From a virus, in IMG/VR virus record IMGVR_UViG_3300025168_000178, positions 1 through 42,751 of that record: 42,751 nucleotides of DNA; one strand, 5' to 3'. The position numbers and the translations under genes are program-made. Positions 1 to 42,751 of the stretch are shown one piece after another (the first letter of the stretch is position 1; each line of letters begins with the position of its first letter). The notes below the pieces were generated by a model. That model did not search any database, was not told the DNA's origin, and was given only the letters and a program-made list of their open reading frames with translations.

Positions 1-382
1 TTCTACCACCAGTAATATCTTTGTTAGAATCTGTTATAATAGCTTTGCTTGCTATAACTGTTCCGTTTGTTATTCCATCTATAAGATTTATGTCTGTTGC
101 ACTAGCTGTAACACCATCAAGAATATTTAGTTCTGCTACTGTTACTGTAGCTCCATCTAATATGTTTAGTTCAGCAGCTGTAGAAGTAATAGCAACGCCA
201 GCATACTGTAACGCACCTGCTGATGATATATTAACAGCAACTGTGCTAAGTTGTAATAAACTACTTGTAGCTTCACCATCTGATACCGCCCTTAATGTTG
301 AGTCAATTCCTGAATTACTATTAGATACTTGTAATAAGTCCTTATAGCTATCTTTTATTCTTTGTCCTGTTAATGTTGCCAT
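1..382 (-). CDS. Tail fibre or tail spike protein, N-terminal part (runs off the window)
   Basis: This open frame starts at ATG 382 and is still open at position 1, giving 127 complete codons. The N-terminus reads MATLTGQRIKDSYKDLLQVS, followed by repeated units AELNILDG (about residues 70-77 and 83-90) and DINLIDG (about 96-102), with a Ser/Thr/Ala-rich linker. Such LDG repeats are common in fibre-like structural proteins of environmental tailed phages. It lies at the end of the late operon, 3 bases after a small structural gene. The C-terminal part is probably the fragment at the opposite end of the window, where an S74-like tail is seen. Fibre identity is inference from repeats and position; partial status is certain. 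Confidence 0.7.
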   Translation of the reverse strand, partial: MATLTGQRIKDSYKDLLQVSNSNSGIDSTLRAVSDGEATSSLLQLSTVAVNISSAGALQYAGVAITSTAAELNILDGATVTVAELNILDGVTASATDINLIDGITNGTVIASKAIITDSNKDITGGR

Positions 383-385
383 ATT

Positions 386-838
386 TTACCTTAAATTTGC
401 TGGAACAACAGCTCTCGTTCCACCCGTCTTATCATTCTTTTTCATTCCAAATCTTCTTACACTCTCTTTATAATTAGCCATACATTGTTGTCCAGAAGCC
501 ATTCTTATCTGTGCGATAGCTGGTTCTGTTGCTGAAGCTGCAGCGTCCATTAATGCTTTTGCTTTTACGTAATCTATTAACGCGGGTTGTAAGGAATTGT
601 CAATATCTACTGTTGCAGTAATGCTTGTAAGTTTGTCTGGTTCTGCGTTATAAGAAATTAAAAGCCCGTTTGTAATTACGTCTCCACTAGAGCCAATTTG
701 TGCTGCTTTAAACTTTCCTTTTCCAGTTTCAGTTGTTCCTCCGTCTCCATCTGTTGTAGCTATTGCTAACTTATCGCCTTCAATCCACCACACAAATGAG
801 TCTAAAGGGTCTTTATATGTACTGCTTACTGCCGCCAT
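386..838 (-). CDS. Hypothetical virion-associated protein (150 aa)
   Basis: Unrecognised family. It is a mixed protein with a beta-rich first half containing SFVWWIEGDKLAIATTDGDG and a helical second half containing YVKAKALMDAAASATEPAIA. The C-terminus is basic and ends in PANLR. It sits between a 101-aa small structural candidate (3 bases away) and the tail fibre gene, inside the densely packed late operon. A minor tail, neck or fibre-attachment role is therefore likely, but nothing in the sequence proves it. No signal peptide or membrane segment is visible. Confidence 0.6.
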   Translation of the reverse strand: MAAVSSTYKDPLDSFVWWIEGDKLAIATTDGDGGTTETGKGKFKAAQIGSSGDVITNGLLISYNAEPDKLTSITATVDIDNSLQPALIDYVKAKALMDAAASATEPAIAQIRMASGQQCMANYKESVRRFGMKKNDKTGGTRAVVPANLR

Positions 839-841
839 TTC

Positions 842-1147
842 TTACTCCGTGTCTGTTAATTTAATATCTTGGTTAACTAATCGTGGTATTCTTATATACT
901 CTCCATCAGAGTTTAGAATACTACACTTATAAACTTTGTTTACAGTTATATCTCTGTTGTCATCTAGTCCATACCATAGTTGATTATGTACTAGGTTTGT
1001 TTTTGCCCACTCCATTTGTACGGAATATTTACCCATATCAACTAAAGCTTCGTTAATTAAATTTATTACATAGTTTTCTGATACTCCAGGTACTGCCTGA
1101 AGCACTCTACTATATATTTCTTTACCGCTAAATTCTATTGCTGCCAT
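842..1147 (-). CDS. Small hypothetical structural protein, possible head-tail connector (101 aa)
   Basis: The protein begins MAAIEFSGKEIYSRVLQAVP. A short helical N-terminal half (VLQAVPGVSENYVINLINEA) precedes a beta-rich half (QLWYGLDDNRDITVNKVYKC). Helix-then-sheet layouts of about 100-150 residues occur in phage adaptor proteins, so a connector role is conceivable. I do not recognise a specific family. The start codon overlaps the stop of the 59-aa gene upstream (TAATG at 1147), so the two are probably translationally coupled. Confidence 0.6.
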   Translation of the reverse strand: MAAIEFSGKEIYSRVLQAVPGVSENYVINLINEALVDMGKYSVQMEWAKTNLVHNQLWYGLDDNRDITVNKVYKCSILNSDGEYIRIPRLVNQDIKLTDTE

Positions 1148-1326
1148 TATAATTCCTCATATTCTGCGTTTAAATTTTCCCAAGTTGAATCTGCATTCTG
1201 CCATAAGCTAAAGAAAACTAAAACTCTTGACCACGTTGTAGATATTGCAGAACTTAATTCTTTTGACCAGGAAGTAGAAGCTTCTATACTTGTTACTTTT
1301 GTCCAATCTGTACCTAAGTTAGCCAT
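1147..1326 (-). CDS. Small hypothetical protein, Trp-rich (59 aa)
   Basis: This frame starts at ATG 1326 and ends at TAA 1147, with TAATG overlaps to the gene on each side. That fit is the main evidence that it is real. It begins MANLGTDWTKVTSIEASTSW and contains a hydrophobic stretch VLVFFSLWQNADSTW. Five tryptophans in 59 residues is unusual. It could be a small virion or tail-associated protein. Function unknown. Confidence 0.6.
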   Translation of the reverse strand: MANLGTDWTKVTSIEASTSWSKELSSAISTTWSRVLVFFSLWQNADSTWENLNAEYEEL

Positions 1327-1826
1327 TATACTCCAGCTATTAAGACATTAACTGTTGCTTCATTAGTTCCGTCTACATAGTCTGTTGCGTGTATTCCTAC
1401 ACTACCAACGACTTCTCCCATTTCCATAGGAATTACTACTCCTTGACCTGCGTCTAATACTGCAAATATTTCACCGCTTACTGTAACTGATATAGTTCCT
1501 GGTGAACCAAGTGCACTAACGTACTCTACTGCTACAACGTGAGCTGTAGCTGGTATTGTTCCTGCTGTTACGTCAGAAGCTTCTGTCCAACCTGAATTGT
1601 CTAAAAAATCTGCATTATCCTGAGCCGAACAAACCACATTACTCCAGTAAGCAACATCTGATGTGCTATATTCTTGATTCATAGTATAGCTTCCGCCCCA
1701 ACTTCTTTGTCCCGAAAAGACATCTAAAGCATAGTTTGTATAATCTCCAGCAGCACCACCGTCGTCTGCAACGCTTACGTCATTAACAATCTGTACTGAT
1801 GTTTGTATTCTAATTTCATTTGCCAT
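1326..1826 (-). CDS. Hypothetical beta-rich structural protein (166 aa)
   Basis: The protein begins MANEIRIQTSVQIVNDVSVA and is acidic, with many Gly, Ala, Val, Thr and Ser residues and few Lys or Arg. This composition is usual for beta-sandwich virion proteins. It contains the beta-prone stretch VSALGSPGTISVTVSGEIFA and ends NVLIAGV. It lies directly downstream of the 731-aa repeat protein and is coupled by TAATG to the 59-aa gene. A head-fibre or tail-associated role is inferred from context only. Confidence 0.6.
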   Translation of the reverse strand: MANEIRIQTSVQIVNDVSVADDGGAAGDYTNYALDVFSGQRSWGGSYTMNQEYSTSDVAYWSNVVCSAQDNADFLDNSGWTEASDVTAGTIPATAHVVAVEYVSALGSPGTISVTVSGEIFAVLDAGQGVVIPMEMGEVVGSVGIHATDYVDGTNEATVNVLIAGV

Positions 1827-1836
1827 TTAATTACCT

Positions 1837-4032
1837 CTATTGTTGTTGGGCTGACAGCCCTCTTAAAAATTGTATTTGTTCTTTATATTGTGAATCTAAC
1901 ATTTGATATTGCTGAGTATACCAAGTATATTGAGCTGTATCTTTTTGTAAATTATTTCCATATTCTTGCACTTCTTTTGCTACGTTAGCTCCATAAGCTT
2001 GTAATTCTGCTCCATACTTTGCCATTAAAGCATTGTTGTCTTGTATTGAAGCTGCCATATTTTGTGCTGAATTTTGTAATGCTAAAGCTTGGTCGGCTGC
2101 TTTATTTGCTATACTTACTGACGTTGCTTGCTGTGCTTCTTGTTGTGCGTCTGCAGCGTCTAATTGTGCTTGAGTAATAGCTCTCTGTAAAGCCGTGTTA
2201 TGTTTAGCAACTTCCTTTTGCATCTCTGCTTGATATCTAACATTATCCTTATTAAACTCATTAAGCTCATTTTGTATATCTTGACCATACTTTTGTAACT
2301 CTACGCTAGTTCTAGACTGAAACAATGTTATTTCTTTTTGAGTATTTTGTTGATACTCTTGAACTTCTTTAGCTACATTTTGTGCATACAATCCTAATTC
2401 TTGTTGAAACTTAGCTAACAAACTATTGTTGTTATTAATTGTTTCTTGCATATTATTTATAGCATTTTGTAAAGCCAGCTCTTGGTCTTTTGCTTTATTT
2501 GCTATGTCTACATTAGTAGCATTTTGTGCATCTTGTTGTGCTTTTGCTAAGTCAAGTCTTGCTTGCTCTACTACTTTTTGTAAATCGCTATTGTGTTTTT
2601 GTATTTGTCCTTGAACATTTGCTTGATATTTTGTGTTTTCTTTATTAAATTCATTTAATTCATTTTGTATATCTTGAGAGTATTGTTGCAATTCTGCTCT
2701 TGTTCTCGCTTGATATAACGTTAATTCTTTTTGCGTGTTTTGTTGATATTGTTGTACTTCCTTATTAACATTTTGTGCATATAACTGTATGTCGTTACTA
2801 TACTCTTGCATTTGTTGTGCTTCAGAAGCAGATGTTAATTCTGCATTTTTAATTGACTTTTGTAATTCAGCTTGATAAACTTGAACATCTCTATTAAAGC
2901 TAGCAACTTCTTTTTGTATATTAGCCTGGTATTGTTGTACTTCATTATTCAATTTACCTAATTGCAATTGAGCTAATTCTGCATCTTCATCTGTTTCTAA
3001 AAATGTTTCAAACTGAGCTGTATCAACAGACAAAGTTGGAGAAACAAAATTAGGAGTGCTAGCACTAAAACTAACAGAAGGTACGTCAATATCTAATGCA
3101 GTAGGTGCACTTGCACTTATAGTTAAATCTGATATTGCTACACTACTTATATTTATAGTAGGTTTTGTATATGCGGGAACATCTTGACTAACATCTATTT
3201 TATTAGGAACAGTACCAAATGTTACAGAAGACATATCTTCTGCAAACCCTGCTTGATTGCTAGCGTCAGCATAACTTACAGTTCCTATAGATGGAGCTGA
3301 AGGAGCACTAGAACTAATACTTAAATCTGGTATAGAAACAACACTTAATCCTACTGTTGGTTTTGTATAAGTAGGTACTGAACCTGTAGGGTTAATATCA
3401 CTAACAGCTGCTACTGTAATTGCAGATATGTTTGAAGCAGATGCATCAGCGTTTGTTGCGTCGCTATAAGATACAGTACTTAACGTTGGAGCTACTGGCT
3501 CCGTAGAAGATATAGATAAGTCAGAAACAGAAAGGTTTATATCGTTCATTAATCTTTGAACGCCGTTTCTTGCCGCGTATAATACTACTGAATTTTCTGC
3601 TTCATCTGGAAAGTTAGCTATTGCACTATCTCCAAACGCTACAGTAATTGCCATATTAATAGAAGTTAATCTTTGATTAGAACCACTTGAATCTGGTTTT
3701 ACAGTTAATAATTGATTATCAATATAAAAAGCTGGGTCAGTAGCAGAAGCATATTCCATATAAGAAGAATCTGTAATTCTACCTCTCATAGAAGGAAGTA
3801 CCTCTCTACAAGGGTGGTCTATCGTTCCATCATTTCTAGTAACTGTTAAAACTTTTTTACCCTCTACATCTATCGTGTTTACAAATGCATCTTGAGAAGC
3901 AACTCTTTTTAACATTGACATAGGCAATATAGACATAACAGAACGAGCACCATCAGTTAACCAACTACTTAAAGCCGCTGTATCTGATACGCTTCCAGTT
4001 AAATCTTCTATTTGTGTTTGAAATGTTGCCAT
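1837..4032 (-). CDS. Large repetitive structural protein: adaptor-like N-terminus, beta repeats, coiled-coil repeats (731 aa)
   Basis: Three regions are visible. Residues about 1-165 look like a head-tail adaptor (MATFQTQIEDLTGSVSDTAA through a helix ending VVLYAARNGVQRLM). Residues about 170-320 hold roughly three tandem beta units containing 'DLSISS.AP', 'TVSYSDATN' and 'PTYTKPT' variants. Residues about 340-731 form long Gln/Asn/Glu-rich coiled coil in three repeats, each with 'YAQNVxKEVQEYQQNTQKE' and 'YxQDIQNELNEFNKxN'. It overlaps the upstream gene by TAATG. A neck or tail role is likely, perhaps an adaptor carrying a filamentous appendage; this is inference. The long repeats are also visible in the DNA, so the gene may expand or contract by recombination. 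Confidence 0.65.
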   Translation of the reverse strand: MATFQTQIEDLTGSVSDTAALSSWLTDGARSVMSILPMSMLKRVASQDAFVNTIDVEGKKVLTVTRNDGTIDHPCREVLPSMRGRITDSSYMEYASATDPAFYIDNQLLTVKPDSSGSNQRLTSINMAITVAFGDSAIANFPDEAENSVVLYAARNGVQRLMNDINLSVSDLSISSTEPVAPTLSTVSYSDATNADASASNISAITVAAVSDINPTGSVPTYTKPTVGLSVVSIPDLSISSSAPSAPSIGTVSYADASNQAGFAEDMSSVTFGTVPNKIDVSQDVPAYTKPTINISSVAISDLTISASAPTALDIDVPSVSFSASTPNFVSPTLSVDTAQFETFLETDEDAELAQLQLGKLNNEVQQYQANIQKEVASFNRDVQVYQAELQKSIKNAELTSASEAQQMQEYSNDIQLYAQNVNKEVQQYQQNTQKELTLYQARTRAELQQYSQDIQNELNEFNKENTKYQANVQGQIQKHNSDLQKVVEQARLDLAKAQQDAQNATNVDIANKAKDQELALQNAINNMQETINNNNSLLAKFQQELGLYAQNVAKEVQEYQQNTQKEITLFQSRTSVELQKYGQDIQNELNEFNKDNVRYQAEMQKEVAKHNTALQRAITQAQLDAADAQQEAQQATSVSIANKAADQALALQNSAQNMAASIQDNNALMAKYGAELQAYGANVAKEVQEYGNNLQKDTAQYTWYTQQYQMLDSQYKEQIQFLRGLSAQQQ

Positions 4033-4520
4033 TATCTAACCTTCTTCCTAGTTCCGAACACATCAACTCCAGGTATCATTGTTCTGTTTGCCGTGTCTAC
4101 TATCTCATCTGATTGTTCTTGTTGCATCAAAAATTGTTCTATTGATTCAAAATCAATATTACCAGAACCGGTTAAAGGTAGACCTTTTTTATATCCAGTA
4201 AATGCAGCTCCATCTCTAGACTGTCCTTTGTCTAATAAAAACTGCTCAGTAGTGCCTCTACCTCTACTATATCTTTCGAATATATCATTTAAAGCTCTAG
4301 ATAATGATTCATCAAATGAACCACCACGTCTATCAACTGATTTAAAAACACCTTCAGCTATACGTTCAGCATCTGAACGAAATGCTCCAAAACCTTCTGG
4401 AACCATTTCTCCGGGTTTATCTAGTAACGGTTTATCAAGTTCTGCTAATGGACCCTCTCTAGGTTCATATCTTTTGGCTCCAAAAAGCCTTCTAAATAAT
4501 CCTTTTGTTTTATCGTCCAT
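4032..4520 (-). CDS. Hypothetical protein (162 aa)
   Basis: The protein begins MDDKTKGLFRRLFGAKRYEP and has a basic N-terminus. A helical middle contains FRSDAERIAEGVFKSVDRRG and SLSRALNDIFERYSRGRG, and the C-terminus is basic (GTRKKVR). I do not recognise a family. It is coupled to the adaptor-like repeat protein downstream and to a 45-aa basic protein upstream by TAATG overlaps. The position between the capsid genes and the neck genes suggests a minor virion or assembly role. Confidence 0.6.
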   Translation of the reverse strand: MDDKTKGLFRRLFGAKRYEPREGPLAELDKPLLDKPGEMVPEGFGAFRSDAERIAEGVFKSVDRRGGSFDESLSRALNDIFERYSRGRGTTEQFLLDKGQSRDGAAFTGYKKGLPLTGSGNIDFESIEQFLMQQEQSDEIVDTANRTMIPGVDVFGTRKKVR

Positions 4521-4657
4521 TATCTACCTTGTCCTCTATATGGTTTTATATAATTCTTTGTACTCATTTTATTGCCCATCTTAGTATTCTTACTCATACC
4601 CTGTCTAGTCTTTTTCTTTCCATTACTTCTTCTAGTCTGTTGTCCTAAACCTCTCAC
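4520..4657 (-). CDS. Small basic protein, GTG start (45 aa)
   Basis: The frame starts with GTG at 4657, sharing a G with the TAG stop of the upstream gene (TAGTG), and ends in TAATG with the downstream gene. The protein starts MRGLGQQTRRSNGKKKTRQG and ends NYIKPYRGQGR; about a third of residues are Lys or Arg. It is the third of three consecutive tiny basic genes. It may bind nucleic acid or be packaged in the virion; that is inference from charge. Confidence 0.55.
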   Translation of the reverse strand: MRGLGQQTRRSNGKKKTRQGMSKNTKMGNKMSTKNYIKPYRGQGR

Positions 4658-4836
4658 TACTTACCTGCTGCTTTCATAGCAATATTGTGAGACTGTTTAA
4701 AGGACTTGCCTTTTCTCATTGCAGCCGCCATTTTTTTTAAATGTGCTTTTGAATGATGAACTTTATGCTTACTCATTTGTCTTTTTTGAACAGCAGTTAA
4801 ATTATTTAAGCTTACGCCTTTTAAGTTCTTAGCCAT
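4657..4836 (-). CDS. Small basic, helical protein (59 aa)
   Basis: It starts at ATG 4836, coupled through TAATG to the 15-codon frame upstream, and ends TAG at 4657, where the next gene's GTG overlaps. The sequence contains LTAVQKRQMSKHKVHHSKAH and ends HNIAMKAAGK. It is rich in Lys, His and Met and likely helical. It resembles the small basic proteins often seen near capsid genes of environmental phages. No function is known to me. Confidence 0.6.
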   Translation of the reverse strand: MAKNLKGVSLNNLTAVQKRQMSKHKVHHSKAHLKKMAAAMRKGKSFKQSHNIAMKAAGK

Positions 4837-4883
4837 TAATATCTCTTAGACTTTTTCTTTTTCTTTTTCTTTTTACCGTACAT
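4836..4883 (-). CDS. Very short lysine-rich peptide (15 aa)
   Basis: This 16-codon frame is MYGKKKKKKKKSKRY. The ATG overlaps the TAA of the zinc-ribbon gene at 4883, and its own TAA overlaps the next ATG at 4836. Perfect overlap on both sides argues that ribosomes traverse it. It may be a real peptide or a translational-coupling device. Eight consecutive Lys codons could also slow ribosomes. Confidence 0.4.
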   Translation of the reverse strand: MYGKKKKKKKKSKRY

Positions 4884-5128
4884 TACATTATCCTCGTTGC
4901 TGGTCCCTTTGCAGAAGTTTTATCTGCTCCTTCTTTGAGCTTTTTCATTCCTTCTTCGTGAGACAGTGTTTTTATTTCCATCTGGTCTTTTCTAATAGCT
5001 GTTGCATAAGGATTATTTTCCCTAACAACAAAGTTAGTATTCCATTTAGGTTGTGCCGCTCTTAGACCACAAGAAGGACAGTTAAAAAACCTTTCTGGAT
5101 TTGGCTCCTTACAATGTTGACAATTCAT
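4883..5128 (-). CDS. Small zinc-ribbon protein (81 aa)
   Basis: The N-terminus carries two CxxC knuckles, CQHC at residues 3-6 and CPSC at 17-20, the pattern of a zinc ribbon. The remaining 60 residues are helical and charged, with LSHEEGMKKLKEGADKTSAK. Zinc ribbons of this size bind nucleic acid or proteins; no specific partner can be named. The gene follows a 65-aa gene by 3 bases and overlaps the 15-aa peptide. Confidence 0.65.
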   Translation of the reverse strand: MNCQHCKEPNPERFFNCPSCGLRAAQPKWNTNFVVRENNPYATAIRKDQMEIKTLSHEEGMKKLKEGADKTSAKGPATRIM

Positions 5129-5131
5129 TTA

Positions 5132-5329
5132 TTATCCAGTTGATACTATAATATATGCAATTCTACTTCTGTCCAATCTTATTGATTGAATGTCAACAAT
5201 AGCATTATTAGTGCTATCTAAAGTTTGTATGTAATCATTTATCTCTTTAGCTAAAGAGCCTGTTACACTACTTGCATCTGAACTAACATCATTAATAATT
5301 ACTTTTGTAATTGTATTATAATCTGCCAT
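5132..5329 (-). CDS. Small hypothetical protein (65 aa)
   Basis: The protein starts MADYNTITKVIINDVSSDAS after a strong AGGAG ribosome site. Its layout is strand, helix (LAKEINDYIQTL), strand (IVDIQSI), strand (RIAYIIVST). This alternation loosely recalls small Cse60-like proteins, but the match is only by eye. It lies downstream of the 154-aa capsid-adjacent gene and after the 5369-5390 hairpin. Confidence 0.55.
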   Translation of the reverse strand: MADYNTITKVIINDVSSDASSVTGSLAKEINDYIQTLDSTNNAIVDIQSIRLDRSRIAYIIVSTG

Positions 5330-5368
5330 TTTATTCTCCTATTAGTTTTAAAATTCTTTATAGGTTTC

Positions 5369-5390
5369 GGAGTGGGAATAAACCCACTCC
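5369..5390 (-). terminator. Strong 8-bp hairpin after the capsid-adjacent gene
   Basis: GGAGTGGG (5369-5376) and CCCACTCC (5383-5390) form a perfect 8-bp stem with loop AATAAA. No T-run follows on either strand, so it is not a typical intrinsic terminator. It lies 18 bases past the stop of the 5409-5873 gene. It could protect the 3' end of the abundant capsid message or act as a partial terminator. Confidence 0.5.
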
Positions 5391-5408
5391 ATAGTACCTA
5401 ATTACTAT

Positions 5409-5873
5409 TTATGATTGGTCAGCAAAGACTACTGCAGTATTTGTAGCAGACACAACGTGTCCGTTTAAATACCAATTAAGTCCGTCACAAACAAATTTAA
5501 CCATAGTACCGCCGATTGGTGTTAAAACACTAACCTTTGAATTACTATTGTTATCTGAGTCTACTGTTGCTGTTAGTTCGCCATCACTGTCGCTGTGTAC
5601 TAAACCTCCAATAAAGAAGTTTACGTCAGCTCCAGTGTCAAACTGCCAGTCTTGTGCGTCAGCTGCTGTACCACCATACCAGAATTCGTAACTTAATCCG
5701 ATTTCTTCTGCTGGTAAGCTAATTACAATATCTGCAGTAAGGTCAGGACAAACGTGAATTCTTCCTGAATCTTCTGCTAAGATAGTATATGTCGCTGCAT
5801 CTGGAACAAACACAGAATTTCTTCTGGCTGAACCATATGCTCTACTGTTTGGGTTTATCATATCTGATTTCAT
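5409..5873 (-). CDS. Capsid-adjacent beta-rich protein, possible head decoration protein (154 aa)
   Basis: The best start is ATG 5873 (MKSDMINPNSRAYGSARRNS), because GGAGGG lies 8 bases upstream and only one base separates it from the capsid gene stop. A longer frame upstream would overlap the capsid gene without a ribosome site. The protein is beta-rich with VFVPDAATYTILAEDSGRIH, VISLPAEEIG and GTMVKFVCDGLNWYLNGHVV. Such compact beta proteins directly after a capsid gene are often decoration or head-stabilising proteins. That role is inferred from position and composition. Confidence 0.65.
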   Translation of the reverse strand: MKSDMINPNSRAYGSARRNSVFVPDAATYTILAEDSGRIHVCPDLTADIVISLPAEEIGLSYEFWYGGTAADAQDWQFDTGADVNFFIGGLVHSDSDGELTATVDSDNNSNSKVSVLTPIGGTMVKFVCDGLNWYLNGHVVSATNTAVVFADQS

Positions 5874-5874
5874 A

Positions 5875-7248
5875 TTATAAGCCCTCCACATTGTATAGAG
5901 CGTGAGATTCTGGTAATGTGATTTCAAGACCTGCTTCTGTAAGAATCATATCTTTTCTCAAATCTTCATCTGCACTTTGTACATTTGTCATAATTTGAGT
6001 ATCACGATTTAAACCATTACCTACTAATGGTCTGTATGCTAACTGACTCATATCAGCCATAAGCATCATTCCACTTGCAACTCCTCTAAAGAGTGGTTGT
6101 TTAACTAAGAACATACTTCCGTGCACAGTATTAATTTCCATTAACTTGTGTCCGAATGAACCGTCTACGTTATCCATATTAACTCTGTAAGGCATATTTG
6201 CAGCTGAACCTGCTGATGCATCAATAAATGCACCGTCGCCCATTTTGTTGAAATATGAAATTACTGGTAAAGAAGCCATAACAAGTTTTTCACTTGCTCC
6301 GCCTCTTGCTGGGTCAAATATAACTTCCATATCTGATAGTAATCTATCGTATGTTAACTCAGCTGTAGTTGTGCTTCTGTAATAGCCTTTTCCTGAAGAA
6401 TAAGCTAATGCAGAGTTATCTACTACTGGTGAAACATTTTTAAGGATATTTCCTACTAGACCTTCTGTATATTGAACGCCTTGAACGCGAGCTTTTTGAC
6501 CGAAGAGCATAGCTCTTTCAATGTCAATTTTATGTTCGCGTAACTTTTGAGCCCATATTCTATCAAACTCATTCGCGTATCCACGGTGACGTGTTGCGAT
6601 TGCTGTGTTTGTTAGTTCACAAGCTGTTTTAAAGATTTGTGTATAACCAAATCCGTCATCTAATGTATCTGAAAATGTGTCTGGTGACGCAGTTCCTTCT
6701 TCAAATGATGTACCAATTACTTGGGCAACATCGTTGTCTGAAAGTACGTTATAACCAGTTGCAGTATTTCCTGATGTGTCGATTATTCTACCTTGGAAAG
6801 TAGAAGATGATGAACCCGCTACGGGTCCAGATTCAACTCTAACTAATACCTGAGTGTATCCTGCTGCTGTGTCTAATGAAGAAACTGCAAATACCATTCC
6901 TTTTGTAAGAAATGCTACTGCTGCTCCTGCAGAAGTGTCAACTGTGAATGCATATACGGTATCAGCTGTTACTGCTGAGCCTCCGTTTACGTCTGCTGCT
7001 AATAAAAAGCTTCTATCAGTGTGATTGATTTGAGTTCTATTTTCAAGAAATCTGAAAATATTGTCATCAGTCGCAACTTTAGAAACGTTAGCCAAGTAGG
7101 TGAAAAAAGGTGATTCTTCTGGAGTTAATTCCGCAACTCTATCAGAGAAATCATACAGTTTTCTTTGGTCTGGGGCTTGCCCATAATCAGCACTTGTAGC
7201 CGCAGCTGTAATGTTGGAAGCTTTTAATATTCCGCTATTTATAGCCAT
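5875..7248 (-). CDS. Major capsid protein, HK97-type fold (457 aa)
   Basis: The order scaffold - this gene - decoration-like gene, the length, and the sequence all fit a phage major capsid protein. The N-terminal region holds DQRKLYDFSDRVAELTPEES and PFFTYLANVSKVATDDNIFR, a pattern I associate with capsid proteins of environmental phages in the broad SU10/DUF5309-like group. A middle Gly/Ser/Thr-rich insert (about residues 90-180) is followed by helices typical of the spine and P-domain (RIWAQKLREHKIDIERAMLF). The C-terminus is LTEAGLEITLPESHALYNVE. It is preceded by TAGGAGACTAAA, a good ribosome site. Subfamily placement is uncertain. Confidence 0.85.
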   Translation of the reverse strand: MAINSGILKASNITAAATSADYGQAPDQRKLYDFSDRVAELTPEESPFFTYLANVSKVATDDNIFRFLENRTQINHTDRSFLLAADVNGGSAVTADTVYAFTVDTSAGAAVAFLTKGMVFAVSSLDTAAGYTQVLVRVESGPVAGSSSSTFQGRIIDTSGNTATGYNVLSDNDVAQVIGTSFEEGTASPDTFSDTLDDGFGYTQIFKTACELTNTAIATRHRGYANEFDRIWAQKLREHKIDIERAMLFGQKARVQGVQYTEGLVGNILKNVSPVVDNSALAYSSGKGYYRSTTTAELTYDRLLSDMEVIFDPARGGASEKLVMASLPVISYFNKMGDGAFIDASAGSAANMPYRVNMDNVDGSFGHKLMEINTVHGSMFLVKQPLFRGVASGMMLMADMSQLAYRPLVGNGLNRDTQIMTNVQSADEDLRKDMILTEAGLEITLPESHALYNVEGL

Positions 7249-7265
7249 TTTAGTCTCCTAAACTG

Positions 7266-8030
7266 TTATTTAGCTAGTCTACCACCACGACTGGTATTCA
7301 TAATTCTATCCCACACCTGGTCTCCTTCAGATTTAGTAGGCTGTTCGCCTCCCTGAAGTACTCCAGCTGGTTTAGGAATTGATTTAGCAGCTTGCACAGC
7401 TTTTTTGTTTTCATTTGGTTTTGCAGTTTCACCTTTGCCTTCTTTCCATACCTTAATTAATGTCTCGATAGGTAAGTTAGCTTTTGGTGTTGTTGCAAAG
7501 TTTAAAAACTCTTGAGCATCTTTTTGCTCTAGTTTGTGCGTGTTTACTAATTCTGTTTTTAAATTATTCATCGCCATATCGTTTTTGAGTCTAGCCAATT
7601 CGTTATCTACTGTTTCGTGTACAAGCTTCTTTTCCTGTCCTACTCTAAATTGGTAGGATTCAGATTCAGGCTTGTAATAGGCGTCCCAAGGGTCAAAGTT
7701 TTCTGGTGTTGTACTTTCTCCAGAATTATTGCCCACAGTTGATTGTCCAGAAAGTTCTTTTTCAATTACGTCTACTATTTCAGGTCTAGAGTTTAAAGTA
7801 TCTCTTAATTGAATTAAGTCATTTGACTCGTTTCTTAGATTCTCGTGCTCTGCTGTTTTTTTGTCGTACATTGATTGAAACTTTTTAGCTTCTACTTCCC
7901 AATTCACTTCTTCTGATGCTTCTACACCTTCTTCTACGGTATCTTCTTGTAATGTAAGTGTTTCTTCCACTACAGAATCTACTATTGGGTCATTCTGTTC
8001 AACCTGTTGTTGTTCTTGTTTTTTTGCCAT
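7266..8030 (-). CDS. Capsid scaffolding protein (254 aa)
   Basis: The start is taken at ATG 8030 (MAKKQEQQQVEQNDPIVDSV), preceded by GGAGAGGAG; the frame extends upstream only inside the portal gene and lacks a ribosome site there. The protein is acidic and helical at the N-terminus, with coiled-coil-like EVEAKKFQSMYDKKTAEHEN, a Ser/Thr/Pro linker near residue 130, and a basic C-terminal tail (MNTSRGGRLAK). An acidic coiled-coil body with a basic capsid-binding C-terminus, placed between portal and capsid genes, is the standard scaffold pattern. No protease domain is seen. Confidence 0.8.
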   Translation of the reverse strand: MAKKQEQQQVEQNDPIVDSVVEETLTLQEDTVEEGVEASEEVNWEVEAKKFQSMYDKKTAEHENLRNESNDLIQLRDTLNSRPEIVDVIEKELSGQSTVGNNSGESTTPENFDPWDAYYKPESESYQFRVGQEKKLVHETVDNELARLKNDMAMNNLKTELVNTHKLEQKDAQEFLNFATTPKANLPIETLIKVWKEGKGETAKPNENKKAVQAAKSIPKPAGVLQGGEQPTKSEGDQVWDRIMNTSRGGRLAK

Positions 8031-8058
8031 TGTTTTTTTCTCCTCTCCTGATTTAGCT

Positions 8059-10065
8059 TTATTGCTCAGAACCAGGGTTGTTTTTCTTTTCGTCTTCAAA
8101 ATTTCTAGCCATTTGGTCTGCCAAATTTCCAAGTTCCATCATCTTTTCTTTTTCTTTGCCCTTTGAATCAGTAATTATTTCATTCAACTGAGTCTTAAAC
8201 TTCTCTGTCTCAACTCTTTTACGAGCTCCGACTGTTTCTCTTTCAGCTGTTTGTAAATCACCATTGAGCTTCTTTACTTGACCTTCAAGCTGTGATATGT
8301 ACTGTTGCATTTGTGCCATTTGTCCTTTTCTTTGAAGAACACCTTCTTTGTCAAAGATTTCGCTTTTTTTCAAAACCTCAACATCATCTACCAGACCTAA
8401 CTTATACGCATCAAGGTACATATTATATTCTGCCACCTTATTGCTTGGTAAAGTTGAACCTGATATAATTCGAATGTCGTGCTGCCCTAATGCTATATCA
8501 TTTTCAAGAGCTTGAATTTCATTCGACTTATCATCATACAATCTCATATTAACAGTAAATTCTGTTAAATCATTGTTTGGTTGTACAATTCTAAAAGTTT
8601 TTTGGAATTTATAGTGGTCTTTAGCCATATTATATATAACTTGACCTACTTGACTAAGCGAAGATTCAATATCTCTTAACTTAGACTTTCCTCTAGATTC
8701 TCCCATTTCTGATAAAAGCATAGTACCTCTAACAGATTCTGGAGCAGAATCTTTAAATCCTTGTAATAACTCTGGAATACCAAAGTTTAAATCTATATAT
8801 TTTTCTACCCTATCTATTAAGTAATAAAACTCGCTAGTTAAAGGAGCTGGTTGTGGGTAGTGAGGCTCACCAAATTCTGGGTTATATTCAATAACCGCAT
8901 TTGGATTAGCCCAATCTTTTTCTAACTGACTTACACTGTCTACACTTCCTTCAGGAATTAAAAGTTTTAATCCTGCAGCAGATTGAGCGTGTGATAAGGT
9001 TAAAGAGAATAACTTATTTAAAAGCCTTTGAGAGTCTTTAACCTTATTCACATCTGATTTTGGATAGGGAGTATTAGTCCAAATGTTCGCAAAAGGAACA
9101 ATTGGATAAATATCAGTTTGAAGAACACGCTCGTATAATAAAGTATCTCCAATGCTTGTACATTGCATAATTCTAGTTTGGTCTACTTCTTCAATTTCTA
9201 TAGCTCCAGAATCTATTGCTTTAACATTTGCTTCGTCTTGCAATATATCTGCATAAATTTCTGCATTAATTATTTTTTCACTTCCAGTTGAAGAATTAAA
9301 TAACCTATAAAAAGGAACTCTTACTTTGTAAAACCTATCTAGTATTTGATATTTTTGATTAACGTTATAATCTAAATTTTTTGCTTCTGCTGGAGTAAGA
9401 ACGTTTTGAGAATTTTTTAAGTTTGACGAAGGATAGTCTTCTCCGTATAAAGAATTTTCTCCAACTGAAATATCGTCAATCATTTCTTCTAGTTGAGGAT
9501 ACAAATCTAAAACTTGTTGCCTAGTAAGAAACGTAGAAAGAATAATTCCAGAAGCATCGTGAAAAAACCTGTCTCTAGATGCAGGGTCTACATATACCCT
9601 AAAAGGGTCAACGTGCGTATATTTAATTTCGCCTCTTCCGTAGTCAGCTTCTGGGTCCATATATACATACATATATCCAAGACCTTGAACTGCGTAGTCG
9701 TGAACTACTTGTTTAAAAACAGTGTCTCCTTTTGATATGTCCCAAATATACTCTAATATTGTTTTCCAAATATTAGAAAGTTTATTATCGGAGTCTTCTC
9801 TTCCTATAGCAGAAAATTTTGCTGGTTGAGCTGTAAGCAATGACTTTAATTTATCAACAGCAGCATAAACTCTATCAATAACAAAATCTGCTTGCCCGAC
9901 AGATGCTAAGGCGTTAGACTCTTCTTCTGTAAAATGATTTCCTAATACAAAGTCTACAGCATCTCTAGCTTCTACGTCCCAAGATTGTCTTGCGTCCCTC
10001 CATCTTCTAAAGAGTTCTTTAGTTATCTGAGGTTTAGTTTTGTTTGATTCTTCGTATTTAGCCAT
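8059..10065 (-). CDS. Portal protein (668 aa)
   Basis: The portal forms the ring through which DNA is packaged and ejected. Length, position after TerL and sequence agree. The N-terminal third has WRDARQSWDVEARDAVDFVL and YAVQGLGYMYVYMDPEADYG followed by YTHVDPFRVYVDPASRDRFF, the signature of P22-like portals. A helical stem region contains FGIPELLQGFKDSAPESVRG, and the C-terminus is a long charged coiled coil (about 570-668), as in portals with an extended barrel. The ATG at 10065 follows GGGAGA. A candidate promoter lies in the gap upstream, so head genes may be boosted separately from terL. Confidence 0.88.
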   Translation of the reverse strand: MAKYEESNKTKPQITKELFRRWRDARQSWDVEARDAVDFVLGNHFTEEESNALASVGQADFVIDRVYAAVDKLKSLLTAQPAKFSAIGREDSDNKLSNIWKTILEYIWDISKGDTVFKQVVHDYAVQGLGYMYVYMDPEADYGRGEIKYTHVDPFRVYVDPASRDRFFHDASGIILSTFLTRQQVLDLYPQLEEMIDDISVGENSLYGEDYPSSNLKNSQNVLTPAEAKNLDYNVNQKYQILDRFYKVRVPFYRLFNSSTGSEKIINAEIYADILQDEANVKAIDSGAIEIEEVDQTRIMQCTSIGDTLLYERVLQTDIYPIVPFANIWTNTPYPKSDVNKVKDSQRLLNKLFSLTLSHAQSAAGLKLLIPEGSVDSVSQLEKDWANPNAVIEYNPEFGEPHYPQPAPLTSEFYYLIDRVEKYIDLNFGIPELLQGFKDSAPESVRGTMLLSEMGESRGKSKLRDIESSLSQVGQVIYNMAKDHYKFQKTFRIVQPNNDLTEFTVNMRLYDDKSNEIQALENDIALGQHDIRIISGSTLPSNKVAEYNMYLDAYKLGLVDDVEVLKKSEIFDKEGVLQRKGQMAQMQQYISQLEGQVKKLNGDLQTAERETVGARKRVETEKFKTQLNEIITDSKGKEKEKMMELGNLADQMARNFEDEKKNNPGSEQ

Positions 10066-10088
10066 AGTCTCCCGTTATTTTTGAGACT

Positions 10089-10118
10089 AAAGTACTAAAT
10101 TTATGACGTTTAAGTCAA
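10089..10118 (-). promoter_or_regulatory. Candidate promoter upstream of the portal gene
   Basis: On the minus strand TTGACT (10118-10113) is followed after 18 bases by TACTTT (10094-10089), only a weak -10 match. The -35 part, CTTGACT, matches other candidate promoters in this window. The 60-base gap is one of the few real gaps in the late operon, and it carries a direct repeat TTTAGTACTTTAGT, which could be a regulator site. Confidence 0.35.
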
Positions 10119-10126
10119 GTATAATG

Positions 10127-11713
10127 TTATATTTTTTGTCCTGTAACCCAATTAATAGCCCTAGACGCCATATTGTTTTGTTTATTAGACAATCTTTCGT
10201 CTAATGAATCTCTATCTATAGCAGAACTTTTAGGAGGTTTTGCAGTAGTAACTGCATACCAAAGCCCGTCAAGCAAGTCGTCGTTTCTTCCTTTAGGAAA
10301 TTCAAACATTTCATCAATAATAGCTTCGTGTTCTTTTTTTATAAAAAGTTTTCTTCCGTTTACTATAGGACACAAAAGAGCTTCTAGCCTATCTTCCTTT
10401 TTAATTCCTCCTGGAGGCCTTATTCCTTGCGATAAACCAGGAGCTAGTTTTCTGTCTTTACCTGCTAATTTATTTACGTGGTCTTTAATAATACCTTGAG
10501 CACCAACTTTTTCTACGTTAACCCTTCTAACTGGGTGATACTTCCTAGCTAATTCAATAATAGTTTTAGGCATATCATATAAAGGAGAGTGTTCTCTGTA
10601 ATAATCTATAATATATATATTTCTATCACTATCAATACCTATAGTCATTATTACTTGAAAGTCGCTTCTAGCATTTGTTTCATAAGCTAAGTCAACTCCC
10701 ATATATACATTTACAGGAATAGCAGACTCGTCAATCATCATATAATTAAATCCACCTCTTTCTTCAAGATGTCCTCTATACTTATTAAGTCTATCTATTT
10801 TAAATTTAGCTGTTTCAACATCTCTAGCTTCATTCATATACTCTTGAGCAAATTTATGTACAAGCCCCATCTCTGAGAATCTAGACTTAATATCATCTAG
10901 TTTTTTCTTTGTAAAATAATTTGGCCATAAAGGAACTCCGTCAACCATAGCTTTTTTATACATCACATTCCAAGCAGACTTTCTTCCTTCTTTTTCCGCA
11001 TCTAAGTACCCATCATATACGCCTTGAAGAAAAGAGTCGTAATGGACTATTGTACCAATAAGCCATATTGACCCTTCTTGTTCTTTTGAGTTTTCTAATG
11101 CGGGTTCTACCGTAGACATAACCCATTCTTTAATTTCCCTTCTTCTATCTGGTGTTTTAGTATTTAATTCTGATTCAAAGTCATCTAAAATAATATTAGT
11201 ATATCTTAGTCCTAATTGAGAACGACCACGTAAACGTTGACTTGTACCTTTAGCAATAATCCTATCTCCTCTAGCAGTAGTAAATTCTTTTTCTGTCCAC
11301 TTACTTCCTTTTAAGTCTCCAAAATAATATTGTAAAGCAGGATTAACATCGATATGATTTTGAATATATTTAATATGGTCTATAGCTTGAGACTGTTCTT
11401 CAGATACCCAAGCAATAAATTGTTTTCTTTCTGGAGGTGAAAAGTATAATTGGTATAATAACGCCGTTTTTGCTAATGTAGATTTTGCGTGACCACGAGG
11501 TAATATAATACAAGCTCTTTTTTCGTCTCCAAGTAATAAGTTACTTAATTCATATTGATAGGGAGCTGGACTTGATTTCATAAAATCTTCAGGTAAAAAC
11601 ATTTGACCAAAGGTAATAATGTCTTTTTTTGCTAATTCAAGTGCTTGTTCTTTTTGAGACAAGTCTGGAGGTATTATATTAAATGTTTCAGGCTTTTTCA
11701 AATTCTTTTTCAT
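10127..11713 (-). CDS. terL: Terminase large subunit (DNA packaging ATPase/nuclease, 528 aa)
   Basis: TerL pumps DNA into the prohead and cuts the concatemer. The ATPase domain has Walker A LPRGHAKST (residues 71-79, with Ala in place of the usual Gly before Lys) and Walker B IILDDFE (174-180). The nuclease domain shows GVDLAYE with D341, VNVEKVG with E401, and RNDDLLDGL with D478/D482, consistent with an RNase H-fold metal site. Length is normal. The start overlaps the end of the cyclotransferase gene by 26 bases. Packaging type (headful or cohesive ends) cannot be decided from the sequence. Confidence 0.93.
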   Translation of the reverse strand: MKKNLKKPETFNIIPPDLSQKEQALELAKKDIITFGQMFLPEDFMKSSPAPYQYELSNLLLGDEKRACIILPRGHAKSTLAKTALLYQLYFSPPERKQFIAWVSEEQSQAIDHIKYIQNHIDVNPALQYYFGDLKGSKWTEKEFTTARGDRIIAKGTSQRLRGRSQLGLRYTNIILDDFESELNTKTPDRRREIKEWVMSTVEPALENSKEQEGSIWLIGTIVHYDSFLQGVYDGYLDAEKEGRKSAWNVMYKKAMVDGVPLWPNYFTKKKLDDIKSRFSEMGLVHKFAQEYMNEARDVETAKFKIDRLNKYRGHLEERGGFNYMMIDESAIPVNVYMGVDLAYETNARSDFQVIMTIGIDSDRNIYIIDYYREHSPLYDMPKTIIELARKYHPVRRVNVEKVGAQGIIKDHVNKLAGKDRKLAPGLSQGIRPPGGIKKEDRLEALLCPIVNGRKLFIKKEHEAIIDEMFEFPKGRNDDLLDGLWYAVTTAKPPKSSAIDRDSLDERLSNKQNNMASRAINWVTGQKI

Positions 11714-12083
11714 AAACCCTATCTAACATAGTTAAAGTTTTTATAGAATGCCAATCTCCGTCTGGTACTTCTGTAAAAGAATTAGAACTTTGCCATAGTT
11801 GAGGTCCAGCTACATATATCCAAGCTTTTTCGGTTTTTCCATTTTCTAGTTCTACTGGAGCTGTAGTTCTAATATAAAGACCATTGTCTACTCCTTCATA
11901 CTCATCGTACATATTAAGGTCTTCAGAAGTTACGTCCATAAGTTCAACAACAGCACCTTTCCCTTTTTCATTTTTAATAATAGCTGGAAAAGATTGTGTT
12001 CCTGGAAAAACTAAACTAAATCCTTCTACTTTTCCAGTATCGGGAAATCCTCTTCTAAGTGTTCCGTATACAGCTAATCTCAT
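11688..12083 (-). CDS. Gamma-glutamylcyclotransferase-like protein (AIG2/GGCT fold, 131 aa)
   Basis: Family members release 5-oxoproline from gamma-glutamyl peptides or amines. The substrate loop YGTLRRG (residues 6-12) and the acidic region MYDEYEGVDNGLY (58-70), with the likely catalytic Glu at 63, are both present. Length matches the family. It lies between a zinc-ribbon gene and terL. Small GGCT-like genes occur beside phage packaging genes. Here a class-II glutamine amidotransferase and an amidoligase occur elsewhere in the genome, and family knowledge links such enzymes to gamma-glutamyl or peptide-amide chemistry. The actual substrate is unknown. Confidence 0.85.
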   Translation of the reverse strand: MRLAVYGTLRRGFPDTGKVEGFSLVFPGTQSFPAIIKNEKGKGAVVELMDVTSEDLNMYDEYEGVDNGLYIRTTAPVELENGKTEKAWIYVAGPQLWQSSNSFTEVPDGDWHSIKTLTMLDRVYEKEFEKA

Positions 12084-12310
12084 TAAGCATACCCAACAGA
12101 CCTAGGTATTCCCATTTCTAGTATATCAAACTTAGGAGAATATATTGTTAAGCAATTAAAACACTTAAGCCCAGTACAATCTTTTTTACCTGTGTCCCAA
12201 ATGTATACCCCTGTTTTACTTAAAGGATAAGAACAAATGTGACATCTATTCTTCCGAGTTATCTTTTTTAACTTCAGCCAATTTTTCGTATTTGGATTCT
12301 TGAATTGCAT
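12083..12310 (-). CDS. Zinc-ribbon protein (75 aa)
   Basis: CHIC (residues 23-26) and CFNC (about 50-53) form two CxxC knuckles separated by a beta region (SYPLSKTGVYIWDTGKKD), the layout of a zinc ribbon; an extra Cys lies at about 45. The N-terminus is basic. The first 64 bases overlap the end of terS in another frame, and its stop touches the ATG of the GGCT gene. It may help packaging or transcription; there is no direct evidence for either. Confidence 0.6.
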   Translation of the reverse strand: MQFKNPNTKNWLKLKKITRKNRCHICSYPLSKTGVYIWDTGKKDCTGLKCFNCLTIYSPKFDILEMGIPRSVGYA

Positions 12311-13010
12311 TTAGTTGCTCTTTCGAAAAACCTTGAAACAATGTAATTGATTCTGATTTTTTTTCAGTATCCATCATTCCAGATATTTTCATTAATGTTG
12401 TTAACGCTGTAATCTTATCTCTATCACTTGATTCTGATTTATCTATTACATTCCTCATTTCTTCTAAAAGATATTTTGGAGTAATTTCTGCTTCATTTAA
12501 GTGTTTATCTACTTCTTCTCTAATCAAATTTTTCACCCTGTCGGTTTTAAGCAACAGCTTTGCCTGTGAAGCTGCATATGACTTTTTCTTACTAGGAAAA
12601 GCACTCATATAAGCATCTACCACGTCATCTCCTTTTGCTACATACTTAGCAAATAGAAATTCTTTTTCTGTTGCTTTTATTCTTTCTTTCTTACGTACTG
12701 AGGGAGATTTGCCATCTGTTGCAAATGTATGCATATTAGTACGCATCTCTCCCGAAATAGTAACGTTCGGATTACAAACAAAAGAACCTATTATAGTTCT
12801 AATGAATGTAGTATCCTTCTTCCTGTTAGGTTTTTTTAGCAACCCAACATACAATACCTGGCAAACCTGACCATCATCTGATACAATCCAATCATTTACA
12901 GAGGCGTGCCTCCAGTCTTTACAAATAGAAACTGAAGGGTGATACTCTCTAAACTCATCTATGCTTTCAAATAGATACTTAGTTTCGCCATTTATTGTTC
13001 GAGTTTTCAT
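12246..13010 (-). CDS. terS: Terminase small subunit (254 aa)
   Basis: TerS recognises the packaging site and loads TerL. Residues about 110-215 contain the usual small-terminase pattern: KATEKEFLFAKYVAKGDDVV, DAYMSAFPSKKKSYAASQAK, then an oligomerisation helix region (LLEEMRNVIDKSESSDRDKI). This recalls the Terminase_2 type with a helix-turn-helix. The first 100 residues are an N-terminal extension with beta character (WIVSDDGQVCQVLYVGLLKK), longer than in typical TerS. It is separated from terL by two small genes, which is unusual but known. Confidence 0.75.
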   Translation of the reverse strand: MKTRTINGETKYLFESIDEFREYHPSVSICKDWRHASVNDWIVSDDGQVCQVLYVGLLKKPNRKKDTTFIRTIIGSFVCNPNVTISGEMRTNMHTFATDGKSPSVRKKERIKATEKEFLFAKYVAKGDDVVDAYMSAFPSKKKSYAASQAKLLLKTDRVKNLIREEVDKHLNEAEITPKYLLEEMRNVIDKSESSDRDKITALTTLMKISGMMDTEKKSESITLFQGFSKEQLNAIQESKYEKLAEVKKDNSEE

Positions 13011-13017
13011 AACTTAG

Positions 13018-13269
13018 TTATTTTTTCTCGTCTGAGTCAAGTGTTAATATTTTAGATTCTTTTGAATCTAATTCTTTAACAACAAACCCTACATAGTTAT
13101 TAATAAGAAAGCGTTTTTCCATAAGGTCTTGCTCTAGTTGTATACAGCCTGAACCTATTTGGTTTGCTCTCTGAAGCTGAGCTCTTGCTTCTTCTGATAA
13201 TTCAGAAGCTAAAAACTCATATTCTTTTTCGTTATGTACAATTTTCATTGTTTTTTCTTTTTCAACCAT
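13018..13269 (-). CDS. Small hypothetical protein, DUF6447-like by eye (83 aa)
   Basis: The start at ATG 13269 follows AGGAGATAAT, a strong ribosome site. The body reads MKIVHNEKEYEFLASELSEE then a helix with RAQLQRANQIGSGCIQLEQD, ending acidic (LTLDSDEKK). A short beta hairpin followed by a coiled-coil helix resembles small phage proteins of the DUF6447 type, but this is a by-eye match. It lies between the exonuclease gene and terS. Confidence 0.5.
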   Translation of the reverse strand: MVEKEKTMKIVHNEKEYEFLASELSEEARAQLQRANQIGSGCIQLEQDLMEKRFLINNYVGFVVKELDSKESKILTLDSDEKK

Positions 13270-13280
13270 ATTATCTCCTA

Positions 13281-14012
13281 TTATAGCGGGTTAACTGTTG
13301 GTGGTGCGTAGTCTTCTAGTTTTCTATGCAAATCTTCTAATATCTCTACATCAGCAATATTATGCTCATATATATATTTTAAAGACTTTGCATCGCCCCA
13401 TCTTGCTTTTTTCCATACATCTGGTTTTAACCTAGTTTTTCCGTCAATTCCAAAAAACTCTGTTGCTGCCATTAATGAAGACCTATGTAGTTTTAATTTA
13501 GACCTAACCACATAATATAAATCTTTATGCGATTTTTGTCTATATAGTGGAAAATCAATTCCGTGGAACAGTGCTCTAGTACGAATGAAAGGAATATCAA
13601 ACCTGGTTCCGTAATAAGTCATAATAACATCATACTTATTCATTTCGTCAACAAGCTCTTTAGTAATACGCTTATCTGACTTACCAGACATTAATTCATC
13701 TCTAGTAATCATAGCACCAGCTACTTTCTTTTCTCCTCGACCTTTTATACACCAAGACAACATTACATCAATATTGGCACTAAAACCAGTAGATTCGATA
13801 TCTAAATATCCAATACTAACTTCGTGACCAGTTACATAACGTTTAGGTTTTCTAAAACCCATAGATTCTATTTTACGAGTAACTGCTTTATAAGTTCTGT
13901 CGTGACCTGCTTTTCTACATTCTTGATATAATACAAAAGCAGACTTAGACGTCTTCTCATATTGGTGTAATATTACTATCTCTTCATCAGTCCATAGTTT
14001 AGATTTAGCCAT
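13281..14012 (-). CDS. RNase H-fold 3'-5' exonuclease with N-terminal Myb/HTH-like domain (243 aa)
   Basis: The N-terminal 55 residues (LWTDEEIVILHQYEKTSKSA ... AVTRKIESMGF) look like a Myb/SANT-type helix-turn-helix, usually DNA-binding. The C-terminal domain is a DEDD-type exonuclease of the YprB/RNase_H_2 group: YLDIESTG with D71 and E73, TRFDIPF with D139, and HNIADVEIL with D221. Two metal ions would sit on these acids. The combination suggests a nuclease tethered to DNA. It overlaps the 38-aa gene upstream by TAATG. Roles in host DNA breakdown or DNA end processing are possible; expression with late genes is inferred from position. Confidence 0.8.
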   Translation of the reverse strand: MAKSKLWTDEEIVILHQYEKTSKSAFVLYQECRKAGHDRTYKAVTRKIESMGFRKPKRYVTGHEVSIGYLDIESTGFSANIDVMLSWCIKGRGEKKVAGAMITRDELMSGKSDKRITKELVDEMNKYDVIMTYYGTRFDIPFIRTRALFHGIDFPLYRQKSHKDLYYVVRSKLKLHRSSLMAATEFFGIDGKTRLKPDVWKKARWGDAKSLKYIYEHNIADVEILEDLHRKLEDYAPPTVNPL

Positions 14013-14128
14013 TATCGGCCTCTCTTTGGAAATGCAGAAGAAAATAGTTTTTCTACTCCGTTTGCTACTCTATCCCAAAAAGATAACTTACGTGTACTTT
14101 TTGCGGTTGTTTTTTTAGCTTTCGCCAT
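14012..14128 (-). CDS. Tiny basic protein (38 aa)
   Basis: It starts at ATG 14128, overlapping the stop of the DUF1599-type gene (TAATG), and its TAA overlaps the ATG of the exonuclease gene at 14012. The sequence is MAKAKKTTAKSTRKLSFWDR followed by an amphipathic helix VANGVEKLFSSAF and a basic end. It may be a small nucleic-acid or membrane-surface binding peptide. Function unknown; the fit between neighbours supports it. Confidence 0.55.
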   Translation of the reverse strand: MAKAKKTTAKSTRKLSFWDRVANGVEKLFSSAFPKRGR

Positions 14129-14487
14129 TATTTACCCCATTTCTGGTTTTTGACTATTAACGCCATCACTGCATATATCGCAGTATCTAAAAACGCATCT
14201 TCAATTGGTTCGTTCTGTGCTTTGAAGTTATGTTTAGTTGAAAGGTTAACTAGCCTGTTTATCTTATCGTTTAGCCTTACTATAATACCTAGTAAAGCTA
14301 TATTGACTTCTTCCTCCGATTTTAATTGAGTTCCCATAGCAATATTGCCAGGTCCGTAGTCAAATTGTTTTTTACAAAATGTCATATACATAGTATTAAG
14401 TATTTTTTGAAACTCTTGTTCTGTTTCAGGAAAGTTATCTTTTATATGTAATACTGTATCTTCAGCTGTTGTTGTTTTTTGTTCCAT
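14128..14487 (-). CDS. DUF1599 / Nmad1-like protein (119 aa)
   Basis: The central and C-terminal part matches what I know of the DUF1599 family, also called nucleotide modification associated domain 1: FCKKQFDYGPGNIAMGTQLK, IALLGIIVRLNDKINRLVNL, then PIEDAFLDTAIYAVMALIVK. It is all-helical with conserved Lys, Asp and Arg residues. The family is common in phages and was named for its co-occurrence with base-modification genes. No base hydroxylase or kinase is seen here, so that link is weak. Biochemical function is not established to my knowledge. Confidence 0.75.
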   Translation of the reverse strand: MEQKTTTAEDTVLHIKDNFPETEQEFQKILNTMYMTFCKKQFDYGPGNIAMGTQLKSEEEVNIALLGIIVRLNDKINRLVNLSTKHNFKAQNEPIEDAFLDTAIYAVMALIVKNQKWGK

Positions 14488-14620
14488 CTTTTGGAAAGTC
14501 CTCCATATCAGGTTTATCTTCTAATTTTCTTAATGTATCTAATTGCTGTTGTAATGTTTGAACTAGCTTGTAATCTTTCTTTTCTTTAGCTTCTAGGATT
14601 TTTTTTGTATATTCTTCCAT
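14462..14620 (-). CDS. Small charged helical protein (52 aa)
   Basis: It starts ATG 14620 after GGGAG and ends TGA 14462, overlapping the metallopeptidase end and the DUF1599 gene start in other frames. The sequence MEEYTKKILEAKEKKDYKLV ... LQQQLDTLRKLEDK is a probable single helix or coiled coil. It bridges what would otherwise be a 105-base gap, and the ribosome site for the next gene lies inside it, supporting coupled translation. Function unknown. Confidence 0.55.
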   Translation of the reverse strand: MEEYTKKILEAKEKKDYKLVQTLQQQLDTLRKLEDKPDMEDFPKDGTKNNNS

Positions 14621-14913
14621 AAATAGTCTCCCATACCTAATTGAAACAGTCCATTTGATAATGCATCGATATATCCTTCTTTGTGCTCTAAGCCGTAGTT
14701 AAAGTGCAATGCGTGTAGTATTTCGTGGATTAATGTCTCTTGTTGTCTTGAATGATGAATATTACTATTAATATAGATAATATTATCTTTTACTTCGTGT
14801 CTGCCATACAACTCTTTTGAACTATCTTCGTGCTTTAAATCGGTAAATATTATTTCGTATTCGTGGCCGCCTATAGCAATTCTCGTATCGCGATTTTTAT
14901 TTTTTGGTATCAT
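14593..14913 (-). CDS. Zinc metallopeptidase-like protein (HExxH, 106 aa)
   Basis: The motif LIHEILHALHFNYGLEHKEG gives HEILH at residues 63-67 with a likely third ligand at E79, as in ImmA/IrrE- or SprT-like zincins. ATG 14913 (MIPKNKNRDTRIAIGGHEYE) is the preferred start; the frame extends upstream but only inside the 54-aa gene. Phage proteins of this type may cleave regulators or serve as small domain proteins of unknown substrate. It is the second gene of the leftward operon, so it may be made early in that transcript. Confidence 0.75.
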   Translation of the reverse strand: MIPKNKNRDTRIAIGGHEYEIIFTDLKHEDSSKELYGRHEVKDNIIYINSNIHHSRQQETLIHEILHALHFNYGLEHKEGYIDALSNGLFQLGMGDYLWKNIQKKS

Positions 14914-15061
14914 CTTTCTTTTTCTCCCTATCTTTATTATTAGGCGAATTTTTTCTAATAAAATACAAATCAGTCTCAATCTCTGACAATTCAGGTACTA
15001 TACGGAAACTTTCCTCTATAATAGCTTCTATTTCTTTTATTCTATCTTCTCTTTCACCCAT
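14897..15061 (-). CDS. Small acidic/charged protein, first gene of the leftward operon (54 aa)
   Basis: The frame from ATG 15061 to TAA 14897 encodes MGEREDRIKEIEAIIEESFR, then ELSEIETDLYFIRKNSP and a very basic tail (KDREKKKDDTKK). No Shine-Dalgarno site precedes the ATG, and a candidate promoter ends about 9 bases upstream, so its message may have almost no leader. It overlaps the start of the metallopeptidase gene. Function unknown. Confidence 0.55.
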   Translation of the reverse strand: MGEREDRIKEIEAIIEESFRIVPELSEIETDLYFIRKNSPNNKDREKKKDDTKK

Positions 15062-15070
15062 TGTGTACGT

Positions 15071-15100
15071 AGTTTACATAAATAATCGTACACAAGTCAA
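15071..15100 (-). promoter_or_regulatory. Candidate promoter for the leftward (late) operon
   Basis: On the minus strand TTGACT (15100-15095) is followed after 18 bases by TAAACT (15076-15071). The first ATG is 9 bases further on. It is in the divergent region opposite the plus-strand promoters and is the only place where leftward transcription of this block could easily begin. The -10 match is 4 of 6. Confidence 0.4.
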
Positions 15101-15153
15101 GAAAAAAATATATATAGTACAAAAAAATAGTTTAACAATACGAAAAATAATCC

Positions 15154-15183
15154 TTGACACGAAAGAAAATATTTAATTATAAT
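15154..15183 (+). promoter_or_regulatory. Strong sigma70-type promoter, rightward
   Basis: TTGACA (15154-15159), an 18-base spacer and TATAAT (15178-15183) are both perfect consensus boxes. The expected start, near 15190, leaves about 340 bases of leader before the first plus-strand gene. The leader holds palindromes and repeats. This suggests host RNA polymerase starts the early genes. Confidence 0.65.
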
Positions 15184-15248
15184 ATAATACTCGGGAGCTC
15201 TAAAAAAAGATTAATAATAATTAATACTTAACTTTAAATAACACTCAA

Positions 15249-15260
15249 TACTCTAGAGTA
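15249..15260. promoter_or_regulatory. 12-bp perfect palindrome in the early leader
   Basis: TACTCTAGAGTA is self-complementary over 12 bases and lies about 60 bases after the rightward promoter start. It has the size and symmetry of a dimeric regulator site. No protein partner is known. Confidence 0.35.
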
Positions 15261-15352
15261 GACAGTATATTCTCTAAAATTTCCAAAAAAAATAATTTCA
15301 CAGGGCATTTTACGCCTATATTACGAGCTTTACCCCGATTTTTCCTATTTGG

Positions 15353-15464
15353 TTGAAAACTAACGACAATTTGTGTGTGCCTTTTGTTTCCCTAAGACGG
15401 GTCGGGTCTTTTTCTATATTGAAAATTAAATAAAAGGTTGAAAATTCAATTTCAGATTGAAAGT
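15353..15464 (+). repeat. TTGAAAA direct repeats (iteron-like)
   Basis: TTGAAAAC (15353-15360), TTGAAAAT (15419-15426), TTGAAAAT (15438-15445) and TTGAAAGT (15457-15464) are in the same orientation. The last three are spaced exactly 19 bases apart, close to two helical turns. The third also forms TTGAA-AA-TTCAA. The AT-rich setting between divergent operons would suit an operator array or a replication origin. Confidence 0.4.
15394..15415 (+). terminator. Weak hairpin with T-run in the early leader (possible attenuator)
   Basis: AAGAC (15394-15398) pairs with GTCTT (15406-15410) around a 7-base loop and is followed by TTTTTC. The 5-bp stem is short, so termination would be partial. It lies between the 15154 promoter and the first gene, where an attenuator could act. 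Confidence 0.25.
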
Positions 15465-15497
15465 TGGTTATTATGTATGATAATAATAAAATAATCC

Positions 15498-15540
15498 TTG
15501 ACTTTTAGTCAAATCCAGTATAACTTCCAGTATGGAAGTT
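15498..15540 (+). promoter_or_regulatory. Second rightward promoter with two overlapping palindromes
   Basis: TTGACT (15498-15503) and TATAAC (15519-15524) are 15 bases apart, shorter than usual. The -35 is part of a perfect inverted repeat TTGACT-TTT-AGTCAA (15498-15512). A second inverted repeat AACTTCC-AGTAT-GGAAGTT (15522-15540) covers the -10 end and the ATG at 15532. The 15 bases AAAATAATCCTTGAC ending at 15502 also occur upstream of the 15154 promoter (15144-15158). Confidence 0.45.
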
Positions 15541-15912
15541 ACTTATAAATCAGGTCTATCGGGCACAGCCAATAGCTACGCCCAGACCACAACTAAGAAA
15601 GGACAAGACGATATGGTAATAAGCATAGAGCTATTCACCGAACCTAACTCTGATAGCGACGAGTGGTGTGCCACAAGCTGTGGCTACTGCAGTAATGACG
15701 AGATAGGCAATAGTGAAAATACGTATGTTATCATCAATTCATCTGACTTAGTCTGTAATTCGCAGAGATGCAAAGCAGATATGTTAGAGGATATGATGGC
15801 AGCCGAGAAAATACACGACGATGAAAGCGGTATTTATATCACTGCATCAGGACAGGGCTACGATAGCTGCTGCGAGTATGAACATACTAACGATTGTTGC
15901 GAAGTAAGATAA
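15532..15912 (+). CDS. Cysteine-rich acidic early protein (126 aa)
   Basis: The first plus-strand gene. The protein begins MEVTYKSGLSGTANSYAQTT and has about eleven cysteines, including CATSCGYC in the middle and a C-terminal cluster around SCCEYEHTNDCCEV. It is acidic and may bind zinc or form disulphides. I do not recognise a family. ATG 15532 has no Shine-Dalgarno site and sits about 7 bases past a candidate -10 box. An alternative in-frame ATG at 15613 has AAAGGA 9 bases upstream and would give 99 residues (starting MVISIELFTEPN). First position after the early promoter suggests a host-takeover role, which is inference. Confidence 0.6.
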   Translation: MEVTYKSGLSGTANSYAQTTTKKGQDDMVISIELFTEPNSDSDEWCATSCGYCSNDEIGNSENTYVIINSSDLVCNSQRCKADMLEDMMAAEKIHDDESGIYITASGQGYDSCCEYEHTNDCCEVR

Positions 15913-15925
15913 CAATCATAACAAT

Positions 15926-15947
15926 GAGGCGGTGTAACAGCCGCCTC
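15926..15947 (+). promoter_or_regulatory. RNA hairpin with GTAACA loop, copy 1
   Basis: GAGGCGGT (15926-15933), loop GTAACA (15934-15939) and GCCGCCTC (15940-15947) form an 8-bp stem. It lies 14 bases past a stop codon and 20 bases before an ATG with AAAGGA. A second hairpin with the same loop and place but different stem bases is at 16597-16618. Confidence 0.65.
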
Positions 15948-15966
15948 TAAAACAAAGGAAATAAAA

Positions 15967-16143
15967 ATGATAGAACTACTAATAATGGCTTTGATATTCA
16001 GTGTACTACTTAACATAGTACAAGCACTGAGTTCAGAGTTTAGCAAAGGTTACAACCTAGGTATGAAGTATGCCAAGGATTGGGACGAGAGAGTTGAAGC
16101 ACTGGAACGTACAACGTACGAAAAACCAGACACGCGTCTATAG
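15967..16143 (+). CDS. Small membrane protein (58 aa)
   Basis: The ATG at 15967 follows AAAGGAAATAAAA. The N-terminal 20 residues (MIELLIMALIFSVLLNIVQA) form one membrane segment, followed by a polar helix ending in KPDTRL. A single-pass inner-membrane protein with a cytoplasmic or periplasmic tail is predicted. It sits alone between a GTAACA hairpin and an intrinsic terminator. A host-membrane or superinfection function would fit, without direct evidence. Confidence 0.65.
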   Translation: MIELLIMALIFSVLLNIVQALSSEFSKGYNLGMKYAKDWDERVEALERTTYEKPDTRL

Positions 16144-16148
16144 TAACC

Positions 16149-16186
16149 GAAAATACCCTGGGTGTAAAAGCCTGGGGTATTTTTTT
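16149..16186 (+). terminator. Intrinsic terminator after the small membrane protein
   Basis: A 12-bp stem pairs 16151-16162 (AAATACCCTGGG) with 16171-16182 (CCTGGGGTATTT), including two G-U pairs, around loop TGTAAAAG. T residues run to 16186. It lies 8 bases past the stop codon of the 58-aa gene. Confidence 0.8.
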
Positions 16187-16200
16187 AAGTGTCAATATTT

Positions 16201-16221
16201 ATATTTAAGAGAGCTAGATTG
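16201..16221 (+). repeat. 21-base repeat, copy 1
   Basis: ATATTTAAGAGAGCTAGATT followed by G is identical at 16201-16221 and 16835-16855. Both copies follow an intrinsic terminator by about 15-20 bases. A shorter relative, AGAAGCTAGATTGTCC, is at 17801-17816. Confidence 0.7.
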
Positions 16222-16314
16222 GCCTCAGATTGTCCATAATTTAATTTAAATAATTCTTGCATCTTAATTATTTTATATGTAATATAAGGTATGACAAGAA
16301 AGGAGGTGAAGAAT

Positions 16315-16353
16315 ATGAAAGGATATATTAACCAATACAAAAGATTCTTTTAA
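16315..16353 (+). CDS. 12-residue peptide with a perfect ribosome site
   Basis: ATG 16315 follows AAAGGAGGTGAAGAAT, which includes the full anti-Shine-Dalgarno complement. The peptide is MKGYINQYKRFF, then TAA. An in-frame ATG at 16291 would add eight residues, but it lacks a comparable ribosome site. The same arrangement recurs 85 bases downstream before a 60-aa gene. It may be a leader peptide, a shortened duplicate or a tiny toxin-like peptide. Confidence 0.45.
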   Translation: MKGYINQYKRFF

Positions 16354-16399
16354 TATAAACAAAGGTATGATAAAAACCGATAGAAAGGAGGTGAGAAAT

Positions 16400-16582
16400 A
16401 TGAAGGGAGTATTAAAAGCGTATACTGAAGTTAAACACGCTGAACTAAAAGCAAGAGTAATGGAAATATATTGTCCATTCTTTGGCAGTTTTATTACTGA
16501 TGAAGATGATGGCAAAGATAAAGAAGGATATTGGCACGCAGTCAATGCAATGTCAATAGAAGAGTTAGAAGCTCACTTATAA
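16400..16582 (+). CDS. Small hypothetical protein (60 aa)
   Basis: The start is ATG 16400 (MKGVLKAYTEVKHAELKARV), preceded by AAAGGAGGTGAGAAAT, a full-strength ribosome site. An upstream in-frame ATG at 16367 would only translate the ribosome site. The middle reads MEIYCPFFGSFITDEDDGKD, and the C-terminus is a helix with MSIEELEAHL. Strong translation is predicted. Its N-terminus (MKG..) resembles the 12-aa peptide upstream, suggesting duplication. Function unknown. Confidence 0.65.
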   Translation: MKGVLKAYTEVKHAELKARVMEIYCPFFGSFITDEDDGKDKEGYWHAVNAMSIEELEAHL

Positions 16583-16596
16583 TATAAAAATAAACA

Positions 16597-16618
16597 GGGG
16601 CGGTGTAACAACTGCCCC
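16597..16618 (+). promoter_or_regulatory. RNA hairpin with GTAACA loop, copy 2
   Basis: GGGGCGGT (16597-16604), loop GTAACA (16605-16610) and ACTGCCCC (16611-16618) pair over 8 bp with one G-U. Compared with copy 1, stem positions differ on both sides while pairing is kept. It lies 14 bases past a stop and 14 bases before an ATG with AAAGGA. Confidence 0.65.
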
Positions 16619-16632
16619 GAAAGGAAATAAAA

Positions 16633-16782
16633 ATGACTAAAAAACACTTCGAAGCAATAGCCGGTGTACTAAACAAGACTTTTAAATATCTTGTAGAAGC
16701 TCTGGCTGTCGCATTCAGTCACGAAAACCCAAGGTTTGACGTAGATAAGTTTAAATCTGCTTGCTTTAAAGACCTAGGTTAA
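16633..16782 (+). CDS. Small phage protein of the MTKKHFEAIA type (49 aa)
   Basis: The protein starts MTKKHFEAIAGVLNKTFKYL, continues EALAVAFSHENPRFDVDKFK and ends ACFKDLG. This matches my memory of a widespread family of 45-60 aa phage proteins with the pattern 'F..IA..L' and 'ENPRFD...F..AC'. Function is unknown. AAAGGA lies 8 bases upstream. It occupies the second hairpin-gene-terminator cassette, in the place where the first cassette carries a membrane protein. Confidence 0.75.
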   Translation: MTKKHFEAIAGVLNKTFKYLVEALAVAFSHENPRFDVDKFKSACFKDLG

Positions 16783-16788
16783 TAGAAT

Positions 16789-16820
16789 AGCCCTGAGAGT
16801 AAAATCTTGGGGCTTTTCTT
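16789..16820 (+). terminator. Intrinsic terminator of the second cassette
   Basis: AGCCCTGAGA (16789-16798) pairs with TCTTGGGGCT (16805-16814) over 10 bp with two G-U pairs, loop GTAAAA, then TTTCTT. It lies 6 bases after the stop of the 49-aa gene. Confidence 0.75.
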
Positions 16821-16834
16821 TGCATAAAAAAAAT

Positions 16835-16855
16835 ATATTTAAGAGAGCTAGATTG
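16835..16855 (+). repeat. 21-base repeat, copy 2
   Basis: Identical to 16201-16221. It is 15 bases past the T-run of the second cassette terminator, as copy 1 follows the first. The following 170 bases (16856-17020) hold no gene I can support, only AT-rich sequence with TTTGCGAC direct repeats and two minus-strand TTGACW motifs (16920-16915, 17002-16997). Confidence 0.7.
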
Positions 16856-17020
16856 AGAAGAATTGGGCATTCCCACCCTCTACCGCCCTCTAAGGTAAGC
16901 CTTTGCGACGAAAAAGTCAAGTCTTTTTTTATTTATTTTTGCGACTGAAATTTTGGTGTCTATTTGCCTCCCTAACTTACGACTAAAAAATGACAATGTC
17001 AAGCTTTTATTTTTTGAAGG

Positions 17021-17090
17021 ATACAAAAAAAGCCGACTATAATTTGCAATCTAAAAGTGTCAAAGCACTTATCGTATTATAGCCGACTTT
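17021..17090 (-). terminator. Intrinsic terminator of the minus-strand island
   Basis: On the minus strand AAAGTCGGCTATAAT (17090-17076) pairs with ATTATAGTCGGCTTT (17043-17029) over 15 bp with two G-U pairs, followed by a run of T. On the plus strand the same two positions become A-C mismatches, so the element is built for leftward transcripts. A small inner stem (AAGTG/CACTT) lies in the loop. Confidence 0.75.
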
Positions 17091-17107
17091 AGTCTATCTA
17101 GTATATA

Positions 17108-17476
17108 CTAGCTTTTAGGAATAACAATCTCAACTTTATGTGTTGCTCTTGGAGTTCCTTTGACATCTGAACCTTTCTTAGTCAATGTAATCCCTTGCTT
17201 CTCAATTAAAGAGTTAAGACTAGCGAACTTTTGATTAATATCATCAACTAAGCGACTAGCTTCCTGACTACTTTCTTTAATGACAAGCCAATTATCTATT
17301 CTAGTTCCGACTACTAAATGATTTGCGTCGTAAGACTTTACCATACTATTGAATAATGCCTTATTACCATTTGCAATAGTCTCAAAAGATGATATCATCT
17401 CATCTCTTTGTTCCGACTTCACTCGGTTCATTTGACTACGTTCTAACACCTGTGTTTTATTTGCTTCTTTACTCAT
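17108..17476 (-). CDS. Hypothetical helical protein of the minus-strand island (122 aa)
   Basis: The protein begins MSKEANKTQVLERSQMNRVK and is mostly helical up to about residue 85 (SQEASRLVDDINQKFASLNS), ending with a basic beta-prone stretch (THKVEIVIPKS). No known domain is recognised. It follows the 66-aa gene by 2 bases and is closed by a strong terminator, so the two form a complete small operon opposite to all surrounding genes. A regulator or host-interaction protein is possible. Confidence 0.65.
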   Translation of the reverse strand: MSKEANKTQVLERSQMNRVKSEQRDEMISSFETIANGNKALFNSMVKSYDANHLVVGTRIDNWLVIKESSQEASRLVDDINQKFASLNSLIEKQGITLTKKGSDVKGTPRATHKVEIVIPKS

Positions 17477-17478
17477 TA

Positions 17479-17679
17479 TTATACCAACCTTTCATTGTTG
17501 TATTTGATTATCTCGTTATTAGTATTTACAAATTCATTACCAAAAATAAATCTGTAAAGTTCTGCTTGATTGATTGCGTCTCTGTTGAATTCTGCTCTAA
17601 GTCTTTGACTTTGTTTTTGTTGAGCTTTTTCATCTCTTAGCATATCATTATAAGCTGTTAATTTTGCGTCTTTACTCAT
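17479..17679 (-). CDS. Hypothetical small protein of the minus-strand island (66 aa)
   Basis: ATG 17679 (MSKDAKLTAYNDMLRDEKAQ) is preferred because AGAGG lies 9 bases upstream; an extended frame lacks a ribosome site. The protein is a charged helix for its first 35 residues, then RDAINQAELYRFIFGNEFVN. Its MSKxA.. start resembles that of the downstream 122-aa protein. No domain recognised. Its leader holds a 22-bp motif shared with the divergent operon. Confidence 0.6.
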   Translation of the reverse strand: MSKDAKLTAYNDMLRDEKAQQKQSQRLRAEFNRDAINQAELYRFIFGNEFVNTNNEIIKYNNERLV

Positions 17680-17716
17680 TTTGTTAAACCTCTTTAAGTT
17701 AATTAATATCATATAA

Positions 17717-17738
17717 GAATATAGCTATGAATGTCGCC
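17717..17738 (-). promoter_or_regulatory. 22-bp promoter/operator motif, leftward copy
   Basis: Read on the minus strand this is GGCGACATTCATAGCTATAT followed by TC. It contains TATATT as a likely -10 box, about 40 bases before the ATG at 17679. It matches 19 of 22 bases with the rightward copy at 17891-17912. Confidence 0.55.
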
Positions 17739-17890
17739 CAATCCTAATGTTTTCTACTCAAATCTGAAAATAGTTTTAGACGAGCAAAGTAATCTTTTAT
17801 AGAAGCTAGATTGTCCAGAATGGAGCTCCGACGCAACTCAGGACTTTAGACTAGGGCCCTTGTAAACTATCTTAGAAAACTCTTGTAGTC
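17739..17890. other. Divergent intergenic region without a supported gene
   Basis: These 150 bases lie between the two copies of the 22-bp motif. They contain 8-bp and 6-bp palindromes GGAGCTCC (17822-17829) and GGGCCC, and the repeat relative AGAAGCTAGATTGTCC (17801-17816). No frame with a start and ribosome site was found. Regulatory or small-RNA content is possible. Confidence 0.4.
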
Positions 17891-17912
17891 GGCGACATCT
17901 ATACCTATATTC
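17891..17912 (+). promoter_or_regulatory. 22-bp promoter/operator motif, rightward copy
   Basis: GGCGACATCTATACCTATAT followed by TC, with TATATT as the likely -10 box and TTGTAG 17 bases upstream as a weak -35. The ATG of the next gene is at 17977. A small stem CAGAC-GCAA-GTCTG (17948-17961) lies in the leader before the ribosome site. Confidence 0.55.
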
Positions 17913-17976
17913 AATAGTAAAATCAGACTATATTAACAACACAACATCAGACGCAAGTCTGGATTGGAGACGCAAT

Positions 17977-18411
17977 ATGCAAGACACTACTACTATGCGA
18001 CAGACTAAACGTTGCACTACGTGTAATCAATGGCATACGACTGAAGTAGAGATAGAACATCTACCTGTCGGCACAGAAGTATTTGTTATACCAGACTACG
18101 ATAAGCAGTCTTGGGACGTAACACTAGACGTAAAGGATAAAGATATAATACATAACTTTGAGGCTCAGACATATGCAGACGTAAGATATTTAATACAACA
18201 CGTCGCTTTTATGCTACATAACCACAATAAAGCTTTCAATGTGTTCTTTCCTACTAGTCAATTAGAGACACACAGACGTATAAACAGCGTCAGTCTGTCA
18301 GGCTTCTTAGACAATGAGGCAGAAACGACTAGTAAGATAGATAATATGTTTAAGAAATACAGACGACAGCACAATGCTAGTCGTAAACTAATGCTACAAG
18401 GAGGTAGATAA
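17977..18411 (+). CDS. Hypothetical protein with N-terminal CxxC (144 aa)
   Basis: ATG 17977 follows GGAG by 7 bases. Residues 13-16 are CTTC, a single knuckle, with HTTEVEIEHL after it; alone it would not complete a zinc site unless the nearby His helps. The middle is alpha/beta (VRYLIQHVAFMLHNHNKAFN) and the C-terminus is basic and helical (FKKYRRQHNASRKLMLQGGR). The stop overlaps the ATG of the next gene (TAATG). It is the first gene of the unit that probably leads to the amidotransferase. Function unknown. Confidence 0.65.
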   Translation: MQDTTTMRQTKRCTTCNQWHTTEVEIEHLPVGTEVFVIPDYDKQSWDVTLDVKDKDIIHNFEAQTYADVRYLIQHVAFMLHNHNKAFNVFFPTSQLETHRRINSVSLSGFLDNEAETTSKIDNMFKKYRRQHNASRKLMLQGGR

Positions 18412-18683
18412 TGTGTAAAAGTTGTAATGATACAAGAAGTAAAGAAACAGGAATAGTCTATAATATAGACGATAGAATAAAGACGCATAGACGTAACTTG
18501 CAAATGATAGGCAGTATACAAAGTCAATTAGTTCAGTTGCAGTCGGAAGTCCAGCAATTCTATGTAGAGAGTGGAGTAGTCCAGACAGAGATAGTCGCAA
18601 TGCATAATGATATGTCTAGTGTTATGGACGCATTAGAAAACATAAGACTAAAAAACTATGATATAACTAAGGACATAGTATAA
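18411..18683 (+). CDS. Coiled-coil protein with N-terminal CxxC (90 aa)
   Basis: It starts MCKSCNDTRSKETGIVYNID; CKSC at residues 2-5 mirrors the CTTC of the upstream protein, so the two may share a zinc ion or partner. Residues about 25-85 form a long coiled coil (QLVQLQSEVQQFYVESGVVQ). The two genes overlap by TAATG and are likely made in equal amounts. No family recognised. Confidence 0.65.
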   Translation: MCKSCNDTRSKETGIVYNIDDRIKTHRRNLQMIGSIQSQLVQLQSEVQQFYVESGVVQTEIVAMHNDMSSVMDALENIRLKNYDITKDIV

Positions 18684-18697
18684 TTAATTTATATATA

Positions 18698-18766
18698 GCG
18701 ACTACCACCAACCAAAATTCAGTACGTGTAATCCTTTCCACGTCGGTTGGTAGTAAGTGTAGTCGC
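18698..18766 (+). ncRNA. Structured, riboswitch-like leader before the amidotransferase gene
   Basis: Three nested helices are visible: GCGACTAC/GTAGTCGC (18698-18705 with 18759-18766), CCAACC/GGTTGG (18708-18713 with 18745-18750) and ACGTG/CACGT (18724-18728 with 18739-18743). They are separated by lopsided internal loops of 2/8 and 10/1 bases. The terminal loop TAATCCTTTC contains TCCTT, complementary to AAGGA of the ribosome site at 18801-18805. No T-run follows. It does not match a riboswitch class I can name. Confidence 0.5.
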
Positions 18767-18814
18767 AAAATTTGTAGTAATGATTTTATTAACCCAAAAC
18801 AAGGAGTATAGACT

Positions 18815-19885
18815 ATGTGTGGAATATATGGAATAGCTAAATCTCCGAAACCTTATACTAAGAAGCAGTCTAAGATTGCTAAAAAGGTATTGAGGCATAT
18901 TGCAGTAGATAGTGAGACGCGTGGTAGTCATTCGTCTGGTATTGCAAGTATCGGAGAGCAGTCTAATATATATAAGTCCCTTTTGCCATCTGGTAAGTTC
19001 GTAGATAGCAAAGAATATACTACTGCTATTAAGTCGTTAGACAATGGTAGTAATATATTACTAGGACACACTAGATTTGCGACTGAGGGAGCTATTGTTA
19101 AGAACAATGCTCACCCATTCCAAGTCGGTGGTGTTATAGGTGCCCATAATGGTTGCGTCTATAACATAGCAGAAATGCAAACCCAGTTAGATAAACAATG
19201 CCCAGTAGATAGTCAGTTGATATTTAAGTCAATTGATGCTACTAATAACATACAGGACGCAGTCGCCGATTTTGATAGTGATTTTGCGTTAAGCTATGTA
19301 AAGAACAACCCAATGATATTACATTTATGTAGAGAGACTAATAGGCCTCTTTCAGTCGCATATGTGCCTCAGTTGGAGACACTATACTATGCGTCAGAAA
19401 GTGATTTTATTGTAGATGCACTACTTAAAGCAGGTATCTTTGGTATAGACGTAGTAAAGTTAAACAAGAATACATTATATAGTTATAATGTTGCTATGTT
19501 TGGAGATACTATATCAAATGTAGTTAAGACTACTTTTGACTATAAGTCCAGAGTATATCAATACAATATTAATAGTTATTCAAATACTAGTAGTATAGGT
19601 AATTCACAATACGACTACGAGTTTGCAGACTATGATTATGTAAGCGACGAAATACCGGATTATGATGAAAATGGAGTACTAAGTAAAGAGTGGCAAGCTA
19701 TGAACAAGCAGGAATTGTGCAGAATATATGTAGGCACACGTCCCAGTGAGTGGTTTTATGACTTGACTGAGCATCAATGGTACTTTATGAACGTTGAGAC
19801 TAATGAGCTTATGAATGAGTGGCAAGTCGCAGAAAGTATGTATGGAGAACAAGACAGATGGGAAGCATACTATGACAGAACATAG
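18815..19885 (+). CDS. Class-II glutamine amidotransferase (Ntn hydrolase, 356 aa)
   Basis: The enzyme should release ammonia from glutamine. Cys2 (MCGIYGIA) is the N-terminal nucleophile, exposed after Met removal. The glutamine pocket is recognisable: R36 in RGSHSSG, GHTRFATEG (84-92), NNAHPF (97-102), HNG (111-113) and D132. After about residue 230 the sequence becomes Tyr/Asp/Asn-rich with no synthetase or isomerase domain, so it is not GlmS, PurF or AsnB; ammonia must go to a partner. The next gene, an amidoligase, overlaps its end by 14 bases, and that is the obvious partner. AAGGAG lies 8 bases upstream, with a structured leader before it. Confidence 0.9.
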   Translation: MCGIYGIAKSPKPYTKKQSKIAKKVLRHIAVDSETRGSHSSGIASIGEQSNIYKSLLPSGKFVDSKEYTTAIKSLDNGSNILLGHTRFATEGAIVKNNAHPFQVGGVIGAHNGCVYNIAEMQTQLDKQCPVDSQLIFKSIDATNNIQDAVADFDSDFALSYVKNNPMILHLCRETNRPLSVAYVPQLETLYYASESDFIVDALLKAGIFGIDVVKLNKNTLYSYNVAMFGDTISNVVKTTFDYKSRVYQYNINSYSNTSSIGNSQYDYEFADYDYVSDEIPDYDENGVLSKEWQAMNKQELCRIYVGTRPSEWFYDLTEHQWYFMNVETNELMNEWQVAESMYGEQDRWEAYYDRT

Positions 19886-21644
19886 AAGAGAAGTACAAGA
19901 GGTAGACGACACAGACTTCACTGCTCCTTGCGATAGTTGTTCTGTTGATATGACTGAAGCTGATGTTGTATCAGACGAAATGGGCAATGATATGTGCCAG
20001 GATTGTTACGACGAAAACTATAGTAATAGTGATTGCTGTGGCTGTGAGTTACATAACGACGAAATAATGCATACTCCTAGTGGAGACGAAGCATATTGTG
20101 AGGATTGCTACCACGACAATATTACATATTGTGAAGGTTGTAGTACCGATTATTGGAACGACGATATGCATTACTCAGAGACTGATGGAGAGTACTATTG
20201 TGAGCAGTGTTATGATGAGTATCATCAATCAAGTAGCTACGAGTGGAACGTCTATAGTAATAGTTTCATAAAAGAAAATAGAGACTTTGCTACTCCTGAT
20301 AAATGTGGATATCGTAGTGATACGTTTAATCTAATTAAGTCTAGACGTTATCAAGGTATAGAGATAGAGACTAATTATGGAGGAGACTGGACTAATAGTT
20401 TTGTCTATGACAAAATTCATAATAAGTTACAAAACTCTAGGTATAGTAATTCAGAAACATCTACTATGTTTAATGTAGTCTACGATGGAAGTGTTAATGG
20501 TGGAGATAATCCTTATGGAGGAGAAGTTGTAGTAAGTCCAAGACGTGGAGACGTGTTGTTTAAAGATATGCTTACTATTACAGAAACTCTTAAATCATCA
20601 GTAGACGCGTACATTAGTAGGAAATGTGGATATCACTTACACATAGACACAAGAGACTATGACTGGCAACACTTCTTAATGTTAGTAATTATGACTAAGA
20701 TGATTGAGCCACATATATATAGTTGGTTGCCTTCTAGTCGTAGAACTAGTAATTGGTGTAAACCAGTATCTCAGTCAATTAACGACTTAAGATATATTTG
20801 CGACAGAGATAGCTTCATAGAATACTATTACGACAATGGACACTTTACTAATGACAAGTATAACGACAAGAGATATCAAGGACTGAACTTACATAGTCAT
20901 TTTCAAGCCAATCAAGGCGTAGAAATTAGATATCACTCGGGAACTTTAAATGCAGATAAAATGTTACATTGGAGTATATTCTGGAGCCAAGTCGTAGATA
21001 AGTGTTACGACTTAGGTACTCAGTTAGCAGACGAAATGCGAGAACGTAATATACACGACTTGTATGATACGTCTCTATTTAAGTCTCTACTTACTAAAAA
21101 CGTAATAAAGTACGAAAAAGACAGAATATCAGACATTAGTGATAGAGTTCAAGTACACGATGGAGCATATACAAATATAAGTCAATACAAAAAAGATAGT
21201 AAGTATCTAAAAGACTTATTAGGTATTAAAAGCGACAAAGTGTATTTGATAGAGCCAATGCTTAGATTTATTAAGCAGAATAGGTACACAAAGGCTACTA
21301 TGACTATTGATAGTCTCTTTGATACGTTTGAAATACCAGTCCTTACACAAGAGTTCTACAAAGAACGTCTGGTGGAGATTATGGACAATCCAAACACTCC
21401 AGCAAGACACATAATAGACTGCTTTAACAATTCAGATTACTTTGTACAATTTGACAAAGATAATATGTCTTTTAAATTAGCAGGTATTATGAGTTCTATG
21501 TTTCCGACTATTGATGATGATGTAGTTAAGTACAATCCATATGGACAGAATAATATGGCATACATCTCAAAAGACAAAGAGCCTTATGATATTGATGGCT
21601 TTGCTTTTAATCCAGTTAGTATAGAAGGAAGTTTAGAAGCTTGA
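19872..21644 (+). CDS. Amidoligase (COOH-NH2 ligase) with N-terminal zinc-cluster domain (590 aa)
   Basis: ATG 19872 (MTEHRREVQEVDD) overlaps the end of the amidotransferase gene. Residues 20-113 hold a run of cysteine pairs (CDSC, CQDC, CGC, CEDC, CEGC, CEQC), a treble-clef or LIM-like multi-zinc domain. Residues 160-380 carry the amidoligase signature related to glutamine-synthetase-fold ATP-dependent ligases: GIEIE (162-166), GGEVVVSPRRG (216-226), CGYHLHID (252-259) and EIRYHSGT (351-358). It probably forms an amide bond on a carboxylate using ammonia or an amine. The last 200 residues are unassigned. The zinc domain may select a protein target. Confidence 0.87.
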   Translation: MTEHRREVQEVDDTDFTAPCDSCSVDMTEADVVSDEMGNDMCQDCYDENYSNSDCCGCELHNDEIMHTPSGDEAYCEDCYHDNITYCEGCSTDYWNDDMHYSETDGEYYCEQCYDEYHQSSSYEWNVYSNSFIKENRDFATPDKCGYRSDTFNLIKSRRYQGIEIETNYGGDWTNSFVYDKIHNKLQNSRYSNSETSTMFNVVYDGSVNGGDNPYGGEVVVSPRRGDVLFKDMLTITETLKSSVDAYISRKCGYHLHIDTRDYDWQHFLMLVIMTKMIEPHIYSWLPSSRRTSNWCKPVSQSINDLRYICDRDSFIEYYYDNGHFTNDKYNDKRYQGLNLHSHFQANQGVEIRYHSGTLNADKMLHWSIFWSQVVDKCYDLGTQLADEMRERNIHDLYDTSLFKSLLTKNVIKYEKDRISDISDRVQVHDGAYTNISQYKKDSKYLKDLLGIKSDKVYLIEPMLRFIKQNRYTKATMTIDSLFDTFEIPVLTQEFYKERLVEIMDNPNTPARHIIDCFNNSDYFVQFDKDNMSFKLAGIMSSMFPTIDDDVVKYNPYGQNNMAYISKDKEPYDIDGFAFNPVSIEGSLEA

Positions 21645-21663
21645 AGTATATATCAAATGACAA

Positions 21664-21697
21664 AGACGCGTCGTTAAAACATAAAGGCGACGCGTTT
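21664..21697 (+). terminator. Hairpin after the amidoligase gene
   Basis: CGCGTCG (21667-21673) pairs with CGACGCG (21688-21694), extended by AAA/TTT across a two-base bulge. Only a short T-run (TTT) follows, so termination strength is unclear. It fills most of the 88-base gap before the next gene. Confidence 0.45.
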
Positions 21698-21732
21698 AAT
21701 ATTAATAATGTAAAACAACGAATGGAGCAAAA

Positions 21733-22038
21733 GTGAAAAAATATAAAATAAGAGTTAGTATACCTATTGAATACGATACGTCGGAGTTAAATAGTTATTT
21801 TGAAGCTACATTAAATGTAGACGCAGATACCTATGAAAACGCAATGACGTTGGGAGTAGAGGAGTTTAATGATAACTACGACATAGACGCAATATATGAT
21901 GAAATATATCAGGACTTAAAGTCTCAGATGTTAGTGTGGTTAGATGGAGATTATGAGTGCGACTTAAGTAATGAGGATTACTATTTTGCAGAGGAACAAA
22001 AACCTAAAGATGGAGGAAATACTAATGATAGAGCATAA
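21733..22038 (+). CDS. Acidic hypothetical protein, GTG start (101 aa)
   Basis: It starts with GTG after GGAGCAAAA. The N-terminal strand MKKYKIRVSIPIEYDTSELN is followed by ATLNVDADTYENAMTLGVEE, a beta-alpha pattern, and a very acidic C-terminal half (LSNEDYYFAEEQKPKDGGNT). An acidic small protein may mimic DNA or bind a host protein, but this is speculation. It overlaps the next gene by 14 bases. Confidence 0.65.
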   Translation: MKKYKIRVSIPIEYDTSELNSYFEATLNVDADTYENAMTLGVEEFNDNYDIDAIYDEIYQDLKSQMLVWLDGDYECDLSNEDYYFAEEQKPKDGGNTNDRA

Positions 22039-22234
22039 TGAAGGAAACATAGTTATAGTAGATACAGACGATTTTATGGTTTGTGGATATTGTGGCATTG
22101 AAGAGGTTTATATGCAAGATTGCGACTGCTCTGAGGAAGTTATAACTTACTTTAACTTTCAAGAGAGAATAGTCCAAGAGACTATGGGCAATAAAGATGA
22201 ATATGATAGAATATTAGATGGAGGTAGATGTTAA
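22025..22234 (+). CDS. Small Cys-rich acidic protein (69 aa)
   Basis: ATG 22025 follows GGAGG. The middle contains CGYCGIEEVYMQDCDC, four closely spaced cysteines in CxxC and CxC arrangement that could bind one zinc. The rest is acidic and helical (FQERIVQETMGNKDEYDRIL). The stop overlaps the next ATG (TAATG at 22234). Function unknown. Confidence 0.65.
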   Translation: MIEHNEGNIVIVDTDDFMVCGYCGIEEVYMQDCDCSEEVITYFNFQERIVQETMGNKDEYDRILDGGRC

Positions 22235-22485
22235 TGAGTAAAGAAGCAATAAGATTACAGACAGAAGTAATAAATGCGACAGCAAAACTGCGTAGGCTAG
22301 GATTTAGAATAGAATGCACATACATACCAGGTGCAGGTTGGGCGTCGGAACTAGTTAATAATAACACTGGAGAACTACACGAACAAGATATTATAGACGC
22401 TCAACAGGAAAAGAATAGAGACTATGCTCTAGACAACACAAGAGGTACTTGGACTTCTGAGCAAAGCAGAAGGAAGGAGAAATAG
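22234..22485 (+). CDS. Small hypothetical protein (83 aa)
   Basis: ATG 22234 (MSKEAIRLQTEVINATAKLR) is preferred because it overlaps the upstream stop and has GGAGG 9 bases upstream; an ATG 6 bases earlier is too close to it. The protein has a helix, a beta segment (GFRIECTYIPGAGWASELVN) and a charged helical tail ending RRKEK. No family recognised. It is in the run of small early genes before the recombination block. Confidence 0.65.
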   Translation: MSKEAIRLQTEVINATAKLRRLGFRIECTYIPGAGWASELVNNNTGELHEQDIIDAQQEKNRDYALDNTRGTWTSEQSRRKEK

Positions 22486-22692
22486 ATGAAAGATAAAAGT
22501 AAAACTTTAGACAAAGGAGCAATCCCTAGGATTACTCAAGAGATATACTATGAGGCTTCTCCAGACGGAAGCCTTACAGTAAATACTCAATTGTGCATAA
22601 AAGAATTTATAGAAAAATTGAATTCTGTTGATGAAAATAATAAGCTTTTTTACAATATTGATAAGGCAATAGAGAAGGAATTTAATAAATAA
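22486..22692 (+). CDS. Small hypothetical protein (68 aa)
   Basis: It starts directly after the previous stop with AGGAGAAATAG in front. The protein begins MKDKSKTLDKGAIPRITQEI, has a short beta part (YYEASPDGSLTVNTQLCIKE) and ends in a charged helix (YNIDKAIEKEFNK). No motif recognised. It is the last gene before an internal promoter. Confidence 0.6.
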   Translation: MKDKSKTLDKGAIPRITQEIYYEASPDGSLTVNTQLCIKEFIEKLNSVDENNKLFYNIDKAIEKEFNK

Positions 22693-22708
22693 AGTTTTGA
22701 AGTTTTGC

Positions 22709-22738
22709 TTGACAAAGGTAGGATTTTATAGCTATATT
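22709..22738 (+). promoter_or_regulatory. Internal promoter before the recombination/replication genes
   Basis: TTGACA (22709-22714), an 18-base spacer and TATATT (22733-22738). The 10-bp palindrome TATAGCTATA (22728-22737) overlaps the -10. The ATG at 22744 is 5 bases past the -10, with no ribosome site, so the message may be leaderless. ATAGCTATATT is shared with the leftward 22-bp motif at 17717-17738. Confidence 0.6.
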
Positions 22739-22743
22739 GCATT

Positions 22744-22929
22744 ATGAAAAATGATAATAAAAAAATACAAACTTCCTTCGTTATGGATAAGAAACTTTGG
22801 TTAAAGTTTAAGTCTAAAACGTTGGCAGAAGGGTATTCCGTAAAAGATAAATTACATACTCTTATTTCAGACTATATAAAAAAGGAGACTAAAAATGCCA
22901 GCAATTGGTTTCGTATATCCAAGTGGTAA
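22744..22929 (+). CDS. Ribbon-helix-helix-like regulator (61 aa)
   Basis: The pattern IQTSFVMDKKLWLKFKSKTL followed by EGYSVKDKLHTLISDYIKKE is strand, helix, turn, helix, as in Arc/CopG-type DNA-binding proteins, and the size fits. Such proteins bind palindromic operators as dimers. A 10-bp palindrome lies in its own promoter, so autoregulation is plausible. The C-terminal end overlaps the start of the nuclease gene by 35 bases. Confidence 0.7.
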   Translation: MKNDNKKIQTSFVMDKKLWLKFKSKTLAEGYSVKDKLHTLISDYIKKETKNASNWFRISKW

Positions 22930-23776
22930 TAAAGTTTCTTTCGACGAGGTAAGAGAAGGTAATGTAGACATACTTGAAATGGGTATGTCGCTACCGACAC
23001 TAATTGAAATGTCTAAGGAAAGAGACCCTAATAGAAAGCCGTCAACGACTGAGCTTTTAGTTGGAACTTGTGAATCTTATCTTAAGAGGACTAAAGAATA
23101 TTATATAAATCCTCAAGATAGAGCATTTTCCTTAGCAGGAACTATGCACCACGCAAAACTAGAGCAACACGAAGACGAAAGACACTTACTAGAACAGAAG
23201 TTAGAGATGTGGAATATAACTGGTATAGCCGACTTGTATGACAAGAAGACTAAGATGTTAATAGACTACAAAAATACAGGCTCTTACAAGTGTGCTCAAT
23301 TATTAGGTATGACATATAGACTAGTGCCTGACCCTTATGGAGCTAAATATAAATCAAGTGGTAAGTGGGGAAAGAAAGGCTCTCCTAAAATGGTAAAACA
23401 ATGGTATCGCGATGAAGGTTTAGCAGACTTTGGAGATTGGGGTTGGCAGTTAAATTGGTATAGATATTTATTAAGTAATGCAGGCTATGAAGTTGATAGT
23501 ATGTATATACAAGTCACACTTAGAGACGCAGGACTTGCAGTCTCTAGAGATAGAGGACTAGATAAAAATATATACTTAATTGAAGTGCCTAAGTATGATG
23601 ATGAGGTTTTAGAGAATAGGTTTTTGACGTCTAGAGATGAGCTAATTAAAGCTATAGAGACTGGAAACTTACCTCAAAAATGCAGTAATGAACAAACGTG
23701 GAATGGAAGAAAATGTCAATCTTATTGTGACGTTAGAGAACTATGTCCATATAATAATGGGAGTATAAATGGGTAA
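22895..23776 (+). CDS. Cas4/RecB-like PD-(D/E)XK nuclease with Fe-S cysteines (293 aa)
   Basis: Likely a DNA exonuclease for recombination. The nuclease core shows H85/H86 in GTMHHAKLE, D113 in ITGIADLYD, and D124 with K126 in LIDYKNTG, then Gln/Tyr in WQLNWYRYLL. Four cysteines (263, 274, 278, 284) at the C-terminus match the iron-sulphur site of Cas4/AddB-type nucleases. It overlaps the annealing protein gene by 8 bases, the classic phage exonuclease-annealase pair. ATG 22895 follows AAAAGGAG. Confidence 0.85.
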   Translation: MPAIGFVYPSGNKVSFDEVREGNVDILEMGMSLPTLIEMSKERDPNRKPSTTELLVGTCESYLKRTKEYYINPQDRAFSLAGTMHHAKLEQHEDERHLLEQKLEMWNITGIADLYDKKTKMLIDYKNTGSYKCAQLLGMTYRLVPDPYGAKYKSSGKWGKKGSPKMVKQWYRDEGLADFGDWGWQLNWYRYLLSNAGYEVDSMYIQVTLRDAGLAVSRDRGLDKNIYLIEVPKYDDEVLENRFLTSRDELIKAIETGNLPQKCSNEQTWNGRKCQSYCDVRELCPYNNGSING

Positions 23777-24395
23777 AATGAGTGAGTTAGACTTACAAAA
23801 ACAGCAGATACAAGAGTTTGGAGACAGCCTTGTCGGAGAAGATGTTTTAAGTAAGAAACACCAACACGTCTCAGAAGAACCTACTCCTCAAGACGTAGTT
23901 AAAAGTAGAAATGGTTTTGACTATGTAGACGAAGGATATATGCGTTGGAGATTAAACCAACACTATCCTATCTGGTCTTGGGAAGTAATAAAGTACGAGA
24001 CACTTGGAGACAAGGCTATAGTAGTACACGGACGTCTAAAGATTATGGACGAAGGTATACCACGTAGTTTTGACTCAGTAGCAGCACATAGAATAGCACA
24101 AGCTAGAAGTGGTTCTGGATATGTAGACTTAGGTAATGACCTAAAAGCAGCAAATTCAGATGCATTTAAAGTTGCAGTGAATAGACTATGTAATGTTGCA
24201 GACGACGTATATAGGAAACAGTATATTGACAAGACTCTAAGTCAAAATCAATATGATAAAATGTTACTTACTATGTCACAGCTAGATGTACAAGAAGCAG
24301 AAAAAGTTGATGTTGCTTTACAGTCTGGCAAGATAAACAAGGACAATTACGACAAAGTGATTGCCAAATTAACAAAGGGAGTTAAAGATGAGTAA
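23769..24395 (+). CDS. Rad52-like single-strand annealing protein (208 aa)
   Basis: Residues about 55-150 contain YMRWRLNQHYPIWSWEVIKY, VVHGRLKIMDEGIPRSFDSV, AAHRIAQARSGSGYVDLGND and LKAANSDAFKVAVNRLCNVA. This pattern, with a conserved KAANSDAFK helix, resembles the Rad52/22-type annealing domain of phage recombinases. It should promote annealing of complementary strands produced by the upstream nuclease. The C-terminal 50 residues are helical and charged. It overlaps the SSB gene by 8 bases. Confidence 0.75.
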   Translation: MGKMSELDLQKQQIQEFGDSLVGEDVLSKKHQHVSEEPTPQDVVKSRNGFDYVDEGYMRWRLNQHYPIWSWEVIKYETLGDKAIVVHGRLKIMDEGIPRSFDSVAAHRIAQARSGSGYVDLGNDLKAANSDAFKVAVNRLCNVADDVYRKQYIDKTLSQNQYDKMLLTMSQLDVQEAEKVDVALQSGKINKDNYDKVIAKLTKGVKDE

Positions 24396-24951
24396 TGTTA
24401 ATGATGTGTTAAACTCAATTGACAATGATGTAGCTTATTATAATCCTTCTGAAGACACCGCAGGAACAAAACAGTTTGTTCCAATTAAAGAAGGTGTTTA
24501 TGAAGCTAGTGTATTTAAGCTAACCATAAAGAAAAATATAGTTGTTAAGAATCAATATCTTAGTGATATATTTGAAGCTATCTATGTTATAGACGGAGAT
24601 AAGCACCCCGACTATAAAGGTAGACAGATTAAATCTAAGGGTTACTTTAGGTTTAAGAATCCAGACAAAGAACAATATCCTAAACTTGAAGACAATCAAG
24701 GAAACAACAAAGGATATATGATATTCACAGAGGCTTGTGGGTTTGAGATGAAGAAAGATGATACAGGTAAATATCTTTTACCTATGATTATGGAGTCTGA
24801 TATCTCTGGCAATCCAGTGACAATCAAAGTCGTTCACGACAAATGGACTGACTCTGAAGGAGAGACTAGAACTACTCCTTTAGCAGTAAGTGTATTTAAA
24901 TCTAATAGAGTTGTTAGTAAACCTATTGCAGAAGACGAATTACCGTTCTAA
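24388..24951 (+). CDS. ssb: Single-stranded DNA-binding protein (187 aa)
   Basis: The protein is beta-rich (YEASVFKLTIKKNIVVKNQY, YKGRQIKSKGYFRFKNPDKE) as expected for an OB-fold, and it ends in EDELPF, the acidic tip with terminal Phe that SSBs use to recruit partners. Position directly after an annealing protein supports the call. It resembles phage SSB-like proteins of the DUF669 sort; exact family uncertain. The stop overlaps the next ATG. Confidence 0.75.
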   Translation: MSNVNDVLNSIDNDVAYYNPSEDTAGTKQFVPIKEGVYEASVFKLTIKKNIVVKNQYLSDIFEAIYVIDGDKHPDYKGRQIKSKGYFRFKNPDKEQYPKLEDNQGNNKGYMIFTEACGFEMKKDDTGKYLLPMIMESDISGNPVTIKVVHDKWTDSEGETRTTPLAVSVFKSNRVVSKPIAEDELPF

Positions 24952-25184
24952 TGCAATATAATATCAAATTAGACGAAGAACAGTTTATGGCTTTGATTGA
25001 AATGATAGAGCAGCACAGGTGTGAAGGAGAAGAAGAACTATGTTCTAGTCTCCGAACATCTGTGAAAGCTCAATTTCAAGAGCAGTTTATGGAAAAAGAG
25101 GAAGAGATTACTTTAGAGGTAGATGATATACTTAAAGCCGCTAAACAAACTCTTGGACCAGCATACTGCGACAACTGCGAATAA
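24951..25184 (+). CDS. Small acidic helical protein with C-terminal CDNC (77 aa)
   Basis: It begins MQYNIKLDEEQFMALIEMIE and is acidic and helical through MEKEEEITLEVDDILKAAKQ. The end is YCDNCE, a lone CxxC. ATG overlaps the ssb stop. No family recognised; it may work with the SSB. Confidence 0.6.
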   Translation: MQYNIKLDEEQFMALIEMIEQHRCEGEEELCSSLRTSVKAQFQEQFMEKEEEITLEVDDILKAAKQTLGPAYCDNCE

Positions 25185-25309
25185 AAGAAATCAAACTATT
25201 CCCTTCCCAATACTACGGCTTAGAAGGAGTCGTGCAGGTATACAATCCTGTTACTAAACCCTTAAAGCAAAGATTAGCGGTTGGTTGGCACGAATCGTTA
25301 CAAAATTAA
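25181..25309 (+). other. Open frame without a normal start, enclosed by an inverted repeat
   Basis: The frame from 25181 (ATA) to TAA 25309 reads like protein: IKEIKLFPSQYYGLEGVVQV then YNPVTKPLKQRLAVGWHESL. There is no ATG; the only usual start is GTG 25232, with GGAG too close. It is in the -1 frame of the upstream gene, which ends at 25184. It could be a frameshift extension, a gene with a rare start, or a remnant. Confidence 0.35.
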
Positions 25310-25324
25310 ATAGGGAAGGGAATA
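25197..25324. repeat. 12-bp perfect inverted repeat (long-range stem)
   Basis: TATTCCCTTCCC (25197-25208) and GGGAAGGGAATA (25313-25324) are exact reverse complements 104 bases apart. They flank most of the start-less frame. The right arm ends 8 bases before AAGGAG of the next gene, so pairing in RNA could affect its translation. Confidence 0.6.
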
Positions 25325-25339
25325 AACATAAGGAGAGTT

Positions 25340-25576
25340 GTGGACATTTCTAAATGGAATTATATTATGAAGTCGTTTCAAGATATGTTAGGATATGACA
25401 AGGGAACGACAGAGGTTTTAATTACGAAAAGATTTTCTAAAATAGGGTTTAAAGATATTGAGTCTCTAGATGAGAGAGAGACTAACTATCTTACATATGT
25501 ATTAAGAAAAAAATATAGGGAGATACTAGATGAACAAAATAGAAAAAAAGATATTGAAGGAGCTAAGGGAGAATAG
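25340..25576 (+). CDS. Small helical hypothetical protein, GTG start (78 aa)
   Basis: GTG 25340 follows AAGGAG by 4 bases. The protein begins MDISKWNYIMKSFQDMLGYD and is helical with TNYLTYVLRKKYREILDEQN near the end. Its last 47 bases overlap the winged-helix gene. No family recognised. Confidence 0.6.
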   Translation: MDISKWNYIMKSFQDMLGYDKGTTEVLITKRFSKIGFKDIESLDERETNYLTYVLRKKYREILDEQNRKKDIEGAKGE

Positions 25577-25736
25577 TAGAGTTCCTAGACAGGACTTTTT
25601 ATTCAAACACTTTATATTTCCTTGGCAGACTAATGAGGCTTTAAGAAGTTTATTTGAAAAAGGCTACATTATATCTTGTATTAGGCTTTCTGGCACTAGT
25701 TATAAGCTTATTAGAGACAAAAATGATGAATTTTAA
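25530..25736 (+). CDS. Winged-helix-like DNA-binding protein (68 aa)
   Basis: The layout fits a minimal winged helix: helix 1 (IEKKILKELRENSRV), helix 2 and turn (RQDFLFKHFIFPWQTNEALR), recognition helix (RSLFEKGY) and a beta wing (IISCIRLSGTSYKLI). It may control the replication genes or mark junction DNA. It overlaps genes on both sides, so expression is coupled. Confidence 0.6.
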   Translation: MNKIEKKILKELRENSRVPRQDFLFKHFIFPWQTNEALRSLFEKGYIISCIRLSGTSYKLIRDKNDEF

Positions 25737-25857
25737 GAATAACAAACGAGCTTACCTTTCTATGGACGTTGCAATAAATAAGCGATACTTATGTCGCAAA
25801 AGTAAATATAATCGCTTAGAGGGGTATTCTCGTAAGCAAAATTTAGGAAAAGTATGA
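25723..25857 (+). CDS. Small basic protein (44 aa)
   Basis: Two ATGs (25723, 25726) start MMNFKNNKRAYLSMDVAINK; the body continues RYLCRKSKYNRLEGYSRKQN and is strongly basic. A longer frame upstream would add a hydrophobic stretch but lies inside the winged-helix gene without a ribosome site. The end overlaps the next gene by ATGA. Possibly nucleic-acid binding. Confidence 0.5.
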   Translation: MMNFKNNKRAYLSMDVAINKRYLCRKSKYNRLEGYSRKQNLGKV

Positions 25858-26267
25858 AAAAAAACGAGACAAAGATAATTAAAGCATTAAGCACATATTT
25901 TAAGGGCGACGAACCAATAGTTTGCTCTAATCAATATCATAGGTTTGACGCGTATAACCAAAACTATATTATTGAGGTTAAATATAGGAACAGACTATAC
26001 AAAGATTTCTTAATAGAGTTTGACAAGTATGCATATAATAGACTATATGCAAAAATTAATGATAAAAAGTTTTTATATGTCGTTGGAGTTGATGACGATA
26101 TATATGTATATAACATAACCAATCTAGATAAGTCTGGATATAAATACAATTGGCATATGAAACAAATGCCTAAACAGACAGAGTTTGACCATAATTGGGA
26201 CATAGATAAATACGTTGGCTACTTAGAGTTGTGGGCAGCAAAGAAAATAGGAGAAGAGAATGGCTAG
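25854..26267 (+). CDS. PD-(D/E)XK nuclease-like protein (137 aa)
   Basis: Residues about 25-45 show HRFDAYNQNYIIEVKYRNRL, that is Asp, a beta turn and ExK, the metal-binding core of this fold. An N-terminal helix with KIIKALSTYFKGDE could supply the upstream Glu. A second beta-alpha unit contains FLYVVGVDDDIYVYNI. It may be an endonuclease or a resolvase relative. It is followed at once by a second small nuclease, overlapping by 8 bases. Confidence 0.65.
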   Translation: MKKNETKIIKALSTYFKGDEPIVCSNQYHRFDAYNQNYIIEVKYRNRLYKDFLIEFDKYAYNRLYAKINDKKFLYVVGVDDDIYVYNITNLDKSGYKYNWHMKQMPKQTEFDHNWDIDKYVGYLELWAAKKIGEENG

Positions 26268-26583
26268 TAAATCAAAAGCTAAAGGAAATAGATTTGAAAA
26301 AGAATGTTGCTCTATTGCAGAAGAATTTGGGTTCACTGCAAAGAGAGCCTGGGGAAGCGACGGACGTAGTATCGGTAAGTCGCCGGAGGTTGATATAGTT
26401 ATTGGATATAAAGTAAAAGACTTTGATATTCAGTGTAAGGTAAGAAATAAAATAGCACAATATATTATACCTCCAGAAGATTGTGATTTTACTGTACTTA
26501 AACAAGACAGAGGAGAAGTTTATGCTTGCATTAGGTACGAATATTTGTTAAATTTAATAAAATTAGTTGAGGAGGAAAAATGA
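26260..26583 (+). CDS. Holliday-junction resolvase-like nuclease (Hjc type, 107 aa)
   Basis: The sequence follows the small archaeal/phage Hjc pattern: KAKGNRFEKECCSIAEEFGF with the helix-1 Glu, then GRSIGKSPEVDIVIGYKVKD with the metal Asp, and FDIQCKVRN in which QCK replaces the usual ExK. Length fits the family. It would cut branched DNA before packaging. The Glu-to-Gln change in ExK is seen in some relatives and does not by itself mean loss of activity. Confidence 0.72.
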   Translation: MASKSKAKGNRFEKECCSIAEEFGFTAKRAWGSDGRSIGKSPEVDIVIGYKVKDFDIQCKVRNKIAQYIIPPEDCDFTVLKQDRGEVYACIRYEYLLNLIKLVEEEK

Positions 26584-26951
26584 GAACATCAGCAGGAGAT
26601 TCATACAGGCACCCAGAGGAGTTTCAAAAAGACAAAGCAAACTTTGAAGCATTGTATTACTATATGAAAAAAATAGAACCATTAGATTATGAAGAGTGGT
26701 TTGATAAGGAAGCTATAGATAAATATATTAAAGGTATTGTTAACCCAGATTATAATAATACATTGTTTGGAGTAGCTAGGAACGAAAAAACATCTACTAC
26801 TAGAATACCTACAAGGTGTGTAAAATGTAAAAGGCCTTGGGCAATAGAGTATATGAGCAATAGTTTTGAAGAAAACTATCTAGACGAAGGTCTGTATGCA
26901 AATATACCAATGGTAAAAGGAGATTGTAAAGAATGTAGGGAGGAAAAATGA
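26580..26951 (+). CDS. Zinc-binding hypothetical protein (123 aa)
   Basis: The first 70 residues are helical (FEALYYYMKKIEPLDYEEWF). The C-terminal half carries RCVKCKRPW (CVKC) and DCKECREEK (CKEC), two CxxC pairs about 36 residues apart that probably bind one zinc. It overlaps the helicase gene by ATGA and the resolvase gene by ATGA. Helicase loading or primase assistance would fit the place, but no evidence in the sequence supports a specific role. Confidence 0.6.
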   Translation: MRTSAGDSYRHPEEFQKDKANFEALYYYMKKIEPLDYEEWFDKEAIDKYIKGIVNPDYNNTLFGVARNEKTSTTRIPTRCVKCKRPWAIEYMSNSFEENYLDEGLYANIPMVKGDCKECREEK

Positions 26952-28285
26952 CACAACAAAAATCATTTGCAATACATAGTGAAGAGTCTGAACAAGCAGT
27001 ATTAGGCTCTATACTATTAGACGAGAATTGTTTTGACTTGGTAAAAGATTTTATTCCAGAGACAGATGTATTCTATTCTTTAAAGCATCAAGACATATGG
27101 AAAGTTGTATGTTCGTTAAAGAAAGAAGATATACCTGTTGATATGGTTAACGTCTCAGCTAAAACAGAAGGATTAACTTATTACTTGACTGGACTAGTAG
27201 AGAAAGTTCCTACTACAGCAAATGTAATATCTTATGCAAGACAGATGAATGCAGACTGGCTAAGAAGAAAGCTTGTACATCAGTCTCACGAGATTGCAGT
27301 TAAGGCTTCTGACAACACAAACGATATTAATACATTGCTTGTAGATGTACATAACACTGCTAGCTCTTTAATTAATCTTGAGCCTGGGCAAAAGTTTGAT
27401 TTAGATTCTTTATTAGTAGAGACAAAAGACTCTTTGTTTAGCCAACGAAACCTGACTACTACAGGCCTAGCATCGCTAGATAATATTATATCTGGTATGA
27501 CTAAGGGAGAAATCACCATATTTGCTGGGCGACCTGGTAATGCTAAAACTACGACAGTCGCCAATATAGCTCGTAATCTTGTGTTGTCTGGCAAAAAGGT
27601 GGTTATGTTTAATAGAGAGATGCCTAACACAGAGATGATGAAGAAGTTTATTGCTATGGAAGCAGACGGAGTAACCTATCATATGCTAAGACATAATGCT
27701 GTAACTAATAAAAATGTTATTGAAAAGAGCTTAGATATTATTAAAGAAAAGTATACTGACAAATTATTTATGTTTGATAACATTAGAAATTTAGAGGGAA
27801 CTTTTAGAGAGATAAGACGTATAAAGCCAGACGTAGTCATTGATGACCACATAGGACTTATAGAATATCCTAGTAATGATATGAGAGACTTAAGGTTAAA
27901 GATAGGTGACACTTCAAGGAAATATAAGTGGCTATGTAAATCAGAACAGATGTCTGTTATACTAGTATCTCAATTAAATCGTAACATAGAGTATAGAACA
28001 GAGAGAATACCTAAGCTTAGTGACCTTGCAGAGTCTGGTAACTTAGAACAAGATGCAGAGATTGTAGCATTTACTCACTATCCCTGGACTGTAGATTTTG
28101 AGAATGCAAGAAATGGTAGGTTTGGATTGGATATTGTTGTTGCTAAGAATAGATATGGTTCGACTGGAAAAGCAACGGTAGGATTTTCCCCAGATACTTG
28201 TACACTATACGATAGTGTTGAAGAAGCTGAGATGAGTGTATCTAAAGCAGGAGTTCCAGGAAGTTTAAATGATATACCTTTCTAG
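26948..28285 (+). CDS. dnaB: Replicative DNA helicase, DnaB family (445 aa)
   Basis: The N-terminal DnaB domain is recognisable (SEQAVLGSILLDENCFDLVK). The RecA-like motor has Walker A GRPGNAKT (194-201), where Ala stands for the usual Gly before Lys, Walker B VVIDDH (D299, D300), the H3-like strand SVILVSQLNR (336-345) and an arginine-finger region VVAKNRYGSTG near 405. It should unwind the phage fork as a hexamer. No phage DNA polymerase or primase is seen in the window, so the host replisome is probably used. Its stop shares CTAG with the converging gene. Confidence 0.92.
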   Translation: MTQQKSFAIHSEESEQAVLGSILLDENCFDLVKDFIPETDVFYSLKHQDIWKVVCSLKKEDIPVDMVNVSAKTEGLTYYLTGLVEKVPTTANVISYARQMNADWLRRKLVHQSHEIAVKASDNTNDINTLLVDVHNTASSLINLEPGQKFDLDSLLVETKDSLFSQRNLTTTGLASLDNIISGMTKGEITIFAGRPGNAKTTTVANIARNLVLSGKKVVMFNREMPNTEMMKKFIAMEADGVTYHMLRHNAVTNKNVIEKSLDIIKEKYTDKLFMFDNIRNLEGTFREIRRIKPDVVIDDHIGLIEYPSNDMRDLRLKIGDTSRKYKWLCKSEQMSVILVSQLNRNIEYRTERIPKLSDLAESGNLEQDAEIVAFTHYPWTVDFENARNGRFGLDIVVAKNRYGSTGKATVGFSPDTCTLYDSVEEAEMSVSKAGVPGSLNDIPF

Positions 28286-28779
28286 TCGGACTTACCTAAA
28301 ATTTTCCTTAAGTCGTCAAGAGTGTTGGATTCTCTTAATTTCTGAATTATTTTTCTGGCTTGTTCTCTCATACGTTCCAAATCTCTAAATTCACTAAATT
28401 CTCCTATTCCACCCTTGTTTAATTCCGCAACTTGCCTTTCATCTACCTCTTTAGATAATCTATTAAAAGAATCTGTAAAGTTTTTATCCTTTATTATTTT
28501 TCCTTCCTTATCTAGTTTGATTACGGCTCTGTTTGCTTTCTTACCAACAGTTGCACCTAATCCTAAACCAGGAATTGCTCCTAATAAAGACATCAATGTT
28601 CCTGCTCCGTCTCCTTCAATTCCATAAAGAGCTGCGTTAGCTAAGTCTGGAGCCATTCCAACACCGGGAATAAGACCAGCGTTTTCTAATACATTGTGAA
28701 TAGTAGAGCTTTTAGTTTCTACGTTCTTTTTATTTCCATATTGATTTATAATTTCTTGTAATTTATTATCATTTTTCAT
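28282..28779 (-). CDS. Protein with pretoxin-like hydrophobic Gly/Pro domain (165 aa)
   Basis: Residues about 33-80 read LENAGLIPGVGMAPDLANAA, YGIEGDGAGTLMSLLGAIPG then GLGLGATVGKK. This 'PGVG..DL.NA..Y..EGD...A..S..A.IPG.G' pattern resembles the membrane-active linker found before toxin domains in bacterial polymorphic toxins. Here it is followed by about 80 charged helical residues (RLSKEVDERQVAELNKGGIG). As the last gene of the ejection-protein block it may be a virion protein that inserts into the host membrane. Family match is by eye. Confidence 0.55.
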   Translation of the reverse strand: MKNDNKLQEIINQYGNKKNVETKSSTIHNVLENAGLIPGVGMAPDLANAALYGIEGDGAGTLMSLLGAIPGLGLGATVGKKANRAVIKLDKEGKIIKDKNFTDSFNRLSKEVDERQVAELNKGGIGEFSEFRDLERMREQARKIIQKLRESNTLDDLRKILGKSD

Positions 28780-28788
28780 AATTTATCC

Positions 28789-31700
28789 TTAAGGTATGTA
28801 TACTTTTTCTTTCTGTTGTTTTAATAATGATTTGAAATATCTTTTTTCCATAATTGTTGGACTAATGTCTCCTCTAGTTATTGCTAAGCTAGGATATCCT
28901 CTGTAGGTAGATTCTCTTAATCCAAAAGCTTTTGCAGCAATACTTCTATCTACGTTTTTTGCAGCAAAAACTTTGTTAAAAGCCATTATAACTTCAGTAG
29001 CTTCATCATACTGCCCAGCTTCTATTAACTCTCTAACGTACTCTACAGTTCTTTTCTTATTATTTCTAACTCTATCTTTTGTCATAGCTTCTGTTTCAAG
29101 AGGTCTTTTTAAAAGCCTACCAGGAATAGTACCTAAAATAGGCAACATTACTGCTAAACCTTTTCTTATAGGAACATCTTTTTGGTCTGGATATAAAGTT
29201 ATATTATCATAAATTGTATATAATCCATCTTGAAGCCTAACAAAATCGTCAAATTGAACAGGAGTTAAAAATCTTTCGAATGTTGTTCCAGGGTCATCTT
29301 CATTTAAAGTATCTGTAATCATACCAAAAGAACCTACGTTAGCAAATCCATTTATATAATCTTGCCAGTCTGGTGTTTCTAATAGTTTCTTTCTATTTTC
29401 TCTACCATAATACTGTTCTTCTCCTGTTAAAATTTTAGAATATTGTTCTCTTGCCCACATAACAGCAGGACCTCCAACTAATCCAGCCATACCAAGTTGT
29501 AAAATAGGCATAATGTTTCCGTCTAATACTTCTCTTTCTACTTCTGCTTTCATATATGTAGCTTGCCTGTATCCAAATCTTTTAAAAAGAAATAAAGCTT
29601 TCATATTAGGGTCATTAAAAAAGAAAGGGTCTTTGGTAAAACTTCTTTGCATTTGAGAATCTAAAGCAAATTTAGTCATAGCTCTTTGTATTTGTCTTTT
29701 AAGGGCAACGTTTTTTAAACTATAATCTCTGTTTATAATATTATCTGCGTTAGCAAGAACTTCTTTTTCGCTTAATCCCATTCTTTTTAAACTTTTTAAA
29801 GCCCACCTTTTTCTAAGCTCGGGAACAGCAGAGTCTAATATACCTAGTCCAACTTTTTTACCAGTTAATATTTTAGTAAAGTTTATAACTAATTGTTCGG
29901 CAGTAGCTGCAGCTATGACTTGGTTTACTTCATTAATTTTTGTAAATCCACTATACTTAGCACCTGCTTGAGTAAGTTTAGCTATACCTCTTCTAGCTGC
30001 TTCAGTTTTATTAGTCTTTATTAAATCTGCAGCATTTCTTATAAAATCAATTCCATTTCTAAATGCTTTTTTTCTATCAGTTCCAAATAAAATATCTCTT
30101 ATAATTTCTTGAGTTGGATTTTCTCCATATTTTTGCAGAACAGAAGCTCCTTGTTGAAGATAGGGGTCCGCTACCATAAGCTCTTCAAAAGCTGTACGAA
30201 CAGTAGCTCCTGTTTCCCTAATCCAATCCCTAATACGCATTTTGTTCTTGCCTTTTCCTACTGTAACATTTCTAGCTAAGTCAAACATACTTTTACTAGC
30301 AGCCATAGGACTTATTATCATAGATGATATCATAGTCTGGGTAATATTAACAATAGGAGCAAAACCAGATGCAATTTTAGTAAACATCTCTAAGTTATTT
30401 ACTGACTGTAAAAATTTAGAAAGAGTTAGATTTTTATCAAAATTAATATCTCCAGTAAAAATATCTACTGCCATTTCAAGGGCTTGTTTTTCAGTCTTTG
30501 CAGCATATCCTGGTACAAAAGAAAAAGGAATTTTATCATCTCCAATTTTATTTTTAAGAGAATCTAAAAGTCTGTATTCAGGAGTAAAAGCTCTAGCCAT
30601 TTCTATTCTTTTTGTACTACCAGCCGTATAATCTTGAAACAAACTAATTATATTTTTTTCATATAACTCACTTTTTTCTAAAGCTATTCTTGTAAACTCT
30701 CCGGTTTTTACTCCAGTGTTTCCTAATTTTCTAGACTTTTCTAAAGGAGCAAATTGTTTTTTTGTTAAACTTTCTAAACCCATAGCCATAGTTGCATAAG
30801 CGTCAAAAGCGTCTGGTTTTGTCCCGTCTGACCTAGTTTCCATAAGTTTACTGAACATAGACTTAAAGTCATCTCCTTTTGCGTTACCTTTTCTTTTTAG
30901 TTTTTTATCAAAAGTTTTAACTATTTCTTCAATAGCTTTGTTTAATTCTTTTATAGTTTCTTTTCCATAATTCTTATCTATCCTTATATCTCCTGCTATA
31001 GTTTTAATTCTCTCTTCTATCTGACTAGTTCCATCAAATAAAACATCAAGAACTTCTTTTTTAAACATAAAAGGAACATATGATTCAACGTAATCTGCAA
31101 CATTTATACCTACATCTTTAGCATCTTTAAATATTTCGTCTGTGTATTCTTTCATTTTAGGAAGAAATTCTATTTTAAGTTTTATTTTATCTTTTTCTGC
31201 TTTGGATAAATTTTTATTATTTAACTGTTCTTTAAGTTCATTAATTACAGTCTGTCTTCCTTTAGTATTTTTATTCAATCTATCTAATTGATTAATACTA
31301 TTTAAATCGTCCCAAGCCTCTCCACCTGTTAAATATTTTTTCCACCAAGATGCAGTAGATTTTCCGACAATAGATACGTCTCCTATACCAACTATTTCAT
31401 CAAGCTTTGCATATCTTCCAGCAGTTTTATTTTGAGCTCCAACACTTACTTCGTCTAACATTCTTAAAGCCATTTTAGCATATTTGCTATCTAACTGAGA
31501 ATAAGCTGGCTTAAAAAAAGTAAGAGCTCTAGAAAATACACCTTTGTCTTTATTTAGTAATCCAGCAGGATTAAATAATCTTGTTACATTATAAACTTTA
31601 GAATTTTTATTTACAAACTCTCTAATATACTTAGCGTCATCTACATACCTAGCAAGAATAGCTTTAGTTGAGTCGTTCATATCTTTTAAAGTAACTTCCT

Positions 31701-33357
31701 TGCCGTCTCTTACCATTTTAGCTATCTTTTTAAACTGAGCTTGGTTTGTTCCTTTAACTTTTAAACCAGCAAGATATCCAATAGCATTATCCCAATCGCT
31801 TTTATTATATCCCTTGGTTCCTTTTTTAGCATTTTGTTCCAGGACTTCAATAACTTTGTCATTTCTAACTTTATCAAACTTTGTTATCTCTCCTTTTCTT
31901 TTACGTATAATACTACCATAATCTTTTTTATATTCATTAGGTCTTTCAACGTAGTAATCAAAAAACTTTTTAGTATTTCTTGCGTCTAGTTCTAAAATTC
32001 CAGCTTGTTTTCCGTCTCCTTTTCCAACCTTAAGTTTCATAGTAAGATTTCCTTTGGCGTCTTGAGAAATACTATCTTGGAGTACAGATACTCTTCTACT
32101 ACCTATTGCTTCTTTAGGCGGTTTCTGTTTAGAGTCTTTTAACCCTTCTCTAACTGCTACATTCGTTCCCTTAATTACTGGTCCGACCGCTCCTCTTGCA
32201 GTAGGATTTAATAGATTGTAATTTACACTTCCACCATACCTTTCTGCTTCGGCGGCTAATTGAGTCAATTCTTTAGTTTTAAAATCAGCAAATTCAAACT
32301 TTAATTTTTCATTAATCTTTCCTTTTCCATATGATATAGTTCTTCCTGGTATTGATATAGCTCCAGCTAAAGCAAGTCCAGTAACAAGGTCCGCAGCTTC
32401 AGGAGCTCTTCCTTCATATAAAGGGCCTTGGAGTCCAGCAAAAGTCATTGATTCATAGAATAAACCAGCACCTTTTTTCTTTCCTGTCACAGCTTCTAAA
32501 ACTTCTAATCCTCCTTTTCTAACAGTGCTACCTTTTTTTGCTAAATTTTCTATACCTCTAGAAGGAAGTGCTCTTAATGCCCTAGCTGTACCTCCAGCTA
32601 GTCCCATTGCTCCGCCTCTTGCATAATCTTTTAGTTTAGAGTTAAGCATAACTTCTTTCATAGCAAATGCTTTTAATCCAAAGTTCTCTTTATTAGTCCA
32701 GGTTCCTCCCAAGAATCCTCCATTTTTATCAAACTCTTTACCTGTCATAAGTTCAATAGTATTACCAGATTTCATCATTTCATCTCTTGTTCTGGTTGCT
32801 GATTTATACAGTCCGTCGTGAGCACCAAGAATTGCCATTTGAGGTAGACCTTGTTCTACAACATCGTCTACAATAGTTCTTGCTGTTTTATAAGATATGT
32901 TTGTTCCTCTCGCTAATTGTGCAGCAACTCTTCTCTCTACTAATCCTTTTGATGCTTGTTTACCAGCAATCTTAGTTAATGCAACTCTACCTGCAATACT
33001 AGCAGTTCCTCCACTAGCAGCCATTAAAGCTAAATCTTCTTTAGAAGCAAAAAATGAAGCTAGTGTTGCGACAAAATCTGATACAATATTAGGTGGAGCA
33101 CTCTTTAAGTCATAATATTTTTCACCAGTCATCATCTGATGCATCATACCACCCAAAGATTCATTGTATGCTTTTTTATACCATACAGGAACAGAGTCCC
33201 AGAATTTTTCTCTGTCTGAATCTCTTTCTTCCTTAGTCATATCATTGTAAGGTTTGTAACTTGAAACGTTTTCTGATTGATTTCTAGGTCTTAATTGTAT
33301 TTTAGGTTTATCGGTTGTTGTACCAACAAAATTTTGTCTTGGTCTAAGTTGTGGCAT
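28789..33357 (-). CDS. Giant internal virion (ejection) protein (1522 aa)
   Basis: By far the largest gene, located like the gp16-type protein of T7-like phages after smaller internal proteins. The N-terminus is basic and unstructured (MPQLRPRQNFVGTTTDKPKI), followed by amphipathic Gly/Ala-rich helices (ASGGTASIAGRVALTKIAGK). There is a long Lys/Glu-rich helical middle and a C-terminal part with LFLFKRFGYRQATYMKAEVE and a membrane-like GMAGLVGGPAVMWA. No lytic transglycosylase motif is obvious; a separate lysozyme gene is a few genes away. Ejection or DNA-translocation function is inferred from size, order and composition. Confidence 0.7.
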   Translation of the reverse strand: MPQLRPRQNFVGTTTDKPKIQLRPRNQSENVSSYKPYNDMTKEERDSDREKFWDSVPVWYKKAYNESLGGMMHQMMTGEKYYDLKSAPPNIVSDFVATLASFFASKEDLALMAASGGTASIAGRVALTKIAGKQASKGLVERRVAAQLARGTNISYKTARTIVDDVVEQGLPQMAILGAHDGLYKSATRTRDEMMKSGNTIELMTGKEFDKNGGFLGGTWTNKENFGLKAFAMKEVMLNSKLKDYARGGAMGLAGGTARALRALPSRGIENLAKKGSTVRKGGLEVLEAVTGKKKGAGLFYESMTFAGLQGPLYEGRAPEAADLVTGLALAGAISIPGRTISYGKGKINEKLKFEFADFKTKELTQLAAEAERYGGSVNYNLLNPTARGAVGPVIKGTNVAVREGLKDSKQKPPKEAIGSRRVSVLQDSISQDAKGNLTMKLKVGKGDGKQAGILELDARNTKKFFDYYVERPNEYKKDYGSIIRKRKGEITKFDKVRNDKVIEVLEQNAKKGTKGYNKSDWDNAIGYLAGLKVKGTNQAQFKKIAKMVRDGKEVTLKDMNDSTKAILARYVDDAKYIREFVNKNSKVYNVTRLFNPAGLLNKDKGVFSRALTFFKPAYSQLDSKYAKMALRMLDEVSVGAQNKTAGRYAKLDEIVGIGDVSIVGKSTASWWKKYLTGGEAWDDLNSINQLDRLNKNTKGRQTVINELKEQLNNKNLSKAEKDKIKLKIEFLPKMKEYTDEIFKDAKDVGINVADYVESYVPFMFKKEVLDVLFDGTSQIEERIKTIAGDIRIDKNYGKETIKELNKAIEEIVKTFDKKLKRKGNAKGDDFKSMFSKLMETRSDGTKPDAFDAYATMAMGLESLTKKQFAPLEKSRKLGNTGVKTGEFTRIALEKSELYEKNIISLFQDYTAGSTKRIEMARAFTPEYRLLDSLKNKIGDDKIPFSFVPGYAAKTEKQALEMAVDIFTGDINFDKNLTLSKFLQSVNNLEMFTKIASGFAPIVNITQTMISSMIISPMAASKSMFDLARNVTVGKGKNKMRIRDWIRETGATVRTAFEELMVADPYLQQGASVLQKYGENPTQEIIRDILFGTDRKKAFRNGIDFIRNAADLIKTNKTEAARRGIAKLTQAGAKYSGFTKINEVNQVIAAATAEQLVINFTKILTGKKVGLGILDSAVPELRKRWALKSLKRMGLSEKEVLANADNIINRDYSLKNVALKRQIQRAMTKFALDSQMQRSFTKDPFFFNDPNMKALFLFKRFGYRQATYMKAEVEREVLDGNIMPILQLGMAGLVGGPAVMWAREQYSKILTGEEQYYGRENRKKLLETPDWQDYINGFANVGSFGMITDTLNEDDPGTTFERFLTPVQFDDFVRLQDGLYTIYDNITLYPDQKDVPIRKGLAVMLPILGTIPGRLLKRPLETEAMTKDRVRNNKKRTVEYVRELIEAGQYDEATEVIMAFNKVFAAKNVDRSIAAKAFGLRESTYRGYPSLAITRGDISPTIMEKRYFKSLLKQQKEKVYIP

Positions 33358-34733
33358 TATTTCCTTTTCTTAGATTGGTTATATAACTGTAGTATTTCTT
33401 CAAAAGTTACTTTAGCTTCTGGATATGTTTTATTATACTCTGCTATTTGACCTCTTAGATTAACTTCAGCTTTCATTCTTGATTCGTTTGAAGGACTATC
33501 CGAGTAGACTTTTACACTTCTCCATCTATTTGCGTTCATACCTCCGCCTTGAAGAATATTTCCGTATAAAGCTACTTTATCTTCTTCTCTCTTTTTGTTT
33601 CTAGCTTCAATTCTTGCTTTTTCTTTTTTATCTATTTCTGGGTCTACTTCAGCTGGAGGTTGAGGTAAAAACTCATCTTCTATTTGAAGTAATACTTTTT
33701 CAGGAATACCAAATTCAACTGCTGCTTTTCTTAAAGCTTCTCCTTCTATTTGGTCTTCAAGTTTTTTTGTAACAGATAAAGCATATACAATATTTCTTGC
33801 GTCTACTACAGCTTGGTCTATAGGAATATTAGAAAGGTATGTAGTTCTTTCTTCTGATGTATCTAGAGTTTCATACCACTCTCCTAAGTAAAGTTTTCCA
33901 GATTCATTAGCTAATTTAAAAGGGTTATAATTTTGTTCATAGTATGCATTAACTTCTTCGCTTGTAGGAGCTCCAAGTAATGCATCTGCTGAACTTCTAC
34001 CTGCCATTATAGCATCGATAATTTCTTTTCTAAGTTCTGTAGGAACTGAACTGTAGTCAACAGTTATCTTAGAATCTTTGGTAGCCGTTTGAAGTGTATC
34101 AATAGTTGATTGTGCATACTCTGGTCTTTTATAAAAGTCAAATCTTGTGTCATCAATTGTTTCCCAATCACTAACAAAACTTTCAAACTCTGTTTTGTTA
34201 GTTTCGCTTAAAGTATTTTTAATTTGAGCAACAGCAAAATAAGCTTTATTAATCTGTGCTTCAGTAGAGCTTTGATTTGTAGAAGGGTCTAAATGTATTT
34301 TATGCTCATCGTATGAAGTATCTGATTCAATAGTTCCTTGTATTTGTTCTGTTATAGCTCCACCCTCTCCTATTCCAAAGTCTGATGGATTTCTTCCTGA
34401 CTCAAGTATATATTTACCAGCTCTCTCATACAAAATTGCTTTCTTCGCAGGGTCAGTTAAAAGGTCTGCTTGTTCTATAATTACACTAGCATTATTAAAA
34501 GCTTCCTCTCTTCTCTTTTCGTCCCTAGCGTCTTTTGCTTGTGCTTTATCAAAATTAAATTTATCTCTATTTAAGTTATTTTGAATTGATTGTTGAGTTA
34601 AAGCATCATCTCTTACTTGTTGTCTTTCATTAGCAGCTTCTTTGTCTGCAATAATTCTAGGTAAAGTTTGATTTAATAGTTTGTCTACTGCTGTTTCTCC
34701 AGCTGATACTGGGTATAAAGGGTTTCTTGCCAT
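33357..34733 (-). CDS. Internal virion protein candidate (458 aa)
   Basis: The protein begins MARNPLYPVSAGETAVDKLL and is helical and charged almost throughout, with coiled-coil regions such as KDARDEKRREEAFNNASVII and a Lys/Arg/Glu-rich stretch near 370-395. It sits between the 331-aa and 1522-aa genes with TAATG overlaps. The order small-medium-large is typical of podovirus ejection proteins. No enzymatic motif is visible. Confidence 0.62.
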   Translation of the reverse strand: MARNPLYPVSAGETAVDKLLNQTLPRIIADKEAANERQQVRDDALTQQSIQNNLNRDKFNFDKAQAKDARDEKRREEAFNNASVIIEQADLLTDPAKKAILYERAGKYILESGRNPSDFGIGEGGAITEQIQGTIESDTSYDEHKIHLDPSTNQSSTEAQINKAYFAVAQIKNTLSETNKTEFESFVSDWETIDDTRFDFYKRPEYAQSTIDTLQTATKDSKITVDYSSVPTELRKEIIDAIMAGRSSADALLGAPTSEEVNAYYEQNYNPFKLANESGKLYLGEWYETLDTSEERTTYLSNIPIDQAVVDARNIVYALSVTKKLEDQIEGEALRKAAVEFGIPEKVLLQIEDEFLPQPPAEVDPEIDKKEKARIEARNKKREEDKVALYGNILQGGGMNANRWRSVKVYSDSPSNESRMKAEVNLRGQIAEYNKTYPEAKVTFEEILQLYNQSKKRK

Positions 34734-35728
34734 TATATTGTCTCCTCTTCACTGCCTTGATATTGGGCGTAAATAGCTTGAGCTAATTCGTTTAGTTGTG
34801 AAGCATTTAAATTGCTATGTGCGTTTTGTACAAAAGCTTGAAATGCTTGAGTGCTGTTTGTTAAGTCTCCAAATATGTTATACTCACTTAATTGAGCTGC
34901 AGTCATAGGACTACCTTTAGGTTGATTTGCATAAGTTTCATTATATTCACTTCCAGCTTCAGACTTAGTTGCTCCAGACTGCATTAAATTTAATGCTACG
35001 TTTGACTGATTAGATATAAAGTCCATTAAAGAACCTTCTAACATTCCTATTTGTTGACCTATCTGTTCTTGAACTCCAGAGTATCTTGCTTGTGTTTGCT
35101 GTCCTAGTTGTTCTAATCCTTGCTGACCGCTTTCTCTAGTTAGTCTTCTTCTTTGATTAGCTCTACCTCCAACAAGTCCAGATGTACTTTCTTTTCCAAT
35201 CATACCTAGTAAAGTATCTTGTAAGTCTGCTTGCATTCCTTGTGTCCTAGATTGAAACTGTTGACCAATGTCTGACATTTTTCTTTGTTCTGATAATTCT
35301 AGTGCTTCCATAGCTTCATTGTAACCACCAACATCAAATGTTCCAAAATATTCAGAGTATTCTGAGCCGTATCCAAATTGAGAAGCAGGGTCAAATAAGT
35401 TAAATCCAGATTGTCCTGCAGAAGATAGAACGTCATCTACCCCAGAAAAAGTAGAACCAAATTGTCCTCCGTAAGTAGTGGAACCAGGTGTTTGGTTATT
35501 ATTATTAGGGCTAGGGTTTCCTTCTGTTCCAGCAGGGTTTGGATTGTCATCTATAGGTCCACCTCCACCGGCTTGTCCTAATATTCCTCCATCTCCTTTA
35601 ATAATATTCGGGTCATAGTTGAACCCAGAGCTGTTATTATTAAATCCTGAAGTCTGTCCAAACATTTTTGAATTGTTTTGCATAAAACTTCCTTGCATTT
35701 GTTTTAATATATCGTCGTACATTGCCAT
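34733..35728 (-). CDS. Asn/Gly/Ser/Gln-rich structural protein (331 aa)
   Basis: It starts MAMYDDILKQMQGSFMQNNS after AAGGAGAAAATT. The first 110 residues are low-complexity, rich in Asn, Gly, Ser and Pro. Residues about 140-250 are helical and Gln-rich (QRKMSDIGQQFQSRTQGMQA, LEQLGQQTQARYSGVQEQIG), likely coiled coil. The rest is mixed. It belongs to the ejection-protein block; a flexible Asn/Gly N-terminus would allow threading through the tail. Role inferred. Confidence 0.58.
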   Translation of the reverse strand: MAMYDDILKQMQGSFMQNNSKMFGQTSGFNNNSSGFNYDPNIIKGDGGILGQAGGGGPIDDNPNPAGTEGNPSPNNNNQTPGSTTYGGQFGSTFSGVDDVLSSAGQSGFNLFDPASQFGYGSEYSEYFGTFDVGGYNEAMEALELSEQRKMSDIGQQFQSRTQGMQADLQDTLLGMIGKESTSGLVGGRANQRRRLTRESGQQGLEQLGQQTQARYSGVQEQIGQQIGMLEGSLMDFISNQSNVALNLMQSGATKSEAGSEYNETYANQPKGSPMTAAQLSEYNIFGDLTNSTQAFQAFVQNAHSNLNASQLNELAQAIYAQYQGSEEETI

Positions 35729-35738
35729 AATTTTCTCC

Positions 35739-36350
35739 TTAAACTTGAGTATTTCCTAATAATCTTTCTTGTATATCATCTCCATAATTCTTTTCTAATC
35801 CTCTCATTGCTCTTCTTTCTTTTCCCCTTGCAAAGAAATCTCTAACGTCTTCTCCGTATGCATTTTGAAAACCGTATACATTATATGCATCGTTTAATGC
35901 ATTAGTCATATTTAATAAACTTTGTCCTTCTGCAGCGTCTGATATAAATTTGTTTGTAGATGCTATATCTCTACTAAAATCTTTTCTTGCTTGTGCGTGA
36001 AACTTTCCTCCAGGGAGATTGCTACTAATTGCCTGAGTATAAGGCTTAACTCTACTTCTAGATAAAGATGACGCTAATCCACCAACAAGAGCTCCGCCTA
36101 CCGCTCCTAATGGAGTAAAAGATAAAGCAGTTCCAAGAACGCTTCCAAGCAATCCTCTTCTACTTCTTTTTCTTTGATTCCTAGCCATTCCTCTTTGAGC
36201 TTCCTCAACTTGGTCTCTATAATCAGACCTAGCTTCTTCTAAATCTATTTTTTCTTCTTCTACATCTATGCCTAAACTACTTTGATTTATATTAGATTTA
36301 AGTTGTTGTTCAGCTTTAAGCCTTCCTATTAGTTGTGCAAAACTTGCCAT
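35739..36350 (-). CDS. Internal virion protein with hydrophobic Gly/Ala segment (203 aa)
   Basis: A basic cluster (RNQRKRSRRG, about 57-66) leads into GLLGSVLGTALSFTPLGAVG and GALVGGLASSL, a hydrophobic Gly/Ala-rich region that could insert in a membrane. The flanks are helical and charged. Size and place match the gp14-like small ejection protein that forms the outer-membrane channel in T7-like phages. That equivalence is inference, not sequence identity. It overlaps the lysozyme gene by TAATG. Confidence 0.6.
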   Translation of the reverse strand: MASFAQLIGRLKAEQQLKSNINQSSLGIDVEEEKIDLEEARSDYRDQVEEAQRGMARNQRKRSRRGLLGSVLGTALSFTPLGAVGGALVGGLASSLSRSRVKPYTQAISSNLPGGKFHAQARKDFSRDIASTNKFISDAAEGQSLLNMTNALNDAYNVYGFQNAYGEDVRDFFARGKERRAMRGLEKNYGDDIQERLLGNTQV

Positions 36351-36838
36351 TATATTTTTCCTTTTGTTAATAATAAAAAATGTTCAACACTACCAGCACC
36401 TTCTGCTGTGTTATAGTGTTCTTTCCAATACTTTGCTAATCCTTCTGGACCAGGCTCAATAGCTTCTGGTACACGCCAGTACTTAATACGACAGTGCAAG
36501 ATACCAGCAGCAATATTAGTACGAAGAATCCAGTCCCAATTATCAGGCTTAGGGTCAATAAAATGGTAAGGGTCAATGCCAAGAATATCTGCAGCCCTTT
36601 GCATAAGTTCAGGCCTAGCTGATATAAAGTTTTTACAATTATCAACAGCTGTTTCTGGCTCCACTTGCCAAAAACTTCTTGCAGGACCAGTTCCAATTTG
36701 TTCAATGTATTCGTACTTACTCTCCACAAGTCCAGTTGCATAGACAATATCCAAAGCCTCACTTTTCGCATACTTATCTCCTAGTTGAATGCAAACGTCT
36801 TTAATTAATTTTTTTATCTGATTGTTATTTACGCTCAC
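36350..36838 (-). CDS. Lysozyme/transglycosylase-like peptidoglycan hydrolase (162 aa, GTG start)
   Basis: The lysozyme-like core has YATGLVESKYEY with the likely catalytic Glu, GTGPARSFWQVEPETAVDNC as the following active-site loop, and LAKYWKEHYNTAEGAGSVEH near the end. Start choice matters. GTG 36838 has AGGAG 5 bases upstream, the same spacing as other strong sites here, giving a cytoplasmic enzyme. ATG 36895 or 36901 would add a hydrophobic stretch (INMLLLVALLSITG) resembling a signal or anchor, but lacks a ribosome site. It may be the endolysin released by the holin or a virion enzyme for entry; its neighbours are ejection genes. Confidence 0.75.
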   Translation of the reverse strand: MSVNNNQIKKLIKDVCIQLGDKYAKSEALDIVYATGLVESKYEYIEQIGTGPARSFWQVEPETAVDNCKNFISARPELMQRAADILGIDPYHFIDPKPDNWDWILRTNIAAGILHCRIKYWRVPEAIEPGPEGLAKYWKEHYNTAEGAGSVEHFLLLTKGKI

Positions 36839-36901
36839 ATTATCTCCTGTTATACTTAATAAAGCTACTAATAGTAGCATATTTATAAATTTCATTAGCA
36901 T

Positions 36902-36931
36902 AATTTACTAAAGTTTTGTCGTCTATGTCAA
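36902..36931 (-). promoter_or_regulatory. Promoter before the lysozyme and ejection genes
   Basis: On the minus strand TTGACA (36931-36926), 18-base spacer, TAAATT (36907-36902). The leader of about 57 bases before GTG 36838 contains GCTACTA-T-TAGTAGC, an inverted repeat. The 39-base gap is one of the few within this block. Confidence 0.5.
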
Positions 36932-36940
36932 GTATATTTA

Positions 36941-37336
36941 TCACTGGTCTATTAACTTTCCTGCGTTAGCTCCAGATGTAATAATTTGTGTTTCTCCAGT
37001 TTCTACGGCAGAGTTTGCGTCTGTAGGTATAGTCATAAATATATTTTTACCTTTAGCTACTCTTACTCCGTCTTTAAATACTTTAATTGCATCTTTTACT
37101 GGTTTCTTAACATCAGAGTTTTTAGCAAATGTCTTTAATTCTTTTTCTGTTGCTGGTCCTTTAGCTTGAACAAACTCTAATTCAAACATCTTACCAAATT
37201 CTTTTCTAACTACTTTAAGTCTGCCGTTGTGATATTGTATAACTTCTTCTCCATTCTTCATATCAGACTTAGCTACCGCACCACGTCTAACTTCTTTATT
37301 GGTTCCTGCTACTCTTCTACCTCTAACTAACGACAT
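36941..37336 (-). CDS. Hypothetical basic protein (131 aa)
   Basis: The protein starts MSLVRGRRVAGTNKEVRRGA and is basic, with beta-prone NGEEVIQYHNGRLKVVRKEF, a helical Lys-rich middle and a beta C-terminus ending NAGKLIDQ. No family recognised. It is coupled by TAATG to the nozzle-like gene and is followed by a promoter for the next block. A small tail or head completion role is possible. Confidence 0.6.
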   Translation of the reverse strand: MSLVRGRRVAGTNKEVRRGAVAKSDMKNGEEVIQYHNGRLKVVRKEFGKMFELEFVQAKGPATEKELKTFAKNSDVKKPVKDAIKVFKDGVRVAKGKNIFMTIPTDANSAVETGETQIITSGANAGKLIDQ

Positions 37337-39492
37337 TATCTTTGTCCTTTTGCTCTTAGTATAATTGATAAATCTTGTAACTCAAATGTTGCACTTACTG
37401 CACCAGAAGCTTGAAGTTGTAACGACTTACCACCCTTACTTGCACCTGCTATAGCAAACTCTTTTGTTCCCATAACCGTTACAGTTGTTCCGTCAATTGT
37501 ATTGTTCAACGCATTGGCATTTGTATCATTTAAAAATATATCTGAAGGGTCTGCTCCGTCTAATCCAGCAGATATTACAGCCGCAGTATTACCATTTAAA
37601 TAGGTAGCATATACAGAATAAAATCTTTTGTCTACAGAAGGTAATCCAAAGTCTATTTCTTTTGTTTTTATGTCTATAGTTTGTGCTGCAGGTGCAGGGT
37701 TGTATCTTTTAAATGTACCACTATCTGCTAAACATACTAATTCTTCTTTATATACTACAAAGTTAGTAATCTTATCTCCCTCTAGAACACTAGTACTATT
37801 AACGTTAACAATAGAACTGGTTTGTATATCATATATATATCCAACTGGAGTGTCGGTATTTGTATTTCCAACTACAATAATTTGATTCTTTTTAGGAATA
37901 TATCCTACTACAACCGTAGATGCATTTATGTTTGTTTGCCAAGTAGTGTCATCTATCCTTGAAGATAGTTTTTGTATTTGGTCTGAGTAACTAAACATTC
38001 CGTGTTCATTAACCCATACTAAACCTAAATCTGATTTACATACAGCTCCTGGAGATTGAACACCTCTGTTTTCTAATTCTGCTTCTACATACCAACCAGC
38101 ATCAGAACCTGAAGCTATGTTAATAACAAATAGTTTATTTCTTTTATAAACAAATAACTTATCTTGGAACTCTGCTAACTTAACAATCTCATCTCCATCG
38201 TTTGTTCCTATGTCTAAGTAATAGCTCTGTGGAAACAAATCATACTTTCTAACTGGAGTATATTGTATTCTATCTCCCATAACTTTTGTTCTACCTTCTG
38301 AATCTACATAATCAACATTACCTACAAAGGCTCTTTGATTAGCTACAACCGCCGTTTTATAACCATACGCTGTGTTACCGTTAAACGATATTTCTTTTTC
38401 TTCTGTTGAATATCCGTTAATAGTAGAGTAAGTATCAAGACCAGGCTGTTTAACAGCATAAGCTCTATTGTCTGCGTTTACATTTTTAGAGTCGCTTGTT
38501 ACAAAATAAGTGTCACTACTTATACTAACTAAAGGGTCAAACTCGTCTGCTAAGGATATTCTAGACCCTTGTTCAAAGTCAATGTCTAGCAATAAAGTAA
38601 ACTCATCATCAGGATTATTATTGTCTCTTAAATAAATTCTCATTCCTTGAATTTCATTTAATTTAATATCTCCTTCTCCTATAGATACGCTAATATTTGG
38701 AAACTGTCCATCTCCTAATGTAATAGTTCCATCAGCTGAAATGTTTGTTAGTCCTGTAGATATCTTAGACTCTTGTCCTCCGTAATAAACATAGCTAGCT
38801 CCAAAAGCATATGTACTAGCAGGCCACAATCCATCTGTACCACTAGGTAATGTTTGCACTAAAAAGTCATCTCCAGAAGCAGGGTCTTCTCCGTCTTCTG
38901 CTCCACTAGCCGCAGCTACACAATCTTTGCCGTCACTATCTTCAAAGTCTGCATTTAATGGTCCAGCAAATCCATCGTTAATTAAATCCATTTGTTCTGA
39001 AAGGTCGTTGTAAGGAGTAGCCGATTCTGTTCTTACTAATCTTTGTAAAGCTATAGTCTTAGAAGCATTTCCTAATTCAGAATCTGATATTCTCAAACCT
39101 CCATCTGCATAATAAAACACTGGCTTACAATTAGAAATACTACCTAAGTCAGCACTATGCCAAGCAGCTAAAGCATTTGATGTTGGTCCTACATAAACTT
39201 CTGCATCTCCATTTACATATACTAAATGTTCTCCAGTAGTTGTAGTTCCACTAGCTTCTGGTGGACCGTCTACATTTATTTTAAACAATCCATATCCTGG
39301 TTGATGATTATCTATATTGCTAGTTATAGACGGGTCTAAATTTGCAAACTCTCCAAGTGTTCTTATTCTACCAACAGAACTCACGTCTACGTTAGTAGCT
39401 TCAGCTAAGAAGTTGTCGCCAATATCTCTTGCAGAGTCTCTGTTGTTAAGACCTCCATCAAACTTATTTAAAGGTATTGACTGTTTAGGCAC
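37336..39492 (-). CDS. Tail nozzle or stabilisation-type structural protein (718 aa)
   Basis: The N-terminus MPKQSIPLNKFDGGLNNRDS and AEATNVDVSSVGRIRTLGEF is the typical opening of large beta-propeller tail proteins of podoviruses (T7 gp12- or P22 gp10-like), where 'GGL..R' and a list-of-blades layout follow. The body is acidic and beta-rich with blade-like units (FVYKRNKLFVINIASGSD, NEHGMFSYSDQIQKLSSRID). The C-terminus ATFELQDLSIILRAKGQR is also typical. It probably closes or extends the tail tube. Specific family not proven. Confidence 0.65.
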   Translation of the reverse strand: MPKQSIPLNKFDGGLNNRDSARDIGDNFLAEATNVDVSSVGRIRTLGEFANLDPSITSNIDNHQPGYGLFKINVDGPPEASGTTTTGEHLVYVNGDAEVYVGPTSNALAAWHSADLGSISNCKPVFYYADGGLRISDSELGNASKTIALQRLVRTESATPYNDLSEQMDLINDGFAGPLNADFEDSDGKDCVAAASGAEDGEDPASGDDFLVQTLPSGTDGLWPASTYAFGASYVYYGGQESKISTGLTNISADGTITLGDGQFPNISVSIGEGDIKLNEIQGMRIYLRDNNNPDDEFTLLLDIDFEQGSRISLADEFDPLVSISSDTYFVTSDSKNVNADNRAYAVKQPGLDTYSTINGYSTEEKEISFNGNTAYGYKTAVVANQRAFVGNVDYVDSEGRTKVMGDRIQYTPVRKYDLFPQSYYLDIGTNDGDEIVKLAEFQDKLFVYKRNKLFVINIASGSDAGWYVEAELENRGVQSPGAVCKSDLGLVWVNEHGMFSYSDQIQKLSSRIDDTTWQTNINASTVVVGYIPKKNQIIVVGNTNTDTPVGYIYDIQTSSIVNVNSTSVLEGDKITNFVVYKEELVCLADSGTFKRYNPAPAAQTIDIKTKEIDFGLPSVDKRFYSVYATYLNGNTAAVISAGLDGADPSDIFLNDTNANALNNTIDGTTVTVMGTKEFAIAGASKGGKSLQLQASGAVSATFELQDLSIILRAKGQR

Positions 39493-39856
39493 TACGCTTT
39501 ACCTTCTCAAAACTACGCATTCCACCAAGACCTAAAAGACCCATTAACACTGTCATTAATGTACTCATATCAAATTCAGGTAATACAATATTGTATCCTG
39601 CTGCAGTTAATCCAAAAGCTAACATTGGTTGTAATACAAAATGATAACCTAAAGCAAATGAACAAATCCAACCTACACTTGGTCTCCAGCCGCTTTTAAA
39701 GAAACTAGTAGAACCAGCTTCTATCTTATTAACTTCTATCTGTGCTTTGTTAATCTCCATAATTAACTGAGCTTTTTCTTCTTTATCTAAAGTAAACTTG
39801 TCTACGTGACCAGCTACTTTATCTATAATATTTCCTATCATATTTAACTTAGGCAT
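39485..39856 (-). CDS. Holin, three-transmembrane type (123 aa)
   Basis: The start is ATG 39856 (MPKLNMIGNIIDKVAGHVDK), which overlaps the TAA of the 37-aa gene and has AAAGG upstream. A charged N-terminal helix (KEEKAQLIMEINKAQIEVNK) precedes FKSGWRPSVGWICSFALGYH, a second hydrophobic segment (FVLQPMLAFGLTAAGY) and a third (LMTVLMGLLGLGGMRSFEKV). GWRP and the final GMRSFEK pattern match the 3TM holin family of phages and gene transfer agents. It should permeabilise the inner membrane at lysis. Confidence 0.85.
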   Translation of the reverse strand: MPKLNMIGNIIDKVAGHVDKFTLDKEEKAQLIMEINKAQIEVNKIEAGSTSFFKSGWRPSVGWICSFALGYHFVLQPMLAFGLTAAGYNIVLPEFDMSTLMTVLMGLLGLGGMRSFEKVKRSA

Positions 39857-39969
39857 TATCTTAAACCTTTCCATTTATTACAATCGCAACTATTAATACA
39901 ACTACTATATTTACATACAGAGTAATGTATTGCCATTCCTACTAAAATACCTATCATAACATTTACCAT
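39856..39969 (-). CDS. Small membrane protein with Cys-rich tail (37 aa)
   Basis: ATG 39969 follows AAGGAGATAGT, a strong ribosome site. The sequence MVNVMIGILVGMAIHYSVCK forms one membrane segment, followed by YSSCINSCDCNKWKGLR with further cysteines. The TAA overlaps the holin ATG (TAATG). Close coupling suggests it modulates lysis, for example as an antiholin-like partner; unproven. Confidence 0.65.
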   Translation of the reverse strand: MVNVMIGILVGMAIHYSVCKYSSCINSCDCNKWKGLR

Positions 39970-39979
39970 ACTATCTCCT

Positions 39980-40282
39980 TTATCTACATTTCCATCTTCT
40001 ACGTGCTTGTCTTATTCTAGAATTAGGATTATTCCTAGTTTTAGCAGAGCTTCTTTTTAGTTGCCCTAAAGACCTTGCACAATATGATTTTCTTCTCTTA
40101 GCTGCCTTGCTACCTTTTTTAACTTTACCAGTAACAGCAGTTTTTAATTTACTACCTGGGTTTGCTTTTCTATAAGCCCTAACACCTTTAGCAGTCATTC
40201 CTGCTCCAGACTTAGTTTTTCTATAGTTAGCGTTCTTACCTTTAGTAGTCTTGCGTATAGCTTTTTTTCTTTTTCTAGCCAC
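39980..40282 (-). CDS. Basic protein, DUF6321-like (100 aa)
   Basis: GTG 40282 shares a G with the upstream TAG (TAGTG). The sequence has SGAGMTAKGVRAYRKANPGS, KLKTAVTGKVKKGSKAAKRR and KSYCARSLGQLKRSSAKTRN, then NSRIRQARRRWKC. This pattern of 'G.NAKG...Y....G..LK..V.G..K.GS.AA.RRKS.CAR' is one I associate with a conserved family of marine and soil phage proteins (DUF6321). Function unknown; the charge suggests DNA or RNA binding. Confidence 0.72.
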   Translation of the reverse strand: MARKRKKAIRKTTKGKNANYRKTKSGAGMTAKGVRAYRKANPGSKLKTAVTGKVKKGSKAAKRRKSYCARSLGQLKRSSAKTRNNPNSRIRQARRRWKCR

Positions 40283-40464
40283 TACTTCTTTTTCTTTCTT
40301 TTTTTAGCTGTCTTCTTTGCTCTTTTAAAATTAGCTTTTGTAGGAGCACCTTTACTTCCAGGTCTTCTCATTTTCTCTCCTGAACCAGCTTTAATTCTTC
40401 TGCGTTTTGCGTGTATGTTTGCATACAAGCCTTTCTTTTTTTTCTTTGTTTTTTTCTTAGCCAT
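40282..40464 (-). CDS. Small very basic protein (60 aa)
   Basis: The start is ATG 40464, overlapping the stop of the outer-membrane protein gene (TAATG); a longer frame would begin five codons earlier inside that gene. It reads MAKKKTKKKKKGLYANIHAK and ends RAKKTAKKRKKKK; about half the residues are Lys or Arg. The 'KKGL.ANIHAKR.R' core recurs in small phage proteins in my memory. It may coat DNA or RNA or help head assembly. Confidence 0.65.
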   Translation of the reverse strand: MAKKKTKKKKKGLYANIHAKRRRIKAGSGEKMRRPGSKGAPTKANFKRAKKTAKKRKKKK

Positions 40465-41555
40465 TAGTATATCAACCAATTCAGTCCAACCTTAGATTCA
40501 TAAGATTGTACATCGTACATTGACAAAAATCTACCTTCTAAAAATACTCCAAACTTTTTAGTTAACTTCCAACCATAAACTAGACCTAAGTCATAGTCCA
40601 TTCCATTGTCTACTACATCATAATTAAATGAATAGTCAGACATACCTTTAGTTACTGGGTAAGTTGTAACCCACATATGCAACCAGTTTTTTGGTGTATA
40701 CTTATAATAGTCTGCACCTACTGATAAACTTAGTTCGTTTTGGTATCCTAAGTCTTTTGCATATTCTTCATTATATTGTTTAACAAGCTCTCCATAAACT
40801 TGTTTGTAAAATTGGTCATCTGTATTAGCAACAAGGTTTCCTTCTGCATCATACCATTTGAAATCAAAGTAACTATAACCATATTGTGTAAACTGTTCTA
40901 CGAACTCATCTGTATAACCATAGAAATATGCAAAGTCCCAAAATGGTGTAAAGTTATCTGTGTTAATATTTTGTTCTGCCCACCATAAATCAATAGGTCT
41001 AAAGTCTAAGTATGCAGGGTGCATTCTACCAGCTACTCCTAATGATAAGGCAAGATTACCTATATTTTTTTTGTAACGCATATCTAAGGCTGCGAACTCT
41101 ACGTCTTCTAAGCCCCTTGAATCGTAGTTGGCTTTCACCAAAAAATTCTTTCCCATATATCGTAACATATATTGTTCGTTTACAAACTCTTCTTCAAACT
41201 CTTTATGGTCTGAGTATTGTATTACATACTCCCAACCAGTTGGTACATTACCGATAGCAGCACTTTCATTTATAGGTGCTTCTTCTCCAGTATACCACAC
41301 TTCAGGTTTATTCTCATAGCCAAACCTTGCTAGTTTTCTAATACCAAACGTCATAATACTATGGTCGTCTAGCTCTTCTTGTAATTCTTGTAGTTGTCCA
41401 CCAGACACTTGATATTGTAATTCTTTAGTTACAGGACTGCTAAAGCTATAAGCACCATATATGGTACTAAACTTAAAAAAGTCTTGTGCTGCTAAAGTAC
41501 TAATTAATATTACGCTACCTAGTATTTGTTTAAACCATCTTGCTAAATATATCAT
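40464..41555 (-). CDS. Phage-encoded outer-membrane beta-barrel protein with signal peptide (363 aa)
   Basis: Residues 1-24 look like a signal peptide (RWFKQILGSVILISTLAAQ, cleavage near AAQ). The mature part is rich in Tyr, Phe and Trp with alternating strands (FKFSTIYGAYSFSSPV, QYMLRYMGKNFLVKANYDSR, GNLALSLGVAGRMHPAYLDF) and ends in YESKVGLNWLIY, with an aromatic C-terminal residue as in BAM-inserted barrels. An acidic loop region (about 200-260) is extracellular or an insert. The ATG overlaps the thioredoxin-like gene stop. It may change the host surface late in infection. Barrel and export are prediction; role unknown. Confidence 0.72.
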   Translation of the reverse strand: MIYLARWFKQILGSVILISTLAAQDFFKFSTIYGAYSFSSPVTKELQYQVSGGQLQELQEELDDHSIMTFGIRKLARFGYENKPEVWYTGEEAPINESAAIGNVPTGWEYVIQYSDHKEFEEEFVNEQYMLRYMGKNFLVKANYDSRGLEDVEFAALDMRYKKNIGNLALSLGVAGRMHPAYLDFRPIDLWWAEQNINTDNFTPFWDFAYFYGYTDEFVEQFTQYGYSYFDFKWYDAEGNLVANTDDQFYKQVYGELVKQYNEEYAKDLGYQNELSLSVGADYYKYTPKNWLHMWVTTYPVTKGMSDYSFNYDVVDNGMDYDLGLVYGWKLTKKFGVFLEGRFLSMYDVQSYESKVGLNWLIY

Positions 41556-41953
41556 TGGAACTTCCTTAGTTGTATTTCATCAATTTCATTTTTGATTGCC
41601 TTGATGATTTTATCTTTATCTAAATTGAAACTTAATCCAGCTTCAAATCTTTTTACTTCTTTACCATATTCAAACATAATTATTGTTGGCACAGAAACTA
41701 TTTTCCATTCATCTGTAATAATTGCACCATAGTTTTTATCATCTATACTTGCATTAAACCACACACAATTATTTAAACCATTTAAATCTAATGATGCTTT
41801 AAAGTTCCAATCTGCATTTACTTGAACTATAACGCATTCATCTTGACTCAATAATTGAATCTGTTGTAAATCTTTTAAACTACTTTGAGCATATAAAGGC
41901 GATAGCGATAAACAGATACCAACCAAATATGTAAAACCATATAACCAATTCAT
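41552..41953 (-). CDS. Secreted thioredoxin-fold protein without CxxC (133 aa)
   Basis: Residues 1-23 form a signal peptide (LVGICLSLSPLYAQ). The mature part follows the thioredoxin order: strand with ECVIVQVNADWNFKAS, strand NCVWFNASIDD, helix/strand with EWKIVSVPTIIMFEYGKEVK, where VPT supplies the cis-proline, and a C-terminal helix. The CxxC redox pair is absent; the WC-type site is replaced by DWNFKA. It is therefore probably a binding or chaperone protein rather than a reductase. It overlaps the outer-membrane protein gene by ATGA, so both act in the envelope. Confidence 0.72.
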   Translation of the reverse strand: MNWLYGFTYLVGICLSLSPLYAQSSLKDLQQIQLLSQDECVIVQVNADWNFKASLDLNGLNNCVWFNASIDDKNYGAIITDEWKIVSVPTIIMFEYGKEVKRFEAGLSFNLDKDKIIKAIKNEIDEIQLRKFQ

Positions 41954-41962
41954 CTCTGTACC

Positions 41963-42253
41963 TCACTTTTGCATTAACATACGTTCAATGTTCTTAACAT
42001 CTGTACGCATTTCTTTTTGTTCTTCTTTAATCTCTTGTACGTCTTTTTCAGTTTCAATGATTGTGTTTCTAATCATTTGGTCCTTTAAATCGTACTCTGT
42101 TCTACCTATTGGTGGTTCAGGTAATTCTTTTGCCTCTTGTATGTCCGCTTGTAAAGTAAACCACATCGTAACAATCATTACTAATGTTGTTCCTAATGTA
42201 ATTAATGTTTCTATACTAAATGTAAATTTACTGTCTTTACTCAGTTCTGCCAC
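41963..42253 (-). CDS. Membrane-anchored coiled-coil protein, GTG start (96 aa)
   Basis: GTG 42253 (MAELSKDSKFTFSIETLITL) is preferred because GAAGGA lies 7 bases upstream; an ATG at 42307 would have a poorer site and lie deep in the neighbouring frame. One membrane helix (LITLGTTLVMIVTMWFTLQA) is followed by a long charged coiled coil (IETEKDVQEIKEEQKEMRTD). The shape resembles an inner-membrane spanin subunit or a small tethered regulator. No partner outer-membrane lipoprotein was identified. Confidence 0.62.
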   Translation of the reverse strand: MAELSKDSKFTFSIETLITLGTTLVMIVTMWFTLQADIQEAKELPEPPIGRTEYDLKDQMIRNTIIETEKDVQEIKEEQKEMRTDVKNIERMLMQK

Positions 42254-42377
42254 TTTGTTTTCCTTCTTTCTTTTTTTTATTGAATATCGCGTCCCAACGC
42301 TTTGCATATTCTTTTTGAGATATACCTATATTCCTAGGCTTATCTCCTTTTCCTACTCCGTTGGGACCCCTAAACAC
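42237..42377 (-). CDS. Small basic protein, GTG start (46 aa)
   Basis: The frame from GTG 42377 to TAA 42237 encodes MFRGPNGVGKGDKPRNIGIS, then QKEYAKRWDAIFNKKKKEGK. AAGGG lies 10 bases upstream. The 'KEYAKRWDAIF' core is typical of very small phage proteins ('DRYDAIF.K'). It overlaps the membrane coiled-coil gene by 17 bases. Function unknown. Confidence 0.55.
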   Translation of the reverse strand: MFRGPNGVGKGDKPRNIGISQKEYAKRWDAIFNKKKKEGKQSGRTE

Positions 42378-42383
42378 CCTTTA

Positions 42384-42617
42384 TTAACCCTTGATTTTCT
42401 TGTAAGCTGCTACGTCTGCTTTAAGTTCAGTCACTTTTGCTTCAGCCACTTTTAATTGTGCTTCTGCATCTTCAATAGCAACATCTACTAATTTAACTTC
42501 AGTTCTATCAACTACGTTGACATCATTACCTGAATCGTCTTTCATTGCTCTAAGATGTTGAATTTCAACTTTCTTAACTCCAGCTGGTGCTGCTTTTTCT
42601 GCTATTTTTTTAGCCAT
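42384..42617 (-). CDS. Small helical protein (77 aa)
   Basis: It starts MAKKIAEKAAPAGVKKVEIQ and contains a beta part (VVDRTEVKLVDVAIE), then a regular helix DAEAQLKVAEAKVTELKADV that should form a coiled coil. It starts 1 base past the stop of the fibre gene. Late position next to the fibre suggests a fibre assembly or tail-associated role, without proof. Confidence 0.6.
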   Translation of the reverse strand: MAKKIAEKAAPAGVKKVEIQHLRAMKDDSGNDVNVVDRTEVKLVDVAIEDAEAQLKVAEAKVTELKADVAAYKKIKG

Positions 42618-42618
42618 T

Positions 42619-42751
42619 TTATTTTCCTAGTTTGAGTTTGAGTTCATCTATTTCTCGTTTCAACTCTTGTATAGCTGAAACATACATTGCGTCTTTGTCT
42701 GTTAACTTAGATGCAAAGCTTTTTCCTTCAGTATCTTTTACGTACTGATAA
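42619..42751 (-). CDS. Tail fibre C-terminal end, S74-like (runs off the window)
   Basis: This frame is open at 42751 and ends TAA at 42619. The 43 residues read YQYVKDTEGKSFASKLTDKD then AMYVSAIQELKREIDELKLK. 'V...I.ELK.E.DELK' after a short loop is the usual end of an intramolecular chaperone (peptidase S74) domain of phage fibres and spikes, where the helix forms a trimeric coiled coil. It is probably the C-terminus of the gene that starts at 382, but direct joining of the window ends breaks the frame. Confidence 0.6.
   Translation of the reverse strand, partial: YQYVKDTEGKSFASKLTDKDAMYVSAIQELKREIDELKLKLGK

Follow-up and report, generated by a model that had tools for sequence, protein, structure and literature searches.

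A zinc-fronted phage amidoligase that occurs with a class II glutamine amidotransferase, with copies on conjugative or mobilizable elements

The window, i.e., the whole stretch of DNA analyzed here, is a 42.75-kb IMG/VR virus record (42,751 nucleotides) with a GC content of 34% and strong GGAG-type ribosome sites. It encodes an SU10-type major capsid protein, a P22-type portal, terminase, and a DnaB helicase. No relative of the portal was found among the isolate phages in INPHARED, and the large terminase subunit returned matches at only ~26%. The phage family that combines the SU10-type capsid with the P22-type portal is represented by many metagenome contigs and by no isolate with a matching portal. 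The features considered below are as follows.

11688-12083, minus strand: gamma-glutamyl cyclotransferase (GGCT; PF06094, E value of 7.5e-17)
17977-18411, plus strand: 144-aa protein with a CxxC motif, co-directional upstream of the pair, possible operon member
18411-18683, plus strand: 90-aa coiled-coil-like protein, co-directional upstream of the pair, possible operon member
18815-19885, plus strand: class II (Ntn-type) glutamine amidotransferase (GATase), 356 aa, identified by Pfam, alignment to GlmS, and AlphaFold/Foldseek
19872-21644, plus strand: zinc-fronted PF12224 amidoligase (AL), 590 aa from its probable start (the longest open reading frame starts at 19815)
19929-20210, plus strand: three CxxC...CxxC zinc units, residues 20 to 113 of the AL
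20349-20990, plus strand: glutamine-synthetase-like ligase core of the AL (PF12224 profile match)

The 144-aa CxxC protein, to which profile searches assigned no family, is kept in six related loci or locus pairs by tblastn (L003/L005, L004, L033, L034, L035, and L043), while the 90-aa protein is kept in L004 and L005 and has only weak matches of coiled-coil type. No ATP-grasp ligase and no base-modification pathway were found among the window proteins scanned, a set from which several small open reading frames were left out, and no envelope enzyme was recognized adjoining the GATase and AL. Two genes on the minus strand are kept in the phage family: an IrrE-like (Peptidase_M78) metalloprotease at 14593-14979, across much of the family, and a DUF1599-type protein ("nucleotide modification associated domain 1") at 14128-14487. 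The Pfam match of the latter is weak (2.6e-4, below the cut-off), its motif is strongly conserved across the family, and it lies near the pair; it could hint at nucleotide-pool handling.

The upstream member of the pair begins with MCG, such that removal of the initiator Met leaves the catalytic Cys at the N terminus, as in class II enzymes. It matches Pfam GATase_6 above the cut-off (E value of 9.1e-14) and a PHROG aminotransferase family (7e-38). In alignment with Escherichia coli GlmS, Cys2, R36-G37, S40, G42, H85-R87, N112-G113, and D132 all have counterparts, among them the glutamine- and oxyanion-site residues R87, N112-G113, and D132; these positions are invariant or nearly so in 36 phage homologues, with Cys2 invariant in all 36. 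A glutaminase domain (residues ~2 to 240) is followed by a disordered linker (249 to 274) and a small C-terminal domain (276 to 345), and no synthetase or SIS domain was found. The single-chain AlphaFold model (pLDDT of 84 for the AL, see below, and 86 here) has the glutaminase domain of GlmS (1xff) as its best Foldseek match (E value of 8e-14). Fold and glutaminase residues are shared with the glutaminase domains of GlmS, PurF, and AsnB, but the window protein has no fused synthase domain and carries its own small C-terminal domain. We conclude that 18815-19885 is a class II GATase with intact glutaminase residues, predicted from its sequence to free ammonia from glutamine, although it could instead be a gamma-glutamyl hydrolase or amidase and not an ammonia donor.

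The AL matches PF12224 (Amidoligase_2) with an E value of 7.5e-21 and a score of 75.6 bits against a curated cut-off of 22 bits. Counting residues from the start at 19872, E164, E166, D205, S207, E218, H255, R290, N339, E351, and R353 are invariant in 43 relatives. The pattern E-x-E, D-x-S, E, G-x-H-x-H, N, E-x-R is kept, with H257 present in 42 of 43 zinc-type ALs, and the window protein retains every residue that is invariant in ten diverse phage ALs and the 43 zinc-type ALs. A phmmer search against PDB sequences gave no useful match. Structural comparison of the single-chain model returned YbdK, gamma-glutamylmethylamide synthetase (GmaS), and glutamine synthetases as best matches; this support is modest (best E value of 4e-4, probability of 0.99, and a low TM score over the whole chain) and counts against the two-subunit enzyme proposed below. 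The active-site residues are intact on a predicted glutamine-synthetase fold, and the protein is predicted to form an amide bond with ATP and the freed ammonia.

In front of this core, twelve Cys residues make up the three zinc units (C20/C23/C42/C45, C55/C58/C76/C79, and C87/C90/C110/C113), and their positions are conserved in 43 homologues. LIM-domain structures, including PINCH LIM4-5, are among the weaker Foldseek matches of the model (probability of 0.57 to 0.92, E value of ~0.1), and the units look LIM-like. Two other loci (L027, 7071-8417, and L031, 7089-8411) encode a phage protein with a similar triple CxxC...CxxC module close to its end. Since no amidoligase domain was found in those proteins, the zinc module may be a mobile binding module.

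The two genes overlap, by 71 bp if the longest open reading frames are taken (AL, 19815-21644). In relatives L003 and L004, the AL starts 8 bp before the GATase stop; the matching ATG is at 19872 here and is preceded by a GGGA-type ribosome site. From this comparison and the ribosome site, the AL probably starts at 19872 and the real overlap is ~14 bp, which suggests translational coupling. A first-pass annotation made from the letters of the sequence had described this overlap, a class II GATase with an intact N-terminal Cys and no synthetase domain, an AL signature behind a zinc-cluster N terminus, and a GGCT at 11688-12083. All of these identifications hold: profile searches place both members of the pair above their family cut-offs, and the E values of the GATase, AL, and GGCT domain matches exclude chance.

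Single-protein searches of viral contigs returned few relatives, and alignment-based scans were required. So that the pair would not be found by construction, we used a gene unrelated to it, that of the PDDEXK nuclease at 22895-23776, to fetch relatives. Every new locus with enough upstream sequence (43/43) carries both AL and GATase; the pair is thus present in close relatives, and its ligase residues are kept. We then considered AL loci found in viral contigs, in annotated phages, and in genomes. Almost all were collected by AL sequence, so that neighboring genes were not preselected; the exceptions, fetched through the GATase, are L004 and the annotated phages L016 to L019, all of the latter zinc-less. 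AL cores were clustered at 95%, 60%, and 40% identity, and a GATase within 1.5 kb was counted as a neighbor. Zinc-type ALs have a GATase neighbor in 46/46, 32/32, and 9/9 clusters at the three levels, respectively. The zinc-less figures are 20/80, 15/53, and 8/15, a slight underestimate in that the filter missed the annotated GATase of phage Ottawa (L011). Since the phage family of the window itself contributes many of the zinc-type loci, the 40% clusters give the fairer count. An adjacent GGCT was found in none of the 46 zinc-type clusters versus 42 of the 80 zinc-less clusters.

The zinc-type pair occurs in both gene orders, and the combination of zinc units with a GATase appears at roughly four positions in the AL tree, an approximate count given the moderate supports. 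In sister phages, the GATase itself has C-terminal zinc units. Sister-phage loci (L203, 4302-8865; L206 to L209; L214; and L237) have two zinc-type ALs flanking one GATase, and the active-site motifs are intact in both ALs of those inspected. Altogether, zinc-fronted ALs form a variant of their own that is always accompanied by a GATase in the loci sampled.

The GGCT of the window keeps the YGTL motif and the D-x-x-E motif with the catalytic Glu in alignment; phmmer against PDB sequences gave nothing useful, only one chance repeat match. It belongs to the late packaging operon, 7.7 kb from the pair and on the opposite strand, where the genes for the large and small terminase subunits flank it. 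It is present in 16 of 17 records of the phage family and was found in none of five zinc-AL viral records outside it, some of which are fragments. These five records and the lack of adjacency in all 46 clusters rule out GGCT as an obligatory partner of the zinc-type AL. It had been proposed at first that the pair makes an amide-modified product that the GGCT could trim or reverse. The functional-looking pair is borne out by its residues and by its conservation in 43/43 loci, but a trimming or erasing role of the GGCT is not supported, given its strand, its distance, and its distribution, and neither is a link between GGCT and the pair beyond their common genome. In phage C75C1 (L009, 7738-8634), a single protein near an AL is a fusion of a class II GATase-like domain with a GGCT.

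Copies of the pair are also found outside phages. On two Omnitrophota contigs (L112, 5445-19672, and L114, 1509-13681), a zinc-type AL and GATase lie among conjugation-type genes, namely, coupling-protein-like and VirB4-like ATPases and a RadC-like protein, recognized by reading the translated sequences and not by a domain search. In Ruminococcus (L135), the pair is beside relaxase-like and resolvase-like genes. These copies sit on conjugative or mobilizable elements, which favors a role in the cell over one in the virion; modification of virion proteins as the main role is accordingly disfavored.

The association of AL with GATase is already known. The first-pass annotation noted that AL genes are reported near GATases and GGCTs. 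Published cases of AL with GATase, often together with GGCT and ATP-grasp ligases, include LUZ24-like, RIO-1-like, OM43, and other phages. The cassettes of phiRIO-1, LUZ24, tf, UFV-P2, PSA-HP1, and phiM6 combine, as here, a PF12224 AL and a class II GATase in one replication-side block, often with GGCT (PMC3890496, PMC5498523, PMC6256558). Unlike the window block, which holds only GATase and zinc-type AL, these cassettes contain an ATP-grasp ligase, in many cases together with a further COOH-NH2 ligase; the ALs compared (CVT22, GP100, and phiM6) have no N-terminal zinc units, whereas the window AL has three; and the window GGCT lies in the packaging operon rather than in the block. The Arthrobacter phages Waltz and Ottawa resemble the window in that the AL adjoins a GATase with no ATP-grasp ligase annotated nearby, but the order is AL then GATase, the AL (324 to 338 aa) lacks zinc units, and in Waltz a GGCT directly adjoins. 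An OM43 phage is likened here by description rather than by sequence: PF12224 and PF13522 occur in the same genomes, and the available text of that report does not mention zinc units (PMC10580990).

Our literature search found no description of the zinc-type AL, its strict link to GATase, or the conjugative copies, which we therefore consider new, although Iyer et al. (2009) might mention them. That work reportedly describes the AL and GATase association and a phage "peptidoglycan modification" cassette. Phage ALs have been catalogued since 2009, and we know of no demonstrated substrate. A functional parallel is MurT/GatD, whose folds (a Mur ligase and a class I-type GATase) are unrelated to those of the window pair, which is not a member of that system. 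In Staphylococcus aureus, MurT/GatD amidates peptidoglycan, with a separate amidotransferase feeding ammonia to an ATP-dependent ligase, as proposed here (PMC3267633).

We propose, with a probability of roughly 0.55 and on the strength of conserved residues, predicted structures, and the strict pairing in the sampled loci, that the pair is a glutamine-fed, ATP-dependent two-subunit enzyme for carboxylate amidation. The GATase would hydrolyze glutamine at its N-terminal Cys and pass ammonia to the AL, whose glutamine-synthetase-like core would activate a carboxylate with ATP and convert it to a carboxamide, while the LIM-like zinc units would dock the two subunits, the substrate, or both. Gene content, conservation, and pairing are observed, as are the intact active sites and the predicted folds; we infer that ammonia is transferred, that the reaction is an amidation and not some other amide ligation, and what the zinc units do. 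The literature search found no activity measurement for the family and no tests of these phage genes, which counts against the enzyme reading. Encoded with replication-side genes, the pair would act inside the infected cell. Its target might be a cell-envelope precursor such as a peptidoglycan stem peptide, with the surface altered against competing elements. Peptidoglycan or cell-surface modification has been proposed for phage cassettes (PMC5498523, PMC6256558, PMC11318856), and the literature search found no experiment on peptidoglycan as their substrate; by this published precedent alone, the envelope is tentatively the likeliest target, and the lack of a recognized envelope enzyme beside the pair counts against it. 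More doubtful is a wider role as a mobile two-subunit amidation system of phages and conjugative elements, guided by the zinc units to a host macromolecule (protein or envelope precursor) and blocking competing elements.

The zinc units could instead recruit a host or phage protein whose side chain or C terminus would be amidated for takeover or counter-defense. LIM-like units are typical protein-binding modules (cf. the PINCH LIM4-5 matches, at a probability of 0.57 to 0.92), a related triple-zinc cluster occurs in a non-AL phage protein (L027 and L031), and the module is found on phages and conjugative elements, which have host-takeover and defense problems in common. However, zinc units occur where a GATase subunit does, a pattern that fits subunit docking equally with substrate choice, and there is no candidate target protein; we consider such protein-directed amidation unlikely. 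Less likely again is gamma-glutamyl amine or peptide ligation, in which the AL would join glutamate to an amine, the GATase would serve as a hydrolase or glutamate supplier, and the GGCT would yield 5-oxoproline and the amine. The closest AL folds do include gamma-glutamylmethylamide synthetase and YbdK, GGCT neighbors zinc-less ALs in 42/80 clusters and occurs in 16/17 family records, and C75C1 has its GATase-like/GGCT fusion near an AL. Yet zinc-type loci have no adjacent GGCT (0/46), the five other zinc-AL viral records yielded none, and the GGCT here belongs to a late operon on the other strand.

Amidation or decoration of a modified base by the pair seems very improbable, in agreement with the initial view that DNA is the less likely target. 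In other phages, class II GATases act in the 7-deazaguanine modification of DNA, and the DUF1599-type gene at 14128-14487 is conserved in the family, albeit with a Pfam match below the cut-off. Against this, no base-modification pathway was found among the window proteins scanned, the conjugative-element copies have no obvious nucleotide-metabolism neighbors, and RsaI, HpaI, EcoRV, SmaI, and HaeIII readily digest the DNA of phage tf, whose AL and GATase cassette is related to the window pair (PMC3517423). We give the least credence to general nitrogen metabolism, i.e., auxiliary genes that move glutamine nitrogen into amino-acid pools, a role suggested for a Planctomycetes phage that encodes a GATase, an amidoligase, a glutathione synthase, and a GGCT (PMC10945688). 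According to the available text of that report, its tests used whole phage rather than single genes, and the zinc module, strict pairing, and conjugative spread seen here argue for a specific modification and not for pool filling.

The division between zinc-type ALs, always found with a GATase, and GGCT-linked ALs, usually without one, provides a simple rule, open to test, as to where each branch obtains its nitrogen. In the window's phage family, the system is available for assay in a minimal form of two genes. Finally, the copies on conjugative elements narrow the likely role of the pair to one that benefits mobile DNA within a cell.
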